Source: Acetobacteraceae bacterium (GTDB lineage Bacteria > Pseudomonadota > Alphaproteobacteria > Acetobacterales > Acetobacteraceae). Taken from it: DNA of 64,000 nt. Of the stretch, positions 1 to 64,000 are shown piece after piece. Each line of letters starts with the position of its first letter. Within the stretch, counting starts at the first letter, position 1. The notes under the pieces were generated by a model. The model worked only from the letters and a program-made list of their open reading frames with translations, was not told where the DNA came from and searched no databases. The DNA is taken from contig JAMXLO010000122.1 in the NCBI GenBank assembly GCA_024280945.1, positions 157,923-221,922 of the forward strand, in the 5' to 3' direction. A program made the translations under genes and the position numbers.

Positions 1-301
1 CGCTGCGCCACTGGCTTGCGGTCGCAAGCGCTGCGAGTTCGCTCGCGGTGCCAGCACCACCAGAACGGACGTGCGCGCTAGGTTGCTGCCAGCTGCCGCA
101 GAACACTTCGGCGCTCTGTTCGGCCGCTGACTGCTGGGTGCACTCCTCGCCCACCGAGTTCTTGCCGATCGCCAACTGCGCTTCCGGTATGGCGACGTTC
201 CGCGCGCCATGCACATAGGAGCCGGGCGACGGCGTGGCGCAGTCCGCCAGCAGCAGCGCAAATGGCAGCAGCCGAAGGAAGGCACACACACGCAAGATCA
301 T
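1..301 (-). CDS. Partial exported protein, possibly N-terminus of a CHAT-domain protein
   Basis: The 5' end of a gene that runs off the left edge; about 100 codons are visible. Its ATG (299-301) lies inside the stop codon of the haemagglutinin-like gene (TGATG), so the two are translationally coupled. The first 25 residues form a hydrophobic leader ending in a lipobox-like LLLADC, so export, perhaps as a lipoprotein, is likely. The mature part contains GKNSVGEECTQQ and VFCGSWQQPSAHVRSGG, which from memory resembles the N-terminal region of CHAT (caspase-like) proteins encoded beside FhaB/FhaC pairs in alphaproteobacteria. No catalytic domain is in the window, so the CHAT call is inference. 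Confidence 0.6.
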   Translation of the reverse strand, partial: MILRVCAFLRLLPFALLLADCATPSPGSYVHGARNVAIPEAQLAIGKNSVGEECTQQSAAEQSAEVFCGSWQQPSAHVRSGGAGTASELAALATASQWRS

Positions 302-3300
302 CAGTAGTCCAGGTCCGAGACGATGGGCAGCAGCAGATCGTCTTCTTGGTTAGGGTTCAACATCGAGCCGAAGAATATGTCGTTCAATGGACTTGCGACC
401 GGCACTGCTTCCGCGGGAGCCAGAATACAGCTCACCGCATGGATCGTGCAGCCATTCAAGCGGAAATCCGGGTCTGGGCTGGGCTGGATGCCAGCCGCAC
501 CCGCAGCCGCCGGGCCCGATAGATTGGCGACCGTCCCGGTCAGATTGCTGCTGCCGCTGGCGCCGCTGCGAATTACGTCGAGATCCTTGGCTTTGACCTG
601 ACCGATTGCCGAACCGGTATCAAGTGAAAGGATCAGCCACGTGTTCTTGCCTTGCAGTCCGGCGAAGTGATCAAACGTGATATCGGCGCCATTGCTGGCA
701 TTGACGCGCATGACGCTTGTGCCGCCTCCAATGCCCTGGATCGTCGTCGATCCTTGCTGGGTGAAGCCAGCCGAGGTGCTGAAATAGGCGCCGTTCACCT
801 CGGTAGATGGCGTGTCGCCGGGGAAATCAATGACATTCAGCGGCCGCGCGATGCCGCCGGTGGTGATGATCGCTTTGCCGGTCAGCGCAATCGGATTGCC
901 GCCTGCGTGCACGACGATCGTCGGCGCCCGTACGCTGCCGTCGAGTGTTACGGCACTGCCGGAGAGACTGATGCTGTTGCTTGCAGCCAGCGGGCCGGTG
1001 ACGATGACAGGAACACTGTCGATAAGCGTGAACCCCGTGGCACTGAAGTTGGCGACCCTCGCGACCTGATTGGTTGAGCCGTTGAAGGTGGCATCGCCTG
1101 CAGCGCCGCCTGTCAGCAGGCCGATGATCAATGGGCCCGGGGCAAAAATGCTGCCGCTTGTGCTGATGAGATTGGCATTGTTGCTTTGGAGCAGACCATC
1201 AATGATGAAGTCATTGGTGACGGTTGCCGCGACCACATTGCCTATGAGAGCAGCGGAGGGGGCAACGGTGACGGCTCCGGTGTCGGTCAATGCGATATTG
1301 GGGCCGCCGTTGACGGTGCCGTTGATGGTCAGGCTGGACGCATCGTTCAGCGCGATGCCGGATGCTGTGAAGCTGCCTAGTGTGGAGATCTGATTGGCAG
1401 CGCCGCCGAGTATGGCAGCCGCGGTTGCGCTTCCGCTCAAGTTTGCTGTTGTGATGCTGCCAGACTCGCTAATGCCTCCGTTTGTCGCTGTCAGGTTCAC
1501 CGAAGTTGTTCCTGCCAGTCCACCTGGAATGGCAATGCTCGGTGCGGTCAACGCAACTGTCGCGGCTGTCACTCCGTTGACTGTCAGCGCCTTCGTCGTA
1601 TTCAACGCGAACGCGCTGCCGGGCGCATTGAACGGCGATGTCGGATTGAGACCCAGCGTGTCGATGAGGTTTGCGCCGCCAAGCGTCACATCACCAGTCG
1701 AACTGCCGAGCAGCAATGGCGTGCTCACCACGCCGCTTCCGCCAATTCCGGCGCTGCCTGCCGTCAGCACCACGGACGTCGTCCCCGTCAGGGCGCCCGG
1801 AATAGCGATGCCCGGAGCGGCCAGCCCGACCGTTGCGGCAGTCACTCCGTTCACCGTTAGCCGCTTGGTCGAGTTCAGTACAAAGGCGTTTCCGGATGCA
1901 TCGAACGGGGACGCCGGGTTGGCGCCGAGCGCATCAGTCAGGTTCGCGCCGCGCAATGTCACGTTCCCGGTCGAACTGCCAAGCAACAGCGGCGTGTTCA
2001 CCACGCCGCCTCCGCCGATCCCACCGCTCCCCGCCGCCAGTGTTACCGACGTGGTCCCGGTCAATGTGCCAGGAACGACAATACTTGGCGCGGTCAGCGT
2101 GACCTTATCGGCTGCCAGACTGTTCACCGTCAGTTGCGCACTGCGTGGGTCAGCCAGGCTGAACGTCTCACCACCCGCGTCGAACCCGGGGCCGCCACTG
2201 CGACCGAGTGAACCGACGTTGTTTGCCCCCGTAAGATTGACTGAACCAGTCGCCCTACCCTCAAGAGCAGCGACCGTCAGGCTGCCGGTTCCGGCGATCG
2301 GCCCGGAGGAGAACAACTGCAGCGTGCCAGCTATGCCGGTCAGTGTCGTGGGAGCGTTCAGTGCCTGCGAGGCAGCAAGCAGCGTCGTGCCGCCATCGAC
2401 ACTGCCAAGCGCCAGCGTCGCAGCTTTGATGTGATCGAGATCGCTCTGCAGCAGCGACAGCGTAGATACGTCCCGTACTGCGTCCAGGCTCATCCCTCGG
2501 CCGCTTGTCGCGGGAGCAATGGCAACGGTTCCATCTGGCGCAGAGACTGAGGCGTTGATGTTCAGCTTGTCGGTGCGCAGCGTTACATTGCCGCCGCTTA
2601 TCGGCGCGCCCACGGTCAGCAACCCTCCGCTGGCGCTTAGTGATACTGCTCCAACACCGGCGTCGATGCCGGCCACGGCCAGCGATCCGGCGTTCTTCAG
2701 TGATATGTTGCCGGAGCCGGAATTGGAGGCTGTAAAGCTGGCGACGGTGTTCTTGCCGTTCAGCGTAGTACCTGTAGCCGAGCTGGTCGTCAGCAGGCCG
2801 CTCGTGCTGATTGCTCCCACCCCGCGCTCTCTGATCGAGCCGTCACTGCCAGAGACGAGGGTCACCGCTCCGGCGCTAATGGGCGCGCGTATACTGATCG
2901 AGCCTGTGCTGGTCGTGTTGCCAGAACTCAGAGTCAAGCTGCCGCTGTCTCCGGTGATCGGGTTGTTGATGACGATGGCATTGTCCGCACTCAACTTCAG
3001 CGAATTGCTTTTCGACCAACTCACCGGCGCGGCGACGGTGACGTTGCCCTTGTCGACACCGATGCCGCTCGTCGAGACGATAACATTGCCGGTGCCGAGA
3101 GCTGTCTGCAGCGTTGTGTTGGCGATCGTCGCAGGCTCTCCGCTGCCGGTGAACGTCATTCCGTGCTGGCTGATGTTTAGATCAGTCGTGCCGATGGTGA
3201 TATCGAACGGGTCGAGCAGCCAGGTGCCCGGCCGCCCCGCAACCGACTGCGCGCCGACGTCGATCGCGGCTCTGCTGTCGACGCCCAGCATGAAGCCTGA

Positions 3301-4596
3301 CGTGTCGACGAACCCACCGTCGCCGCCCTGCGGCCCGCCCCTGGCGCTGATCGCCCCATCCATCCGCGTCGTGCCTTTGGACTGATCGGACAGCATCCCG
3401 ACGCGGCCGCCATTGCCGTTCGCCTTCGCATCCGCCGCGATCGTCGCACCCCGTTGCACGGTTACGTTTTTTGCGGACTGCGTGGCAGCGACGCCCGGAC
3501 CACCCCGCGCGCGTGCCAGCGTCGTGCCGACCGCCGCCGTCCCGCCGCCCGCCTGGCCCGACACATTGATCCGCGCCGTCGAGGCAAGAGTGACACTGCC
3601 GTCAGCAACGACCTCGATGTTGCCGCCGCGCGTCCCCCGCGCCCGACCCGGCGCCGACAACTGCCCCTCCACGACAATCGACCCACCGACGCCGTTCAGC
3701 GCGATCGTCCCGGCCCGATCCCCCATCGTTGCGGCGCGGATTTTTCCTCCCGCCTGCACCAGGTTCTGCACGATCCCGTCAGCCGCCCGCGCGGTCAGTT
3801 GCACCGTGCCGCCATCGGCGATCACCACACCGCTGTTGGTCACCAGCGCGGTTGCCTTCTTGCCCTCCGCACCCACCGGCGCCTCGGTCACCTGGTTGGT
3901 CACATCGAGCGACAGGAGCCCGTCGCCATACAGATCGAGCGTCGCGGTCTTCGCCCCGGCCAGCACCACGTGGCCCAGCTGCGCGCTGATGGTGCCGGAG
4001 TTCGCCACCTGCGGCGCCACCAGCGCCGCCAGCCCCGCCTGTTTCACCGTGATGGTGCCGGCGTTGCTGATCCGGGCGTTGGCATGAGCCGGCTGGTCGA
4101 ACACCATCCGGCCGGCCATGAAGTTCTGTGTGCTGATCCCGGCGGCGCTGACCATGACGCCGGCGGCGTTGACCTGGGCGCCCTGGTGGAAATTCACCCC
4201 CGACTGGTTGACCAGCACGATCTGGCCGTTCGCGTCGATGCGGCCGGCGATCTGCGATGGGTCAGGTCCGGTGACACGGTTCAGCGCGACAGCACTGGCC
4301 GAGGGCTGGGCGAAGGTGACGCTCTGATGGCTGCCGACGTCGAAGCTCTGCCAGTTTATTGCCGCCCGCTGGCTCGACTGATCGATCCGCGTGTTGTTCC
4401 CAGTGCTGCTGATTGCGGCGCTGCCTGCCACCACGCTGCCGCCCATCGGGCGCGCGTTCGGTGCTGGCTGGGCAAACGCGGGACACGACAGCGGCGGCAC
4501 CACAGACTGCAGGGCGGTGCTCAACAGCAGCGCAGATCGCGCGTGTCGCACCACGCCGACAAGCTTCGCCGCGTCGCGGCGCCGGCCCCTTGTCAT
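301..4596 (-). CDS. Filamentous-haemagglutinin-like secreted exoprotein (TpsA)
   Basis: A 1431-residue secreted beta-helical protein, the substrate of a two-partner (type Vb) secretion system. A signal peptide ends near residue 42 (PAFAQP). It is followed by a TPS domain (about 48-165) with the typical INWQSFDVGSHQSVTF and RVTGPDPSQIAGRIDANGQI signatures; TpsB recognises this domain. The rest is low-complexity, rich in G, S, T, N and A and short beta-strand repeats, including about 2.3 near-identical 91-residue units (residues about 822-1035). A strong GGGGGGA ribosome site precedes the ATG. The TpsB gene lies 16 bp upstream, so they form one operon. An adhesive or matrix role is inferred from the family; no toxin domain is visible. 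Confidence 0.9.
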   Translation of the reverse strand: MTRGRRRDAAKLVGVVRHARSALLLSTALQSVVPPLSCPAFAQPAPNARPMGGSVVAGSAAISSTGNNTRIDQSSQRAAINWQSFDVGSHQSVTFAQPSASAVALNRVTGPDPSQIAGRIDANGQIVLVNQSGVNFHQGAQVNAAGVMVSAAGISTQNFMAGRMVFDQPAHANARISNAGTITVKQAGLAALVAPQVANSGTISAQLGHVVLAGAKTATLDLYGDGLLSLDVTNQVTEAPVGAEGKKATALVTNSGVVIADGGTVQLTARAADGIVQNLVQAGGKIRAATMGDRAGTIALNGVGGSIVVEGQLSAPGRARGTRGGNIEVVADGSVTLASTARINVSGQAGGGTAAVGTTLARARGGPGVAATQSAKNVTVQRGATIAADAKANGNGGRVGMLSDQSKGTTRMDGAISARGGPQGGDGGFVDTSGFMLGVDSRAAIDVGAQSVAGRPGTWLLDPFDITIGTTDLNISQHGMTFTGSGEPATIANTTLQTALGTGNVIVSTSGIGVDKGNVTVAAPVSWSKSNSLKLSADNAIVINNPITGDSGSLTLSSGNTTSTGSISIRAPISAGAVTLVSGSDGSIRERGVGAISTSGLLTTSSATGTTLNGKNTVASFTASNSGSGNISLKNAGSLAVAGIDAGVGAVSLSASGGLLTVGAPISGGNVTLRTDKLNINASVSAPDGTVAIAPATSGRGMSLDAVRDVSTLSLLQSDLDHIKAATLALGSVDGGTTLLAASQALNAPTTLTGIAGTLQLFSSGPIAGTGSLTVAALEGRATGSVNLTGANNVGSLGRSGGPGFDAGGETFSLADPRSAQLTVNSLAADKVTLTAPSIVVPGTLTGTTSVTLAAGSGGIGGGGVVNTPLLLGSSTGNVTLRGANLTDALGANPASPFDASGNAFVLNSTKRLTVNGVTAATVGLAAPGIAIPGALTGTTSVVLTAGSAGIGGSGVVSTPLLLGSSTGDVTLGGANLIDTLGLNPTSPFNAPGSAFALNTTKALTVNGVTAATVALTAPSIAIPGGLAGTTSVNLTATNGGISESGSITTANLSGSATAAAILGGAANQISTLGSFTASGIALNDASSLTINGTVNGGPNIALTDTGAVTVAPSAALIGNVVAATVTNDFIIDGLLQSNNANLISTSGSIFAPGPLIIGLLTGGAAGDATFNGSTNQVARVANFSATGFTLIDSVPVIVTGPLAASNSISLSGSAVTLDGSVRAPTIVVHAGGNPIALTGKAIITTGGIARPLNVIDFPGDTPSTEVNGAYFSTSAGFTQQGSTTIQGIGGGTSVMRVNASNGADITFDHFAGLQGKNTWLILSLDTGSAIGQVKAKDLDVIRSGASGSSNLTGTVANLSGPAAAGAAGIQPSPDPDFRLNGCTIHAVSCILAPAEAVPVASPLNDIFFGSMLNPNQEDDLLLPIVSDLDY
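1490..2133 (-). repeat. 273-bp (91-residue) in-frame tandem repeats in the TpsA gene
   Basis: Codons for the repeated motif LTVN(G/S) end at 2133, 1860 and 1587, exactly 273 bp apart. Each unit carries LTGTTSV, GIGGxGVVxTPLLLGSSTG, and L(G/T)xNPxSPF in the same order. Two full units (2133-1861, 1860-1588) and a third that diverges after its first 40 residues are visible. Exact codon-multiple spacing suggests recent duplication by unequal recombination and lengthening of the beta-helix. Confidence 0.9.
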
Positions 4597-4612
4597 TTCA
4601 TCCCCCCGACAA

Positions 4613-6406
4613 TCAGAACCGGGTCAGCACCCGCCAGTAGAAAGCCGCACCATTGAGTGCCGACACACCGGTTCCCGGCTGATTACCGCCATTCGGAAAC
4701 CGATTGAAGCGCGCCAGGCCCTCTAGATCGACCTCGACATGCTGCGTGACCTGGGCGCGGACACCGCCACCGGCCGAATTGATCATCGCTGCATGGTCGG
4801 TGCTGAGGTTCTGCCAAGTCTCGCCCCAGTCATAGAAAACGTAGAACTGGGTCGAAAGACTCAGCGGTTTGCCGAACACCACCTGTTCGAAGCCGGTGTT
4901 CAATTGGAGTTCGGTGGTGGCCGCCAGCGCCTTATCTCCGGGCACCTGCCCGGCGTAGTAGCCGCGAGTGAAGCGTGCCCCACCGAGATAGAACTGTTCG
5001 GCCGGTGGCAGGATGTTGGGTGACCACTGGCCGGTCAGCAACTCCATCAGGCTGATGGTGGCACCTTCCCACGGTGCGAACAGCGTCTGCGTGCGGCTGG
5101 CCTCGAAGTTCATCTTGAAGAAGCCGGTTTGCTCGCCTTGACGCGGTGAGGTGACGGCAATGCCGTTGATCGTTGCACCCAGCCCCTTCACGCCCTCCGA
5201 CAGGCGCAAGGAGAGCGCGTTGATCGCCGACCGACTTGGACCCAGCACGATGTCGGACAGGGCATAGTCCGCACCTGTGCGGAACACGCGCAGCGAATCG
5301 TAACTTGCCTTGGTGCGCACGCCGGTTGGCGCGATGGAGATGCTCGATTCAAGGGCGTCGAACGCGCCATACACGTTCAACGTCTGCTGCCGCGAACGAA
5401 TCACCGGGTAGCTCAGTAGTCCGCCGAACACTGTCGTTGTGCCGTCGTAGCCTTGGTCGCCAAGACTGCCGGTGGGCCTGGTGCCGCCATAGCCGGCGTA
5501 GATCCTACCTTTCAACCCCGAGGCGCCGATGAACGTTTCAGTCGAAACCTGTCCGAAATTCTGGGTATTCGGGAAGGCGTGGTAGTAGGACAGCTCGGTC
5601 TTTTCACCAAATTCGGTGAAGCTGTTGACGTCGAGCAAACCAAGAACCTCGACAGGGCCGGTCTCGGTAAAGGCACGATTGTCCATGGTGGCGAGTCCGG
5701 AGACCGGCTGGCGGCTGACCTGAGCGATCAGGTTCAATGCACCGGGTGTGTCGGTCGCCGGCTCCAGCACGGCGCGCAGACTGACGCCTGGCACGTCCTG
5801 TGCCAGCAACAGGTAGCGCTCCAGCGTCACCGAATCGATTGGCTGCTGCTCGGTCAACCGATTGAGGAAGCGCAGCACCTGTGTGCCGGCCGGGCCGATG
5901 TCGCCGTCGAGCTTGACGCTGGCGATCCGACCTTCCGTGATGACGAAGCGCAGAATGCCGTCAGGGTCGAGTTTTGCCGAGACGGTGGTCAGCAGGTATC
6001 CGTCAGACCGGTAGCGCTGTAGGATCGCTTGGCGCGCCGCATCGATCTGCGGCAGCGGCACCGCCGGCCCGATCAGGCCGCCGGTCATTTGCGCGATCTC
6101 CTGCGGCGGATAGGCGGTGACGCCCTCCACGGCGACGCTGGTAACCCGCACCGGACGGTTGGGGACCTCCCCACTTGGCGGCCCAAGCCCTGGCACTTCG
6201 GGGGCGGGCGACACTGATGGTGGCGTTGGAGGTAAGATGCGCGGCACCGGGGAGCCTTGCGGGACCGGGTTGGCAGGAAGCGTCTGCGCCGATGCGACCG
6301 CCGCAAATCCTGTAACCACCGCCGCCAATACGCCAGCCGCACGGGTGGGGTGCAAATGGCACTGCCGTCCCCGGAACGAGCCTGGGCTGGCGTCCCGTTC
6401 GCTCAC
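4613..6406 (-). CDS. ShlB/FhaC/HecB-family outer-membrane transporter (TpsB)
   Basis: A 597-residue outer-membrane beta-barrel that secretes the TpsA protein encoded directly downstream. A GTG start is followed by a signal peptide ending near ASAQ (residue 41) and a proline-rich linker. Then come POTRA-type segments (about 67-215, starting VTSVAVEGVTAYP, with SDGYLLTTVSAKL) and a barrel holding the conserved loop-6 motif as RFTRGYYAG. The protein ends in Phe (WRVLTRF), the usual barrel-insertion signal. Length is normal for the family. The start is the only one in frame before an upstream stop; no ATG alternative keeps the signal peptide. Confidence 0.93.
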   Translation of the reverse strand: MSERDASPGSFRGRQCHLHPTRAAGVLAAVVTGFAAVASAQTLPANPVPQGSPVPRILPPTPPSVSPAPEVPGLGPPSGEVPNRPVRVTSVAVEGVTAYPPQEIAQMTGGLIGPAVPLPQIDAARQAILQRYRSDGYLLTTVSAKLDPDGILRFVITEGRIASVKLDGDIGPAGTQVLRFLNRLTEQQPIDSVTLERYLLLAQDVPGVSLRAVLEPATDTPGALNLIAQVSRQPVSGLATMDNRAFTETGPVEVLGLLDVNSFTEFGEKTELSYYHAFPNTQNFGQVSTETFIGASGLKGRIYAGYGGTRPTGSLGDQGYDGTTTVFGGLLSYPVIRSRQQTLNVYGAFDALESSISIAPTGVRTKASYDSLRVFRTGADYALSDIVLGPSRSAINALSLRLSEGVKGLGATINGIAVTSPRQGEQTGFFKMNFEASRTQTLFAPWEGATISLMELLTGQWSPNILPPAEQFYLGGARFTRGYYAGQVPGDKALAATTELQLNTGFEQVVFGKPLSLSTQFYVFYDWGETWQNLSTDHAAMINSAGGGVRAQVTQHVEVDLEGLARFNRFPNGGNQPGTGVSALNGAAFYWRVLTRF

Positions 6407-6516
6407 GTTGCTGCCTTCCGCTCCCGCACACGGAACACAGCTTCGTGAAAGGCCTCAATAACGTCAACGACTAACCGCGCCTTGCTGAGACGACTTCTAG
6501 AGTACTACCGCCGTGG

Positions 6517-6657
6517 CTACACCCCGATGACGCTCCATAAATGCCGGTCGCGCGGCGGCTCCTCGAAAGACACCGTGTGCGCCACCGGCACGAAGAGATC
6601 GTGGACCGCGAAGTCATCACCGCCGGTGACAGTCTCGGGCGCGCCTGATCCCAGCGA
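6517..6657 (-). pseudogene. Remnant of an acyl-CoA dehydrogenase C-terminal region
   Basis: Directly after the olsB stop, and in the same frame, 46 codons read on with no start codon, ending at TAG (6517-6519). The peptide includes GSGAPETVTGGDDFAVHDLF and VPVAHTVSFEEPP. This matches the mid-to-C-terminal region of acyl-CoA dehydrogenase/hydroxylase-family flavoproteins (typically GTGSDDFxVxDLFVPExxTF). There is no flavin- or substrate-binding remainder nearby, so this is a deletion relic. It could only be translated by readthrough of the olsB TGA. Confidence 0.6.
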
Positions 6658-7494
6658 TCAATCCAACGCGTCGCGAAGCTGGCGTTCGTAATGGCGGTAG
6701 TATTTGTCGGTGACGAGATCCGTCTTCACCACCACCGCAACGTCGGTGGTGTTGAACTGGAGGTCGATCACCGCGCCATCCCCGACAAATCCGCCGAGCC
6801 GGAGGTAACCCTTGATCAGCGGCGGCAATTGCGCCTGCACGCGCTTGGCATCAAGAAGATGCGGCGACATTCGCCGCATCTCCACAAAGCGATGCGGCAG
6901 GGCACGAGGGCGCACCGCCGGCGGCGCAAGGTGGTTGTAGTAGAGATACGTCAACTCGCCGGCGAGCGCGTCCGGGTCCGTGCCATGCAGGCTCGCGCAA
7001 CCGAACATGAGATCGATCTGGTAGTGGAACACATATGCGGCAATGCCACGCCACAGCAGTTGCATGGCAACGCGGCTGCGGTAGGCTACATCCACGCAGG
7101 ACCGACCGAGCTCGAGTATGCGGCCGGGAAAGGCGACGATCGGAGCGATATCGTATTCGTCAGCCGAATAGAACCGTCCCAGTCGCGCCGCCGCCTGCCG
7201 CTGAATCAACCGGTACGTGCCGACCACGCCTTCCGGCCCGGGGCCGATGGCGTGATCAAGGACCAGCAGATGGTCGGCGACCTCGTCGAACGCGTCCTTG
7301 TCGCGCAGCGATGCAGTGGTTGCCGCATCGGCCGTTGCGCCCATCTCACCGTAGAACACGCGATAGCGCAGCGCCTGCACCGCATCGATCTCGGCCGCGG
7401 TCCGCGCGACGCGGACGCCGAGATTGCCGGCGCGTAGCTCTGGAAATGGCATTGTGTCGATGTCGCGGCCGGCAATGAGCTGTTCATACGTCAA
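6658..7494 (-). CDS. olsB: L-ornithine N-alpha-acyltransferase, OlsB type (GNAT fold)
   Basis: A 278-residue GNAT-related acyltransferase, the enzyme that puts a 3-hydroxyacyl chain on the alpha-amino group of ornithine, the first step of ornithine-lipid synthesis. Family signatures are all present: LRYRVFYGEMGA, FDEVADHLLVLD, GTYRLI, ILELGRSCVDVAYRSR, LLWRGIAAYVF, FGCASLHGTDP, LPPLIKGYLRLGGFVGDGAV and IDLQFNTTDVAVVV. The TTG start (7492-7494) overlaps the TGA of the Fur-like gene and has AAGGG upstream; an ATG at 7450-7452 is a shorter alternative without a ribosome site. The OlsA acyltransferase is not in the window. Adjacent to a metal regulator, but ornithine lipids are classically phosphate-controlled, so co-regulation is only suggested. 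Confidence 0.9.
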   Translation of the reverse strand: MTYEQLIAGRDIDTMPFPELRAGNLGVRVARTAAEIDAVQALRYRVFYGEMGATADAATTASLRDKDAFDEVADHLLVLDHAIGPGPEGVVGTYRLIQRQAAARLGRFYSADEYDIAPIVAFPGRILELGRSCVDVAYRSRVAMQLLWRGIAAYVFHYQIDLMFGCASLHGTDPDALAGELTYLYYNHLAPPAVRPRALPHRFVEMRRMSPHLLDAKRVQAQLPPLIKGYLRLGGFVGDGAVIDLQFNTTDVAVVVKTDLVTDKYYRHYERQLRDALD

Positions 7495-8006
7495 CGCGCT
7501 GCCCTTCCCTGCTCTGCGGCTGGGTCCGGATCGTGGGATGATCCCTCGATTCGTCGCGAGAGGCGTTGCCGCGCCTCCCTGTCGCGCGAAGCTTGTGCCG
7601 CGTCGCGGCGGCGGCCGAACAATTCCAGGCGGAGCGACACGAGGTCGAAACCGAGGCGCTCGGCCATGACCTGCATCAGTCGTTCATACTCGGGCTCCTG
7701 GAACTCGATCACCTTACCCGTGTCGATATCGATCAGGTGAAAATGGTGGCCATGCTCCGTTGGTTCGTAGCGGGCACGACCGCCACCGAAATCGCGCCGT
7801 TCGAGGATGCCCTTCTCCTCCAGCAGACGGACTGTGCGGTAGACCGTTGCAATGGAAATGCGTGCATCAAGCGCGCTGGCACGGCGATAGAGTTCCTCGA
7901 CATCAGGGTGGTCGGCAGCCTCGGACAGGACGCGGGCGATGACGCGGCGCTGCCCGGTCATCTTGAGGCCTCGTTCGACGCACAGGCGCTCGATGCGCGA
8001 TTCCAT
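7491..8006 (-). CDS. fur: Fur/Mur-family metal-responsive transcriptional regulator
   Basis: A 171-residue winged-helix regulator. Residues 1-85 form the DNA-binding domain (MTGQRRVIARVL, ISIATVYRTVRLLEEKGILE). The dimer and metal-binding part has HGHHFHLIDIDTGKVIEF, in which the cysteines of classical Fur (CxxCGK) are replaced by acidic residues, as in alphaproteobacterial Fur/Mur/Irr proteins. It probably senses iron or manganese. The start at 8006 (MESRIERL) is chosen because the longer open frame upstream is out of family. Stop overlaps the TTG of olsB, so the two are cotranscribed. The C-terminal tail is long and Arg-rich. Confidence 0.85.
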   Translation of the reverse strand: MESRIERLCVERGLKMTGQRRVIARVLSEAADHPDVEELYRRASALDARISIATVYRTVRLLEEKGILERRDFGGGRARYEPTEHGHHFHLIDIDTGKVIEFQEPEYERLMQVMAERLGFDLVSLRLELFGRRRDAAQASRDREARQRLSRRIEGSSHDPDPAAEQGRAAR

Positions 8007-8263
8007 CGGTACCCCTGTGATCAGCCTAGCCCGGCGCGCCCGCGCCGTGCCAGCCCCCGCGGCCAGCCGACAGGGGCGTAGCCGATCAGGGTCGCGGCTG
8101 TCCAATCGGCCGCAGGAAGGCAAGCGCCGGACGGGAAGCGCTCCAGCGCGCAGGGTAACATCCGGGCCAGCATTGTCACTTGATGGCGGAACACCTGCAC
8201 CATATGGGATGGATGCCGGCCAATTTCCGGGCGCAACCAACGGACGAGAACAAAAGCAGTGAC

Positions 8264-8515
8264 ATGACAGACACAGCGACCGTTGATCAGGAACTGGACA
8301 TCACGTCGGAAGTCTGCCCGATGACATTTGTGCGGACCCGTCTGGCGCTGGACCGCATGCGGCCCGGACAGGTGCTGCTGGTCCGGTTGCGCGGCGAAGA
8401 GCCTCTACAGAACGTACCGCGCACGGCGCGCGAGCAAGGGCACGAGGTGGTATCGCTGGAGACGGATGCCGAGGGCGTCGCCACACTGCTGCTGCGGCGC
8501 GGCGGCGGATCATAG
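8264..8515 (+). CDS. TusA/SirA-family small sulfur-carrier-like protein
   Basis: An 83-residue protein with the TusA fold signature: LDITSEVCPMTFVRTRLALD, then RMRPGQVLLVRLRGEEPLQNVPRTAREQGHEV. The single Cys of the CPxP motif is kept but the second Pro is Thr (CPMT), which occurs in a known subgroup. TusA proteins carry a persulfide for tRNA thiolation, molybdopterin or iron-sulfur assembly; which pathway is served here is unknown. Diverges from the fur-like gene; its stop overlaps the convergent rimI stop region. The ATG at 8264 is preferred over upstream in-frame starts because homologues begin a few residues before the LD motif. Confidence 0.8.
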   Translation: MTDTATVDQELDITSEVCPMTFVRTRLALDRMRPGQVLLVRLRGEEPLQNVPRTAREQGHEVVSLETDAEGVATLLLRRGGGS

Positions 8516-8935
8516 AAGGGTGGCGCGCATCACCAACGCATCCGAGCCGTCGGCATAGTATCGGCGTCGGCGGCCGACCTCGACGAACCCCTCTCGCCGA
8601 TACAATGCCAGTGCAGCGGCATTGCTGGTCGCGACCTCCAGGAACAGGGCAGAACCGCCGCGTGAGACGGCCAGCGCCTTGGCCTTTTGCAGCAAGCGCC
8701 CCGCGATTCCCTGCCGGCGGGCAGCCGGCACAACGGCTAGGGTAAGCACTTCGGCATCTTCTGCCGCGATGCGGCCGATCAACATGCCGCCGCGTTCATC
8801 GGTGAGTCCGAACACGCCAGGCAACGCCAGCTGAAGCTGGATCGCATCCGTGCCCCAGGCGTCGCGCGGTGGAAACGACGCGGCATGGATGGCGGCCAGC
8901 GACGTCGCGTGAGCCCTTGTTGCCAGAATGATCAT
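8510..8935 (-). CDS. rimI: Ribosomal-protein-alanine N-acetyltransferase (RimI-like)
   Basis: A 141-residue GNAT acetyltransferase. The acetyl-CoA P-loop is LTLAVVPAARRQGIAGRLL, followed by ALFLEVATSNAAALALYRREGF and a C-terminal RRRYYADGSDALVM, all typical of RimI. RimI acetylates the N-terminus of ribosomal protein S18. The start ATG (8933-8935) overlaps the tsaB stop (ATGA); tsaB-rimI pairing is a standard bacterial arrangement and supports the assignment. Confidence 0.88.
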   Translation of the reverse strand: MIILATRAHATSLAAIHAASFPPRDAWGTDAIQLQLALPGVFGLTDERGGMLIGRIAAEDAEVLTLAVVPAARRQGIAGRLLQKAKALAVSRGGSALFLEVATSNAAALALYRREGFVEVGRRRRYYADGSDALVMRATLL

Positions 8936-9606
8936 CCGCCAGGAGGTGGGCGGAGGCCGCCAGCTGGGATCTTTGCCTCAGGCGGATCGATGTAGAGGGG
9001 CTGAGCGGGCAGCGGGCGCAGGTCCCCAGCAGAACGCCGCATCGCGACCATGGCAATGTGGCGTGCCATCGGCAGGCGGGCATCAGTCAGCATCACGTCG
9101 AAATCGCGAGCGGCCAGCCTCGCGGCGACCGGCGCGGCGGCATCGCCGGCCAGCGCGATCTTGCCCTCGGGCACCGGGAGCGCGTCGAGCAGCTCCGCGG
9201 AAAAGTGACCATCCCACTCCAGGAAGACGCGGCCGCGCCGGCTGTCGATCGCTACCCACAGCCGACGCTCGCCCAGGTGCGGAAGCGAGTCGGCCAGCGT
9301 CTCGCCTACCGTCACCCCAACCACAGGGACGCCGGCGGCGAGCGCGAGCCCGTGCGCGAGCGCAAGCCCGGCGCGAATGCCGGTGAAGCTCCCTGGTCCG
9401 ACGGTCACCGCCACAAGGTCGAGGGACGTGGCAGCAGTTCCGGCCTCTGTTAGAACATCGCGCGCCATGACCGGTAGCAGTGCAGCGTGTCCCTGGCGCG
9501 CCTCAACCTGACGGAGCGCCGCGACGTCGCCGCTGACCACCACCGCGGCGGCGCACCGCACGAGGGCTGAATCGAGCGCAAGGACACGCACGCGGCGACC
9601 GAGCAT
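8932..9606 (-). CDS. tsaB: tRNA threonylcarbamoyladenosine biosynthesis protein TsaB
   Basis: A 224-residue ASKHA-fold protein, partner of TsaD/TsaE in making t6A37 of ANN-decoding tRNAs. It starts with VLALDSALVRCAAAVV, has the hallmark VAVTVGPGSFTGIRAGLALA, then WVAIDSRRGRVFLEW and a C-terminal LPAQPLYIDPPEAK. Length fits the family. It overlaps rimI by four bases and follows the rutE-like gene by six bases on the same strand. Confidence 0.93.
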   Translation of the reverse strand: MLGRRVRVLALDSALVRCAAAVVVSGDVAALRQVEARQGHAALLPVMARDVLTEAGTAATSLDLVAVTVGPGSFTGIRAGLALAHGLALAAGVPVVGVTVGETLADSLPHLGERRLWVAIDSRRGRVFLEWDGHFSAELLDALPVPEGKIALAGDAAAPVAARLAARDFDVMLTDARLPMARHIAMVAMRRSAGDLRPLPAQPLYIDPPEAKIPAGGLRPPPGG

Positions 9607-9612
9607 GCATGC

Positions 9613-10200
9613 CTAGAGCAGCATGCACGCGTCCTCGAAATCCAGGCGTGGGGAGCGCGGGAAAAGGCCTGCGGGATCCCCATGGCCGATATTGCAAAGG
9701 AAATTCGACCGCCAGCCGCGATCCGCCAGGAACAGGTCGTCAACCATGGCGTTGTCGAACCCCGACATTGGTCCAGTGTCGAGACCCAGGGCACGTGCTG
9801 CCAGGATCAGATAAGCGCCCTGCAGCGTGCCGTTGCGAAATGCGGTGGTCGCGGCGAGTGAATCGTTGTTGGTGAACCACGACATCGCATCCGTATTGTG
9901 CGGGAACAGCTTCGGCAGCTTCTCGTAGAACCTCGGATCATACGCGACGATCGCGGTCACCGGCGCGGCCAGCGTCTTCTCCAGGTTCCCGCCCGACAGC
10001 GCTGGCGCGAGCTTCTCCTTTGCGTATCTGGTGCGCAGAAACAGGAACCGAGCCGGCGAGGAGTTTGCCGAGGTCGGCCCCTGCTTCAGCAGCGCGTGCA
10101 GCGCCCGCAGCTCGTCATCGGTGACCGGCTGGTCGCTGAACTTGTTGTGGGTTCGGGCCTGGCGGAACAGCAGATCGAGCGCGTAGGCGTCGAGCGGCAT
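9613..10200 (-). CDS. Nitroreductase-family protein, malonic semialdehyde reductase (RutE/YdfG-group) type
   Basis: A 195-residue FMN-dependent reductase. It closely follows RutE-type sequences across its length: [85 protein letters not shown] and [12 protein letters not shown]. RutE reduces malonic semialdehyde to 3-hydroxypropionate in pyrimidine breakdown, but no other rut genes are here, so the native substrate may be another aldehyde or nitro compound. It sits in a minus-strand run between nfuA and tsaB. Confidence 0.82.
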
Positions 10201-10203
10201 GTA

Positions 10204-10764
10204 TCAGAAGTCGACCTGCTCGACCGCGACGACCTCCGGCACGAAATGCCGCAGCATGTTTTCGATGCCATGCTTCAGCGTGGCGGTTGAGGACGGACAG
10301 CCGGAGCAGGCGCCCTGCATATGCAGCCGGACAACCCCCTCGCGATAGCCGCGGAACACGATGTCGCCGCCGTCGCCTGCCACTGCCGGACGCACCCTTG
10401 TGTCCAGCAGCTCCTTGATCTGGGCGACGATCTCTGCATCCTCGGGCGCGGTCTCCTCGGCCAGGTCCTCGCCACTGTCACCCTCGATCACCGGGCGACC
10501 GGCGACGAAATGGTCCATGATCGCCGCCAATACCTGCGGCTTCAGCGCCTGCCACGGGGTCTCCTCGGTCTTTGTGACCGTGATGAAGTCGCCGCCGAGG
10601 AACACGCGCGCGACGCCGGGCAGGTCGAACAGGGCCATCGCCAGCGGACTGCGTTCCGCCGAGACGGGCGAGGCAAAATCGGCGGTGCCCGTTCCCATCA
10701 CGTAGCGGCCCGGCAGGAACTTCAGGGTGGCGGGATTGGGCGTGCCCTCGGTTTCGATGAACAT
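10204..10764 (-). CDS. nfuA: NifU-family Fe-S cluster scaffold/carrier (NfuA-like)
   Basis: A 186-residue two-domain protein. The N-terminal Nfu_N domain begins MFIETEGTPNPATLKFLPG and is followed by the NifU C-terminal domain with GDGGDIVFRGYREGVVRLHM and the cluster-binding ACSGCPSS (CxxC). It accepts and delivers 4Fe-4S clusters to target proteins. The start is placed at 10764 because homologues begin with MFIxTExTPNP; a longer open frame adds seven residues. Only three bases separate it from the reductase gene downstream. Confidence 0.92.
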   Translation of the reverse strand: MFIETEGTPNPATLKFLPGRYVMGTGTADFASPVSAERSPLAMALFDLPGVARVFLGGDFITVTKTEETPWQALKPQVLAAIMDHFVAGRPVIEGDSGEDLAEETAPEDAEIVAQIKELLDTRVRPAVAGDGGDIVFRGYREGVVRLHMQGACSGCPSSTATLKHGIENMLRHFVPEVVAVEQVDF

Positions 10765-10861
10765 GTCGCTGGCCTCGTCGTGCAACGGGAAACCGGACCT
10801 CTGCGGTCCGGTCGCTGCGCCTTACATCGGCGGAAACCCTGGTGATGACAAGGGGCGGCGA

Positions 10862-11677
10862 TCAGTCAGCAGCCGCCGAAATGCCGTTCATGCGCCCGTC
10901 CGCAACATAGGCCTGCACCGCCGCGGCGAAGTCCTCGAAGATGCGCCGTGAGACGATGTCTGTCCGCCAGTCGTTCTCGGGGTGCCATTGCACGCCGACA
11001 GCGAATCCGGGGACCGGGCCAGCGGCCGTGGCAAGTACCTGTACTGCCTCGATCGTGCCATCCGGTGCCACACCTTCGGCACGCAAGCCGGGGGCCAGTT
11101 TGTTCACACCCTGGTTGTGCAGCGAGTTGACTGCGATTTCGGTGGTCCCCGCGAGCCGGTGCAGCCAGCCACCCGGTGTGACGCGAATCGCGTGTGCCTT
11201 GCCGATCCGCACCTCGCGGGACGCGACCATAGGCGAGGAGTGGTCGATCCGATCCGGCAGATCCTGGAGCCGCTGGTGCAGCGACCCTCCCATGGCCACG
11301 TTCAACTCCTGGAAGCCGCGGCAGATCGCCAGCACCGGCACCCCACGCGCCACCGCGGCGCGGATAAGCGGCAGCGTCGTGCTGTCCCGCGCCATATCCT
11401 CCCACGTCCCCTCGGCGTGAGGAGGACCGTCATAGTAACTGGGATGCACGTTCGATCGGCTGCCGGTAAGTATGATTCCGTCCAGGCGTTCCAGCAGCGT
11501 CTCGATATCCGCGGTTGGGCCGTTGGCCGGGACCAAAACCGGGACGCCGTGCAGCAGTTGATCGGTCGTTTCGACATAGGTGTTGGAGGCGGCATGGTTC
11601 GGCATGCCGAAAATACCGAACTGCTTGGTGCAGCAACTGATGCCGATAAGCGGCTTGACGACCCGGGTGGACCTCAT
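10862..11677 (-). CDS. Class I glutamine-amidotransferase-like hydrolase (peptidase C26, PuuD-like)
   Basis: A 271-residue cytosolic hydrolase of the gamma-glutamyl-gamma-aminobutyrate hydrolase family. It begins KPLIGISCC and holds GIILTGSRSNVHPSYY, the nucleophile elbow PVLAICRGFQELNVAMGGSL (Cys), VNSLHNQGVNKLAPGL and the catalytic His/Glu in VGVQWHPEND. Such enzymes cleave gamma-glutamyl amides, for example in putrescine breakdown. No other puu gene is nearby, so the substrate is open. The start MRSTRVVKPL (11677) is preferred over a 25-residue N-terminal extension that is not family-like. Confidence 0.85.
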   Translation of the reverse strand: MRSTRVVKPLIGISCCTKQFGIFGMPNHAASNTYVETTDQLLHGVPVLVPANGPTADIETLLERLDGIILTGSRSNVHPSYYDGPPHAEGTWEDMARDSTTLPLIRAAVARGVPVLAICRGFQELNVAMGGSLHQRLQDLPDRIDHSSPMVASREVRIGKAHAIRVTPGGWLHRLAGTTEIAVNSLHNQGVNKLAPGLRAEGVAPDGTIEAVQVLATAAGPVPGFAVGVQWHPENDWRTDIVSRRIFEDFAAAVQAYVADGRMNGISAAAD

Positions 11678-11765
11678 CGAGAGAGAATAATCGGCGATCC
11701 TTGCGGCAAAATGAAGACGGTTTTTGCCATGGCGGGCATGAAAGGACCGCAATGTACGCCGGTGT

Positions 11766-12410
11766 TTACCCGTTGGCCCCGGGCTGGAAAATGCGAGGAT
11801 CTATGAACTGAAACAACTTCTGGTCGAACTGGCCGCCCAGTTCCACGTTATAGAGCGTCACGGTCGTCTGCTGGCGCTGGGCATCGATGACAGTCCACTG
11901 CCGGAGCGTCAGCGGATTGTCCGCGAAAATCAGCGTAAGCGTGCCGTCGCCTGGCGAGGCAGTGCGGATGAGGCTTAGCTGGATCTGGCCCGGCTGATGC
12001 TGCATGCCGATAACCGTCACATCGCCACCGAGTTGGACGTGGTCGGCCAACAAGATGCCCAATGGTGTCTGACCGATCGGGATATTGGTGGTCTGGTTGA
12101 GCGATTTGTCATGAAAGACGACCAAGCCATGGCCAGCCACCAGCAGCAGTGGACTTGGTGGGTCGTACTGGAAACGCATGCGGCCCGGCCGGTCCAGCCA
12201 CACGGTGCCCTGCGTGATCGCCCCGTTTGGCGCAACTTGCAGAAAGTGGGCCTTCATTGTCCGCAACCCATCAAGGTACGCCGCGATCCTGGCCATATCG
12301 GCGCGGTCCTGCGGCGTCGGTTCGAACCGGGGCTGCGCCTGCGTGATCGCCGGGCAGGCGACTAGGCCGGCGCAAAGGCCAAGCAGGGTGCGTCGCTTCA
12401 TTCGCGTCAT
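11766..12410 (-). CDS. lolA: LolA-type periplasmic lipoprotein carrier
   Basis: A 214-residue exported protein. The leader MTRMKRRTLLGLCAGLVACP ends before AQPRF; the paired arginines hint at, but do not prove, Tat export. The mature part shows the LolA pattern: IAAYLDGLRTMKAHFLQVAP, GTVWLDRPGRMRFQYDPPSP, LLLVAGHGLVVFHDKSLNQT and LGILLADHV. LolA ferries lipoproteins from the inner to the outer membrane. A much longer open frame runs upstream to 12803 but lacks any signal peptide, so the start is set at 12410 (12401 is equally possible). It diverges from the LuxR-type regulator. Confidence 0.85.
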   Translation of the reverse strand: MTRMKRRTLLGLCAGLVACPAITQAQPRFEPTPQDRADMARIAAYLDGLRTMKAHFLQVAPNGAITQGTVWLDRPGRMRFQYDPPSPLLLVAGHGLVVFHDKSLNQTTNIPIGQTPLGILLADHVQLGGDVTVIGMQHQPGQIQLSLIRTASPGDGTLTLIFADNPLTLRQWTVIDAQRQQTTVTLYNVELGGQFDQKLFQFIDPRIFQPGANG

Positions 12411-12557
12411 GTGGCGCCGTTCAGCGCGGTTTGCAAATTGCCCGTGTGACGGCTGCCACTGACGCCGCCGTCCGACGGTGACAACATAATTTTGTAGCAA
12501 TACGTCAGTTATTAGGACGGCACCAACCTCCGGACGCATTGAGCGGAGAACGCAAAA

Positions 12558-13301
12558 GTGGATGGTCTGGCTCACATTGCGCCGCTCGGCCGCGAGGTCA
12601 ATGCGGACGACAGCATTTGCCCCGGCGACCCAAACGAGGCGATTCGCATCGGGTTGATCGATGCTCTTGCGTTGACCCGAGATTGCCTGACCCTGGCGTT
12701 CGCCTCGGCGTTTCCCGGTGTACTCATGGTGCCATTCGCGACACCCGAGGAATGCATCGGCGCGATCGTCGCAGGGGTTGACGTCATCCTTTACCATGCG
12801 CACGAAGACCTGGCACCGGGCACGTCCGTCCTGCGAGCCGTGAAGCTACTTTGCGCGGCACTCCCGCATATTCCGGTTGCAGTGCTTTCGAGTCATGCAT
12901 GCGCGGTTGAGCCACGTAATCTCCGTGCCGCCTTGGCTGCAGGCGCCCGAGGGTTCATCCCGAGCACGAGCACGAACATTCAGCTTGCCACCGCAGCGAT
13001 TCGGCTGGTCAGGCAGGGCGGCAGCTTTGCACCGTTCGATCTCATGACCAGCGATAAGCGCGCTCGCAAGGAATCCGAGGATAGCGAGGAGTCCAAGCAA
13101 CTGACCCCACGGGAGAACGAGGTGCTGTCACGTCTGCAACGGGGTCAGCCAAACAAGATCATCGCCTACGAACTCACCCTGACGGAAAGCACCGTCAAGG
13201 TGCACATCCGCAACATCATGCGGAAGATGGGAGCCACCAACCGCACCGAAGCCGTCTATAAGTCGCAGCAGCTCTGGCGCGACGCAGGCTTCCAACCCTG
13301 A
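12558..13301 (+). CDS. LuxR/NarL-type regulator with a degenerate receiver domain
   Basis: A 247-residue DNA-binding regulator. Residues about 28-160 have the layout of a response-regulator receiver (IRIGLIDALALTRDCLTLAF, PVAVLSSHACAVEP, AALAAGARGFIPST) but the beta3 strand reads VDVILYHAHEDL: the phosphoacceptor Asp is replaced by His. Residues about 180-240 are a GerE/LuxR helix-turn-helix (LTPRENEVLSRLQRGQPNKI, STVKVHIRNIMRKM). The start is GTG with GGAG nine bases upstream. No histidine kinase is adjacent. Control by something other than phosphorylation is inferred. Confidence 0.82.
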   Translation: MDGLAHIAPLGREVNADDSICPGDPNEAIRIGLIDALALTRDCLTLAFASAFPGVLMVPFATPEECIGAIVAGVDVILYHAHEDLAPGTSVLRAVKLLCAALPHIPVAVLSSHACAVEPRNLRAALAAGARGFIPSTSTNIQLATAAIRLVRQGGSFAPFDLMTSDKRARKESEDSEESKQLTPRENEVLSRLQRGQPNKIIAYELTLTESTVKVHIRNIMRKMGATNRTEAVYKSQQLWRDAGFQP

Positions 13302-13309
13302 CGGCGCGA

Positions 13310-15409
13310 TCAATCCCCTACTTCGATCACCGCATCCACCGCGAATGCGCCTTGTCCCTCGGGCATGGCAAAGACCGGGTTGAGGTCGATCGACTGCAGA
13401 CGCGGACCCGCAGCCGCGGCGAATGCGGACAACCGCGCGAGAGTGTGGGCGAGCGCCTTGATGTCCACCTTCGGTCGCCCGCGTGCGCCTAGCAACAGCG
13501 GTGCGCCCTTGATCGAGCGGATCATCTGCTCGGCAACGTCATCGCCGAACGGACAACGGCGGAACACGACGTCTTTCATCACTTCGACGAAAATGCCGCC
13601 AAGGCCGAACATCGCAATCGGTCCGAACACCGGATCGCGGTGAATACCGAGGATGCACTCCACGCCGCCCTGCAGCTGCTTGGCCACCAGCACGCCTTCG
13701 ATGCGCGCCTGCGGGGCCGCGCGTTTCGCGCGGGCAATCAGCAGGTCGTAGCCGTCGCGCACCGCGGCACGATCCGCGACATTCAGCAGCACGCCACCGA
13801 TTTCCGACTTGTGCGTGATGTCCGGCGACAGGATTTTCATCACGACGGGGAAGCCGAAATGGTCAGCCGCCCCCACTGCGGCATCCGCGCTGTCGCAGGC
13901 CTGTTCGGGCGCCGACTGGATCCCAGCCGCGGCCAACAGGCGCTTGGCCTCTGCCTCGCTGGGTGTCACGTCTGGCAGGGAGAAATTCGGCACGTTCGGC
14001 GGAGGCGCGGCGGTCGGTGCTGCGAAGGCGGCCCCAAAGCGGCCCATCGCCGCGATCGCGGTGACGGCACGCGTGGGGTCTTCATGGACGCACCAACCGT
14101 CGACTTCCAGTTCAGCGCGGCGCTCATCGGTGGTGATCACCGACAGCACGTAGAGCCGGTCCGGATAGGCTTCGCGCACCTTATTGATCTGTTCCCGGAT
14201 ACCCGGCCAGCGTCGTGACGATGCCGTCATGCTGAAGAAGCCGAGGACCGACGCATAGCCGCCTTGCTTCACCATCGCCTCGGTGAAGGTGTGGATCAGC
14301 GTGACGTCATTGCTGACCTGCGCGGTCGCATCCACCGGGTTGCGTGGCGCGCAGAACGGCACCAGGTCGCGCAGCATCTTCTGGGTCTGCGTCGGCATCT
14401 CCGGCATCGGCAGACCGACGGCATCGGCAACGTCGCTCATCAGCACCCCGGCGCCACCCGAGACGGTGATCACGCCCAGCGTGTTGCGCGCCGGATAGAT
14501 TTTGCGGGTGGCGGTATGCGCGATGTCCAGCATCTCTTCGGAGTTGCGCGCGCGCACCACGCCGAATTCGTTCATTACCGCCTCGGTCACCGCATCGTCG
14601 CCAGCGATAGAGGCAGTGTGTGACTTCGCCGCCTTGGTGCCCAGTTCGCTGCGGCCGACCTTCTGCATGATGATCGGCTTCTTCGCCGCACGCGCTGCCT
14701 CGAACGCGGCGATCAGGCCAGGCGCTTCGCGGATACCCTCGGCATAGACCGCGATCACGTCCACTTCGGGATTTTCCGCCAGCCAGCCGATGCATTCGCC
14801 AACCGTCACGTCGGCCTCGTTGCCGGTCATGATGCAGAGCGAGGCGCCGATGCCGCGGTTGCGTGCCAGCGTGTAGAGATGCGTGCCATAGGCGCCCGAC
14901 TGCGACGCGATGCCGATGCGTCCAGGCACCGGCCAACCGCTGTCGAACGACGATGAAAACGTGGCGTAGTAGGCGGTGCGCGCGTCGAATACGCCGAGAC
15001 AGTTCGGGCCGAGAATGCGCATGCCGTGCTTGCGCGCGACTGCGACCATGCGGTGCTGCGCCGCCTCGCCGGCCTCGTCCATTTCCGCGAAACCGGCGGT
15101 GAACATGACCGCCGCCTTCACGCCGCGTTCGGCAAGTTCGGTGATCGAGTTCTCGGCGATCTCGGCGGCGATGGCGACTATGGCGACATCCGGGGTTTCC
15201 GGCAGTGCGGCGACCGATGGATACGCCTTCAGGCCCTGCACTTCGGAACGATTCGGGTTGATCGGATAGAGCGCGCCCTGAAATCCCTGGGCTTTCATGT
15301 AGGCCAGTGGCCGGCCGCTGATACGAGTAGGATCGCTGGAGGCACCCAGCACGGCGACGGAGCGCGGTGCGAACAGCGGTGTCAGGCTGGCGAATCTGGC
15401 GTCAGGCAT
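13310..15409 (-). CDS. NDP-forming acyl-CoA synthetase (acetate-CoA ligase family)
   Basis: A 699-residue fused alpha-beta enzyme that makes acyl-CoA from acid, CoA and ATP with ADP as product, or runs in reverse. Domain order: CoA-binding (FAPRSVAVLGASSDPTRISG), succinyl-CoA-ligase-like domain with the phospho-His region (KAAKSHTASIAGDDAV), then a C-terminal ATP-grasp_5 domain (about 470-699) with GFPVVMKILSPDITHKSEIG and GGIFVEVMKDVVFR. The start at 15409 (MPDARFASLTPLF) is chosen because upstream sequence in this frame belongs to the cyclase pseudogene. The acid used is unknown. Confidence 0.88.
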   Translation of the reverse strand: MPDARFASLTPLFAPRSVAVLGASSDPTRISGRPLAYMKAQGFQGALYPINPNRSEVQGLKAYPSVAALPETPDVAIVAIAAEIAENSITELAERGVKAAVMFTAGFAEMDEAGEAAQHRMVAVARKHGMRILGPNCLGVFDARTAYYATFSSSFDSGWPVPGRIGIASQSGAYGTHLYTLARNRGIGASLCIMTGNEADVTVGECIGWLAENPEVDVIAVYAEGIREAPGLIAAFEAARAAKKPIIMQKVGRSELGTKAAKSHTASIAGDDAVTEAVMNEFGVVRARNSEEMLDIAHTATRKIYPARNTLGVITVSGGAGVLMSDVADAVGLPMPEMPTQTQKMLRDLVPFCAPRNPVDATAQVSNDVTLIHTFTEAMVKQGGYASVLGFFSMTASSRRWPGIREQINKVREAYPDRLYVLSVITTDERRAELEVDGWCVHEDPTRAVTAIAAMGRFGAAFAAPTAAPPPNVPNFSLPDVTPSEAEAKRLLAAAGIQSAPEQACDSADAAVGAADHFGFPVVMKILSPDITHKSEIGGVLLNVADRAAVRDGYDLLIARAKRAAPQARIEGVLVAKQLQGGVECILGIHRDPVFGPIAMFGLGGIFVEVMKDVVFRRCPFGDDVAEQMIRSIKGAPLLLGARGRPKVDIKALAHTLARLSAFAAAAGPRLQSIDLNPVFAMPEGQGAFAVDAVIEVGD

Positions 15410-15539
15410 GATTTCAGACGTTCCCCGATGATGGTCGTCGCATGCAGTGTGACGCCGCAGTGACGGGGGGGCAAGCCAAGCTCGCCCGAACAGCGTCTGA
15501 GTTGCGCCAACCGCACCGGCCGTCATCGGTGCGATTGCG

Positions 15540-16102
15540 TGGTTGTCGGGCTTCGGCACAAATTTCTCGACCGGACGGGCGACGTTCTTCAGATCGATGG
15601 TCCAAGCATTTCGAACGCGAGATCGAGGCGGCCATGCACATGATCGCGCACCGACCGCGAAACACGGATGCCCCAGAGAGGCACTCGGCTTGCAGTCGCG
15701 CCGCGACACTCACCGCATGGCCATGCAGATCGGTCCCCTCGGGGATGGTGTCACCGATATCAATGCCGACGCGAAAACAGCTGGGCCGACGCGAAAACAG
15801 CTGGCTCGATCAGCAGGCTGCTCTCCGTCTTGAGTCGAAACCTGCTGCTGCACCCTCACAGCGCAGCTCGCTGCGCCGTCGATGCTGTCGAATGCGATCA
15901 GCAGCGAGTCGCCGCCAGGTCTGCACAACCTGCCGCCATGCTGGTGGATTGCCGGTTCGATCAGGTCCCGGCGGAGGCCACGCAGTCGCTCGAGGGTGCC
16001 CGCGTGGTCAAGACCGATCAGACGGCTATAGCCGACCATGTCGGCGAACCGCGCGGCGATCAGTCTCCCTCTCCCGGCATCCGATGTCGTTGTCGTTGAC
16101 AC
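15540..16102 (-). pseudogene. Broken class III adenylate/guanylate cyclase (catalytic domain)
   Basis: The first frame (from 16102) carries RFADMVGYSRLIGLDHAGTL, EPAIHQHGGRL and GGDSLLIAFDSIDGA, the start of a class III cyclase domain with both metal-binding aspartates. A 20-bp tandem duplication (15765-15804) shifts the frame; with one copy removed the peptide continues ASCFRVGIDIGDTIPEG, AVSVAARLQAEC. A further shift near 15671-15674 (G run one base short) leads to GIRVSRSVRDHVHGRLDLAF, and a third near 15605 to LKNVARPVEKFV. At least three frameshifts and no downstream effector domain make this non-functional. Usual relatives carry C-terminal TPR or membrane regions, absent here. Confidence 0.85.
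15765..15804. repeat. 20-bp perfect tandem duplication inside the cyclase gene
   Basis: Two identical 20-base units occupy 15765-15784 and 15785-15804 (each begins gccgacgcgaaaac and ends agctgg). Twenty is not a multiple of three, so the duplication throws the cyclase reading frame; deleting one copy restores FRVGIDIGDT. This is a likely inactivating slippage event. Confidence 0.95.
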
Positions 16103-16161
16103 GAGGAGGGTTCCCCGCGAGGGGGAGCTTACGACCGCGAGTAGCTACCGGCGAGGGATTG

Positions 16162-17310
16162 CTACAGCTGCGACTCCGGTGAGACCACCATGCAGCTTGT
16201 GCGCCCATGCGCGAGACGCTCGCAGGCCTGCACCGCCGATTCGCGCGACAGTCCCGTCATGCGCGCCCGGTACAACATTGCGCGCCCCTGACGGACGCCC
16301 GACACCGAGGTGTGCGCAACAGCGAGTTCGCTGCGCGCGCGCTCACGTGCGGTAACAAGGGCGGTGTGCGCCATGGTCTCGCTGGAATAGGCGCCGACCT
16401 GGATCGCCCAGTTGCCATTCGACGATCCGCCGCGATGGGCGGGCACTTCGGCGGCCACCGCCTGCGAGACAATCCTGAAGCCGCCACGCGGCGGGGGTGG
16501 CGGCGGGGCCACCAGCGCGTATTGCTGCGGCTGCGTCGCCGCCGTCCTCGGCGTATCGGGAAGTTGGGCCACCTGGATTTGGCTGCGCGCCGGAACCCGT
16601 CCGCCACCACTGCCACGATTGCTCGCCAGCTGGACTGCACGACCGTAGCGGGGACCCTTCGGGATGTCGATCGGCAGTGCATTCATGGCGTAGTCTTCCG
16701 CCGGCGAGCGGTTGTTCGGATATACGCCGACGATATTGGGGCCGATCATCGCGACGTAGCGCCGCGTCTCGTCCGGCAAGGCCCGGTTGTTGCTCAGGTA
16801 GTCATCCAGCCGTCGCGGCCCGGCATTGTAGGCGGCGAGGAAGCCGGGCGAACCGTAAATATCATACATCTCGCGCAGGTAGGCGGTGCCGGCCAGAATG
16901 TTCTGGTGTGGATCGTAGGGGTCGTCGCTCAGGCTGTAGCGATCACGCAGCTCCTGATAGGTGTCCGGCATCACCTGCATCAGCCCCATGGCTCCGGCGG
17001 GCGAGGTGATCAGCTGGCCATCCAGGTATTCGTTGCCGCCCGACTCGACGCGCATGACGGAGCGAATCCAAACCTCGGGCACATCGAAACGAGTGCTGGC
17101 CTCGCGAATGTAGGGGCCCCACGGGTCTTCCGGTGGGCCAGGGGGCACATAGTTGCTGCGCGCGTGCGCAGCATACCGGGCGGCTTGCTGGGTGGCATTC
17201 GTGCGCGGTCCCTGGCTGGCGCAGGCCGCAAGCAAGGCGAGGAGTGCGAGGGTGCCGATACCGCGCAGCGCGGCGACGCTGGTCAGGATGGAGCGGTTCT
17301 GGCGTGTCAT
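16162..17310 (-). CDS. Lytic transglycosylase lipoprotein with C-terminal SPOR domain
   Basis: A 382-residue peptidoglycan-cleaving enzyme. The leader ends in a lipobox (LALLALLAACASQ). A family-1 SLT domain (about 63-200) holds the catalytic Glu in RVESGGNEYL, then SPAGAMGLMQVMPDTY, DPHQNILAGTAYLREMYDIY and FLAAYNAGPRRL. A proline-rich linker leads to a SPOR domain (about 298-380, NWAIQVGAYSSETMAHTAL ... ARMTGLSRESAVQACERL), which binds denuded glycans at the septum. A role at cell division or with RlpA-like proteins is inferred from the domain pair. Confidence 0.92.
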   Translation of the reverse strand: MTRQNRSILTSVAALRGIGTLALLALLAACASQGPRTNATQQAARYAAHARSNYVPPGPPEDPWGPYIREASTRFDVPEVWIRSVMRVESGGNEYLDGQLITSPAGAMGLMQVMPDTYQELRDRYSLSDDPYDPHQNILAGTAYLREMYDIYGSPGFLAAYNAGPRRLDDYLSNNRALPDETRRYVAMIGPNIVGVYPNNRSPAEDYAMNALPIDIPKGPRYGRAVQLASNRGSGGGRVPARSQIQVAQLPDTPRTAATQPQQYALVAPPPPPPRGGFRIVSQAVAAEVPAHRGGSSNGNWAIQVGAYSSETMAHTALVTARERARSELAVAHTSVSGVRQGRAMLYRARMTGLSRESAVQACERLAHGRTSCMVVSPESQL

Positions 17311-17649
17311 CCCAGGCAGGGCCTCCGTTCGTCGTGGCGCGGCCGAAATAGCCGGAGGGCACGACGGCCGGGCGGCCGCCGCTCAGATAATCGATCAGGA
17401 ATCGAAGCTAAGCCCTTAACCGATATCGCAGTTCGAGGCAAGATCGTCTCGGCCCTTGTCGGCATGCACCGAGCAGATGCAATTCGCACGTTGCATTTTT
17501 GCATCCACGGCAGAGTGATCACCGGCGCGCCGGTGCGTCGCGACGCTTGGCCAGTCTCGGTTACCCGGCGTGGCGATCGCTCCCGGCTGACCCACGCCCA
17601 GCCGAACATACTTGGCCAACCTGTTCGGATCGGCTATCGCCCGGGCTCG
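17311..17649. other. Intergenic region between transglycosylase and exporter genes
   Basis: A 339-bp divergent spacer expected to hold promoters for both flanking genes. Visible structure: a perfect 16-bp palindrome caccggcgcgccggtg (17520-17535) and an imperfect hairpin atgcaa/ttgcat around 17477-17496. No convincing gene or -35/-10 pair was recognised. Confidence 0.5.
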
Positions 17650-18507
17650 ATGAGCTCCACTGTGCACCATCCCACCGCCCGGGCGGGCGTCCTGGACTTT
17701 CGCGGGCAAATGTCGCTCGCCGCGCGCAATCGATGGGCGGTCAGGGACATCGTCGAAGGGCTGCAACTCTGGCCGCTGGCAAGGTCGCTCGGTTGGCTCG
17801 ACATCCGTTTGCGGTATCGCGGCTCGCTGCTCGGACCCGGCTGGCTGACGTTATCGACCGCCGTGATGATCGTCGCGCTGGGCGTGCTGTATTCGACGCT
17901 TTTCCAGATCGACATACACGACTACCTCCCATTCCTCGCGCTGTCGCAGATACTGTGGACCTTTCTTGCCGGCATGGTGAGCGAGGGATGCTCCTGTTTC
18001 ACCCAGGCAGAGGGTATGATCCTGGCGGTCCGCATGCCGTTGTTCCTGCATGCCGTGCGCACGCTGGTGCGCAATGTGCTGGTGCTGGCGCACAACGTCC
18101 TGGTGCTGGTCGCTGTCTACCTATATTTCCAGATCAACCCGGGTTGGACAGCCTTGCTGTCGCTGCCGGCAATGGTAGTCTGGATCGTTGACACGCTGGC
18201 GATCTGCCTGCTGCTCGGTGCGTTCTGCGCCAGGTTCCGCGATGTGGGTCCCATCGTCGCCAGCGTCATGCAAATAGCCTTCTTCCTGACGCCGGTGATC
18301 TGGCAGCCCGAGCAACTCGGGCCAAGTCGATGGATGCTGCCGTTCAACCCGTTCTTTGCGCTGCTCGAAATTGTCCGGGCGCCATTGCTGGGCGTTGTGC
18401 CGTCACTGACGGTGTGGACGGCCGCGCTGCTCTTCAGCGTAATTCTGTGCATGGTGTCGTGGCTGTTTTTCGTGCGCGCGCGTGGGCGCGTGCCATTCTG
18501 GATGTGA
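17650..18507 (+). CDS. ABC-2 type polysaccharide exporter permease (Wzm/KpsM-like)
   Basis: A 285-residue inner-membrane protein with about six transmembrane segments. It shows the ABC2 export signature: RYRGSLLGPGWLTLSTAVMI, LYSTLFQIDIHDYLPFLALS, SEGCSCFTQAEGMI and the C-terminal FFLTPVIWQPEQLG, FNPFFALLEIVRAPLLG. With the ATPase encoded next it forms an exporter for O-antigen, capsule or a similar glycolipid. The stop overlaps the ATPase start (TGATG). The open frame extends far upstream without membrane-protein character, so the start is uncertain; 17650 gives the usual N-terminus. No glycosyltransferases are nearby. Confidence 0.88.
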   Translation: MSSTVHHPTARAGVLDFRGQMSLAARNRWAVRDIVEGLQLWPLARSLGWLDIRLRYRGSLLGPGWLTLSTAVMIVALGVLYSTLFQIDIHDYLPFLALSQILWTFLAGMVSEGCSCFTQAEGMILAVRMPLFLHAVRTLVRNVLVLAHNVLVLVAVYLYFQINPGWTALLSLPAMVVWIVDTLAICLLLGAFCARFRDVGPIVASVMQIAFFLTPVIWQPEQLGPSRWMLPFNPFFALLEIVRAPLLGVVPSLTVWTAALLFSVILCMVSWLFFVRARGRVPFWM

Positions 18508-19292
18508 TGGCCGTGCGTGGCGATGCACGCATCGACATTCACGGCGTTTCCGTCTTCTTTCCGCTGTACCACGGAAGCAGCCGTAGCCTGAAGAAGACGG
18601 TGATGGCCGCAGCCTCGGGACGGCTGGGCAAGGACATGCAGCAACGCGTGGTGGTGCAGGCACTGCGCGATATCTCGTTTACTCTGAACAGCGGCGACAG
18701 GTTGGGGCTGATCGGCATGAACGGCGCGGGCAAGACCACGCTGTTGCGGACGCTCGCCGGAATCTACGAGCCGGTGATGGGTCACATACGGATCAAAGGC
18801 AGCCTCAATTCGTTGCTCGATCCGAATCTCGGTATGAGCGTTGAGCTGACAGGGCGCGAGAATGTGCTTCTTCGCGGCCTCTACAATCGACTGCCGCGAC
18901 CGGAGATCAGCCGACTTGAGGAGGATGTGGCGACATTCGCCGAACTCGGCGACTTCATGGACCTGCCGATCCGCACTTACTCGTCGGGCATGGTGATGCG
19001 ACTGGGCTTTGCCATGGCGACTGCGATCCGGCCGCAGATCCTGCTGATGGATGAGTGGTTCATGGTGGGCGATGCGGAGTTCCGCGAGAAGGCCCAGGTG
19101 CGGCTCGAGAACATGGTGCGGGGAGCGGAGATTCTGGTGATTTCGACGCACGACACGAGCGTCGTGCGGAACTGGTGCACGCGGGTGCTGTGGCTGGATC
19201 AGGGACGGATCCATCTGGATGGTTCGCCGGACGAGGTGCTGGAGGCTTATCTCGGCCACAAGCTGACGCCACTCGAGGCGGAAAGGGTCTGA
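18507..19292 (+). CDS. ABC polysaccharide exporter ATPase (Wzt/KpsT/TagH-like)
   Basis: A 261-residue ATPase partner of the permease. Walker A is GMNGAGKTTLLR, the signature loop is TYSSGMVMRLGFAMA, Walker B is ILLMDEWFMVGD and the switch His is in VISTHDTSVVR. The N-terminus has ALRDISFTLNSGDRLGLIG as in Wzt-type subunits. It ends soon after the nucleotide-binding domain, so it lacks the C-terminal substrate-recognition domain of long Wzt proteins and resembles KpsT. It is coupled to the permease by a one-base overlap. Confidence 0.92.
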   Translation: MAVRGDARIDIHGVSVFFPLYHGSSRSLKKTVMAAASGRLGKDMQQRVVVQALRDISFTLNSGDRLGLIGMNGAGKTTLLRTLAGIYEPVMGHIRIKGSLNSLLDPNLGMSVELTGRENVLLRGLYNRLPRPEISRLEEDVATFAELGDFMDLPIRTYSSGMVMRLGFAMATAIRPQILLMDEWFMVGDAEFREKAQVRLENMVRGAEILVISTHDTSVVRNWCTRVLWLDQGRIHLDGSPDEVLEAYLGHKLTPLEAERV

Positions 19293-19294
19293 CG

Positions 19295-20473
19295 GTGGCG
19301 ATTCTACCGCTCTCGGATGTGACCGTACTTGAATTCAGCCACACCGTTATGGGACCGTCCTGCGGCGTCGTGCTCGCTGATCTGGGCGCCGATGTGATCC
19401 GGGTCGAGCCGGCTCCGGACGGCGACCGCACACGACGGCTGCACGGCTTCGCCACCGGGTTCTTCTGCTATTTCAACCGCAACAAGCGCAGCATCTGCAT
19501 CGACGCGAAATCGAATGAAGGCCTGGCGATTGCGCACGACCTGGTGCGACACGCCGATGTGCTGATCGAGAATTTCGCCCCGGGCACAATGGACCGGCTG
19601 GGTCTTGGCTGGGCAGCGGTGCATGCCGTGAACCCGCGGCTGATCTACTGTGCGCTGAAGGGCTTCCTGCCGGGGCCGTACGAGCATCGCCCATCGCTCG
19701 ACGAGATAGCGCAGTATATGACCGGTCTTGCCTACATGACGGGGCCGCCGGGTCAGCCGCTGCGGGCGGGATCGTCAGTCATCGACATTACGGGCGGTGT
19801 GATGGGTGCGCTCGCCGTCCTCGCCGCGCTGCGGCAGCGCGATAAGGACGGTGAGGGAAGGCAGATCACCAGCGCGCTTTACGAGAGCTCCGCGTTTCTG
19901 GTTGGCCAGCATATGGCGGGCGAGGCCGCGACCGGAACACCGTCGCCGCCAATGCCGGCGCGAAGCGGCGCCTGGGGGATCTACGAAACATTCGAGACAT
20001 TGAACGGCGAGAAGCTGTTCATCGGTATCACCTCGGATAATCACTGGCGGTCGTTCTGCGACAGATTTCAGCGCCCGGACCTGCTGGCGGACGAGCGCTT
20101 CACAACCAATGCCGACCGGGTGAGAAACCGCCCCGCATTGCGCGAGATCGTCGCCGCTATCGTGCGCGACGTGGCAATCGCCGACCTTGAGCAGATCATG
20201 GATGAGGCAAATATCCCGTTCTCGCCGGTCCGCACACCATCTGATTTGTTCGACGATCCGCAGCTCAACGCATGCGGCCGCGCCCTCAAAGTTCGGATGC
20301 CGAAAGGCGACGTCGCCAACCTGCCGGGACTTCCCTTCTGCATCGACAACGAGGCGCCCGGGTTACGCATGCAGCCTCCGGCGGCTGGTGAGCACACCGA
20401 TGCCATTCTGCGCGCGCTGGGTTACTCAGCGGAGCGGATCAACGCCTTGCGGCAGACGCAGGCGATAAGCTGA
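19295..20473 (+). CDS. Class III CoA-transferase (CaiB/Frc family)
   Basis: A 392-residue enzyme moving CoA between acids. It shows the family pattern: VLEFSHTVMGPSCGVVLADLG, DVIRVEPAPDGDRTR, FNRNKRSICIDAKSNEG, LIENFAPGTMDRLGLGW, the catalytic Asp in HRPSLDEIAQYMTG, and SSVIDITGGVMGALAVLAAL. The GTG start lies two bases after the ABC ATPase stop, with AAAGGG upstream, so it belongs to the same transcript, although a link to glycan export is not obvious. Substrate acids are unknown. Confidence 0.87.
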   Translation: MAILPLSDVTVLEFSHTVMGPSCGVVLADLGADVIRVEPAPDGDRTRRLHGFATGFFCYFNRNKRSICIDAKSNEGLAIAHDLVRHADVLIENFAPGTMDRLGLGWAAVHAVNPRLIYCALKGFLPGPYEHRPSLDEIAQYMTGLAYMTGPPGQPLRAGSSVIDITGGVMGALAVLAALRQRDKDGEGRQITSALYESSAFLVGQHMAGEAATGTPSPPMPARSGAWGIYETFETLNGEKLFIGITSDNHWRSFCDRFQRPDLLADERFTTNADRVRNRPALREIVAAIVRDVAIADLEQIMDEANIPFSPVRTPSDLFDDPQLNACGRALKVRMPKGDVANLPGLPFCIDNEAPGLRMQPPAAGEHTDAILRALGYSAERINALRQTQAIS

Positions 20474-20526
20474 CCGGAGGCGGGTCTTAACCGAACCTTA
20501 AGGCGGCTGAGTCAATCGACGCTGTC

Positions 20527-20994
20527 ATGGTGGATCGAGCCGAGCGCGAACCGACGATGGAGGAAATCGTCGTCGCGCTGCGCGAGACGCGCCGCGCTGC
20601 CGGCCGCGGCCCGCCCTTCACCGTGGTTGGCGGCCAGCGCGACGACAAGCGAGCGTCAGACCCGACCATGGATGCGCGGAGCGTGACCGACATTGCGCAA
20701 CTGCGCGATAGCGAAATCGAAAGGCTACTCAGCGAGAACGCTCGTCTGAACGAGCGGATCATGTACCTGCTCAAGGTGATCGAGAATATGCCGACGCCCC
20801 ACGGCAATGAGACCCCTGGCGAAACCGACGGCGAAGCAATCCTCAAGGACATCAGAACGGCGCTCGAAACTGAGCTGCGGCCTGTCCTCGGTGTGCTGCT
20901 GCGTCTGCTGGAGAAACTGCGTGGCCCGGTCGGACGTCAGCCGCATAACGATGGTGGCATTATCGACCTCGACGCGGCACGCGCGCACGAGTAA
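20527..20994 (+). CDS. Coiled-coil protein of unknown function, upstream of the actin-like gene
   Basis: A 155-residue soluble protein that I do not recognise. Residues about 50-90 (DIAQLRDSEIERLLSENARL, NERIMYLLKVIENM) have a leucine-heptad coiled-coil pattern. A second helical segment follows (AILKDIRTALETELRPVLGV, LLRLLEKLRGP), and the end is GGIIDLDAARAHE. No membrane segment or signal is seen. The start has no clear ribosome site. It lies 33 bp before the actin-like gene on the same strand, so it may be a filament adaptor or regulator; that is inference from position only. Confidence 0.7.
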   Translation: MVDRAEREPTMEEIVVALRETRRAAGRGPPFTVVGGQRDDKRASDPTMDARSVTDIAQLRDSEIERLLSENARLNERIMYLLKVIENMPTPHGNETPGETDGEAILKDIRTALETELRPVLGVLLRLLEKLRGPVGRQPHNDGGIIDLDAARAHE

Positions 20995-21027
20995 CCACTT
21001 GCCCCTTGCCGATCAGGAGATACTCCA

Positions 21028-22044
21028 ATGGCCAATACAGCCGCACTGCAACAAGCTGTAAAGGGGCTGGACCTCGGAACGAGTCGCATTGTGCTCGCCA
21101 CCTTGAATGGGCAGAAGGTCAATTTCACTCCGCAGCTTAACGCTTTCGTGGATATCCCTTACAGCAAGATGACCGAGCAGATGTTGACGCGCGAGAACAT
21201 ACTGCACGCGGTCGAAGGATCGCATATCTACGCCTACGGCAATCGTGCCGACGAATTCGCCAAGTTCCTTGAGGGCGATACGCGCCGACCGATGCAGAGT
21301 GGTCTGCTCAACCCAGCCGAGCCGAAGAACCTGCAGATGATCGAGCTGCTGCTCGGCCAGCTCTGCGGCAAGGCACGCAATGGCGAAAAACTATGCCTCA
21401 GCATACCGAGTGCGCCGCAAGACCGCGGCTCGGACCTCATCTACCACGAACGCTCGGTGCACGGCATTGTCGAAAAACTTGGTTATCAGGCGCAGCCGGT
21501 GAATGAAGGGCTCGCCATCGTCTACTCCGAGCTGAAGGACGCCAACTTCACCGGCATTGGCATGAGCTTCGGCGGCGGCATGTGCAACATCTGTCTAGCC
21601 TATCTCGGGCTGCCGGTACTGACCGTTGCGACGACCAGGGCCGGGGACTACATCGATCACAGTGCCGCCTCGGTCACCGGCGAGACGCCGACCACGGTGC
21701 GCCTGCACAAAGAAAATGCTGCCGAGAATGGCTTTGCACTCGACGGCGCCAACGGCGGCGCAATCGACCGGGCTCTCTCGATATATTATGCCGACGTCAT
21801 CGAGACGGCGGTGACCGCACTGCAGACTGCGATGGCTGAATCGAAGAAGCTGCCGCGCTTCAGCGGCCCGATTCCAATCGTGTGCGCGGGCGGAACGGCG
21901 ATGGCAGGCAACTTCCTTGCCAGCCTGCGCGCAATAATTGACCGGACCAGGTTGCCGGTCACGATCAGCGAGGTCATCCTCGCAAAGGATCCGCTCAACG
22001 CAACCGCCAAGGGTGCGCTGGTCGGCGCCATGCTCAACATGTAA
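21028..22044 (+). CDS. Divergent bacterial actin-like ATPase (MreB/ParM/MamK superfamily)
   Basis: A 338-residue protein with the actin ATPase layout: phosphate-1 loop GLDLGTSRIVLATLNG (Asp15), a connect-1 region VNEGLAIVYSEL, phosphate-2 loop FTGIGMSFGGGMCNICLAYL (about 173-192) and adenosine motif IPIVCAGGTAMAGNF (about 283-297). It is too divergent to be MreB, FtsA or DnaK by eye and lacks a membrane helix. A clear ribosome site (AGGAGA, 7 bp before ATG) is present. Filament formation is known for the superfamily; the specific role here is unknown. Its only partner in the operon is the coiled-coil protein. Confidence 0.82.
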   Translation: MANTAALQQAVKGLDLGTSRIVLATLNGQKVNFTPQLNAFVDIPYSKMTEQMLTRENILHAVEGSHIYAYGNRADEFAKFLEGDTRRPMQSGLLNPAEPKNLQMIELLLGQLCGKARNGEKLCLSIPSAPQDRGSDLIYHERSVHGIVEKLGYQAQPVNEGLAIVYSELKDANFTGIGMSFGGGMCNICLAYLGLPVLTVATTRAGDYIDHSAASVTGETPTTVRLHKENAAENGFALDGANGGAIDRALSIYYADVIETAVTALQTAMAESKKLPRFSGPIPIVCAGGTAMAGNFLASLRAIIDRTRLPVTISEVILAKDPLNATAKGALVGAMLNM

Positions 22045-22053
22045 CTTTGAGCT

Positions 22054-23127
22054 TCAGCCGAAGCGCACGCAGCTGATCGGCGGCATGTGCCCGGCCTCCA
22101 AGCTCCAGGCATCGCCGCCATCTTCAGTGATCCACAGGTGTCCAGTGGTGGACCCCATCGCGAGCCGTGTACCCGTCGCATCCACCGAAAGCGCGTGACG
22201 ATACACCAGATCGTAGGCGTGTTGTTGCGGCAACCCCTTGGTGAGCACCTCGAACGACCGCGCGCCGTCCCGTGTGCGCGCCACTGCGAGCCTGGCATCC
22301 ACCGGCAAACGACACTCATCCTTCACGCCGGGCACGAACCACGCGGTGTCAGGATCATGCGGATGCACCGCTGCAGCGAAGCCAAACTTAGCTGGACGGA
22401 TGGTCGTCACCTCCTGCCAGGATCGCGCCCCGTCAGTGGAGCGGAACACGCCGTTATGGTGCTGCACCCACAGCGAGTCGGGCGCCGCGGGGCACTGCAC
22501 CAGCCGGTGGATGTCTTGTACCTCGGGCGCGTGATTGCGCGGCGGAGGGTAGTATTCCGCATGCATGCCCTCGGAGGCGGCGTGCCAGCTGGCGCCGTCG
22601 TCGCCAGATCGCCATACCCCACCGGTCGATACACCGATGGTGACTTGTGTGGAGTTGCGCGGATCGACACAGATCGAGGCGACGCCGGCGTCATCGAACC
22701 CGCCTCCCATCCAATCCTTGCGCTCGGGCAGGTCCCACAAGGCTTGGTTCAATGTCCACGACTCGCCGTGATCTTTCGACAGGAACAAAGCTCCGGGGAT
22801 CGTGCCGCACCAGAGCCATCCGGGCCGGTCGGCTCCCGCCGTCTCCAGACAGAACAGATACGATACACTCAGCCCGTCGGTGTCGCTTTTGGGGAAGGCT
22901 GGCGCAGGGATTTCCTGCCAGCTCTTTCCGTCATCGCGCGAGCGCTGCAGTTTGACGCCGAAATGCCCGAGCGCCTCCGCCGCATACAGCGTACCGTCGC
23001 GCGGATCGGCTAGCAGCATAGAAATTGGGTCGCCGAGAAAGTGGCTCGCGGCAATGGACCAGTCGGCGTGATTGCGCCGCAGTTCAAACAAACCCTTCTT
23101 GGTGCCAACCAATAGCCGATCGCTCAT
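22054..23127 (-). CDS. BNR/Asp-box beta-propeller protein (exo-alpha-sialidase-like fold)
   Basis: A 357-residue probable beta-propeller with repeated Asp-box-like turns: SRDDGKSWQEI, SKDHGESWTLN, SGDDGASWHAA, STDGARSWQEV, TRDGARSFEVL and TEDGGDAWSLE. It starts MSDRLLVGTKKGLFELRR and has no signal peptide, so it is probably cytoplasmic and not a true sialidase. Its gene lies two bases after the ThiS/MoaD-like gene; this pairing recurs in bacterial genomes by my recollection, but the function is not known. Convergent with the actin-like gene. Confidence 0.85.
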   Translation of the reverse strand: MSDRLLVGTKKGLFELRRNHADWSIAASHFLGDPISMLLADPRDGTLYAAEALGHFGVKLQRSRDDGKSWQEIPAPAFPKSDTDGLSVSYLFCLETAGADRPGWLWCGTIPGALFLSKDHGESWTLNQALWDLPERKDWMGGGFDDAGVASICVDPRNSTQVTIGVSTGGVWRSGDDGASWHAASEGMHAEYYPPPRNHAPEVQDIHRLVQCPAAPDSLWVQHHNGVFRSTDGARSWQEVTTIRPAKFGFAAAVHPHDPDTAWFVPGVKDECRLPVDARLAVARTRDGARSFEVLTKGLPQQHAYDLVYRHALSVDATGTRLAMGSTTGHLWITEDGGDAWSLEAGHMPPISCVRFG

Positions 23128-23129
23128 CG

Positions 23130-23399
23130 CTATCCACCCGACAGTGCCTGGAAGACAAACAGCTCGTCGTCATCATCGATCCAATCGCTGAGGCGTTCAC
23201 GATCGGTGATGCGCTCACCATTGACGTAGATCGCCACGTGCTTCCGCACCCGATCCTGGTCATCCAGGATGTAGGATCGCAACCGTGGCTGTGCGGCGAA
23301 CACGTGCTCCAGCACGGCTCGCACGCTCCGCCCTGGTGCGGTCTGCAGCGGGCAGTCGATGTGCCGATGCAGATTCGCAGTGAACACGACGCGCGCCAT
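23130..23399 (-). CDS. ThiS/MoaD-like ubiquitin-fold protein
   Basis: An 89-residue beta-grasp protein. It runs MARVVFTANLHRHIDCP, VRAVLEHVFAAQPRLRSYIL, HVAIYVNGERITDRERLSDW, then DDELFVFQALSGG, ending in the di-glycine that carries the thiocarboxylate in sulfur carriers. The start at 23399 is chosen over an extended frame. No E1-like activating enzyme or sulfurtransferase is adjacent; the downstream partner is the BNR propeller. A sulfur-carrier or small-modifier role is inferred from fold and tail only. Confidence 0.85.
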   Translation of the reverse strand: MARVVFTANLHRHIDCPLQTAPGRSVRAVLEHVFAAQPRLRSYILDDQDRVRKHVAIYVNGERITDRERLSDWIDDDDELFVFQALSGG

Positions 23400-23410
23400 G
23401 CGCCCGCGCG

Positions 23411-23818
23411 TCAGCTCTTCTCGTGGATGATCATCCACGATACGCCGAACTTGTCGGCGACCATGCCGAATTTCGACGCAAAGAACGTCGGCGTCAGCGG
23501 CATCTGCACCTGACCACCCTCGCCCAGCGCGTTGAACAACGTCTCGGCTTCGGCGTCGGAGCCGGCCTCCAGTGAAAGCGAAAATCCCTGGAAGCTGGGA
23601 TGCCCGGTGCAGCGCCCGTCAGACGCCATTACCTCGGTGTCGCCAATCTTGAGCTTGGCGTGCATCACCTTGTCATCCGGCTGCGTCATGCCCTGTCCCT
23701 TCTCCGGGCAATCCTTCCATCGCATCAGCATGCCGACTTCCGCGCCGACGGCCTTGCGATAGAATTCGATCGCTTCCTCGCAGCGTCCGTCAAAAAACAA
23801 GTAGGGTTGGATTTGCAT
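23411..23818 (-). CDS. PhnB-like VOC-superfamily protein
   Basis: A 135-residue glyoxalase/dioxygenase-fold protein of the PhnB (3-demethylubiquinone methyltransferase-like) group: MQIQPYLFFDGRCEEAIEFY, AEVGMLMRWKDCPE, KVMHAKLKIGDTEVMASDG, FSLSLEAGSDAEAETLFNAL, FFASKFGMVADKFGVSWMII. Such proteins are single-subunit VOC proteins whose substrates are mostly unknown. It diverges from the TetR gene across a short spacer with a palindrome, so TetR control is plausible. The ATG at 23818 matches the family N-terminus. Confidence 0.87.
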   Translation of the reverse strand: MQIQPYLFFDGRCEEAIEFYRKAVGAEVGMLMRWKDCPEKGQGMTQPDDKVMHAKLKIGDTEVMASDGRCTGHPSFQGFSLSLEAGSDAEAETLFNALGEGGQVQMPLTPTFFASKFGMVADKFGVSWMIIHEKS

Positions 23819-23910
23819 CGTTGGAAGTCCTCCGCCTCGAACTGGGCTGACAGCCTTGTTGCGCGTGCGGGCGCAATGTATACACCGTCCACACCAAGCT
23901 AGCAAACACC

Positions 23911-23925
23911 GTGGACAGTGTCCAC
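23911..23925. promoter_or_regulatory. Probable operator for the TetR-family regulator
   Basis: gtggacagtgtccac is a perfect 6-3-6 inverted repeat 18 bp before the TetR start, in the divergent spacer with the PhnB-like gene. A half-site-like gtccac also lies at 23887-23892 and a tgtataca palindrome at 23878-23885. Placement fits autoregulation and control of the divergent gene; binding is inferred. Confidence 0.5.
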
Positions 23926-23943
23926 ATGCCTCGCGGAGCGGTG

Positions 23944-24588
23944 ATGATGGATGCCATGTACCAATTGCCGCCACGCCGCACATACCACCACGGGGATCTG
24001 CGACAGGCATTGCTGGACGCGGGCATCGCGCTGGCACGGGTCGGCGGTCCCGAAGCCGTGGTGCTGCGCGAGGCGACGCGGCGTGCCGGCGTGGTGCCCA
24101 ACGCCGCGTACCGCCACTTCGCCAATCGCCAGGCATTGCTGCAGGCGGTGCGGGCGGCGGCGCTCGCCGCGCTGGCCACGGCAATGGAGAAAGAGCGGGC
24201 CAGACAGCGCCGCGGTAAACATGGTGTCGATGCCGCGCGTGCCAGCCTGCGCGCAATCGGCACCGCCTATCTCCGCTTTGCCCGCACCGAGCCAGGACTG
24301 TTCCGCACCGCGTTCGGCGTGCCAGGCGATCCGGAGACGACAGCGCATCCAGCGATGGCCGGCAAGAGCGGGCTCAATCCATTCCAACTCCTCAGCACGG
24401 CTCTGGACGAACTGGTACAAGCCGACCTCCTGCCCAAGAAGCGCCGACCCGACGCAGAGTATGTTGCCTGGTCTGCCGTGCACGGGCTGGCGATGCTGGT
24501 GCTGGAAGGTCCGCTGCGCCGGCTGCCACGCACGCAGATCCGCGGCATCGAGCAGCGTCTGCTCGCCATGGTCGAGAAGGGTTTGTAG
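23944..24588 (+). CDS. TetR/AcrR-family transcriptional regulator (WHG domain)
   Basis: A 214-residue repressor-type protein. The N-terminal helix-turn-helix reads YHHGDLRQALLDAGIALA ... VVLREATRRAGVVPNAAYRH, FANRQALLQAV. The C-terminal ligand-binding half resembles the TetR WHG domain (GTAYLRFARTEPGLFRTAFG, AWSAVHGLAMLVLEGPLRRL). The ATG at 23944 has GGAG five bases before it; in-frame starts at 23911 (GTG) and 23926 exist but would overlap or abut the palindrome. Ligand unknown. Confidence 0.87.
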   Translation: MMDAMYQLPPRRTYHHGDLRQALLDAGIALARVGGPEAVVLREATRRAGVVPNAAYRHFANRQALLQAVRAAALAALATAMEKERARQRRGKHGVDAARASLRAIGTAYLRFARTEPGLFRTAFGVPGDPETTAHPAMAGKSGLNPFQLLSTALDELVQADLLPKKRRPDAEYVAWSAVHGLAMLVLEGPLRRLPRTQIRGIEQRLLAMVEKGL

Positions 24589-24611
24589 CCCCTACCCCCA
24601 CTGACGTGATG

Positions 24612-25421
24612 TCACGCGACCAGCCGGTCGAGTACCTCGGCACACTTCAGGCGATAACTCGCATCGCTGCCGTCCTCCAGCGACCAAGCCGCTGATAACC
24701 CCGCATGTGCCAAGGCGAAGCCAAGGACGCGCTGGACGTCCAGCGCGTCCCGTTCCGCATAAAGCCTGGCGAGCCGCAGCATCCGCTCGGGTCGATGCAC
24801 GATGGCGCCGTGCGGCTGCGGATTGCACAGCAGATTGGCAAACTCATAGGTGTGTTCGCCGAGCAGGCCCTTGGGGTCGATGGCAAGCCAGCCGCGCGGG
24901 CTGTGCAGGACATTCTCGTGATGTAAATCGCCGTGCAGGACGACGATCTGATGCTCCGTCGCCAACAGATCGCGGGCGACGGCAGCGCATCGCGCCAGAA
25001 TGGGTAGCTCGGCCTCGCGCGCGAAAAGCGAATGGAACCAGGCATCCAACCTGATCAGCCCGCTCGGTGCCGGTAGATCGCGCGGAGCGTGAAGTTGCGC
25101 AACGCAGTCTGCGAGAATCGCCGCGGCCTGATCATCACCTCCGGATAGTGCTATCGCGATGAGTGACAGATCGTCGCCTGCCCGCTCCATCAGCCAGGCA
25201 TCGTCATCGGCAGCTATCAGGCGAACGGCGCCGATGCCGGCAAAATAGCGCAGGACATCGGCGCCGGCCCGCTCATCACTTGCCGGTTTGAGGACCTTGA
25301 GCATCGCAGGGCCGTCGTCATGCCGTACCGGCAGGAGCTGACTGGTACTGGTCTCGATCAACCTACCTTCGGGCTGGAGACCCCACTTCTGCAGACACCG
25401 CCGAAGCGCTGCATCGTCCAT
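24612..25421 (-). CDS. APH(6)-like aminoglycoside/hydroxyurea phosphotransferase
   Basis: A 269-residue kinase-fold protein related to streptomycin 6-kinase StrB/APH(6). The Brenner-type motif is VVLHGDLHHENVLH and the metal motif is AIDPKGLLGEHTYEFANLL, where the DPKG form is typical of APH(6). It also has AMLKVLKPASDE, giving the ATP-binding lysine. Its ATG (25419-25421) overlaps the stop of the ruined methyltransferase (TGATG). Chromosomal members may phosphorylate unknown small molecules, so resistance should not be assumed. Confidence 0.82.
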   Translation of the reverse strand: MDDAALRRCLQKWGLQPEGRLIETSTSQLLPVRHDDGPAMLKVLKPASDERAGADVLRYFAGIGAVRLIAADDDAWLMERAGDDLSLIAIALSGGDDQAAAILADCVAQLHAPRDLPAPSGLIRLDAWFHSLFAREAELPILARCAAVARDLLATEHQIVVLHGDLHHENVLHSPRGWLAIDPKGLLGEHTYEFANLLCNPQPHGAIVHRPERMLRLARLYAERDALDVQRVLGFALAHAGLSAAWSLEDGSDASYRLKCAEVLDRLVA

Positions 25422-25708
25422 CACCGCGCGACCACGATTAGCTCTTTGCCATATGCCGGCGACCGCCGGAGAAATTGCTGTACTCCGTCTCCATCGCGAA
25501 GCCGCTCAGTGCGAGCAAATGGCGCAGTTCCCAGCGATAGGTCCAGCGCAGGGCCATCTCACGCGTTGCCTGTTCGAGCACCTCGCCGGTCTGGCTGAAT
25601 TCCGTGGTAGAACCCCACAGCGCCGACGATCGGCGGCGCTGGCGTGTGGTAGGATGCGTCGTAGGCACAGACGAAGAGCGAGGAGCTGCCTTCGTAGAAC
25701 CGCTCCAT
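25421..25708 (-). pseudogene. Internally deleted class I SAM-dependent methyltransferase
   Basis: The N-terminus (from 25708) reads MERFYEGSSSLFVCAYDASY, HTPAPPIVGAVGFYHG, then jumps out of frame. The C-terminus reads GEVLEQATREMALRWTYRWE, LRHLLALSGFAMETEYSNFS and, after another one-base shift near 25458, SPAYGKELIVVAR and stop. These are the two ends of a roughly 250-residue methyltransferase whose SAM-binding core is missing. The family match is from memory of RWTYRWExxHLL-type C-termini. It was probably translationally coupled to the phosphotransferase gene. Confidence 0.7.
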
Positions 25709-25764
25709 TATGTTCGAGCCCGTGATTCACGTCCTCCGACGCTTCCGCCTCGGACGATCACGGG

Positions 25765-26295
25765 CTACACCTTCTCGACCTGCCCGTATTCCAGCTCCAC
25801 CGGCGTGGAGCGACCGAAGATCGACACGCTGACCTTCACCCGGCCCTTCTCTTCGTCCACCTCCTCGACCGTGCCATTGAAGCTGGTGAACGGACCGTCG
25901 GCGACGCGGACCTGCTCGCCCACTTCGAACAGCACGGCCGGGCGCGGGCGCTCCACGCCCTCTTGCGTCTGCTTCATGATGCGGTCGGCTTCGGCGTCAC
26001 TGATCGGCGAGGGACGGGTCCGGCTGCCGAGAAAGCCGGTCACCTTCGGCGTGTTCTTCACCAAGTGCCAGGCGTCGTCGGTCAGGTCCATCTTCACCAG
26101 CACGTAGCCAGGGAAGAACTTGTGCTCGGCGTTGACCTTCTGGCCGCGCCGCACCTCGACCACCTGCTCGGACGGCACCAGCACCTCGTCGATCTGGTCC
26201 GCGAGACCCTTCTGCCCGGCCTGCTCTTTGATCTGCTGGGCGATCTTCTTCTCGAAGCCAGAATAAACGTGCACCACATACCAACGCTTGGCCAC
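25765..26295 (-). CDS. nusG: Transcription termination/antitermination protein NusG
   Basis: A 176-residue RNA-polymerase-binding factor linking polymerase to Rho and the ribosome. The NGN domain begins AKRWYVVHVYSGFEKKIAQQ and includes FFPGYVLVKMDLTDDAWHLV; the KOW domain is GEQVRVADGPFTSFNGTVEE. The GTG start at 26295 is supported by AGGAGATCAGCGGAA directly upstream and the standard AKRWYVVH N-terminus. secE is 14 bp upstream, as usual, but rplK does not follow. Confidence 0.96.
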   Translation of the reverse strand: MAKRWYVVHVYSGFEKKIAQQIKEQAGQKGLADQIDEVLVPSEQVVEVRRGQKVNAEHKFFPGYVLVKMDLTDDAWHLVKNTPKVTGFLGSRTRPSPISDAEADRIMKQTQEGVERPRPAVLFEVGEQVRVADGPFTSFNGTVEEVDEEKGRVKVSVSIFGRSTPVELEYGQVEKV

Positions 26296-26309
26296 TTCCG
26301 CTGATCTCC

Positions 26310-26504
26310 TCAGGCATACATGCCGAACAGGACACGAATGCCGATACCGATAAACTGGTCCACTAGGAAGAAGAACATGGCGGCGAGCGCCACCATGGCG
26401 AACACCAGGCCAGTGGTCACCAGCGTCTCCTTGCGCGACGGCCAAGTGACGCGGGCCATCTCCGACCGCACCTCACGCACGAATTTAGCCGGATCGACCG
26501 CCAA
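26310..26504 (-). CDS. secE: Preprotein translocase subunit SecE
   Basis: A 64-residue single-span membrane subunit of the SecYEG channel. It has the conserved cytoplasmic segment DPAKFVREVRSEMARVTWPS and RKETLVTT followed by one hydrophobic helix (VFAMVALAAMFFFLVDQFIG). Short length is normal outside enterobacteria. It sits between tRNA-Trp and nusG, the classic order. Confidence 0.96.
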   Translation of the reverse strand: MAVDPAKFVREVRSEMARVTWPSRKETLVTTGLVFAMVALAAMFFFLVDQFIGIGIRVLFGMYA

Positions 26505-26555
26505 GTTGTTCTCCAGACCCAGAGTTGCGAGGACTATAGCGTGCCCGCGAGGCGC

Positions 26556-26632
26556 TGGCAGGGGTGGAGGGTCTCGAACCCCCAGCCTCCGGTTTTGGAG
26601 ACCGGCGCTCTAGCCAATTGAGCTACACCCCT
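26556..26632 (-). tRNA. tRNA-Trp (anticodon CCA)
   Basis: A 77-nt cloverleaf read on the minus strand: acceptor AGGGGTG/CACCCCT, D arm TAGCTCAATTGGCTAGAGC, anticodon loop CTCCAAA, T arm GGGTTCGAGACCC, and an encoded 3' CCA. The tRNA-Trp/secE/nusG order is standard. Confidence 0.97.
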
Positions 26633-26784
26633 CGAGCAGCCAGTCAATGACCCTGGCGTGTCCCGCTTCGCGCGCCCCAGGTCGTCCGAAAAGGAACGGC
26701 CGCAAGGGCGGCGGCCGATCTAGCCATTGTGGGCTGCGATGTCCAGGCCGCGTTCTCTTTTCGTGCGAACCCGGTTGCGCCCCT

Positions 26785-27024
26785 CTACCGGTCCTTCGGG
26801 AAGTAGGGCAACGGATGCCGCGGCATGGGCGGGCACGGTCTGGGTTGGTCGGGGGTGCCGCAGTTTTCCGGATCCGGCGGTCTGACTGTCCAGTTCGACA
26901 CCGGCGGAGATGCAGCAGGAGCACCGGCGTATCTTGCACCCGGCGCCGGACTGCCGGGAGTATTCTGCGCGTACGCGAGAGGAGAAACCGCAACAAGTGC
27001 GGTCGCCAGCATAATGCTTCGCAT
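26785..27024 (-). CDS. Small secreted proline-rich protein of unknown function
   Basis: A 79-residue protein with a clear signal peptide (MRSIMLATALVAVSPLAYAQ) and a Pro/Gly/Ala-rich mature part ending PPMPRHPLPYFPKDR, with two cysteines (ENCGTPDQPRPCPP). GAGGAG lies seven bases before the ATG. No family recognised. It diverges from the DUF4399 pair. Confidence 0.7.
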   Translation of the reverse strand: MRSIMLATALVAVSPLAYAQNTPGSPAPGARYAGAPAASPPVSNWTVRPPDPENCGTPDQPRPCPPMPRHPLPYFPKDR

Positions 27025-27201
27025 ATTCGGCTCCTCGGGTTGTGGGCAGCCAATGCCCGAATACAGTAAGCAGGGCAGTATATATGCCGTTCATAGCCTC
27101 TGGCCACCGCAGCGCCGGTTCCGACTTGCTGGACCAGACTCGTTCTGTGAATTATCCTGAAAGGGTTCCTCAGCGTCACCGGCGGCTGCACGGGAGAAAC
27201 C

Positions 27202-27630
27202 ATGCGCAGAACCTGGACCCTCGTGGCGATATTGGCCGGAACGTTGTTCGCTGGCTCTGCTGCGATCGCGCAACAGTCTACTATGCCCCCGGACGCCAAG
27301 GTCTACATCCTCTGGCCGGCCGACGGTCAGGTCATCAAGGGTGCCTTCTGGGTTCGCATGGCGCTCAGTGGCGCGGGGATCGCGCCAGCGGGCGTGGAGA
27401 AGGCCAATACCGGCCATCATCATCTGATCATCGACGCTGAGCTGCCGCCGCTCGACCAGCCGATTCCGAACGATCATAACCACTTGCATTTTGGCCTTGG
27501 TCAGACCGAGGCACGGCTCGACCTGCCGCCGGGCAAGCACACTCTTCAGTTGTTGCTGGCTGACGCGAACCATGTCCCGCACCAGCCGCCGCTCTATTCG
27601 AAGCGCATCACCATCACCGTGGTCCAATAG
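27202..27630 (+). CDS. DUF4399 periplasmic protein, copy 1
   Basis: A 142-residue exported protein (leader ends SAAIAQQ) with the DUF4399 pattern: VYILWPADGQVIKGAFWVRM, GIAPAGVEKANTGHHHLIID, LPPLDQPIPNDHNHLHFGLG, QTEARLDLPPGKHTLQLLLA. It is rich in His (GHHHL, DHNHLH) and could bind metal, but the function of DUF4399 is not established. GGGAGA precedes the ATG. A paralogue follows 19 bp downstream. Confidence 0.88.
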   Translation: MRRTWTLVAILAGTLFAGSAAIAQQSTMPPDAKVYILWPADGQVIKGAFWVRMALSGAGIAPAGVEKANTGHHHLIIDAELPPLDQPIPNDHNHLHFGLGQTEARLDLPPGKHTLQLLLADANHVPHQPPLYSKRITITVVQ

Positions 27631-27649
27631 ACAGCGGCAGGAGACACAG

Positions 27650-28156
27650 ATGCCACTGATCCCTCTCCGGATGATCTGGCTCTCGGCCGCCGCCACAACC
27701 TGTATGGTCACCGGTGCCGTCGCACAGAACACCGGAAATGCGCCATCCGCCGCGCCGTCGGCAGCTGCTGCACCGGCGGCCCCGCGCACTCCCGCGCCTC
27801 GTGATGCGTATGTCTACATTGGCTGGCCGCTGGATGGCGCGACTGTGTATTCAAACCACATCAAGGTGTGGTTCGGGACGCGTAACTTTGGCGTCGCGCC
27901 CGCCGGTGTCAGCGTGAAGAACACCGGCCATCATCACCTGCTGATCGACGCGCCGTTGCCGCCGCTGGATCAGCCGATCCCAAGCGACAGCCATCACCTG
28001 CATTTTGGTTTGGGCCAGACCGAGACGGTGATCGACCTGCCACCCGGAACGCATACGCTGCAGCTGCTGATGGGTGATTCCGACCACATCCCGCACGATC
28101 CCCCGGTGATGTCGAAACGAATCACGATCTACGTCCGCGCGACGCCGACGCGCTGA
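27650..28156 (+). CDS. DUF4399 periplasmic protein, copy 2
   Basis: A 168-residue paralogue of the preceding gene. It adds an Ala/Pro-rich linker (about residues 30-50) after the signal peptide (CMVTGAVAQ). The core repeats the same signature: GVSVKNTGHHHLLIDAPLPP, IPSDSHHLHFGLGQTETVID, DLPPGTHTLQLLMGDSDHIP. The tandem arrangement implies local duplication followed by divergence. Convergent, six bases apart, with the caspase-like fusion gene. Confidence 0.88.
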   Translation: MPLIPLRMIWLSAAATTCMVTGAVAQNTGNAPSAAPSAAAAPAAPRTPAPRDAYVYIGWPLDGATVYSNHIKVWFGTRNFGVAPAGVSVKNTGHHHLLIDAPLPPLDQPIPSDSHHLHFGLGQTETVIDLPPGTHTLQLLMGDSDHIPHDPPVMSKRITIYVRATPTR

Positions 28157-28162
28157 TCCTGT

Positions 28163-30640
28163 TCAGTCGATATCGCGCGCGACGCGGAAGCCGTTGGCTA
28201 GATAGCGGACCGGCGCATCGTAGTTGCCCCGCGCAGTTGGCATGATGTCGTCCGGGCCTGCACGGAACCCTCCGCCACGTAGGACACGCTTCATGCAATT
28301 CGGCGCCTGTCGCGCCGACCCGTCGCTCGGTGCATTGCTGTAGTTCGGGAACCAGCAATCCTGCACCCACTGAGCAACACCGCCGAGCATATCGTAGAGC
28401 CCGAAGGGATTGGGCTTATAGGTGCCAACCGGCAGCGGCGCGCGCGGATCCTGCGCGCCGCCGCAGCCTACGCAGTTTGCCAGTGAAGTGCCGGGGTGGT
28501 CGCCCCACCAGTAGCGCGTCGTCGTGTCCCCGCGCGCCGCATATTCCCATTCTGCCTCGGTCGGCAGGCGATAGGCATGGCCGGCGCGGCGCGACAGCCA
28601 CGCAATGAAAATCTGTGTGTCGTCCCAGCTGACATTATAGATCGGCGTGCCGTCTTGCGCGCCAACCATCCGAGGGGTCGCGCCGCAATCGCCGTCAGCA
28701 TGGCACGCATTCCAGTTTCCGACTGTCACTGGATACTGGCTAAGGGCGAAGGTGCGCAGGACAACCTTGTGAGCAGGCGCCGCGCTGGCGTCCTTGGCGC
28801 CCAGGCCCATCATCAGAGTGCCAGCCGGCACTCGCACCATCGGGAGGCAGGCGTCGCAGTCCCGGAACACACGATCAGTGCTCGTGGGTGGCGTGTGGGT
28901 GACAGGTGGCACCACCATCGCGACATCCCGTCGTTGCGGTTCCGGTGCATCTGATGACGGCGCGACCGGCTGTAGTGCTGCCAGCTTGTCCGGTCGCTTT
29001 GGCTGCTCAGATGCCGGCGGCGAAGCCGCTGCGACGGGCGCTGGCGTAGCGGGTCGAGAGGCGGCCTGCGCCTGGGCTATCAGATCGTCGCGCCGCCTCT
29101 GTGCGGTCGGCGCCAAATAGGAAGTGGGGTAGAGTTTCAGGAAGAATTCGACATCCTCCAAACGCCCGGTAGCCCCCAACCGCTCCCACACGGCGGCCTC
29201 GGCCATCTGCGTTGCCGCTTCAACCGGATCCATGACGTCGATGTCCAGAATGCCCTCCGTCCGAGCGCCTCGGCCATCATCGACGAGGTATTGGAAGCTG
29301 CCCGCGGGACCGCTGAAGCCCGGCTCCGGGACGTAGACCAGCACCGGCAGTTGCTCCGGCTGCAGCCGATCGCCGACCCGGATCGTGGTGAGCCCGAAGC
29401 GCATCAGGCCGCGCGGGAGCGCCTGCACCGTGACTGTCAGCCGGTCGCCGTCGGGATCGGTCGGCGGTGCAATCCCAATGGCCCCGGTATAGATGCGGAG
29501 ACGGCGCCGCGGTTCCGCGACCGGCGCCCGATTCGAGGGAATGATGTTGATGCTGAGGCTTCCCAGTGCACTGCCGCCGTGCCCATCCTCCACCAGGATA
29601 TCTATGGTCCCGACATCGCCCTGCGCCGAACCGGTCGGCTTGTAGGTCGCCGTCGCGAAGCGGTCGACGCCGTAAACGGCACCGGGGACGACAGGTCGCC
29701 CTTCAATGCGGACCTCGCCGGAACGCGGCAATCCAGTCACGCGCACGGTGAGCGGGTCCTGGTCCGGATCGGTCGGCTTCGGGATCGGCAGCGGGGTCGG
29801 ACCCGCGTTGTCGCGCACCTCGAGCGGCGGGATTGCACCGATCTGCGGCGGTCGATTGGGCGGCCGCGGGTGGAAATAGAAGGGCTCCGCGCCGAGCGAA
29901 CTGAATACGTAGGGCTCCTGCTGGTTGCCGGTTGCCCGCAACACGTCGTCGCGGACGCTGCGGAAGAACAGGCTGAGTTCAAGCCCTGGCTTGTCCAGGT
30001 TGTTGAGCAGGGCCTGGGCGAATGGACTGTGACCTGAGCTGCCGTCTTCGGCGGTCTGATCCGCCTTGGTCGCCATCGCCACCAATGTGTTCCGCGGCAC
30101 GTTGTCCACCCGTGCCAGTCCCGCGGAGGGCGGCCCGCGGCTGCTGATTGCCAGGGATCGTGACAGCCGCTCGACGAAGGGATTGTTGCGGCAGGCGTCG
30201 AGCAGGATGATGCCCAGGCGCCGGGCCTGGGAAACCTCTCCCAGGAACAGCTCGAGGGACAGGGCTTCATAGACCAGGTCACGCTCCCGCTCGATCTGCG
30301 CATCTGCGGGCAACAGGAAATTCTCGCGGCCCACCTGGACGCCATGGCCGGCGTAATAGACCACTGCCACATCGGCCTGGGCCGCCTTGATGCCGAACGC
30401 CCGCAGCGCCACGCTCAGTTTGCGGAAGTCCGGATCGTAGACCTCGCTCACGTCGAAATTCAGACGCCTCAGGGAGTCGCCGATGGCGCGAGCATCATTG
30501 ACCGGATTGGGGAGCTGCGGCGCGTTCTTATAGGCGCCAATGCCGACCACGAACGCCACACGCCGCTCGGACACGGACGGCTGCGCCAGTGCCTGAATGG
30601 GGACGACTGCGAGCAGTAGCAGAATCAGCAGCCGCGTCAC
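28163..30640 (-). CDS. Secreted caspase-like (C14) / Ig-like / FGE-sulfatase fusion protein
   Basis: An 825-residue exported protein with three parts. After a signal peptide (ending QALAQP), residues about 25-250 form a caspase-family domain: RRVAFVVGIGAYKNAPQLPN, catalytic His in VYYAGHGVQ (about 98), catalytic Cys in LLDACRNNPF (about 150). Residues about 270-470 hold two Ig/cadherin-like segments marked by PTDPDQDPLTVRV and PTDPDGDRLTVTV. After an Ala/Pro linker, about 597-825 is an FGE/SUMF1-like domain: MVRVPAGTLMMG, YRLPTEAEWEYAARGDT, FGLYDMLGGVAQWVQDCW, RVLRGGGF. The start is GTG. Substrate and location (periplasm or surface) are inferred. Confidence 0.88.
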   Translation of the reverse strand: MTRLLILLLLAVVPIQALAQPSVSERRVAFVVGIGAYKNAPQLPNPVNDARAIGDSLRRLNFDVSEVYDPDFRKLSVALRAFGIKAAQADVAVVYYAGHGVQVGRENFLLPADAQIERERDLVYEALSLELFLGEVSQARRLGIILLDACRNNPFVERLSRSLAISSRGPPSAGLARVDNVPRNTLVAMATKADQTAEDGSSGHSPFAQALLNNLDKPGLELSLFFRSVRDDVLRATGNQQEPYVFSSLGAEPFYFHPRPPNRPPQIGAIPPLEVRDNAGPTPLPIPKPTDPDQDPLTVRVTGLPRSGEVRIEGRPVVPGAVYGVDRFATATYKPTGSAQGDVGTIDILVEDGHGGSALGSLSINIIPSNRAPVAEPRRRLRIYTGAIGIAPPTDPDGDRLTVTVQALPRGLMRFGLTTIRVGDRLQPEQLPVLVYVPEPGFSGPAGSFQYLVDDGRGARTEGILDIDVMDPVEAATQMAEAAVWERLGATGRLEDVEFFLKLYPTSYLAPTAQRRRDDLIAQAQAASRPATPAPVAAASPPASEQPKRPDKLAALQPVAPSSDAPEPQRRDVAMVVPPVTHTPPTSTDRVFRDCDACLPMVRVPAGTLMMGLGAKDASAAPAHKVVLRTFALSQYPVTVGNWNACHADGDCGATPRMVGAQDGTPIYNVSWDDTQIFIAWLSRRAGHAYRLPTEAEWEYAARGDTTTRYWWGDHPGTSLANCVGCGGAQDPRAPLPVGTYKPNPFGLYDMLGGVAQWVQDCWFPNYSNAPSDGSARQAPNCMKRVLRGGGFRAGPDDIMPTARGNYDAPVRYLANGFRVARDID

Positions 30641-30730
30641 CGGTCTGGCAACTCCCGCATGGCTAGCCTCGCGCCAACAATTGCTAGAGCATTATACGAT
30701 TTTGGACTTCAGGGGAACAAATTGACGCAC

Positions 30731-30804
30731 TGGAGCGGGTGACGGGAATCGAACCCGCACAACCAGCTTGGAAGGCTGGGGCTCTACCATTGAGCTACAC
30801 CCGC
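30731..30804 (-). tRNA. tRNA-Gly (anticodon TCC)
   Basis: A 74-nt cloverleaf on the minus strand: acceptor GCGGGTG, D arm TAGCTCAATGGTAGAGC, anticodon stem CCAGC/GCTGG with loop CTTCCAA, T arm GCGGGTTCGATTCCCGT, and an encoded 3' CCA. Confidence 0.97.
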
Positions 30805-31027
30805 GCCATTGCTGCTTTACCCAGCCGCAGCCTTCAGCGCAATGATCGCGGCTTTGATCTGGGTCAATCCGCGCCGTTTCCTCGCGCGCTAAGAGTTCAG
30901 GCCGTTCCTTCTGACCGATCGCAGGCAAGCCGATTCAAATGAGGAATAACCAGGCCCGCCTCCTAGACAAGTTACCATGTCATCGGCACCTTTCCCGCCA
31001 CCGGGGCAGCAAAAGGCCGGTTTGTCG

Positions 31028-31252
31028 ATGGCCTACGAATACACCAGCGTCGCGGGCACGGTACGACTGGTCGAAGAGGAGGGGCGCTGGTTGCTGTGCT
31101 TTGCCGGCCGACGTCGTGGCCACTGGCGCTCGCCTGATCAGGCGGCATCCGCGGCGGCGCGGCATCGTTCGGGATTGCCATTGTGGGACAAGAAGCAGGC
31201 GGACGCCCCCGAAGACCTGCTGGACTGGCGGCCGCTCGGTCCCTCGCTCTGA
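31028..31252 (+). CDS. Small conserved hypothetical protein
   Basis: A 74-residue protein: MAYEYTSVAGTVRLVEEEGR, WLLCFAGRRRGHWRSPDQAA, then AARHRSGLPLWDKKQADAPE and DDLLDWRPLGPSL-like ending. From memory, short alphaproteobacterial proteins with this layout (RHxTGLPxWD ... DLLxWRPLGxSL) are common but uncharacterised. An in-frame ATG at 30977 would add 17 residues; 31028 is chosen because conservation seems to begin there. It precedes the pyruvate-kinase-like gene by 51 bp. Confidence 0.6.
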   Translation: MAYEYTSVAGTVRLVEEEGRWLLCFAGRRRGHWRSPDQAASAAARHRSGLPLWDKKQADAPEDLLDWRPLGPSL

Positions 31253-31303
31253 CGCGTCGGCGGGCACTGCTCACAACGAACGATCCGGCCGAGGAGATCG
31301 TCG

Positions 31304-32770
31304 ATGTCTTCCACTGATATGACGACGCTTACGGCGCTGCGGAATCTACACAGCTCAATCGCCGATGAAGCGGCTCGACGCATGGATCGCTGGCAGAGCG
31401 AGGTCGAAACCCCCTCGTTCGCCGCGAGCGCAGCCAACCTTGCGCAGTATCTTGCCTTCCGCCATCACGACCTGCGGTCGCTCCAGCGCGAGCTGATGCG
31501 GCATGGCCTGTCATCCCTGGGCCGGCTGGAGAGCCGCGTGATGATCACCCTGGACACGGTTGAAGCGTGCCTTGCAGCAGTGCTGTCCGGCACACCAGCC
31601 ACGAACTGGCCGGCCGCCGCAGACGAATTCTTTCACGGCGAGCTGCAGTTGCTGGCCAATACACGGGCACTGTTGGGCGGCAGCGACGAGCACGCGGAAG
31701 GCCGGATCCTGGTAACCCTGCCAGCCGAAGCAGCGTCGGCACCCGATTACCTTGTGGAGATCGCAAGGAAGGGCGCCGACCTGGTGCGCATCAACTGCGC
31801 CCACGATCAGCCGGCGGCATGGGCAGCGATGATCGAGAACACCCGCCGCGCCGGCGGCACGGTTGGGCGCCGGATCCCGGTCCTGATGGATATCGCGGGG
31901 CCCAAGTTCCGCATTGGCAAAGTCAAACGGCAACCGGGAGAGCGCCTGTCGGAGGGGGATCGGTTCCGTTTGGTTGCCAACGCGACGATGTTTACGCCGG
32001 ACGCGATGACCGAGGCGGTCTGTGAGCCGGGCGACGTGCTGAACCGGCTTCCCATCGGCACCGAGGTATCGTTCGACGATGGCAAGTTGGAAGCCATGGT
32101 CGAGGAATGCAGCAGAGACGCATTGCTGCTTCGGGTGAGACGCGCGCGCCGGAATGGCTTCAAGATGAAGCCTGAGCGCGGCCTGACGTTCCCGCGCGCC
32201 CAACTGCATCTCGATCCGCTGACCGAGAAGGACTTACACGACCTCGATTTCGTTGCAGTCCACGCTGACATGGTCGGCTTCTCGTTCGTCCAGAGCCCTG
32301 ACGACATAACCCGGATGCAAACCGAGCTGGCACGCCGTCGCCCCGACTGGCGCAGACTCGGCATCGTCGCCAAGGTGGAAACCGCCCAGGCGGTGAAGAA
32401 TCTGCCCGACATCATTGTCCGGGCGGCCGGCAAGCAGCCATTTGGCGTGATGATAGCGCGCGGCGACCTCGCCGTGGCGATCGGGTTCGAACGGCTGGCC
32501 GAGATGCAGGAGGAGATTCTGTGGCTGTGTGAGGCAGCGCATGTGCCGGTCATCTGGGCCACCCAGGTGCTGGAAGAGATGGTCAAGTCGGGGTTACCGA
32601 CCCGCGGCGAGATGACGGACGCCGCAATGGCGGGACGAGCCGAGTGCGTGATGCTGAACAAGGGCCCTAATGTGGGTGAGGCGATCACGGCGCTGCGCGG
32701 CCTGCTGCAGCGCATGACCGAGCATCAATCCAAGAAAACCGCCCGTCTGAGGGCGTTGCATTCCTGGTAG
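31304..32770 (+). CDS. Pyruvate kinase-like protein with N-terminal extension, no C-terminal domain
   Basis: A 488-residue protein. Residues about 1-130 are a helical extension absent from classical pyruvate kinase. The barrel and B-domain follow: RILVTLPAEAASAP, GADLVRINCAHDQPAAWAAM, VLMDIAGPKFRIGKV, IVAKVETAQAVKNLPDII, MIARGDLAVAIGFERLAEMQ, VIWATQVLEEMVKSGLPTRG, EMTDAAMAGRAECVMLNKG. Classical FSSS/NxSHG elements are altered (INCAH). The allosteric C-terminal domain is missing; the protein ends after the barrel. GAGGAG precedes the ATG. Whether it is active on phosphoenolpyruvate is uncertain. Confidence 0.85.
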   Translation: MSSTDMTTLTALRNLHSSIADEAARRMDRWQSEVETPSFAASAANLAQYLAFRHHDLRSLQRELMRHGLSSLGRLESRVMITLDTVEACLAAVLSGTPATNWPAAADEFFHGELQLLANTRALLGGSDEHAEGRILVTLPAEAASAPDYLVEIARKGADLVRINCAHDQPAAWAAMIENTRRAGGTVGRRIPVLMDIAGPKFRIGKVKRQPGERLSEGDRFRLVANATMFTPDAMTEAVCEPGDVLNRLPIGTEVSFDDGKLEAMVEECSRDALLLRVRRARRNGFKMKPERGLTFPRAQLHLDPLTEKDLHDLDFVAVHADMVGFSFVQSPDDITRMQTELARRRPDWRRLGIVAKVETAQAVKNLPDIIVRAAGKQPFGVMIARGDLAVAIGFERLAEMQEEILWLCEAAHVPVIWATQVLEEMVKSGLPTRGEMTDAAMAGRAECVMLNKGPNVGEAITALRGLLQRMTEHQSKKTARLRALHSW

Positions 32771-32828
32771 GTAGTTGCGCTGGGCGCGATCCGGCGATAA
32801 GCGGCCCGTAACAAATCGGGAGGATCGG

Positions 32829-33041
32829 ATGCCAGCTGGACCAGACGAACACCTGCCCGCACGGCCGGTCGCTTGGGCGCGCCTGCTGTTGCTGATCCCC
32901 TTCATCGCCGTGCTTTGGGTGCCGTTCTACAACAGCGTCGAGCCTGCCTTGGCCGGGGTGCCGTTCTTCTACTGGTATCAGCTCCTCTGGATCATCCTTG
33001 GCGCGGTGATCATTGCCATCGTTTACCGCCTCGAGCATTGA
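32829..33041 (+). CDS. DUF3311 small membrane protein (symporter partner)
   Basis: A 70-residue protein with two hydrophobic helices (LLLLIPFIAVLWVPFYN; FFYWYQLLWIILGAVIIAIV), typical DUF3311. GGAGG lies six bases upstream of the ATG. It directly precedes an SSF symporter gene, an arrangement well known for monocarboxylate and acetate symporters, where the small protein is probably an accessory subunit. Confidence 0.88.
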   Translation: MPAGPDEHLPARPVAWARLLLLIPFIAVLWVPFYNSVEPALAGVPFFYWYQLLWIILGAVIIAIVYRLEH

Positions 33042-33048
33042 GCGGACC

Positions 33049-34584
33049 ATGATCAACTGGACCGCCCTAATCATATTCATTCTGTTGTTCGCGTTCGTCA
33101 CTGTACTCGGCTTTGTCGCTGCGCGCTGGCGACGCGGTGACCTGACGATGCTTCACGAGTGGGGATTAGGGGGTCGGCGCTTTGGCACCATAGTTGCGTG
33201 GTTTCTGATCGGCGGCGATCTCTATACTGCCTATACTTTCGTCGCCGTTCCTGCACTGCTGTTCGGCGCCGGTGCGATTGGCTTTTTCGCCGTGCCTTAC
33301 ACCATCATGGTGTATCCGATCTTGTATATCGCGTTTCCACGACTGTGGTCGGTCGCACACAAACACGGCTACGTTACCTCAGCCGATTTCGTGCGTGGAC
33401 GCTTCGGCAATCGCTGGCTGGCTCTCGCGGTAGCGCTGACCGGCATTCTTGCCACGATGCCGTATATCGCCCTGCAACTCGTCGGCATTCAGGTCGTGCT
33501 TGGTGCGATGGGTGTTGAGACCTCTGGCGTGAGTGGCGACCTCCCGCTGATCATCGCTTTCGTCATCCTTGCCGCGTTTACCTACACATCGGGACTGCGT
33601 GCGCCGGCGATGATCGCGATCGTCAAGGACCTGCTGATCTATATCACGGTGATCGCAGCCATCATCGTGGTGCCGATCCATCTCGGTGGTTACAGCAAGG
33701 TGTTCTCGCCGGTCCCTGCCGCCAAGCTGCTGCTGGCGACGCCGCCAGCCGGATCACTCGGCAGCTTCAGTGCCTATGCGACCTTGTCGCTAGGGTCGGC
33801 TCTGGCACTGTTCCTTTACCCGCATTCGATCACCGGCATCCTCAGCAGCTCCAGTGCCCGGGTGGTGCGCCGCAATGCCGCGGCGTTGCCGGCCTATTCG
33901 CTGATGCTCGGATTTTTGGCTCTGGTCGGTTTCATGGCCATCGCGGTCGGTGTGCAGTCGATGCCGGAGTTCGCCGACGGATTCAAGCGCTACAGCAACA
34001 ACTTCGCCGTCCCAGCGTTGTTCCTGGCGGTGTTTCCTGCGTGGTTCGCGGGGATTGCGTTTGCGGCGATTGCCATCGGTGCGCTGGTGCCGGCAGCAAT
34101 CATGTCGATTGCCACGGCGAATACCTTCACACGCAATATCTATCGCGAATTCATCCATCCGGCAGCCAGTGACGCCGAGGAAAGCCAGATGGCCAAGGTC
34201 GTGTCGCTGGTGATCAAGGCCGGAGCGCTGGTGTTCATATTCGCCATTCCATTTCAGTATGCGCTGTGGCTCCAGTTGTTGGGCGGTGTCTGGATCATTC
34301 AAACGTTACCATCGGTGATCCTCGGACTTTATACGCGCATGCTGAACGGCTGGGCGCTGCTGATCGGCTGGGCTGTCGGATTCGGCCTGGGCACCTGGAT
34401 GGTGGCCGCCGTGAACTTCGCACCGGTCTATCCGCTGAAACTATTTGGCACGACGGTGCCTTGTTATGTCGCGTTGGCGTCGCTTGTTGTGAACCTTGCG
34501 GTGGGCATGGTGCTGTCGGTGGTATTCAACCTGGTGCGCTCGGATCGACACCGGGACGTGACTGTCGCGAGCGACTATTCGTAG
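33049..34584 (+). CDS. Sodium:solute symporter (SSF), monocarboxylate transporter MctP-like
   Basis: A 511-residue inner-membrane protein with about 13 transmembrane segments. SSF features include WGLGGRRFGTIVAWFLIGGD, the core GAIGFFAVPYTIMVYPILYI, YTSGLRAPAMIAIVKDLLIY and FLYPHSITGILSSSSARVVR. The DUF3311 partner and overall pattern resemble rhizobial MctP, which takes up lactate, pyruvate and acetate; the substrate here is inferred. The ATG lies seven bases after the DUF3311 stop. Confidence 0.88.
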   Translation: MINWTALIIFILLFAFVTVLGFVAARWRRGDLTMLHEWGLGGRRFGTIVAWFLIGGDLYTAYTFVAVPALLFGAGAIGFFAVPYTIMVYPILYIAFPRLWSVAHKHGYVTSADFVRGRFGNRWLALAVALTGILATMPYIALQLVGIQVVLGAMGVETSGVSGDLPLIIAFVILAAFTYTSGLRAPAMIAIVKDLLIYITVIAAIIVVPIHLGGYSKVFSPVPAAKLLLATPPAGSLGSFSAYATLSLGSALALFLYPHSITGILSSSSARVVRRNAAALPAYSLMLGFLALVGFMAIAVGVQSMPEFADGFKRYSNNFAVPALFLAVFPAWFAGIAFAAIAIGALVPAAIMSIATANTFTRNIYREFIHPAASDAEESQMAKVVSLVIKAGALVFIFAIPFQYALWLQLLGGVWIIQTLPSVILGLYTRMLNGWALLIGWAVGFGLGTWMVAAVNFAPVYPLKLFGTTVPCYVALASLVVNLAVGMVLSVVFNLVRSDRHRDVTVASDYS

Positions 34585-34620
34585 CCTGCGGCTCGGTAGC
34601 CTGGCGCGGCCGCATCATCA

Positions 34621-36153
34621 TCACGGTCGGGTCTGCAGCAGCACCCATGGAGCGGCCCGGAACAGTTCGGGACCACAGCTGCGGGAAAGTCGGGATGCTG
34701 TCGCCGTCGTTGCCAGCAGGAAGGTCCGGCGCGCAAGGCCAACATCCACTCCACAACCTTGGCTGAACACCGCCGCACGAGCTTCCATGCGGCGATACCA
34801 GGTGATGAGCTCCGCGTCGTTGGTAGGAGCAAATTTCCATGTCACCCATGTGGGCCGCCCGGTACGCCGTTCGAAATCAAGCCAATCCGTCTCCGCGTCC
34901 GGATCGATCAGCACGACGTCGCCCGGGGACGTCAGCTGCTGCACGGCGCTCACAATCAGAGCTTTCTCGCCCGCGAACGGCTTCGTCGCCACGTCTCGCA
35001 TCAGGCGCCCACCCTGAACGTAGCAAAACGCCGGACCGATCGTCGCCAGCAGCGTCACGCGCATCAGCCAAGCCCGGTGGCTCGCAACGTTGACCACGAA
35101 CGCCAACGCCAACATCAGCCACAACAGTTCGATCAATGATGAAGGGCGAAACAGGTAGAATTTGCCGAGCACGCCGCTGCTGCGGTCGAGGAATTTTGGC
35201 CCCAAGATCAAGAACAGATAGGCAAGCTGGCCTGCGAGCCACGCCGCTGTCACTCGCAACCGGCGAACGTTTCCAGTATGCGCGAGCCAAATGCAGCTCC
35301 CCAACATGGGCAGAGCCATGATGTAGCCAGGTAGCCACTGATCGCGAAAGTAGACCCACGACAGGAATGGCGATTGATGGTGCGGTTCGCGGATGATCGA
35401 ATAGATCACGTCGGGCGGCGGCACGTCTGTGGCCAGCGACACGGAATTGTCCGCCAGCCTGAACCAGGCGATGACGGCAAACAACGGTATAACCAGCAGC
35501 AGGTAAAGGCCTACGGCTGCAGCAACCTGCCGGAGATCCCTTCGATCGAGCAGCCTCAGCGCCATCGCTGCAACGAACCAGAAGCCGCCAACCAGAAAAT
35601 GGAAATAGGTCGCCAAAGCCATCAGCATGGCCACGGTGGTCAGGCGTTCTCTGACAAAAACGAGGCGGAGAGCCGAGAGGACGAGAATGTAGGCCGCTAC
35701 CTTGGCTTCGTAGTCGCCGAACAGCCACTCGCCACCGACAATGTCCTGTCCCATCAGCGCCATGGCCATGACAGCGATAGCGGTATCGAAGGCAGACAGA
35801 GCAAAGACACCAAACAGTGCCGGCAGCACCAAGGTGTAGCCGGCGACTGCAACCAGCCGGGTCACGATCTGAGCCGGAGCATGGCCGATGAGCCAGACCA
35901 TGCTGCCGAGAGTGGCATCGCTCAAGATCCGGTGCCGCGACGAATCGAATACTGCGGTGGTTTCTGGCGAGGCGGAGCCACCGACGAACCTCGCGGCAAG
36001 GGCAAAATAGTCTTCTTCGTTTGCCGAGAGCACGCCGTCAGGTGGGATGAGCGAGAGCAGGACAGCCGCGAGCGCTGCGGTGCCGGCAAGAGCGCGTGCT
36101 GGGGAGCTCAGCAGAAGCTGTCTTGACCGAACTGCAACGTGCCGGAGCCTCAT
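34621..36153 (-). CDS. Polytopic membrane protein of unknown function
   Basis: A 510-residue membrane protein with about ten hydrophobic segments and a C-terminal soluble region. Recognisable stretches include SANEEDYFALAARFVGG, WLFGDYEAKVAAYILVLSAL and ATYFHFLVGGFWFVAAMALR. A C-terminal globular part has GDVVLIDPDAETDWLDFERR. The layout (N-terminal luminal acidic loop, many helices) resembles glycosyltransferase-C-like or DUF6798-type proteins, but no catalytic motif is clear. The start at 36153 (MRLRHVAVRSR) is chosen over an extension to 36228. Confidence 0.75.
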   Translation of the reverse strand: MRLRHVAVRSRQLLLSSPARALAGTAALAAVLLSLIPPDGVLSANEEDYFALAARFVGGSASPETTAVFDSSRHRILSDATLGSMVWLIGHAPAQIVTRLVAVAGYTLVLPALFGVFALSAFDTAIAVMAMALMGQDIVGGEWLFGDYEAKVAAYILVLSALRLVFVRERLTTVAMLMALATYFHFLVGGFWFVAAMALRLLDRRDLRQVAAAVGLYLLLVIPLFAVIAWFRLADNSVSLATDVPPPDVIYSIIREPHHQSPFLSWVYFRDQWLPGYIMALPMLGSCIWLAHTGNVRRLRVTAAWLAGQLAYLFLILGPKFLDRSSGVLGKFYLFRPSSLIELLWLMLALAFVVNVASHRAWLMRVTLLATIGPAFCYVQGGRLMRDVATKPFAGEKALIVSAVQQLTSPGDVVLIDPDAETDWLDFERRTGRPTWVTWKFAPTNDAELITWYRRMEARAAVFSQGCGVDVGLARRTFLLATTATASRLSRSCGPELFRAAPWVLLQTRP

Positions 36154-36273
36154 GACGATGCCCCCACGGCCATCGGCAGATGACCGTCTACAGGTGAGGG
36201 CGTGCCATCGGAGTGCCGCGATGCGCAAGGCTTGCGCGAGTCCAGCGGGCGTGGTGCAACTTCACGTCAAAGT

Positions 36274-36705
36274 TCAGCGAGTGTTACTCAGGTGGCAGGC
36301 GCCGCAGCCATCCTTTTCGGCTCGTGCGAGCTGATCGCCGATGATCGCACGATTCCCAGTTCGCACTGCGGCACGCAGCGACTCGGCAGTCCGGCTCATG
36401 GCGGCCGGCGCATCGCGCACTCGCTGCGGACTCATGTCCACATAGTCGGTGGAAGCCTGCCCCGGCGGAAACAACTCAACCATCCGTGCCGACCACGACA
36501 CAAGGTCATCGGCAGCGTTTCGCGCCGCGTCCTGGCTCCCGCCACCGTAGACAAACTCTCGAACCTGATCGATGTCGACGAGCATCGCTGCCATCGACTG
36601 GGCCTGGACTGTCGGTTGGCCTGCGTGAGGTGGGGCGCCGATGTTGCCACAGCTACCGACCAGCAGCAGCCCCGCGCAGATGGCAAGCTCGCGTCGGACT
36701 TTCAC
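36274..36705 (-). CDS. Exported cytochrome c-like protein (c'/c556 type)
   Basis: A 143-residue protein with a leader ending in a lipobox-like LLVGSCGN, then a helical domain (MAAMLVDIDQVREFVY, AARNAADDLVSWSARMVELF) and a single C-terminal heme motif CGACH followed by LSNTR. The position of CxxCH near the C-terminus and the helical layout fit the cytochrome c'/c556 group. GTG start. Its redox partner is unknown. Confidence 0.75.
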   Translation of the reverse strand: MKVRRELAICAGLLLVGSCGNIGAPPHAGQPTVQAQSMAAMLVDIDQVREFVYGGGSQDAARNAADDLVSWSARMVELFPPGQASTDYVDMSPQRVRDAPAAMSRTAESLRAAVRTGNRAIIGDQLARAEKDGCGACHLSNTR

Positions 36706-36744
36706 GGGATCATTCCTAGCGTCCTTCAGTCAAAGACGTGTCGA

Positions 36745-37134
36745 TCAACGCGGCCGGGGCAGTTCAACGACCTTCCAGGACCCTTCCTCGACCCGACACC
36801 AATTGAGTACATAATGGTCCGTACGGTTTCGTCTGCTCTCGAACCGTATCGTGTAGTCAAGTGTGCGACACGGCATACCGTGCGACTCGAAGCTCCGGAC
36901 GAGTTTGACCTCTCCTGCATCCTTCGAGTCAGGATTGCGCCATCGCTCAACAGTGCCAATTGAGCGTCCTTCATACAACCTCGCAGCGGCAGCCTGCATC
37001 CGATCGACATCGTCCTGAGAGAGCCCAGGCCACAAGACGGAAGGACCTGTCGCAAACTGCACCGCCCCAGCGCTGGACGCTACAGCAAGTAACACAGCAA
37101 GCGCCGCATATAGCCGTAGAATCTGGATCTTCAT
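36745..37134 (-). CDS. Small exported protein resembling 17-kDa surface-antigen C-terminal domains
   Basis: A 129-residue protein with a signal peptide (ending SSAGAVQ). The mature part has TVERWRNPDSKDAGEVKLVR, GMPCRTLDYTIRFESRRNRT and LNWCRVEEGSWKVVE, with two cysteines in positions like those in RT0821/Lpp0805-type surface proteins (CRxY ... WCRxxDGxW). Function unknown. It lies 39 bp upstream of the cytochrome-like gene on the same strand. Confidence 0.7.
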   Translation of the reverse strand: MKIQILRLYAALAVLLAVASSAGAVQFATGPSVLWPGLSQDDVDRMQAAAARLYEGRSIGTVERWRNPDSKDAGEVKLVRSFESHGMPCRTLDYTIRFESRRNRTDHYVLNWCRVEEGSWKVVELPRPR

Positions 37135-37331
37135 GACGGTTGCGTTCTAGGCCCGTTCCCTTGTTGGCGCAACCGCCGCCACGCGGGGGCCATGCGTTAG
37201 TCTATATCCGCCTTTCCCCGCAGACCCGCGAGCGGTCGAAGCCTTGCTCCACCCACGGCGCCCTCCAGTCGGATAGCGGCGGAACTGACTGAGACCAGAA
37301 AAGCGACCCTCCGGATCGAGAACGTTCGTCA

Positions 37332-38135
37332 TCAAATCCGCAATTCCACACAGACTGGCACATGGTCGGACCCCTGCCGCCAGTCGCGCGCATCCTTCAG
37401 CACGATCTGGCGTTCCAGCTTGCCGACCAGATCAGGCGTCACCCAAATGTGGTCCAATCGCCGCCCTCGGTCTGATGCACGCCAGTCCCGATTGCGATAG
37501 GACCACCACGTGTAAAGCTTTTGGTCCGCTGGCACGAAATGCCGCACGGCATCGACGAAGCCGGTGTCCTGCCACGCGGTCAGGCCCGCGGTTTCCGGCG
37601 GGGTATGACTTACCACGCTCAATAACTGCTTGTGGCTCCATACGTCGTGTTCGAGCGGCGCAATATTCAGATCGCCGACGAGGACGCTACGTGCCAGTCC
37701 TGTACGGGCAGCAAACCAGTTCCGGGTCTCCGCAACGAAGTCGAGCTTGTGCGCGTACTTTACATTCAACTGTCGGTCCGGAACGTCACCGCCGGCGGGG
37801 ACATAGAAGTTGTGCAGTTCCAGCGGGCCACCTTGGGCGTCCAGCAGAACGCCGATGTGCCGGCAGTCGCCTTTCGAACACCAATCGGGCGCAACATCGT
37901 GCAAAATGATGGGCAATCGCGACAGGATCGCCACGCCGTTGTAGCCCTTCATGCCGCGGAACAATGCATGCGGAAAGCCGAGCGCCACCGGACCCTCGGC
38001 CGGAAACAGCTCGTCAGGGACCTTGGTCTCCTGCAGACAGATGACATCAGGCTCAAGCGATGCGACCAACTCCTTCAGCAAGGGCAGTCGCAGGCGGAGC
38101 GAGTTGATGTTCCAGGTGGCGATGCGCAGGGTCAC
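37332..38135 (-). CDS. xthA: Exodeoxyribonuclease III (XthA family)
   Basis: A 267-residue AP endonuclease/3'-5' exonuclease for base-excision repair. Signatures: LRIATWNINSLRLRLPLLKE, DVICLQETKV (catalytic Glu), GYNGVAILSR, LVGDLNIAPLEHDVWSHKQL, WSYRNRDWRASDRGRRLDHI and the C-terminal GSDHVPVCVEL (catalytic Asp-His). A GTG at 38133-38135 is the best start; the frame continues upstream without homology. It diverges from leuC-like. Confidence 0.95.
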   Translation of the reverse strand: MTLRIATWNINSLRLRLPLLKELVASLEPDVICLQETKVPDELFPAEGPVALGFPHALFRGMKGYNGVAILSRLPIILHDVAPDWCSKGDCRHIGVLLDAQGGPLELHNFYVPAGGDVPDRQLNVKYAHKLDFVAETRNWFAARTGLARSVLVGDLNIAPLEHDVWSHKQLLSVVSHTPPETAGLTAWQDTGFVDAVRHFVPADQKLYTWWSYRNRDWRASDRGRRLDHIWVTPDLVGKLERQIVLKDARDWRQGSDHVPVCVELRI

Positions 38136-38230
38136 GCGGCGAATCCGAAGTGCTGCCTCAAACGTAGCGATCCCTGGACAGAATACCAAGACGGATGACA
38201 ATGCCACCTGAATCGCGCGGGAGGGCAACG

Positions 38231-39496
38231 ATGGGCATGACGATCACCGAAAAGATTCTGGCGCGTGCGGGCGGCGTTTCGAAGGTCTCGCCAGGCGACG
38301 TTGCCGTGGTGGACGTCGAGACCTCCTGTCTGCTCGATCTGTCCTTCTTGCCGGAAGGTTGGCGCAAGGTGCTGAAAGTGGCCGACCCTTCGAAGGTTGT
38401 GATCATCTTCGACCATCTGGTACCGGCGCCTACGGTGCAGGCGGCAGAATGCATGAAGACGGGACGTGCGTTCGCCAAGGAGTTTGGCATCGAGCGTCTG
38501 CACGATGTCGGCGCCAACCAGGGCATCAGCCATGCGGTGATCGCCGACAAGGCGTACGCACTGCCAGGGACAGTGCTGGTGAACGCCGACTCGCATACCT
38601 GTAGCGCGGGCGCGTTCAACTGCGCCGCCCGAGGCGTTGGCGGTCCCGACATGCTGTATGCCGTGACTACTGGCAAGGCCTGGTTCCGTGTTGGCGAGAC
38701 GATCCGTTACGACCTCACTGGCGCGCTGCGGCCTGGTGTATCGGCAAAAGACATCTTCCTGACCATTGCCGGTAAGTGGGGCGCGCACGTCAATCAGAAT
38801 ATCGAGTACGGCGGGTCCGGCATTCATGGTATGAGCCTGAACGCGCGGCGCACGCTGACCACGATGGGCACCGAGTTATCGGCAGAATTCGTTATCTTCG
38901 AACCAGACGACACTCTGATCGAGTATGTGCAGGCGCGCAATCCGAAGCCGTTCTTCCCGACGATGCCGGACCAAGACGCGGTCTATAAGGAACGTCGCGC
39001 CGTCGACCTTGGCACGATCGAGCCGCTGGTGGCCTTGCCCGACACAGTTGTGAACAACTCAGTCGGTATCAGCGAAGTCGCCGGACGGAAGATCGACCAG
39101 GCGTTCATCGGCGCGTGCTGTAACGGCACTCTCGATGACCTGGCGGTGGCGGCCCGCGTGGTTCAAGGGCGCAAGGTCGCCGCCGGCACGCGCTTCATCG
39201 TCACACCCAGCACCGAGGCAATCCATCGCGCCGCGATCCAAGCAGGCTACGTGCAGACGCTGATGGACGCAGGCGCCATCGTCACCACCGCGACCTGCGG
39301 CGCGTGTGTCGGGGGCCATATGGGTGTGCTAGGTCCGGACGAGGTCTGTATCACCGCGAGCACACGCAACTTCAAGGGACGGATGGGCGATCCATCGGCA
39401 CGCATCTACATGGCCTCGCCGGCCACAGTCGCTGCCTCGGCGCTCGCCGGACAGATTGCCGGCGCAGGCGAGTTCTTTCAAGGAGACGTGTCATGA
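38231..39496 (+). CDS. Aconitase-superfamily dehydratase large subunit (LeuC/HacA-like)
   Basis: A 421-residue subunit carrying a 4Fe-4S cluster. Family marks: MTITEKILARAGG, IFDHLVPAPTVQAAE, VNADSHTCSAGAFNCAARGV, GACCNGTLDDLAVAARVV and TCGACVGGHMGVLGPDEVC, giving the three cluster cysteines. Its length and motif style match the archaeal-type isopropylmalate/homoaconitate/dimethylmalate group rather than the longer LeuC of leucine synthesis. GGAGGG precedes the ATG. There is no leuA or leuB nearby and the gene heads a catabolic-looking run, so the substrate is open. Confidence 0.88.
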   Translation: MGMTITEKILARAGGVSKVSPGDVAVVDVETSCLLDLSFLPEGWRKVLKVADPSKVVIIFDHLVPAPTVQAAECMKTGRAFAKEFGIERLHDVGANQGISHAVIADKAYALPGTVLVNADSHTCSAGAFNCAARGVGGPDMLYAVTTGKAWFRVGETIRYDLTGALRPGVSAKDIFLTIAGKWGAHVNQNIEYGGSGIHGMSLNARRTLTTMGTELSAEFVIFEPDDTLIEYVQARNPKPFFPTMPDQDAVYKERRAVDLGTIEPLVALPDTVVNNSVGISEVAGRKIDQAFIGACCNGTLDDLAVAARVVQGRKVAAGTRFIVTPSTEAIHRAAIQAGYVQTLMDAGAIVTTATCGACVGGHMGVLGPDEVCITASTRNFKGRMGDPSARIYMASPATVAASALAGQIAGAGEFFQGDVS

Positions 39497-39999
39497 GAAA
39501 CGGCCGCGTTTGGAAGTTCGGCGACAACATCAATACCGATCTGATGCTGCCGGGCCCGTACCTCTATCGCAGTTCGGAACAGCAGGCGCGTGCCGTATTC
39601 ATGAACAACCGGCCAGGTTGGGTCGACCAGGTGCAGACGGGCGATGCGATCGTCGGCGGCTTCAATTATGGCATGGGCTCGTCGCGGCCGGCGGCGCGCA
39701 GCATCCGCAACTGCGGAGTAGGCTTCCTGCTGGCAGAGACGATAAACGGTCTGTTTTTCCGCAATGCGGTGAATTACGGGCTACTGGCCTGCGAATGTCC
39801 CGGCGTGTCCGGCGCTTTCGAGGAAGGCGACACTGCTGAACTCGACATCGAAGCCTGGACCGCCCGCAATCCTCGCACTCGCCAGACGTTGAAGGTATCA
39901 CAGGTACCGCAACAGCTTCTGGAGATGATGTTGGGTGGTGGCGTGTATCCGGTACTGGAGCGAGATGGGCTGATCGCGCCCCGCGTAGGAGAGCCGTGA
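39493..39999 (+). CDS. Aconitase-superfamily dehydratase small subunit (LeuD-like)
   Basis: A 168-residue swivelling subunit that pairs with the large subunit and completes the active site. It has VWKFGDNINTDLMLPGPYLY and the substrate-loop motif FNYGMGSSRPAARSIRNCGV, then GLLACECPGVSGAF. The SSRPAA form differs from the SSREHA of anabolic LeuD. The ATG overlaps the large-subunit stop (ATGA), so the two are made in equal amounts. Confidence 0.9.
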   Translation: MRNGRVWKFGDNINTDLMLPGPYLYRSSEQQARAVFMNNRPGWVDQVQTGDAIVGGFNYGMGSSRPAARSIRNCGVGFLLAETINGLFFRNAVNYGLLACECPGVSGAFEEGDTAELDIEAWTARNPRTRQTLKVSQVPQQLLEMMLGGGVYPVLERDGLIAPRVGEP

Positions 40000-40294
40000 A
40001 CGTCGACAGTCATGCTCCCCGGGGGCCGTGAATTGTCGTCGGCGAACTGGACCAATCGATGTCGAGACCCGTGTAAATGGCGAACGCCGCCAGTGGGCAC
40101 TGCCGTAGATTCCACTCCAAGGACCGCCGACGGAAACTTCGCCCCGTAACGGTGCCGAAAGCGTGGCGATCTCGTGGAGGTCACTTCGCCTGCATTTGGC
40201 GCGTTGGAGGTGCGAACCGGGCAGAAACCATGACAAAACGGCGCGAACTGTTCGTCCCTGGTCATCTTCATCCCATCTGGGGTAATCTGCGTCA

Positions 40295-40777
40295 ATGGTT
40301 GCAGAGGCTCCCTTCTGGAAGGTCAAGACGCTGGAGCAGATGTCCCACGAAGAATGGGAGTCGCTATGCGACGGTTGCGGCCGGTGCTGTCTGCACAAGC
40401 TGCGCGACGACGACACCGGTGCGCTGTCATTTACCAATGTGGCCTGCCGACTGCTAGACCTGAACAGTTGCCAGTGCAGTGACTACGCCCATCGACGACG
40501 CCGCGTGCCTGATTGCGTCTCGCTGACGCCGGCCGAGGTGCGGGCAATCGACTGGCTGCCACCGTCCTGCGCCTATCGTCGTCTGGCGGAAGGGAAGGAT
40601 CTGGCTTGGTGGCATCCGCTGGTGTCAGGCGATCCAGACACCGTGCATATCGCGGGAATCTCCACACGCGGCCGTGCCATCAGTGAGCGCAAGGCCGGCC
40701 CCTTCGAGCACCATATTGTAGATTGGCCGGGACGGATGCCGCGTGCCAAGCGCCTACCAAAGGAGAAGCCCTCATGA
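40295..40777 (+). CDS. YcgN/UPF0260-family cysteine-cluster protein
   Basis: A 160-residue soluble protein with [40 protein letters not shown], then [34 protein letters not shown], all features of the UPF0260/YcgN family. The conserved cysteines (CDGCGRCC, CxC) suggest a metal or Fe-S site; function is not known. Its stop overlaps the ATG of the aldolase gene (ATGA). The 295-bp region before it (40000-40294) shows no convincing gene. Confidence 0.9.
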
Positions 40778-41697
40778 TGAAGGACGCGGTGTTCGCCGGT
40801 GTGAACGCGGCGGTGCTGACGCCGATGAAAGACGATCTGTCGGTCGATCTTGATCGCATGGGGAAGCACTGCCGGTGGCTGCTGGCGAATGGCTGCAATA
40901 ACCTGGGCGTCCTCGGCACAACCGGTGAGGCGAACAGCATCGGCCTGAACGAGCGCCTGGACGTCCTGCATGGCCTGATCGAACGCGGCATCTCTGCGGC
41001 GAAGATGATGCCTGGCACCGGTGTGTCCGCGTTGACCGATACGGTGGTGCTGACCAAGCATGCGGCGGACATGGGCTGCCGCGGCGCCCTGCTGCTGCCG
41101 CCGTTCTACTACAAGAATCCGACTGATGATGGGCTGTTTGCGTATTTCTCTGAGGTGATCAACCGGGTTGGTGGCCGCATCAAGTACTATCTCTACAACT
41201 TTCCGCAGCAATCGGCAGTTCCGTTCAGCGTCGAGCTGATCGGCCGACTGTTGAAGGCGTTTCCCGGGACGATCAAGGGCGTGAAGGACAGCAGTGGCAA
41301 CTACGACAACGGCCGCGCCTATGTAGAGAACTTTGCCAAGGATGGGTTCGAGGTATATGCGGGTGACGATACGCTGCTACGACCGCTGCTGTTGCTGGGC
41401 AGCGCAGGGTGCATCACCGCGGCAGCCAATGTAAATTCGCCAATTGCGGCGAAGGTTTATGCCGATTGGATTAATGACCGCGGCGCTGCCGCTCAAGAGA
41501 CGCTGAGCGCGACGCGACGCGCGATTGTGTCAGCACCGGCCGCGATACCGGCACTGAAAGCGCTGATGGCGCGTCACACGGGCGACAACGCGTGGTACAA
41601 TATGCGCCCGCCGCATCTGAAGCTGACGGGTGAACAGCAGGCGAAGCTATTCGCCGCATTCGATGCGTGCGGTGTCTCGTTGGCGACCGCAGCATAG
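40774..41697 (+). CDS. DapA/NanA-family class I aldolase (dihydrodipicolinate synthase-like)
   Basis: A 307-residue TIM-barrel lyase that works through a Schiff base. Marks: [77 protein letters not shown] (catalytic Tyr) and [14 protein letters not shown] (Schiff-base Lys). The TTGEA in place of TTGES/TTGEF and the location away from lysine genes point to a catabolic pyruvate- or keto-acid-releasing aldolase rather than DapA. Overlaps the YcgN-like gene by four bases. Confidence 0.88.
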
Positions 41698-41805
41698 CAC
41701 ACTACGAGGCGCTGAGGACACAGTTGGTCGGAGACTCCTCCGTCTCCGCGCCTTCGTGATGAATATTCATTGACGAATCGGTGCCAACTGTCGTTGTTGG
41801 ACAGA

Positions 41806-42507
41806 ATGGAACTGCCGCGGACTGAAGTGCTGGCATTGCCCAGCGGTCCGACTCGCGTTGAGTGGCGACGCAACCGACGTGCACGCCGCGTCAGCCTGCG
41901 GATTGATCCGTGTGGCGGCGGCGTTGTTGTAACCTTGCCGATGCGTGCAGGCCGCGGTGCCGGCATGGCTCTCCTGATGAATCATGCCGAGTGGGTAGCC
42001 AATCGACTGGCTGCCTTGCCTGATGCTTTGCCGTTCGAGGATGGTTCGGAAGTTCCGATCGATCATAAGCCGCATCGCATTCGCCATGTGCCGCAGGCCT
42101 GCGGTGAGGCATGGATCGAGAACGGCGAATTGCATGTCAGCGGAGCGCCTGAGTTCCTGTCTCGGCGCGTCACAGATTATCTGCGCGCCGAGGCGTTACG
42201 GCGGTTGTCGGCCCTGGTGGTCGCTAAAGCCGCACAGATCAATGTGACGCCCCGCCGGATAGCGGTTAAGGATACACGCAGCCGTTGGGGCAGTTGTGCT
42301 GTCGATGGGTCCCTCGCGTTCAGTTGGCGACTGGTGATGACGCCGGAATTCGTGCAGGACTACGTCGCCGCGCACGAAGTCGCGCATCTGAAGCATATGA
42401 ACCACGGCAAACGGTTCTGGAGCGTCGTCAACCAACTGACTCCGCACGCCGAGGCCGCGATTCCGTGGCTGCGCGCAGAAGGATTCCGGCTGCTGCGCAT
42501 CGGGTGA
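41806..42507 (+). CDS. YgjP-like zinc metalloprotease (DUF45/M48-related)
   Basis: A 233-residue predicted metallopeptidase. After the N-terminal RRNRRARRVSLRIDPCGGGV and a central VKDTRSRWGSCAVDGSLAFS, WRLVMTPEFVQDYVAAHEVA leads to the zinc motif HEVAHLKHMNHGKRFW. This matches the YgjP/SprT-like family; the substrate is unknown. The ATG at 41806 is chosen; a TTG in frame at 41770 would add 12 residues. Confidence 0.9.
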   Translation: MELPRTEVLALPSGPTRVEWRRNRRARRVSLRIDPCGGGVVVTLPMRAGRGAGMALLMNHAEWVANRLAALPDALPFEDGSEVPIDHKPHRIRHVPQACGEAWIENGELHVSGAPEFLSRRVTDYLRAEALRRLSALVVAKAAQINVTPRRIAVKDTRSRWGSCAVDGSLAFSWRLVMTPEFVQDYVAAHEVAHLKHMNHGKRFWSVVNQLTPHAEAAIPWLRAEGFRLLRIG

Positions 42508-42570
42508 CGTCGCGCGTCCTGGCCTGTATTGTGTCGGCGGAAATTATCCGCACCCGGCACAAGAGGACCC

Positions 42571-43512
42571 ATGGGAGGATCTACAACCGCCGTCCGGCAA
42601 GCCGAGTTGCACAGCTTGCCTGGTGTTGGCTTCCGCACCTGCAACGTGCAGCGCTGGTTCGATCGTCAGTTCTCGCGCCTGGCGGTGTTGCCGACGACTG
42701 CGATGATGGTGCTGATATTCGGCATCCCGCTGGCGTTCTCGTTTTATCTCAGCTTTCAAGGCTGGTCGCCGGAACAGGCTCTGTTCGCTGGCGACTTTGC
42801 CGGTAGCGCCAATTACGAGGACCTCCTGACCGACCCGCAGTTTCTGGCAAGCCTGCAGGTGACCTTCATCTACACCGCGGTCACGGTTGCGACCGAGCTT
42901 GGACTGGGGATGGCGATCGCACTGCTCCTGAATGTCGATCTGCCGCTGATCGGGTTGTTCCGCACGATTTTGGTAGTGCCGATGATGATCACCCCGATCG
43001 TCGCTGCGCTGTGCTGGAAGCTGCTGCTGGACCCGGATCACGGCGTAGTGAACTATTGGATCGGCACCCACATCGTCTGGCTGGGACGACCAGGCACAGC
43101 ATTGATTTCTGTTATGGTGGTGAACCTATGGCAGAACGCGCCATATGTCGCGGTGCTGTTGCTGGCGGGACTACGCTCGTTGCCAAGCGAACCAGTCGAG
43201 GCGGCGTCGATCGACGGCGCCAGCGCCTGGCAGGTGTTCTGGCACGTCACATTGCCACTGCTGCGACCCTATATTCTCGTGGCGCTGCTGTTGCGCACCA
43301 TTTTTGAGTTCCGCGCATTCGACAACATCTATGTCATGACTAGCGGCGGGCCGGCGAACGCAACCATGTCGCTGTCGATGTTCACGTACCTGGCCTCGTT
43401 CGTGAAGTTCGACTTGAGCCTTGGCGCCGCGGCGTCGTGGATGATGCTGGTGATGTGTCTGTTGCTGTGCCTGTTCTTCATTGCGGTAATCCGCCGGCGG
43501 GAGGCGAACTGA
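42571..43512 (+). CDS. ABC importer permease, MalF/UgpA type
   Basis: A 313-residue inner-membrane subunit with six transmembrane segments. The cytoplasmic EAA loop reads EPVEAASIDGASAWQVFWHV, docking the ATPase. It also shows PTTAMMVLIFGIPLAFSFYL and DNIYVMTSGGPANATMSLSM, typical of carbohydrate-type (CUT1) importers. It pairs with the second permease downstream. Substrate unknown. Confidence 0.92.
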   Translation: MGGSTTAVRQAELHSLPGVGFRTCNVQRWFDRQFSRLAVLPTTAMMVLIFGIPLAFSFYLSFQGWSPEQALFAGDFAGSANYEDLLTDPQFLASLQVTFIYTAVTVATELGLGMAIALLLNVDLPLIGLFRTILVVPMMITPIVAALCWKLLLDPDHGVVNYWIGTHIVWLGRPGTALISVMVVNLWQNAPYVAVLLLAGLRSLPSEPVEAASIDGASAWQVFWHVTLPLLRPYILVALLLRTIFEFRAFDNIYVMTSGGPANATMSLSMFTYLASFVKFDLSLGAAASWMMLVMCLLLCLFFIAVIRRREAN

Positions 43513-43594
43513 TGGCCCGCTCAAGCGTGGCCAGGACCACCAGGTCGAGCCCAGTGGCAGGCTTAGAAGGCCGGGGTTGCGCCCGGATCGCTAT

Positions 43595-44452
43595 ATGATG
43601 ACCGGGCTGCATGGCGTCGGTTCGCGACGCAGCAAACTGATTTTCGCAGGGGCGGTGTATCTCGGGCTAATCGCCATGACAGCGGTGTTTATGTTCCCGC
43701 TGCTGTGGGTAATCGGCCTGTCACTGAAGACGCGACTGCAGGTATTCGCCCTGCCCCCGCTGTTCGTATGGACGCCGACGCTGGAAAACTACGCCGCGGT
43801 GCTCGGTCAGGCGGATTTTTTGCAGGCATTCGTCAACAGCCTGGTCGTGTCATCCGGCGCAGTACTGCTATCGCTCGGCGTCGGCGTCCCGGCGGCCTAC
43901 GCGTTCGCACGCTTTCCATTTCGCGGCGGATCCTTCCTGTTCTTCTCGCTCCTGGTCATGCGCATGCTGCCGCCGATCGCGGTGCTTGTACCTATGTACA
44001 TATTGTTCAGTAAGCTTGGGCTGACCACGACGCGGTTCAGCGTGGTGCTGGCCTACAGCACCTTCAGTCTGCCGCTGGTGGTCTGGATCATGCGCGGATT
44101 CTTCGAGGATCTGCCACGGGAACTGGAGGAGAGTGCCTGGGTGGACGGCGCGTCGCGTGCGGCGGCATTCCGTCACGTGGTGTTGCCGCTGATCCGGCCA
44201 GGGCTGGTGGCAGCAAGCATCCTCTGCCTGCAACTGGCGTGGAACGACTTCCTGTTCTCTGCGGTGCTCACCAATAATGCGACACGGACTCTGCCCGTGC
44301 TGATGGCAGGCTTTTCCGGCGGCGATACCGGCACCGACTGGGGTGGCATGACCGCCTCTGGTGTGCTGGTGATCCTGCCGGTGTTGATCTTCTCGTTCGC
44401 GGCGCAAAGGCATCTTGTTGCTGGCTTGTCGTCGGGTGCGGTCAAAGGCTAG
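43595..44452 (+). CDS. ABC importer permease, MalG/UgpE type
   Basis: A 285-residue inner-membrane subunit with six transmembrane segments. The EAA loop is ELEESAWVDGASRAAAFRHV; the C-terminal WNDFLFSAVLTNNATRTLPV is typical of MalG-type subunits. The ATG at 43595 is used; the frame opens earlier at a TTG (43577). It lies 82 bp after the first permease gene and ten bases before the binding-protein gene. Confidence 0.92.
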   Translation: MMTGLHGVGSRRSKLIFAGAVYLGLIAMTAVFMFPLLWVIGLSLKTRLQVFALPPLFVWTPTLENYAAVLGQADFLQAFVNSLVVSSGAVLLSLGVGVPAAYAFARFPFRGGSFLFFSLLVMRMLPPIAVLVPMYILFSKLGLTTTRFSVVLAYSTFSLPLVVWIMRGFFEDLPRELEESAWVDGASRAAAFRHVVLPLIRPGLVAASILCLQLAWNDFLFSAVLTNNATRTLPVLMAGFSGGDTGTDWGGMTASGVLVILPVLIFSFAAQRHLVAGLSSGAVKG

Positions 44453-44462
44453 GGGGAGACGT

Positions 44463-45755
44463 ATGGCAAAACTGAAGCGTCGCACGCTGCTGCAAGCATC
44501 AATGGGCGTGCTGGCTGCGCCGCAGATCATGGCGCAGAGCAAGCCGGAGAAGCTGGTCTATGTCGGTGACAACGGTCCATGGCATTACGTGATGGTCGAA
44601 GAGGTGGCGCCCGCGTTTGAGAAGGCGACCGGTATTAAGGTGGACTTCACACTGCTGCCGGTTGATCCATGGCGGGCGCGGCTGCGGGCAGAGCTCGGAT
44701 CCGGCAGCAGCGGCATCGACGTGGCGCAATTCTCGGTCAGCATGACCGGCTGGATGGCGCCGCATATGGAAGACCACGAACCGCTGCTGGCTCAGATCAA
44801 GGCGAAACACCCCGAGTTCGACTGGAACGACTACTTGACCGGTACCAAGAAGGCGGCGACCTACGAGGGCAAACTGACAGGTCTGCCGTATCGCATCACC
44901 ACCGGTATTTTCCACTACCAGAAGGCGCTGCTCGAGCAGGCCGGTTTCGCCAAGCCGCCAGAAAATTGGGAACAGTTCCTGAAGACCGCGCAGGCGGTGA
45001 ACGCACCGCCCGAGCGCTATGCCTATGGCCTGATGGGCATGCAGGGTGCCGGTATGTATTCCTGCCTTGCTTCCTTTCTATTTTCTAACGGCGGCGCACG
45101 CATGGTGGACTTCAAGACCGGCGAGGTGTTCATAAACGATGCAAAGGCAGTGGAAGCGCTGCAGTTCTATGGTGATCTCATTACCAAGTACAAACTTGTG
45201 CCGCCGGATGCGATGACCTGGCAATTCGAGGAAATCGTCGCCGGTGGCCAGCGCGACCGCTATGCCATGGTGCAAATGTTCGCCCCTTACGGCACGCTGA
45301 TCAACGATCCGAAGCTCTCGAAGACCGGCGGCAAATGGGCGTGGACCACGGTGCCGGGACCGCACAACAAAGAAGAAGGTCGAACCTGGATCGATGGCCA
45401 CACGATCGGGGTGCCGAAATACACCAAGAACAAGGAGTGGGCACTGGAGTTCGTGGCGATGTGTTGCGCTCGCGACTGGCAGAAGAAGGCCATGTTCCGC
45501 GGCAATGCACCGCCGCTGCGTTCGGTGCTGGAGGACCCGGAGATGGTGGAAAAGATCGGCTGGCCACCGGTGGCCGCACAGGCGATCGAGACAGGCACGC
45601 CAACTCCGGCCAACCCGGTCTGGGATACCTTGGAGGTGCAGATGCGCTCCGCCATTGCCCAGGTTCAACTTGGACAGAAGACGGCAAAGGTTGCGCTGGA
45701 CGAATTGGCAGCTGACTGGCAGCGCAGCCTGCGACGTGCAGGAATCGGCCGGTGA
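44463..45755 (+). CDS. ABC importer extracellular solute-binding protein
   Basis: A 430-residue periplasmic binding protein. The leader MAKLKRRTLLQASMGVLAAP has a paired-Arg (Tat-like) start and ends near IMAQ. The mature part has VGDNGPWHYVMVEEVAPAFE, GIKVDFTLLPVDPWRARLRA, ELGSGSSGIDVAQFSVSMTG, GLPYRITTGIFHYQKALLEQ and KEWALEFVAMCCARDW, family-1 SBP traits. AGGGGGAGA precedes the ATG. It delivers substrate to the two permeases. A frameshifted paralogue follows directly (GTGA overlap). Confidence 0.92.
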   Translation: MAKLKRRTLLQASMGVLAAPQIMAQSKPEKLVYVGDNGPWHYVMVEEVAPAFEKATGIKVDFTLLPVDPWRARLRAELGSGSSGIDVAQFSVSMTGWMAPHMEDHEPLLAQIKAKHPEFDWNDYLTGTKKAATYEGKLTGLPYRITTGIFHYQKALLEQAGFAKPPENWEQFLKTAQAVNAPPERYAYGLMGMQGAGMYSCLASFLFSNGGARMVDFKTGEVFINDAKAVEALQFYGDLITKYKLVPPDAMTWQFEEIVAGGQRDRYAMVQMFAPYGTLINDPKLSKTGGKWAWTTVPGPHNKEEGRTWIDGHTIGVPKYTKNKEWALEFVAMCCARDWQKKAMFRGNAPPLRSVLEDPEMVEKIGWPPVAAQAIETGTPTPANPVWDTLEVQMRSAIAQVQLGQKTAKVALDELAADWQRSLRRAGIGR

Positions 45756-47043
45756 TCCGCCGCCGTTCGCTGTTGCAGGCAGGCGCCGCCACGGCGGCGC
45801 TGCCGCGTGTCGCTCTGGCGCAGAGCAAGCCTGAGAAACTGGTATTCGTCGGCGACAACGGGCCCTGGCACTGGTGCCTGGTCGAGGAGGTCGCGCCAGC
45901 ATTTGAAAAGCAACATGGGATCAAGGTCGACTTTACCCTGCTGCCGATCGATGCGCTGAGCGCTCGGCTGAAGGCGGAGTTGAACTCTGGTTCGTCTGGC
46001 ATCGACGTCATCCAGTGGACCGCCACTTATGCCGGCTGGCTGGCGCAACACATGGAGGATCACGATAAGCTGCTGGCCAGCTCAGCCAGTAGACACCCCG
46101 ATTTTGACTGGGACGATTTTCTGCCGCCGATCCGCGACATGGCCAGCTATCAGGGGAAGCTGCTGGGCATTCCGTATCGCGTCACCGCCAGTATCCTGAA
46201 CTATCAGAAGCAGCTGTTGGCGGATGTCGGCTTCGACAAGGCGCCAGAAAATTGGGAGGAGTTTCAGGCGGCGCTAATTGCCACCACCAAGGCAGGGGCG
46301 CCCACCCGCTACGGCCTGGGCATCTGGGGACGGCAGGGACCGGCCGATCGTTGGCGGGTTCTCCCCATTCCTGCGTGGCAACGGCGGTCGCTATTTCGAT
46401 CCGAAGACCTATGACATCGAGATCAACAACGTCCGTGCGATCGAGGCGCTGCAATACTACGGCGACCTGATGACCAAATACAAGGTGATCGTGCCGGATG
46501 CGATCACCTGGGAGTTCGACGAGATTGTTGCCGGCGGACAGAATGACCGCTACGCAATGACGATCACGCTCGCGCCATACGGTACGCTGATCAACGATCC
46601 GAAGCTTTCGAAAACCGCCGGCAAGTGGGCGTGGGCCGTCGCGCCAGGTGCGCATTCGCGCGCGGACAGCAGAGTGAGCGTCGGTGGCTGGACGTTCGGC
46701 GTGCCGACGGCGTCGAAGAACAAGGACTGGGCGTTCGAGTTCATTCAGTTCGCCTGCTCGAAGGAGTGGATGCGGCGATCGGTAGTGCGCGGCAATGCTC
46801 CACCGCGTGTCGGTGCTGAAGCACCCTGACGTGATGCGCGACTATGGTTGGGCGCCGGTGCTGGCCGAGGCGATGCAGACCGCAACGCTGGAACCACGCG
46901 ATGCAATCTGGCCCACGATGGAACTGTCGCTGCGCACCGCGATCTCCTCGGTGCTGTCCGGGCAAAACACGGCAAAGCCCGCACTGAATGCGGTCGCGTC
47001 TGACTGGCAGCGCGCCCTACGGCGAGCGGGGTTGAAGGGCTGA
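45752..47043 (+). pseudogene. Second solute-binding protein gene, inactivated by two frameshifts
   Basis: A tandem paralogue of the intact binding protein: LVFVGDNGPWHWCLVEEVAP, ELNSGSSGIDVIQWTATYAG, GIPYRVTASILNYQKQLLAD all align with copy 1. The first frame (GTG at 45752) breaks around 46350-46375 and stops at 46414. The second frame resumes SPFLRGNGGRYFDPKTYDIE to NAPPRVGAEAP and stops at 46829. The third resumes VSVLKHPDVMRDYGWAPVLA near 46805 and runs to the normal end ASDWQRALRRAGLKG. Two indels make it non-functional unless the assembly is wrong here. Confidence 0.85.
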
Positions 47044-47067
47044 CCCTGCACCCATACAGTGGCAACG

Positions 47068-48144
47068 ATGACAGAGACCATGACCATTGATGGCGCGATC
47101 GACTGCGACATCCACCCTGGAGTGCCGGAAATCAAGGCATTGCTGCCCTATATGAACGATTTCTGGCACGAATCGTTTATTGCCCGTGGGCTCGATGGCT
47201 TCGATATGATGAGCTACCCGCTTGGATCACCGATTACCTGCCGCCCCGACTGGCGCGTGAAGGGCGAACGGCCTGGATCCAGCCTCTCCGGTATGCAACG
47301 CCACGCGTTGGATGCGTTCGGCATCAGCCTGGCGATCTGCAATCCGCTCACCGGAGGCCAGGTCGCGGTCAGCGAGAGCATGGGGGCGGCGATCTGTTCG
47401 GCGGTCAATGACTGGATCGTCGAGCATTGGCTGAACAAGGACAGGCGACTGCGCGCCTCCATCGTCATACCCCCACAGGCTCCGCTGCTCGCGATAGAGG
47501 AGATCGAGCGGATCGCCGGGGACGAACGTTTCGTGCAGATCCTGATGCCGGCGGCGTGCGAGATGATGCTGGGTCGCAGCTACTATTGGCCGATCTACGA
47601 GGTTGCGGCGAAGTACGACCTGCCGATCGGGCTGCACGCCGGCAGCATGTACCGCTACGCACCCACTTCGACTGGCTGGCCATCGCACTACCTGCACGAC
47701 TATGTCGCCAATTCGCAGCTATTCGAGGATCAGTTGCTCAGCCTGATTTCGAACGGTGTGTTCAACCGCTATCCGCATCTGCGTTTTGTGCTGATCGAGT
47801 CGGGTGTGACCTGGCTTCCCGGCTTCATCTGGCGCGCGATCAAGACCTGGCGCGGCGTCCGTGCCGAGGTGCCATGGCTCAAGCGTTCGCCGGCGGAGAT
47901 CATCCGGGAGAATGTGCGGCTGACGGTGCAGCCGATCGACGCGCCGCGCGACAGCAATGTGTTCGACCGCATCATCGAGATGATCGACAGCGACAACATG
48001 CTGCTGTTCGCCTCGGACTTTCCGCACTGGCAGTTCGATGGCGATGCCGTTCTGCCCGCCGGCTTGTCGCCAGCTCTGCTGCAGCGCATCCGCGTCGATA
48101 ATCCGCTGGAGACCTATCCTCGCCTAAAGGAGACCCTTGCTTGA
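47068..48144 (+). CDS. Amidohydrolase 2-family metal-dependent hydrolase/decarboxylase, copy 1
   Basis: A 358-residue TIM-barrel enzyme of the ACMSD-like amidohydrolase group. The N-terminal metal motif is AIDCDIHPGVPEIKALLPYM; central KYDLPIGLHAGSMYRYAPTS and the C-terminal LLFASDFPHWQFDGDAV supply further metal ligands (His and Asp). Such enzymes decarboxylate or hydrolyse aromatic and heterocyclic acids. The ATG at 47068 follows the ruined binding-protein gene by 24 bp, so it is likely in the importer operon and acts on the imported compound. Confidence 0.85.
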   Translation: MTETMTIDGAIDCDIHPGVPEIKALLPYMNDFWHESFIARGLDGFDMMSYPLGSPITCRPDWRVKGERPGSSLSGMQRHALDAFGISLAICNPLTGGQVAVSESMGAAICSAVNDWIVEHWLNKDRRLRASIVIPPQAPLLAIEEIERIAGDERFVQILMPAACEMMLGRSYYWPIYEVAAKYDLPIGLHAGSMYRYAPTSTGWPSHYLHDYVANSQLFEDQLLSLISNGVFNRYPHLRFVLIESGVTWLPGFIWRAIKTWRGVRAEVPWLKRSPAEIIRENVRLTVQPIDAPRDSNVFDRIIEMIDSDNMLLFASDFPHWQFDGDAVLPAGLSPALLQRIRVDNPLETYPRLKETLA

Positions 48145-48157
48145 AGGAGATTGGGCA

Positions 48158-49261
48158 ATGAACGCGCCCGTTGACGTTATTGAACGCCGCCTTGCAGCCG
48201 ATACACGGCTCGGCATCATCGATTGTGACATTCATCCCTCGTTGCGGCCAGGCGCATTGAACCAGTACCTGTCGGAGCGCTGGCGCAAGCACGTGGCAGA
48301 GTACGGCAAGCTGAATTGCGGGATCTACGCCGATCGGGGGACCTATCCGCGGTTCTCCCCTGCCACGTCGCGACGCGATGCCTGGCCGCCGGGTGGCGGA
48401 CTGCCCGGATCCGATGTGGCGTTCATGCGCGAACAGCTGCTCGACGCCTACAACATCGCCTATGGCGTTCTGGAGCCGCTGATCGGCGTCAACACGTCGC
48501 GCAATCTTGACGAAGCGGCGGCCCTTTGCTCGGCTGCCAATGACTGGCAGGCGCATGATTTCGTCGACCAAGAACCTCGGCTCCGCGCGTCGATCCTGGT
48601 GCCGCAGGATGATCCCGAAGCGTCGGTGAAGGAGATCGAGAAGCGCGCCGGCGACTGGCGTTTTGCGCAGATCCAGCTCGGCTCGAAGACGTCGGAACCG
48701 CTTGGACGCAGACGCTACTGGCCGATCTTTGCCGCGGCGCAGGCCAACGATCTGTCGATCGGTCTGCATATAGGCGGCACGCAGTCGAGCGCGCCTTCGC
48801 CCAGCGGTTGGCCACAGTTCTACATCGAAGACCACCATGTGCTGGTGCACTCGATGCAGAACCAGGCGGCGAGCATGATCCTGGAGGGCGTGTTCGAGGC
48901 ATTCCCCAAGCTGAAGGTGTGCCTGATCGAAGGCGGTTTCGCCTGGGCGCCATCACTCGGCTGGCGGCTCGACGCCCATTGGGAGAAGATGCGCGACGAG
49001 GTGCCACAGGTGAAGCGGCGCCCATCCGAATACATGCGAACCAACCTGTGGTTTGCGACCCAGCCGGTCGAGGAGCCGGAGAACCCCGACGACCTGCGTC
49101 AGGTGTTCGAGTGGATCGGCTGGGATCGGATGGTGTATTCGTCCGACTATCCGCACTGGGACTTTGACGATCCGCATCTGGCGTTTCGCTTCCAGATGAC
49201 GGAGCAAGAAAAACGCATGCTGTTCCACGACAACGCATTGAGCGTCTATACGTTCCGATAG
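48158..49261 (+). CDS. Amidohydrolase 2-family metal-dependent hydrolase/decarboxylase, copy 2
   Basis: A 367-residue paralogue of the preceding enzyme. Metal-site motifs: LGIIDCDIHPSLRPGALNQY, ANDLSIGLHIGGTQSSAPSP and MVYSSDYPHWDFDDPHLAF. GAAGGAGA precedes the ATG, 13 bp after copy 1. Two adjacent, clearly diverged copies suggest a two-step pathway, two substrates, or a heteromer; sequence does not decide. Confidence 0.85.
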   Translation: MNAPVDVIERRLAADTRLGIIDCDIHPSLRPGALNQYLSERWRKHVAEYGKLNCGIYADRGTYPRFSPATSRRDAWPPGGGLPGSDVAFMREQLLDAYNIAYGVLEPLIGVNTSRNLDEAAALCSAANDWQAHDFVDQEPRLRASILVPQDDPEASVKEIEKRAGDWRFAQIQLGSKTSEPLGRRRYWPIFAAAQANDLSIGLHIGGTQSSAPSPSGWPQFYIEDHHVLVHSMQNQAASMILEGVFEAFPKLKVCLIEGGFAWAPSLGWRLDAHWEKMRDEVPQVKRRPSEYMRTNLWFATQPVEEPENPDDLRQVFEWIGWDRMVYSSDYPHWDFDDPHLAFRFQMTEQEKRMLFHDNALSVYTFR

Positions 49262-49285
49262 GGGCTTCGGCGGCGCGGCCGGCAC

Positions 49286-50173
49286 TCATTCCGGATCGAT
49301 TAGCTTGAGCACGGCTGGGTGGTATTTTTCCCCGTTGCCTGCCTGGTCCGACGCTTTCAGACGCTGCATGGTCAGCTCTGCTCCTGGCACAGCAAGGCGG
49401 CTTTCAGCCGCCATTTCCAGCGCGTAAGACAGGTCCTTGATCGCATAGCGAGTGGAGAATGCCCGCTCCGGGAAGTCGCGCGGCAGCATAGATTTCATGC
49501 CGTGGCTCCGCAGCACAAAGCTGTCGCCGGAGCCTTTGGCGAGGATGGGAAGCAGCATTTCCGGTGGAACACCATGACGACGACCGATCGCGATAGCTTC
49601 GGCAAGTGCACTGGTGTGCTGGAACACCAGCATGTTGTTCAGGACTTTGCAGACTTGGCCACACCCGATGGGACCGCAATGGGTGATGTCCGTACCCATC
49701 GTCTCAAGTACCGGGCGAACATGCTGGAACACTGCCTCTGTCGCGCCGACCATGATGGAGAGCTCACCACGTGCCGCTGCTTCCCGAGTACGAGCCACCG
49801 GTGCGTCGGCAAAGCCAATACCATGTTGGTCAAGCCGCGCCCCGATCTCGCGTGTGAGCGGCACTGATGAAGTGGACGTGTCCACTACACACTGACCGGG
49901 GCTCAGGTGCTGCTCCAGCGCCGCCACCACGGATGCGACCGCCTTGCCATCCGGAAGTGAGAACAAGATCAAGTCGCAATCCCGGCCAATTGCGTCCAGC
50001 GGCATGGGAATTACCCCGTCAGTTGCGAGGCGGGCGAGCGGTTCGCTGCGCAGATCGTATGCCAGCACCCGCTTGCCGGACCGTCGGGCCAGATGCCCGC
50101 ACATCGGCTCACCCATCACGCCCAGGCCGGTAAACCCGATCGTCTCGATTGGCCGCAGTGCGCCGATTGCCAT
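49286..50173 (-). CDS. NAD-dependent beta-hydroxyacid dehydrogenase (HIBADH family)
   Basis: A 295-residue oxidoreductase. The Rossmann loop is IGFTGLGVMGEPMCGHLARR, the substrate-binding DTSTSSVPLTREIGARL and the catalytic Lys in GCGQVCKVLNNMLVFQHTSA. The family covers 3-hydroxyisobutyrate, tartronate semialdehyde and related acids; the normal GxxGxGxMGxxMAxNL is slightly altered. AGGAG is just upstream of the ATG at 50173; a TTG two codons earlier is less likely. It is convergent with the amidohydrolase genes. Confidence 0.88.
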   Translation of the reverse strand: MAIGALRPIETIGFTGLGVMGEPMCGHLARRSGKRVLAYDLRSEPLARLATDGVIPMPLDAIGRDCDLILFSLPDGKAVASVVAALEQHLSPGQCVVDTSTSSVPLTREIGARLDQHGIGFADAPVARTREAAARGELSIMVGATEAVFQHVRPVLETMGTDITHCGPIGCGQVCKVLNNMLVFQHTSALAEAIAIGRRHGVPPEMLLPILAKGSGDSFVLRSHGMKSMLPRDFPERAFSTRYAIKDLSYALEMAAESRLAVPGAELTMQRLKASDQAGNGEKYHPAVLKLIDPE

Positions 50174-50280
50174 GGTCAACTCCTATTCTCCTTTCACCGG
50201 ATGCTCGGCCTGGATTCCTCTGGTGGCAACAGCTCGACCTGAGGCATTCTGCGTACGGGCGCCTATCGCTTCGACGGCTG

Positions 50281-50586
50281 ATGCGACTGTTCCTCTATGG
50301 CACGTTACTTGGTGATCGGAGGTTGGGAGTGGGAACCCCGGCCACGCTGACAGGTTGGCGACGCGTCGTGCTGCGCGGCACCCGCTATCCAACATTGCGA
50401 CGTGACCGCAGAGGCGCTGTATCTGGCGCAGTAGTGAAGCTGCCTGCGCCCGTGTTGCGGCGATTGGTTGCCTATGAAGGCTCGGCATATCGCCTGGTTC
50501 GGGTTGTCGTGCGGACGCCAAACGGCAAGACTGCCGCTAATGCGTGGATTGCGCCCGGCGGCACGCGCCGGCCTTGGAGGGAATGA
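50281..50586 (+). CDS. Gamma-glutamylcyclotransferase-like (AIG2) protein
   Basis: A 101-residue protein with the GGCT-like signature MRLFLYGTLLGDRRLGVGTP, then RVVLRGTRYPTLRRDRRGAV and LRRLVAYEGSAYRLVRVVV, where the Glu in YEGxxYR is the likely acid/base. Members split gamma-glutamyl compounds into 5-oxoproline. The start has no clear ribosome site. It precedes the D-threonine-aldolase-like gene by three bases, so they are co-expressed. Confidence 0.83.
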   Translation: MRLFLYGTLLGDRRLGVGTPATLTGWRRVVLRGTRYPTLRRDRRGAVSGAVVKLPAPVLRRLVAYEGSAYRLVRVVVRTPNGKTAANAWIAPGGTRRPWRE

Positions 50587-50589
50587 ACC

Positions 50590-51714
50590 ATGTTGCAGCC
50601 ACCGCCCGCCCGCCCCGGCATGCGCGAGGACGAAGTCGATACGCCTGCCCTGCTGATCGACCTGGATGCATTCGAGCACAACCTCGACCATATGGCTGGG
50701 CTGCTGGCGCCGACACCGGCAAAACTGCGGGCCCACGCCAAGACACACAAGTCGCCGGTCATCGCGCGGCTGCAGATGGCGCGCGGCGCCGTCGGGCAGT
50801 GCGTGCAGAAAGTGGCGGAAGCCGAGGCGCTTGCCTGGGGCGGCATCCCTGACATCCTGGTAAGCAACGAGGTCGTGGGCCCGCCGAAGCTCGCACGGCT
50901 GGCCGCGTTGGCACGGATCAGCAAGGTGGCAGTTTGTGCCGACGATCCCTCTCAGGTAGCGGCTATCGAGGCTGTTGCCGAAGATGCCGGCGTGCGCCTG
51001 CCGGTTCTGGTGGAGATCGATGTCGGTGCTGGACGCTGTGGCGTCTTACCCGGCCCGGACGCCGTGGCGTTGGCCAAGCTTATCGCTCAGTCGAAGCACC
51101 TGATATTCGGTGGACTGCAAGCCTATCATGGCAGTGCGCAGCACAAGCGCACGGTGGAGGAGCGGCGCACGCTGATCGGCAATGCGGTGGATGGGTCGCG
51201 ACGTACGGTGGAACAGCTGCGCCAGCAGGGACTTGACTGTCCGATCGTCGGTGGTGCCGGCACAGGCACGTTTCAGATCGAATCCGCATCAGGCGTGTAT
51301 AATGAGATCCAGGCTGGTAGCTACGTCTTCATGGACGCGGATTATGCCCGCAACCTGGATGAAGCCGGCGTACCGGTCAGCACCTTCCGTCATTCGCTGT
51401 TCGTGCTGGCGACAGTGATGAGTACGCCGAACCGGAATATTGCCGTGGTGGATGCCGGGTTGAAGGCGCTGGCGGTGGACAGCGGCATGCCAACGATATG
51501 GCAACGGCCCGACATCCGCTATCTTAGCGCCTCAGACGAGCACGGCAAGCTCGAGGTGGCGTCGGAAACCACACCGCCGAAGCTTGGCGAGAAACTGCGG
51601 CTGGTGCCTGGGCACTGCGATCCGACAGTGGATCGCTACGACTGGTATGTCGGCGTGCGCGGCGGGCGGGTGGAGTGTCTTTGGCCTATCGCGGCGCGCG
51701 GCGGGATGCACTGA
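50590..51714 (+). CDS. D-threonine aldolase-like PLP enzyme (alanine racemase N-fold, DSD1 family)
   Basis: A 374-residue PLP-dependent enzyme. It has DTPALLIDLDAFEHNLDHMA, the PLP lysine in RAHAKTHKSPVIARLQ, VLVEIDVGAGRCGVLPG, and the C-terminal metal site around LVPGHCDPTVDRYDWYVGVR. The family includes D-threonine aldolase, D-serine dehydratase and 3-hydroxy-D-aspartate aldolase; the sequence alone cannot separate these. GGAGGG lies eight bases before the ATG. Confidence 0.88.
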   Translation: MLQPPPARPGMREDEVDTPALLIDLDAFEHNLDHMAGLLAPTPAKLRAHAKTHKSPVIARLQMARGAVGQCVQKVAEAEALAWGGIPDILVSNEVVGPPKLARLAALARISKVAVCADDPSQVAAIEAVAEDAGVRLPVLVEIDVGAGRCGVLPGPDAVALAKLIAQSKHLIFGGLQAYHGSAQHKRTVEERRTLIGNAVDGSRRTVEQLRQQGLDCPIVGGAGTGTFQIESASGVYNEIQAGSYVFMDADYARNLDEAGVPVSTFRHSLFVLATVMSTPNRNIAVVDAGLKALAVDSGMPTIWQRPDIRYLSASDEHGKLEVASETTPPKLGEKLRLVPGHCDPTVDRYDWYVGVRGGRVECLWPIAARGGMH

Positions 51715-51837
51715 CCCTTCGGATCAGTCAGCTCAGTCGAAATGACGTGATGCTGACTATGCTCGCGCCCGGTTGACAAGGCTTGACCCTGTGCAACTGT
51801 TGCGCGGTGGTCGCAGCAGAACCATGAGGGGACTCCA

Positions 51838-53616
51838 ATGAAAAAAATCGCCGGTTCCAACATGTATCTCCGCCTTCTGGCTGCATCCAGTGCGCTCGTC
51901 GCGTTGCTTGCGACGGGTCCTGCGAGAGCGGCTGACGAAGTCACATCGGACCGCCTGCTCAATGCGGATAAAGAACAGGGCAACTGGCTGCTGCATCACA
52001 AGGACTATTCCGCGCATCGCTTTTCAACGTTGAACCAGATCAATCGCGAGACGGTCCAAAACCTCAAGGTCGCATGGACGCTGCAACTCGGTGGTCTCGA
52101 GGGCGGCGGCATCTGGACGCATGGTGGCCTTGAGGGTACGCCAATTGCCGAAAACGGCTTCCTCTACGTCACCGATGGCTGGGGATCGGTCTACAAGATC
52201 GATGCCCGTGAAGGAAAGCGAAAGCTGGTCTGGAAGATGGATCCTAAGACGGATCATGACTGGGCCGGCGCGATAGCGTGTTGTGGCGTGGACAACCGTG
52301 GCGTCGCTTTGTGGGATAATCTGGTCATATCGCACACACTCGATGGTCGGCTGATCGGCACCGACAAGGATACCGGTGAAATCGCCTGGCACCGTCAGGT
52401 GGCCAACCCTGACAAGGGCGAAGTCGTGACGGGTGCGCCACTCGTTGTAAAGAATATGGCGATTACCGGTGTTGCCGGCGCCGAATACGGCATCCGGGGC
52501 TGGATTGCCGCGACCGACCTCAAGACGCAAAAGGAAGTCTGGCGCAGCTACACAATCCCAACCAAGGGCGAGCCTGGTATCGAGACGTGGCAGGGCAGCA
52601 ACGATGCAGCGGCAACCGGCGGCGGATCGACCTGGGTGACCGGCTCTTACGATCCGTCAAGCAACACGATCGTCTGGGGCGTTGGCAACCCAGGACCCGA
52701 TTGGGACAGCGAGTATCGCCCAGGCGACAATCTGTTCACCGACAGCTCAATCGGTCTCGATGCGGACACCGGTAAGATCAAGTGGCATTTCCAGCACACA
52801 CCGAATGATCCTTATGACTATGACAGCGTTGCCGAGAATGTCCTCGTCGATACCACCATCCATAATCGGCCGGTGAAGCTGGCACTGGAGGCCGACCGCA
52901 ACGGCTTCGCCTATGCAATCGACCGCACCAACGGCGAATTCGTCTGGGGGCTGCCATTCGTCAAGAAGCTCACCTGGACCAAGGGGCTGAACCCGGAAAC
53001 TGGCAAGCCGGTCGAGTATGACCCGAAGCAACCGGTCCAGCACTATAATCCGCAGGCGACACCCAGCCGCCAAAACCTGGAGACCGACATCTGTCCCGGC
53101 AACATGGGCGGCAAGAACTGGCCTCCCACCGCGTTCAATCCGGAGCTGAACCGCTGGTACATTCCGGTGATCGAAAGCTGCAATCACATCAAGGTGGAGG
53201 TGCAGCAGCCTGGCTCGTTCAAGCCGCGCGAGTTTTTCACCGGCGGTGGTCCAAAGGAGAACGTGCAGATCACCGGCAGCATCACCGCGATCGACGTCGC
53301 GACCGGCAAGGAGGTCGGCAAAGCCGAGACCCGCTATCCGATGCTGGGTGGAATTCTGGCGACACCGGACCTTGTGTTTGCCGGCGAACCGGACGGCACG
53401 ATCATGGCCCTGGACGCCAAGACGCTCAAAGTGCTGTGGGAGTTCGAGTGCGGATGTGGCGTCAACGCGCCGCCGATGACCTTCACTGCAGGCGGCAAAC
53501 AGTACATCGCCATCCTCGCAGGTCAGGGCGGCGCATGGGACAAATGGTTCATCGAGGCGACACCGGAACTAAAGACGATTCAGCCCGGTTCCATGCTGTT
53601 CGTCTTCGGACTCTGA
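51838..53616 (+). CDS. PQQ-dependent alcohol dehydrogenase, lanthanide-type (XoxF/PedH-like)
   Basis: A 592-residue periplasmic eight-bladed propeller quinoprotein. A signal peptide ends GPARAAD. The vicinal cysteine ring is at C148-C149 (GAIACCGVDNRG). The active-site loop is PNDPYDYDSVAE: catalytic Asp327 is followed two residues later by Asp329, the extra acidic residue that marks lanthanide-dependent enzymes. W-motif-like repeats include GTPIAENGFLYVTDGWGSVY and AGEPDGTIMALDAKTLKVLW. GAGGGGAC precedes the ATG. A cytochrome c gene follows 65 bp downstream as electron acceptor. The alcohol substrate is not known. Confidence 0.9.
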   Translation: MKKIAGSNMYLRLLAASSALVALLATGPARAADEVTSDRLLNADKEQGNWLLHHKDYSAHRFSTLNQINRETVQNLKVAWTLQLGGLEGGGIWTHGGLEGTPIAENGFLYVTDGWGSVYKIDAREGKRKLVWKMDPKTDHDWAGAIACCGVDNRGVALWDNLVISHTLDGRLIGTDKDTGEIAWHRQVANPDKGEVVTGAPLVVKNMAITGVAGAEYGIRGWIAATDLKTQKEVWRSYTIPTKGEPGIETWQGSNDAAATGGGSTWVTGSYDPSSNTIVWGVGNPGPDWDSEYRPGDNLFTDSSIGLDADTGKIKWHFQHTPNDPYDYDSVAENVLVDTTIHNRPVKLALEADRNGFAYAIDRTNGEFVWGLPFVKKLTWTKGLNPETGKPVEYDPKQPVQHYNPQATPSRQNLETDICPGNMGGKNWPPTAFNPELNRWYIPVIESCNHIKVEVQQPGSFKPREFFTGGGPKENVQITGSITAIDVATGKEVGKAETRYPMLGGILATPDLVFAGEPDGTIMALDAKTLKVLWEFECGCGVNAPPMTFTAGGKQYIAILAGQGGAWDKWFIEATPELKTIQPGSMLFVFGL

Positions 53617-53681
53617 TTTTTTGCCGGGCCCGCCGCGCCCCAGCGAGCCCACACCTTGGCGTCCAACCGAATGCAACATGG

Positions 53682-54212
53682 ATGCGCACGACTAATCTGC
53701 TGACGATGTTCCTCATCGCAATGCTGGTCGCCGGGGCTGGTGGTCAGGCTGTGGACTCTGCGGACAAGGCTCTGGACGCCGAGGGAAAATCGGTGTTCCG
53801 CAGAGCCAACTGCATGGGCTGTCACAAATGGGACGGCAGCGGTGGTGGAGGCTATGGCGGAGACGCACTCTCGTTGCGCCAGACGCAGTTGAGTCGAGAA
53901 CAGATCATTATGACCGTCGAGTGCGGGCGACCGGGAACGGGTATGCCCTACCATATGCGCGGCGCGTACGATGACTCGAACAAACCATGCTCCGGGATGG
54001 ATAGGCAACAGGCAGGCGTGCAGATGCCGCCGGAACCAACCACCTATCTGCGCGCCAATGACATCAAAGCCGTCGTGGCTTATGTTATCGACACCATCAA
54101 AGGAAAGGGCTCGACCACCCATGCCGAGTGCACCGCGTTCTGGGGGTCCGACTCGCGTGTGTGCAATGTCTACTTGGGCGCCGGCCAACAGCAATCGCGA
54201 CCGGGTGGCTGA
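53682..54212 (+). CDS. Periplasmic c-type cytochrome, partner of the PQQ dehydrogenase
   Basis: A 176-residue exported protein with one heme motif CMGCH (residues 44-48) in RRANCMGCHKWDGSG. A distal Met is likely in GTGMPYHMRGAYDDSNKPCS or VQMPPEP, and the helix ANDIKAVVAYVIDTIKGKG resembles cytochrome c C-terminal helices. Position right after the quinoprotein gene suggests that it accepts its electrons. The start at 53682 gives a proper signal peptide (MFLIAMLVAGAGGQA). Confidence 0.85.
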   Translation: MRTTNLLTMFLIAMLVAGAGGQAVDSADKALDAEGKSVFRRANCMGCHKWDGSGGGGYGGDALSLRQTQLSREQIIMTVECGRPGTGMPYHMRGAYDDSNKPCSGMDRQQAGVQMPPEPTTYLRANDIKAVVAYVIDTIKGKGSTTHAECTAFWGSDSRVCNVYLGAGQQQSRPGG

Positions 54213-54217
54213 ACTCG

Positions 54218-54850
54218 ATGCAACGCACGCTGCTCTCGCTTATCGGGATCTGCTTCGTATTGCGCTGCTATGCGCAGCAGCCAAATGACCTTCGTGAATT
54301 TCGCATCGGAAAAAGCGTTCAGGAATTGCCGGTGCGGGGTTACATTCATTTTCATTGCGCCGACGCTGCTGACACTGCACTGAGCCGTTGGCAGGACTAT
54401 TTGCGCTGTCCGTCGGATGCGCGGGGCCTGTACGGTATCGCCTTTGAGTTTGATCCATCGGATAACCTGCGGGCGCTCACCAACGACAGCTATGAAGGAA
54501 CTCGCGTAGCAGGACAGCCGGTGCGCCTCGCCTTATTGATCAGTGTTGACGGGCACGTTGGCGGGATTCGGATCCAGACGGATCCCAATGTCAGACTGTA
54601 CTTGCGGAAGAAGGCCTTTTTATTCGGGTTACAGGCCCGCGCGCACTATGGTTCCAATGGCTGGAATTGCGAGGAAGCCAAACCCCGCCCTGATGAGGAA
54701 CCTGTCGGCGGAATCTTCATTAAGGAGCATTGCGAAAAAACCACCACGACGCGGCACTTGATCGTTGACCGCCAGCTCTACCGCCCGGTGCAAAAGCCAC
54801 TGCATGATTTCGTTGGTGTATCGTCGTTGCTGATCTTGTCCGCTGACTGA
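54218..54850 (+). CDS. Exported protein of unknown function
   Basis: A 210-residue protein with a signal peptide (ending LRCYAQQ). The mature part has FRIGKSVQELPVRGYIHFHC, DTALSRWQDYLRCPSDARGL, ALLISVDGHVGGIRIQTDPN and KEHCEKTTTTRHLIVDRQLY, with four cysteines after the signal peptide. No family recognised. It lies five bases after the cytochrome gene, so it is probably cotranscribed with the PQQ system. Confidence 0.7.
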   Translation: MQRTLLSLIGICFVLRCYAQQPNDLREFRIGKSVQELPVRGYIHFHCADAADTALSRWQDYLRCPSDARGLYGIAFEFDPSDNLRALTNDSYEGTRVAGQPVRLALLISVDGHVGGIRIQTDPNVRLYLRKKAFLFGLQARAHYGSNGWNCEEAKPRPDEEPVGGIFIKEHCEKTTTTRHLIVDRQLYRPVQKPLHDFVGVSSLLILSAD

Positions 54851-54868
54851 CCGAAACGGCAAAGCTTG

Positions 54869-55747
54869 TCACGCCAGGCTTCTCGCCGTGCGCGTATCGC
54901 CGACGGATTTAGCTGCCGTAGCTGCACCAGCCAACCCGTAGACTCCCCGCTCGCTGGGTAGTGGTGCGAAGCAGCTGGTGATGCCTAACACCGTCTCTGC
55001 CCCACCGAGATACAGTAGTCCGTCCGCGGGCATCTGCCGTGCGACCGCCTCCAGCACCTTGGTCTTGGTTGCCTGATCAAAATAGATCAACACATTGCGG
55101 CAGAACACAACGTCAAATTGTCCCAATGGTCGTAGATCGGACAACAGATTCCACTCGCGATATTGCACCATGCCGCGGATCGCTTCGCTGATCCGCCAAT
55201 TGCTCTCCTCTTTGCGGAAGTGGCGCATCAGCATCTGGATCGGAAGTCCACGCTGGACTTCGAACTGCGTGTAGATTCCTTCGCGAGCGCGAGCAACCTG
55301 CTCGCGCGCCAAATCGGTGCCGATGATCTCGACCCGTCGGTCCCCCAGACTGGGGCGAAATTCGGACACAACCATAGCGATCGAATACGCTTCCTGCCCC
55401 GACGAAGACGCGGCCGACCAGACGCGAAACAACGCACCAGGTGGACGCGCGGCAATAAGCCGTGGCAGCGCCTGGCTGCGAAAGTGCTGAAACGGCTTGT
55501 CATCACGGAAGAAGAAACTCTCGTTGGTGGTCATCGCTTCGACCACCTGCCGGATCAGCGGCTCGGCATTGCTTGATCGCAGCCGGTCCGCCAGAGCGAT
55601 CAAATCGCGCAGTTTCTCCTGCTTGAGGATCGGCGCCAGACGCGTCTCCAGCAGATAGATCTTGTCTGGTCCGATCACCAGCCCAGAGCGCTTCTTCAGC
55701 AATGCCGCGAAAGTCTCGAAGGTGGCAGCCGAGAGCATCTGCGTCAT
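54869..55747 (-). CDS. cheR: Chemoreceptor glutamate methyltransferase CheR
   Basis: A 292-residue SAM-dependent methyltransferase that methylates chemoreceptors. The N-terminal helical domain is FAALLKKRSGLVIGPDKIYL; the catalytic domain has TTNESFFFRDDKPFQHFRSQ, RVWSAASSSGQEAYSIAMV, IIGTDLAREQVARAREGIY and FDVVFCRNVLIYFDQ, all typical. The ATG overlaps the cheB stop (ATGA). It is the last gene of the che operon. Confidence 0.95.
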   Translation of the reverse strand: MTQMLSAATFETFAALLKKRSGLVIGPDKIYLLETRLAPILKQEKLRDLIALADRLRSSNAEPLIRQVVEAMTTNESFFFRDDKPFQHFRSQALPRLIAARPPGALFRVWSAASSSGQEAYSIAMVVSEFRPSLGDRRVEIIGTDLAREQVARAREGIYTQFEVQRGLPIQMLMRHFRKEESNWRISEAIRGMVQYREWNLLSDLRPLGQFDVVFCRNVLIYFDQATKTKVLEAVARQMPADGLLYLGGAETVLGITSCFAPLPSERGVYGLAGAATAAKSVGDTRTARSLA

Positions 55748-56829
55748 GCGTGCGGCATCCGCAGCAGCTCAAGCAGCTTTGGTGCAATGTGGGGCAGCGG
55801 CAGGACGGCATTGCACAACCCTGCCTGGGCGATGGCGCCTGGCATGCCCCACACAACGCTTGTGGCCTCGTCCTGCGCCACTGCGCTACCACCGGTTTCG
55901 ATGACCCGACGTGTCCCGGCCAACCCGTCCTGGCCCATTCCAGTCAACATCGTCACCAGCACGCGTCCTTCGCACGCCGTCGCGGCACTGCGCAGCATGG
56001 GGTCGACGGAGGGGCGGCAGAAGTTCTCCGGCGGATCGCTGCTCAGCCGCGCCTGCAGCCCATTGCGCGTGGCATAGATCATCATGTGACGATCTCCGGG
56101 CGCCAGATAGATCCGTCCCGGTGCCAGCGGTTCACCTTCTTTCGCTTCGGCGCAGGGCATGCAGCCCAGCTTGGAAATGTGCTCGGCCAGAATCGGCGTG
56201 AACGTTGCCGGCATATGCTGCGTCATCACCACCGGAACGTTCAACGTCTTGCCCAAGCCTTGCACAAGGGTAAAGAGCGCTTGCGGACCGCCGGTGGAAC
56301 TGCCCACGGCAAGCAGTTTGGGTGCCAAATTTGTAATCGGACGGAGCCGAAGCGTCGCTGTCTCGCGCGCTGCCGAAGGAGCCCCACGGCGCCGCAGGCG
56401 GCCATACGCCTTGACCTTGTCAACCAGCTCGCGACGGAACACGTCGTCACCGATAACCGCCGAGGGCTTGGACACATAGTCCGCAGCGCCCAGCCGCACG
56501 GCACGCAACGCGATATCGGCCCCGCGTGTGGTCAGCGTGGACGCCATGATGACCTTCAGGCCAGAATCCGCGCGCAGCAGCAGTGGCAATGCCGTCATGC
56601 CATCCATCACTGGCATCTCGATATCGAGAACCACGATATCGATCGGCGTGCGCTTCAACTCGTCGAGTGCCATTTGTCCATTCGCAACACGAGCCACGAC
56701 CTGCACGGCCGGGTCAGCGTCCAGCATTCGCGATACGGCACCGCGGATAACCGCCGAGTCGTCGCAGACCATCACGCGCACAGGCTGTGAACCAGCTGCT
56801 TCGGCTCTCGTATAGCCAGGAGCAATCAC
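55744..56829 (-). CDS. cheB: Chemoreceptor methylesterase/deamidase CheB
   Basis: A 361-residue two-domain protein. The receiver domain (about 17-135) has VRVMVCDDSAVIRGAVSRML and the phospho-Asp in IDIVVLDIEMPVMDGMTALP. The catalytic domain holds the triad in LLAVGSSTGGPQALF (Ser), VVMTQHMPATFTP (His) and MLTGMGQDGLAGTR (Asp). The GTG start overlaps the cheY stop (GTGA). It opposes CheR in adaptation. Confidence 0.95.
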   Translation of the reverse strand: MIAPGYTRAEAAGSQPVRVMVCDDSAVIRGAVSRMLDADPAVQVVARVANGQMALDELKRTPIDIVVLDIEMPVMDGMTALPLLLRADSGLKVIMASTLTTRGADIALRAVRLGAADYVSKPSAVIGDDVFRRELVDKVKAYGRLRRRGAPSAARETATLRLRPITNLAPKLLAVGSSTGGPQALFTLVQGLGKTLNVPVVMTQHMPATFTPILAEHISKLGCMPCAEAKEGEPLAPGRIYLAPGDRHMMIYATRNGLQARLSSDPPENFCRPSVDPMLRSAATACEGRVLVTMLTGMGQDGLAGTRRVIETGGSAVAQDEATSVVWGMPGAIAQAGLCNAVLPLPHIAPKLLELLRMPHA

Positions 56830-57194
56830 AGCAACCCAACCTGCTCGAACTTGCCGACAAGGATATCCTCGTCGAACGGCTTCATGATGTATTCTTGCGC
56901 ACCGCTGGCCATTGCCTGCTCAATCGACGTCAGCTCGGTCTCGGTCGTGCAAAACACCACCGCCGGTTTCTCGGGCCCGTACTCAGCGCGCAGCCGCTTG
57001 AGAAAGACGATGCCGTTCATCACGGGCATGTTCCAGTCCAGCAACACACAGTCCGGCATTTGCGCACGGCATGCTTCGAGCGCCTGCTGACCATCGGCGG
57101 CCTCGGCAACGATGAAGCCATGCGCCTCAAGGATGCGGCGCGCTACCTTGCGCACGACACGGCTGTCATCAACCACTAGGCAAAGACTTGCCAT
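56826..57194 (-). CDS. cheY: CheY-type single-domain response regulator
   Basis: A 122-residue receiver: SLCLVVDDSRVVRKVARRIL, phospho-Asp in DCVLLDWNMPVMNGIVFL, the conserved Thr in VVFCTTETELTSIEQAM and Lys in QEYIMKPFDEDIL. It receives phosphate from CheA and probably acts on the flagellar switch or another output. It lies between cheW and cheB. Confidence 0.93.
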   Translation of the reverse strand: MASLCLVVDDSRVVRKVARRILEAHGFIVAEAADGQQALEACRAQMPDCVLLDWNMPVMNGIVFLKRLRAEYGPEKPAVVFCTTETELTSIEQAMASGAQEYIMKPFDEDILVGKFEQVGLL

Positions 57195-57205
57195 GCGAAG
57201 TGTCC

Positions 57206-57682
57206 CTACGCGGCCTCGTTCAGCGCCAGCAGCTTGCCCACGTCGAGTACCACAAGCAGCGCTCCATCGAGGCGATAGATCCCGCTGCTGAATTGCGCCC
57301 AGGTGGCTGGCAGTGTGGGCGGATTGCGCTCGAACGAACTCGCCTTGAGGCTCATCACTTCGGAAACCTGGTCCACCAGAAGTGCGTAGAGCTCCCCGCC
57401 CTGCTCGGCGACAACCGACATGCGCGGCTGATCCGCAGGAGCGGGCGGCAGTCTCAGACGTCGGCGGAGATCGATCGCAGTCACGATGCGGCCGCGCAGG
57501 TTCAGGCTGCCGGCAATATCGGGGGGCGCCAAAGGGATCCGGGTTATCTTGTGCTCACCCAGAATGTCGCGCACGCCAAGCACTGGGATGCCGCACGGCT
57601 GATTGGCAACCATTAGCGTGACGAATGCACGCTCTTCCTCATCTTCCTCTGCGGCGGGGCGTTCCGGCACATCGGTTGTCAT
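57206..57682 (-). CDS. cheW: Chemotaxis coupling protein CheW
   Basis: A 158-residue adaptor linking CheA to receptors. After an acidic N-terminus it has ERAFVTLMVANQPCGIPVLG, IPLAPPDIAGSLNLRGRIVT, ALLVDQVSEVMSL and the ending IYRLDGALLVVLDVGKLLAL. It lies 11 bp before cheY and 43 bp after cheA. Confidence 0.93.
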   Translation of the reverse strand: MTTDVPERPAAEEDEEERAFVTLMVANQPCGIPVLGVRDILGEHKITRIPLAPPDIAGSLNLRGRIVTAIDLRRRLRLPPAPADQPRMSVVAEQGGELYALLVDQVSEVMSLKASSFERNPPTLPATWAQFSSGIYRLDGALLVVLDVGKLLALNEAA

Positions 57683-57725
57683 CGTCGTTACTGCTTTCCT
57701 CTGCTTGCCGACGGATCACATGCCG

Positions 57726-60332
57726 TTATGCCGCGATCGGCTCGGCCAGACATTGGTTCAGGCTGGCGATCAGTGCGTCACGCTGGAACTTGGCGACATA
57801 GTCGGTGAACCCAGCGTCGCGGCCGGCCTCGATGTCCGCCGCATCTGCGCGCGATGACAGGGCGATCATCGGCAACTTCGACCACGCACCGCTGGCTCGC
57901 ACCGTCCGGGCGAAGTCAAGCCCGTCCATGTCTGGCATGACTATGTCTGAGACGATCGCATCGAACATCGCTCCCGCCTCGCGCAAGTGCAGCGCCTCGG
58001 CGGCACTGGATGCCGGAGTGACACGATAGCCTGCCGCACCCAGAATCGGCGTCACCAGTTGGCGGAAGAAGTCGCTATCCTCCACCACCAGGACATGCTG
58101 TGACCTGGCTCCGGTATCCGCCTCAGGTGTTCGGTGAAACCAGTCCCGCCAAGCCTGCGTCAGCCAGTATCCGGTATCGATGACATCGGTGGCGACCCCA
58201 CCGATCACTGCCGACCCGAGCAGGCCAGGGCGCGAGCCGGATAATTCAATATGCAGCCGGTCCTCGACTACATCGACGATCTCGTCGACCATCAGCCCCA
58301 TCGTCCGGTCGCCGTCGTTGAACACGAGTACCGGCTGGCGTGGCTTATTGATACTATGACCGCCGGGCATCGGCACCAAAGGCATCAGCCTGCCACGGTA
58401 CTGCGTGACCGGAGAGCCGCAGGAAATCTCGATCTTTTCGGGAGGAATGTCCTCCAGCCGCGCCACCAATCCAAGCGGCACTGCGAGTTTCTGCCCTCCG
58501 CCGGCGACGAACAGCAGCATGGCCGTGCGCTCGCTGCTATGCAGCGCCTCCGCCGCACTGGACGAGATCGCCTTGGCGTCACCGCCGGCGCCGATGCCAG
58601 TGGCGCGGGCTATTCCGTTTGGATCGAGGATCATGATCACGGAGCCATCGCCCAGGATGGTGTTGCCGCTGAACATCGTGACGTGACGCAGTATCGGCGC
58701 CACCGGCTTTACGACAATTTCCTCAGTGTCGAACACGCGGTCGACGATGATGCCAAGGCTGTTGGCACCCACCTGGGTCACAACGATGTGGGCACCAGTG
58801 CCATCACTCTCCGAATTGCCCAGTGCAAGCAGGTCATTGAGGTTGACCAGAGGCAGCAGCCGGTCGCGCAGTCGTAGGACGGGCGTGTCGTTGATCCGCT
58901 CGATCACTGGTTCGGAACCGGCGTCGTTGTGGCCGCCGCCAGCTTCTTTCCTGGCACGCACCAGTTCAACGACGCTGATCTGCGGGATGGCAAACCGTTC
59001 GGTGCCAGCCTCGACTATAAGGGCCGAGACAATGGCGAGCGTAAGTGGAATCTTGATGGTGAAGGTGGTCCCCTGGCCTAGGGTACTCTTCAGGTCAATG
59101 GTTCCACCGATCTTCTCGATATTTGTCTTCACCACGTCCATGCCGACGCCGCGGCCCGATACCGCAGTGACCACGGTCGCAGTGGAGAACCCTGGTCGGA
59201 AGATGAAGCGCTGCAACTGCGCCTCGCCCATTGCAGCGAGTTCGGCCTCGGTGGCCAGACCGTTCTTCAGCGCCTTGGCCCGGATTTTGTCGAGGGGCAG
59301 CCCACGACCATCGTCAGAAATCTCGATTATGATGTGACCGCCCTCGTGGAAGGCATTGAGCGTAATGCGACCGGTCTCCGACTTACCCGACGCACGGCGA
59401 TCGGCCGGCGACTCCAGACCGTGATCGCCGCTGTTGCGCACCATGTGCGTCAGCGGATCCTTGATCAGTTCCAGGACCTGTCGGTCGAGCTCGGTATCGG
59501 CACCGAGCATGATGAGATCGATCTTCTTGCCCGTTTCGCGCGCAAGGTCGCGCACCAGGCGAGGCAGTTTGTTCCACGCATTACCGATCGGCTGCATGCG
59601 GGTCTTCATCACTCCTTCCTGCAAGTCGGAGGTGATGTGCGACAGGCGCTGCAACGGGACCACGAAGTGAGTGTTCTCCTCCTGGCTACGCGCAAGCTGC
59701 AAAAGCTGGTTGCGCGTGAGCACCAGCTCACTGACCAGGGTCATCAGGTCTTCCAGCACATCAACCGTGACTCGGATGGTCTGAGCCGCGGAAACAGGCT
59801 CGGCTTGCGGCGCGGCGTCAGGCGTAGCTACGGCGGGCAATGCTGGAGCGGATGGGGGCTTTTCCGCCACCGGTAGGCGGGCTGGCAAGTCCGGAGCTGG
59901 CGGGTCTTCAGGTTCGGGTTCGGCCACCACAACCGGCTCTGGTGCCTTGAGCACGTCTCCGGCAGCTGCTGCGTTCAGCGCCTCCACAAGTGTTCCATCG
60001 TCCCCTGCAGGTTCGTTCCCGGTCGCGGCCAGACCACCGACAATGAGCTTGATACGATCCAGGGCGGAGAGAACCAGGGTAACCGTATCTGGGGTTGCCG
60101 CTAGGGCGCCGTCGCGTACCTTTCCCAGCACATTCTCCGCAGCGTGAGCAACCCGTTCCAGACGCGGCAGGCCAAGGAAGCCACAAGTCCCCTTGATCGT
60201 GTGCATGAGCCGGAAGATCAGGGAGAGGGTCTCCTTATCGTCCGGCGTTTGCTCCAGCTTCACCAGCGCGACGTCGAGGTCGGCGATGCTCTCGTTGGTC
60301 TCCGTGAGGAAATCGGCGATCAAATCGTCCAT
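57726..60332 (-). CDS. cheA: Hybrid chemotaxis histidine kinase CheA with two CheW-like domains and a C-terminal receiver
   Basis: An 868-residue kinase. The Hpt domain has phospho-His44 in LIFRLMHTIKGTCGFLGL. A Pro/Ala linker (about 125-175) stands where a P2 domain would be. Then come the dimerisation helices (LEDLMTLVSELVLTRNQLLQ), the ATPase domain (HMVRNSGDHGLESPADR, DDGRGLPLDKIRAKAL, AVSGRGVGMDVVKTNIEKIG), two CheW-like domains, and a receiver from about 740 (VLVVEDSDFFRQLVTPILGA, AIVSDIVMPDMDGLDFARTV). The extra receiver may act as a phosphate sink. Organisation is normal for such hybrids in alphaproteobacteria. Confidence 0.95.
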   Translation of the reverse strand: MDDLIADFLTETNESIADLDVALVKLEQTPDDKETLSLIFRLMHTIKGTCGFLGLPRLERVAHAAENVLGKVRDGALAATPDTVTLVLSALDRIKLIVGGLAATGNEPAGDDGTLVEALNAAAAGDVLKAPEPVVVAEPEPEDPPAPDLPARLPVAEKPPSAPALPAVATPDAAPQAEPVSAAQTIRVTVDVLEDLMTLVSELVLTRNQLLQLARSQEENTHFVVPLQRLSHITSDLQEGVMKTRMQPIGNAWNKLPRLVRDLARETGKKIDLIMLGADTELDRQVLELIKDPLTHMVRNSGDHGLESPADRRASGKSETGRITLNAFHEGGHIIIEISDDGRGLPLDKIRAKALKNGLATEAELAAMGEAQLQRFIFRPGFSTATVVTAVSGRGVGMDVVKTNIEKIGGTIDLKSTLGQGTTFTIKIPLTLAIVSALIVEAGTERFAIPQISVVELVRARKEAGGGHNDAGSEPVIERINDTPVLRLRDRLLPLVNLNDLLALGNSESDGTGAHIVVTQVGANSLGIIVDRVFDTEEIVVKPVAPILRHVTMFSGNTILGDGSVIMILDPNGIARATGIGAGGDAKAISSSAAEALHSSERTAMLLFVAGGGQKLAVPLGLVARLEDIPPEKIEISCGSPVTQYRGRLMPLVPMPGGHSINKPRQPVLVFNDGDRTMGLMVDEIVDVVEDRLHIELSGSRPGLLGSAVIGGVATDVIDTGYWLTQAWRDWFHRTPEADTGARSQHVLVVEDSDFFRQLVTPILGAAGYRVTPASSAAEALHLREAGAMFDAIVSDIVMPDMDGLDFARTVRASGAWSKLPMIALSSRADAADIEAGRDAGFTDYVAKFQRDALIASLNQCLAEPIAA

Positions 60333-60416
60333 GGCAGACCTCTCGCCGCCCGGCGGGGAGCGGACGGTGGGCTATCCTGGCCCGGCGCTGGCGAACAATC
60401 GGTAAATGGAAGTTAT

Positions 60417-61067
60417 CTATGGCCTCAGCGAGAGCAGCAGCGGCGGCGAAAGCTCCGAATCGTGCACGGCCGATGCCGGCATCAGCATGGACAGCCGATA
60501 GCCGTAACCGTGAACCAGCAGGGCCGTCAGCGGCGCCTGCAGACGGCGAGGATCCGCCAACATTGCGTCGACGGCGGTGTCCGGTTCGGTCAGCCAGCGG
60601 CTGAGACCGGCGGGCCAGGCGGCGCGCGCGCCGGATATTGTCACAAGCACGCCATCTGGTGGCGCTTCGGCCAGTGCCACGATGCCACCGCCGGGTAAGG
60701 ACTCTGCTGCCAGCAGCAGCAAATTGAGCACCACGCGCGCGGCTGTCGGCGGAAACAGCCGGTTTGGCGCCAGGCCCTCCAGATCGAACCGCACGCGACG
60801 GCCCGACAACAGTCCCGCTCCAACCTCCTCGAGGCCGCCCTTGTCCAGGTCATCACCCTCGCGTCCCCAGGCTCCCCGCAGGAGCTTCAGTCGCTGGGCG
60901 AGTTCCGCGGCAGTCTCCTCGGCAAGGCTGACCGTCTCGCTGTCCGGAGCCTCTTCTCGAGCAAGATCAAGGATGCCGATCAACGCGCCCAGCGGGCCGC
61001 TGAGGTCATGACACAGGCGGGCGCAAAGCAACTCGGCCACGCGAAGCAGGTCTTGAGTGCCGGACAT
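60417..61067 (-). CDS. chpT: ChpT-like histidine phosphotransferase
   Basis: A 216-residue protein with the ChpT layout: a four-helix dimerisation part with the phosphoacceptor in AELLCARLCHDLSGPLGALI, then a degenerate ATPase-like domain (FPPTAARVVLNLLLLAAESL). In Caulobacter ChpT passes phosphate from CckA to CtrA and CpdR. The start MSGTQDLLRVAE (61067) is preferred over an upstream extension. It lies 84 bp before cheA on the same strand, suggesting joint expression of cell-cycle and taxis components. Confidence 0.83.
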   Translation of the reverse strand: MSGTQDLLRVAELLCARLCHDLSGPLGALIGILDLAREEAPDSETVSLAEETAAELAQRLKLLRGAWGREGDDLDKGGLEEVGAGLLSGRRVRFDLEGLAPNRLFPPTAARVVLNLLLLAAESLPGGGIVALAEAPPDGVLVTISGARAAWPAGLSRWLTEPDTAVDAMLADPRRLQAPLTALLVHGYGYRLSMLMPASAVHDSELSPPLLLSLRP

Positions 61068-61239
61068 GACGATCCCTTCTCCGGGGAATTGCATACATGA
61101 TATCAATAACTTAAGGCATGAACTGCGTCTCGCCAGGGCAGCTTAGCCAGCGGGCGGTGAATTGGTCCAATGTTGGATCGGGGTCGCTCTGGCAGGCGCG
61201 CCCTTGAACCCTGCGGCACGATCGCGCAAGTCATATGCC

Positions 61240-62229
61240 ATGATCGATCCGTTTGGCCGCTCAATTACTTACCTGCGTGTGTCGGTCACTGACCGCTGCG
61301 ACCTCCGGTGCGTCTACTGCATGGCGGAGGACATGACCTTCCTTCCCAAGCGCGACCTGTTGACGCTGGAGGAGCTTGACCGGCTCTGCGCTGCTTTCAT
61401 CCGTCTGGGCACCAACAAGATCCGTATTACCGGCGGTGAGCCACTGGTGCGCCGCGATGTGATGACGCTGTTTAGAAACCTGGGCGCGCGATTGGGCGAG
61501 AGCGGTCTTCAGGAATTGGTGGTCACCACCAACGGCACGCAGCTCGCCAAGATGGCGGACGGGCTGCACGAAGCTGGGGTACGTCGGATCAACGTGTCGC
61601 TCGACACACTCGATCCTGACAAGTTCGCCAGGATTACGCGCTGGGGCAAAATCGACTCGACGCTGGATGGGATATTCGCAGCGAAGGCCGCCGGGATGGC
61701 GATCAAGATCAATGCCGTGGCGATGAAGGGCGTCAACGAGGACGAGTTCGACAGCCTGATCGCCTGGTGCGGCGATCACGGTTTCGACCTCTGCCTGATT
61801 GAGACGATGCCAATGGGCGATATCTCCGGCGATCGCACGGAACAGTACCTGCCGCTCTCGATCGTCCGTTCGCGGTTGCGCCGCCGCTGGACGCTTGAAG
61901 ACACGGATTACCGTACCGGTGGACCGGCGCGCTATGTCAACGTGGCAGAAACCGGACGGCGGGTGGGCTTTATCACGCCGATGACCCACAATTTCTGCGA
62001 AAGCTGCAACCGGGTGCGACTGACCTGCACCGGGACGCTCTTCATGTGCCTCGGGCAGGACGATGATGCCGATCTGCGCCAGGTGTTGCGCAATGGCGCG
62101 TCCGATGCCGAGTTGGAGGCTGCGATCCGCGAGGCGATCAGCCGCAAGCCGAAGGGGCACGACTTCATCATCGACCGCCGCCACGACCGACCGGCGGTGG
62201 CACGGCATATGAGCGTCACCGGCGGCTGA
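61240..62229 (+). CDS. moaA: GTP 3',8-cyclase MoaA
   Basis: A 329-residue radical-SAM enzyme, first step of molybdenum-cofactor synthesis. The SAM cluster motif is [14 protein letters not shown]; the C-terminal cluster binds in [14 protein letters not shown]. Also [20 protein letters not shown] and [20 protein letters not shown]. It ends in the di-glycine typical of MoaA (MSVTGG). The ATG at 61240 gives the standard N-terminus [13 protein letters not shown]. It diverges from chpT and no other moa gene is adjacent. Confidence 0.95.
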
Positions 62230-62280
62230 CTTCGCGCCCGACGCTCCCACGCGCAGCAGGCCGGGCAGGCGATCCGCTCC

Positions 62281-62301
62281 AGCAGGCTGCTGAATAAGTT
62301 C
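62281..62301 (+). repeat. Left terminal inverted repeat of the IS5-like element
   Basis: agcaggctgctgaa, then t, aagt, t, c. It matches the reverse complement of 63754-63774 at 19 of 21 positions. It overlaps the passenger gene's stop codon (62300-62302). Confidence 0.8.
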
Positions 62302-62623
62302 AGATTTTGCTGGCCGTGAGCGCGGCCTCATCGCAGTTGCGAAAGTTGAACTCGATCTCGAGGCTGCCATCATCTCGCAGTTCGGCAGTGCCTGACCCGC
62401 GCACCTCGTCCATCTCATCGAAGCCTTCCCATTCGAAGAATACCGAAGTGCGGGCATACTCGAGATCGAGACCCGCCTGCAGGGCACCGAACGCGATGTC
62501 ACCATGTCCATCGGCAGCGATGATGGCTGGTCCACAGAGGTCGAGGTAGTCGTGATCCCAAAGATCAGCTCCAGTGATCCGCCAGCGGCCGATCAACTTG
62601 CATTCTCCCACCTCCTTCGTCAT
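62300..62623 (-). CDS. Hypothetical protein carried as an IS passenger
   Basis: A 107-residue soluble acidic protein of unknown function: GECKLIGRWRITGADLWDHD, YLDLCGPAIIAADGHGDIAF, GALQAGLDLEYARTSVFFEW, EGFDEMDEVRGSGTAELRDD, GSLEIEFNFRNCDEAALTAS. From memory similar free-standing hypothetical proteins (GRWRI ... WDxDxLDLxGPA ... EMDE) are widespread. Its ATG overlaps the transposase TGA (ATGA) and its stop lies in the left inverted repeat, so it is within the mobile element. It has no transposase or regulator motif. Confidence 0.75.
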   Translation of the reverse strand: MTKEVGECKLIGRWRITGADLWDHDYLDLCGPAIIAADGHGDIAFGALQAGLDLEYARTSVFFEWEGFDEMDEVRGSGTAELRDDGSLEIEFNFRNCDEAALTASKI

Positions 62624-63697
62624 GGCTGAACGCCGCTGGCAAGGCGCTTGGGCAAGCGGACCAGATTGTAGGCCGCGACCACGAGATCGAAGCCTGGCGC
62701 GACGCGCGGTAACCCACGGAACTTCGTTTTGGCGAGACCGCCTACCGTCTTCACCCATCCGAAGATGTCCTCGATCCGCTTGCGACACCGCTGCGACGCC
62801 TCGTAGCCCGGCGGCGGGACGATCTTCACACCACCCCAGCCAAACTCTGAACGCAATGCCACGTGGGGAACGAGATGCCGGTCTTTCAGTGCCTGCGTGA
62901 AACGCCACGCATTGTAAGCCTTGTCGGTACCAAAGCTGGCGCCCGCACCCAGGGCCACGTCATCGATCATGCCAAGGGCTGCTTCCCGCTCTGCCATTCC
63001 GTTTGCCTGCGTCAGACGGGTGGCAACGGCGAGGCCATTGCGGTTCTCCATCAAGATGTGACCCATGTAGCAAAGTTGTGCCGGCTTGCCTTTGCCTTTT
63101 CGGTAAAGGCGCGCCTCGGGATCGGTTGTTGATACATGCGTGGCGTTCGACCGCTTCTCCCCGGAACGCACCCGCCACATTGCCGCCGGGACCACGCGGG
63201 TTCTTGTTCTTGAGCTGAAAACTCTTCATCCCAGCCCAGGCCTCGATCAACGTGCCGTCGACGCTGAAGTGCTGGGTCGAAAGCAGGTGCCTGACGCGGC
63301 GGTTGTTGATCACGGCAGCAAAGAACTTGGCTGCGATCTGCCCGGCAAGCAGCCGGTCGCGGTTCTTCGAGAAGGTTGATGCGTCCCAAGCCGGTTCATC
63401 GGCTGGCAGCCCCGCGAACCAGCGAAACAGCGAGTCAAATTCCAATCGCTCCATTAATTGCCGTTCTGAGCGCACCGAGTAAAACGTCTGCAACAGCATT
63501 GCCCGCAGCAGGTGCTCCGGTGGGATCGATGGCCGACCCCATCCATCAGCGCCAATTGATTGAAAATCGACACTCAAATCCTCCAGCGCTTCGTTCACCA
63601 AGACCTTGATCGTGCGAAGCGGGTGATCCAAACGAAGCCGGGCTTCAATCCCAACATAAGCAAACAATTCTCCGGCTGGCCGATCCTCTCCGCGCAT
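62620..63697 (-). pseudogene. IS5-family DDE transposase, single frameshift
   Basis: About 359 codons in two frames. The N-terminal part starts MRGEDRPAGELFAYV (GAGGAGG seven bases upstream) and has LLRAMLLQTFYSVRSERQLM and the first Asp in FSVDGTLIEAWAGMKSF. The second part carries SNATHVSTTDPEARLYRKGK, the second Asp in GTDKAYNAW and the Glu in RIEDIFGWVKTVGGLAKTKF. All three DDE residues survive. The frames join if the G run at 63159-63162 had one more base (FRGEKRSN). It is a recent indel, a sequencing error or, less likely, a programmed shift. Confidence 0.88.
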
Positions 63698-63753
63698 GCT
63701 GACCTCCTCCCCCATTCCGGGAAAGGGAATCACACGAAACCGGGTCGATCGAA

Positions 63754-63774
63754 GGACTTTTTCAGCAGCCTGCT
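63754..63774 (-). repeat. Right terminal inverted repeat of the IS5-like element
   Basis: Read on the minus strand it begins agcaggctgctgaaaaagtc. It lies 57 bp upstream of the transposase ATG and its outer end overlaps the stop codon of the IS630 transposase (63773-63775). Confidence 0.8.
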
Positions 63775-64000
63775 AGTGTGGTGTCCCATTGATAACTTTA
63801 CAAATGGCGGCGACTCTTCGCAGGATTTCATCGGCTGTGGCGGACCAGATGAATGGACGCGCCGTGCAGTTGTAATTGGTGACAAAGGTGTCGATCCGGG
63901 CGATCAGCTGCCTGGTGCTGGCGAACGAACCACGGCGAATTTCCCGTTGGCTCAGGACCCCGAACCAGCGCTCGACCTGATTGAGCCAGGACGCGTAGGT
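63773..64000 (-). CDS. IS630-family transposase, C-terminal part (runs off the right edge)
   Basis: 75 visible C-terminal residues: YASWLNQVERWFGVLSQREI, RRGSFASTRQLIARIDTFVT, NYNCTARPFIWSATADEILR. The Glu in LNQVERW is the last residue of the IS630 DDE triad, and YNxxxxPFxWxxTAxEIL is typical of this family. The stop TAG (63773-63775) overlaps the end of the neighbouring IS5-like element. Confidence 0.88.
   Translation of the reverse strand, partial: TYASWLNQVERWFGVLSQREIRRGSFASTRQLIARIDTFVTNYNCTARPFIWSATADEILRRVAAICKVINGTPH

Follow-up and report, generated by a model that had tools for sequence, protein, structure and literature searches.

An IS5-family element in an Acetobacteraceae genome and its relatives carry a small non-transposase gene in an apparently exchangeable slot

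Insertion sequences (ISs) of the IS5 family have a short, YTAR-like target duplication, and elements of the IS427/IS870 type have stop codons that are made by the target site. Some ISs carry more than a transposase gene. Transporter ISs (tIS), i.e., IS derivatives with passenger genes, are described in the available part of PMC9330008, and the available part of PMC3281130 describes IS21 and IS66 as having more than one ORF per IS and gives ISPhae1 as an IS5/IS5 element of 1485 bp. That a transposase can end on a stop codon situated in its insertion site has already been published for the IS481 family, in which the last gene of ISLxc2 and ISLxx4 takes its stop codon from the duplicated target (PMC2516522, available part).

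The window, i.e., the whole stretch of 64,000 nucleotides analysed here (Acetobacteraceae bacterium, GenBank assembly GCA_024280945.1, contig JAMXLO010000122.1), holds near one end an IS5-family copy with a small second gene, referred to as the passenger (Table 1). We consider it probable that this is a frameshifted copy of an alphaproteobacterial element whose relatives hold divergent versions of the same gene in the same slot, and that the gene, which encodes a predicted beta-barrel, is an independent cargo rather than a part of the transposition machinery. Aligned to the relative L006, the window transposase is split across two frames, and the copy is therefore decayed and unlikely to be autonomous. 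Both pieces nevertheless keep a domain above its gathering score (PF05598, 81.4 bits; PF01609, 30.3 bits). Because of the frameshift, they score separately only 114.8 and 106.8 bits against the IS5-family model (NCBIfam NF033581, transpos_IS5_4; cut-off 140 bits), against which four intact relatives score 254–269 bits; the terminal inverted repeats and a YTAR-like 4-bp target duplication are further features shared with this family.

A sequence-only reading of the locus had described 21-bp inverted repeats enclosing both genes. The repeats are real, but they are 19 bp long with two mismatches, and the element had been drawn with two extra bases at either end. The 107-codon ORF beside the transposase is present on the minus strand and its ATG does overlap the transposase stop, as had been proposed, whereas the placement of its own stop within the left repeat was too generous, since the TGA (62300–62302) shares just the innermost two bases with the 19-bp repeat. 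Adjoining the element, positions 63773–64000 hold the end of an IS630-like transposase (a weak NCBIfam match) that reaches the end of the contig, which is also the end of the window. Elsewhere in the same genome, a truncated second copy on contig 2 (L002, 1501–2097) consists of a transposase end, an intact passenger (P0005) and a repeat; contig 144 has minor pieces of a third copy near 12451–12617.

Table 1. Positions in the window of the decayed element, its parts and its flanks
Feature	Position	Strand	Remark
IS5-family element (transposase + passenger), decayed copy	62283..63772	-	1490 bp
Terminal inverted repeat, transposase side	63754..63772	-	19 bp
Terminal inverted repeat, passenger side	62283..62301	-	17/19 bases match other end
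Flank CTAG, transposase side	63773..63776	.	half of presumed 4-bp target duplication
Flank CCAG, passenger side	62279..62282	.	other half, one mismatch to CTAG
Transposase, N-terminal part	63155..63697	-	residues 1-180 of relative L006; DUF772
Transposase, C-terminal part	62635..63165	-	different frame; residues 187-366 of L006; DDE domain
ATGA overlap	62620..62623	-	passenger start / transposase stop
Passenger gene P0001	62300..62623	-	107 aa, predicted eight-stranded beta-barrel

That such elements move together with the passenger can be seen in Sinorhizobium meliloti. Two filled sites on pSymA, i.e., L060, whose transposase has a deletion, and L187, which measures 1538 bp, have CTAG on both sides, whereas strains M162 and M270 (L183, L184) show the empty site with a single CTAG; a third candidate empty site (L185) gave no alignment at the junction. 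Strain ml28 has the same element at a different location, on pSymB (L186), with an annotated transposase and passenger and 98.8% identity over the element. All three elements (L060, L187 and L186) carry passengers of type D, the types A–D being working labels assigned by best-matching query and not a classification. The comparison of filled and empty pSymA sites shows that transposase and passenger transpose together and that the 4-bp CTAG is duplicated in the process. Identical 4-bp flanks surround 33 of 45 elements; since the four bases differ in the other 12, a target duplication of TA only was also weighed and was set aside, as the S. meliloti empty site shows four bases in that case.

With relatives that move with the gene, as the empty site shows, and a gene that is conserved, the proposal of the sequence-only reading that this is a transporter IS with a non-transposase gene is supported. 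We class the element group among the IS5-family transporter ISs, as one whose passenger is exchangeable. As in the tIS described in the available part of PMC9330008, a gene unrelated to the transposase lies inside the terminal repeats and, as shown for the relatives, moves with the IS. Relative to that description, the present group differs in that a single protein family occupies a slot at a fixed position, in most cases with an overlap of the transposase stop, in divergent versions and with repeated gain or loss.

The slot was compared across 60 loci whose transposase frame is uninterrupted, of which 51 are non-identical; broken copies (the window copy included) had been dropped beforehand. 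A passenger homologue occupies it in 26 of the 51 elements (as a broken or truncated gene in L039, L106 and L110) and is absent from the other 25. The distance from the transposase stop to the IS end is 307–360 bp in 23 of the 25 passenger-carrying elements whose end was found (the remaining two measure 234 and 491 bp) and 108–148 bp in the passenger-less elements (end found in 23 of 25), and the total lengths are 1.40–1.66 kb (23 measured) and 1.25–1.37 kb (23 measured), respectively. The length of ISPhae1, as given in the available part of PMC3281130, fits the passenger-carrying elements. We also considered that the passenger-less elements might hide a divergent passenger, which is rejected for the 23 whose end was found, their remaining space being too short. 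In 20 of the 26 carriers the passenger starts at offset -1, i.e., with ATGA or GTGA.

The sequence-only reading had held that copies lacking the passenger, with the left repeat directly after the transposase, would speak against it. Elements without the gene do exist, with their ends at the short distances given above; however, they are relatives (transposase identity 51–69% to L006) and not copies of the window element. Its second refuting condition, the passenger at this locus in relatives without the IS, did not turn up in what could be compared. Because such passenger-less relatives exist, the gene is optional. This differs from IS21 and IS66, for which the available part of PMC3281130 presents a multi-ORF structure as typical of the family, whereas about half of the relatives examined here do without the gene. 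Four passenger-less elements (L065, L078, L087, L103) have a short ORF that overlaps the transposase stop and ends on the target's stop; these are perhaps remnants or chance. On the Methylorubrum plasmid pMPPM02 (L056, 2798–2971), an rmtH gene predicted by PLSDB overlaps the C-terminal part of the IS transposase and may be a database artefact.

Presence of the passenger changes repeatedly along the transposase phylogeny. On an IQ-TREE transposase tree it needs six changes, at least five of them being forced by well-supported branches, and supported sister groups that differ in passenger presence are L017/L078, L021/L134, and L107 versus L028, L109 and L110. With the window copy added, a quick tree also requires six changes, only four of them forced; the place of the window transposase in this tree is unsure because it sits on a long branch. 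Close transposases are followed by passengers of different type, e.g., L011 and L122 share 86.7% identity in the transposase and 38.0% in the passenger, L016 and L031 81.3% and 31.1%, and L009 and L123 85.0% and 53.7%, whereas a same-type control, L058/L122, gives 80.6% and 82.5%. Over all pairs the rank correlation between transposase and passenger identity is 0.36, and in a sliding comparison the DNA identity drops at the transposase stop. Judged from these alignments, the slot behaves like an exchangeable cassette, and recombination in the stretch between the end of the transposase gene and the terminal repeat may have swapped its versions. The passenger is under purifying selection, with dN/dS values of 0.08–0.38 in 15 chosen pairs, and the transposase 0.07–0.26 in the 12 of these that have one.

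In 19 of the 25 passenger-carrying elements with an end found, the target site creates the stop codon of the passenger. The frame crosses the terminal repeat and ends TG/NTAR in 17 of them, i.e., the IS gives TG and the target gives N followed by TAA or TAG; in the other two (L006, L077) the target starts with A, making TG/A the stop. The right flank is NTAR in all 48 cases examined. In the remaining six elements, the stop lies 16 bp before the IS end (L031, L058 and L122) or at -73 (L106), +32 (L039) or -168 (L021, in which about 168 bp separate passenger stop and IS end). L002, L005 and the closely related window copy stop slightly earlier, at a TGA of their own. A C-terminus ending in AC is found in 89 of 119 among the P0001 matches listed and in 104 of 120 among the L009-type matches listed, and such endings in most database relatives are what a target-made stop predicts. 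ISLxc2 and ISLxx4 likewise obtain a stop from the duplicated target; however, according to the available part of PMC2516522 it ends the transposase, whereas here it ends the passenger of an IS5-family element. The stop-in-target trick is therefore known, and its use by a passenger was not found in the literature searched. The passenger itself was not found described in the titles and abstracts covered, most subscription journals and ISfinder lying outside that scope. We suggest that ribosomes terminating at the transposase stop re-initiate at the overlapping ATG to translate the passenger and that the TAR of the target would terminate its translation, so that the gene would need no 3' sequence of its own.

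The passenger family is large. In a search space of 5.8 billion proteins and at E ≤ 0.001, P0001 has 448 homologues (database clusters; best 120 of 448 listed), a divergent relative of the L009 type 881 (best 120 of 881 listed) and a more distant Magnetococcus relative 43. In whole genomes, profile A1 matches 20 of 385 genomes of a class sample and 11 of 299 of a phylum sample, and profile A4 matches 16 of 372, the own genome being included each time. The sequence-only reading had suggested comparing how often the passenger stands beside this transposase or alone, and in the class survey with profile A1 a transposase of the group, whole or partial, lies directly upstream at 19 of 28 passenger places (two genes counted as two pieces each, both own copies included) and is lacking at nine (L023, L024, L025, L030, L034, L036, L037, L040, L042), several of which are fragments. 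Since 19 of the 28 have the transposase upstream, the passenger outside an IS is the minority situation, a point against an independent cargo. The 448 homologues, with relatives showing the same gene order and overlap, indicate that the small gene is more than a local oddity or chance.

Database profiles gave little. P0001 has no match in Pfam or NCBIfam at E ≤ 1. At E ≤ 0.001 there was none in Pfam for passengers searched as one protein, 85 rows and six proteins (the 85 rows gave single weak matches down to E 0.018), and none in NCBIfam (one passenger), PHROGs (two) or PADLOC (five). Two passenger queries gave zero matches among annotated phage records.

Viral contigs do hold passengers. Scans of such contigs found passengers of type D, while those with P0001 and P0242 gave no match and one with P0121 a single weak partial match (L153). 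Intact or partial ISs occur in two viral contigs (L149/L158, L160), and six non-identical phage contigs have an intact passenger with only a decayed remnant of the transposase end. One of the six, L148, has passenger and remnant beside portal and major head genes and represents a separate phage lineage. The other five (L151, L154, L155, L157, L159; L156 is a near-copy of L155) form a tailed-phage lineage with DNA about 82–93% identical across longer shared stretches, and baseplate and tail genes were confirmed in its member L154 (= L152). Most of the transposase remnants were identified by visual inspection of their position and residues; tblastn picked up one of the six (L159, E 3.6e-4). In the five-contig lineage, three of the five remnants are interrupted by in-frame stops, and any repeat that is left has at least 3 mismatches in 12; the passenger nevertheless stays an open frame under purifying selection, with dN/dS of 0.09–0.23 in all ten pairs (binomial p from 3.5e-5 down to 5.6e-10, the ten pairs not being independent). 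The most economical reading of these uncultivated contigs is that the passenger would work without the transposase.

Other carriers are also known. In Magnetococcus marinus MC-1 (a name that we infer), three passenger relatives lie downstream of an IS481/IS3-like transposase ORF, of which two were scanned and both fell below curated cut-offs. Two of these three relatives (L118–L120) lie within a 1450-bp repeat that is 99.9% identical, contains the end of a reverse-transcriptase-like ORF and stops a few bases past the passenger stop. Plasmids of Rhodococcus and cyanobacteria have passenger relatives without an IS5-type transposase. The relative on a Rhodococcus ruber plasmid (L057), which has no IS transposase, adjoins a RES-domain gene and overlaps a 390-codon gene without an NCBIfam match.

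Two structural models of passengers (mean pLDDT 84 and 91) have eight strands, and the predicted fold is a beta-barrel. A Foldseek search with a passenger model gave a best E-value of 3.3e-3, with avidins tied, lipid-binding barrels near and designed barrels higher. The first strand has a G-x-W motif (G12 in 96% and W14 in 99% of 74 rows); G-x-W in the first strand is a lipocalin signature. Small eight-stranded barrels are also found in avidins and, as the ligand-binding part, in the CBASS effector Cap15, but the passenger has no detectable sequence relation to solved structures, profiles A1 and A5 giving nothing better than E 0.35. Cap15 consists of an N-terminal two-helix membrane part and a barrel, whereas the predicted passenger barrel occupies all 107 residues and the N-terminal membrane part is absent; none of five passengers was matched in PADLOC, and a shared function is not implied. 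A BFVD fold search stayed empty at E ≤ 0.001; one weak row, at rank 9 with E 0.58 and given no weight here, is a viral protein whose name refers to the S-2TM-beta effector domain. Barrel folds say little about function; the predicted barrel may bind a small ligand or a protein. The modifier, toxin-neutraliser or regulator that the sequence-only reading offered as examples are conceivable roles that gained neither support nor contradiction here.

The passenger is likely a useful cargo, because its versions are very different or absent among relatives and because two phage lineages keep the gene without the transposase. The cargo could benefit the cell or the carrying mobile element, most likely by disturbing a stress or defence signal, and this would account for the retention of the gene by phages as well. 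A narrower version of the cargo reading, in which the protein performs an ordinary cell service, i.e., binds a metabolite, cofactor or stress product, unrelated to defence, and is a moron in the phages, is a serious possibility that falls somewhat short of probable. The tie with avidins and the nearness of lipid-binding barrels in the fold search would suit it, as would the plasmid relatives in Rhodococcus and cyanobacteria; however, the four stand-alone plasmid neighbourhoods looked at share no metabolic gene, nor any other gene that was noticed.

The main rival is that the passenger is a transposition accessory, e.g., an inhibitor which, by binding to the transposase or to the IS ends, would hold the copy number low, the coupling matching its dose to that of the transposase. 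The start overlap in 20 of 26 elements and the fixed position agree with this, and so do the copy numbers. Passenger-less relatives are found in several copies per genome, with a mean of 2.2 (13 genomes) versus 1.0 for gene-carrying elements (13 genomes; p 0.017), as a transposition inhibitor would give, in a comparison that omits mixed genomes and genomes with broken copies only and is uncorrected for kinship and collapsed repeats; with two mixed genomes kept, the mean is 2.3 in 15 genomes (p 0.006). One genome, G975, has eleven matching places from two passenger-less element types, against single copies in the 13 counted passenger-carrying genomes. A regulatory role is conceivable because gene-less elements are more numerous per genome. 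However, 25 of 51 related elements manage without the gene, as G975 does in its eleven places; transposases 81–87% identical accompany A/D pairs of passengers merely 31–38% identical; phage contigs keep the gene without an intact transposase; and the Magnetococcus relatives stand behind a transposase ORF of another, IS481/IS3-like kind. We therefore regard the accessory role as improbable.

A more specific form of the cargo reading would make the slot a 3' plug-in site with a target-lent stop and its cargo a soluble barrel of the Cap15 kind that sequesters immune nucleotide signals, i.e., an IS-borne counter-defence adopted by phages; we consider this highly improbable. That the frame is functionless, open by chance or hitch-hiking, can be dismissed for practical purposes: the window copy does sit in a dead element, but the dN/dS values of the ISs and of the phages, together with the 448 and 881 homologues of two queries, contradict it.

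If the reading as an independent cargo is true, a minimal IS carries exchangeable cargo in a fixed slot for about 200 bp extra, with the host target supplying the stop codon. The passengers form a widespread family in insertion sequences, phage contigs and plasmids, whose scanned members match nothing in Pfam, NCBIfam, PHROGs or PADLOC at E ≤ 0.001. For IS annotation this is a warning, as the gene behind such a transposase can belong to the element and yet be annotated as a hypothetical protein.
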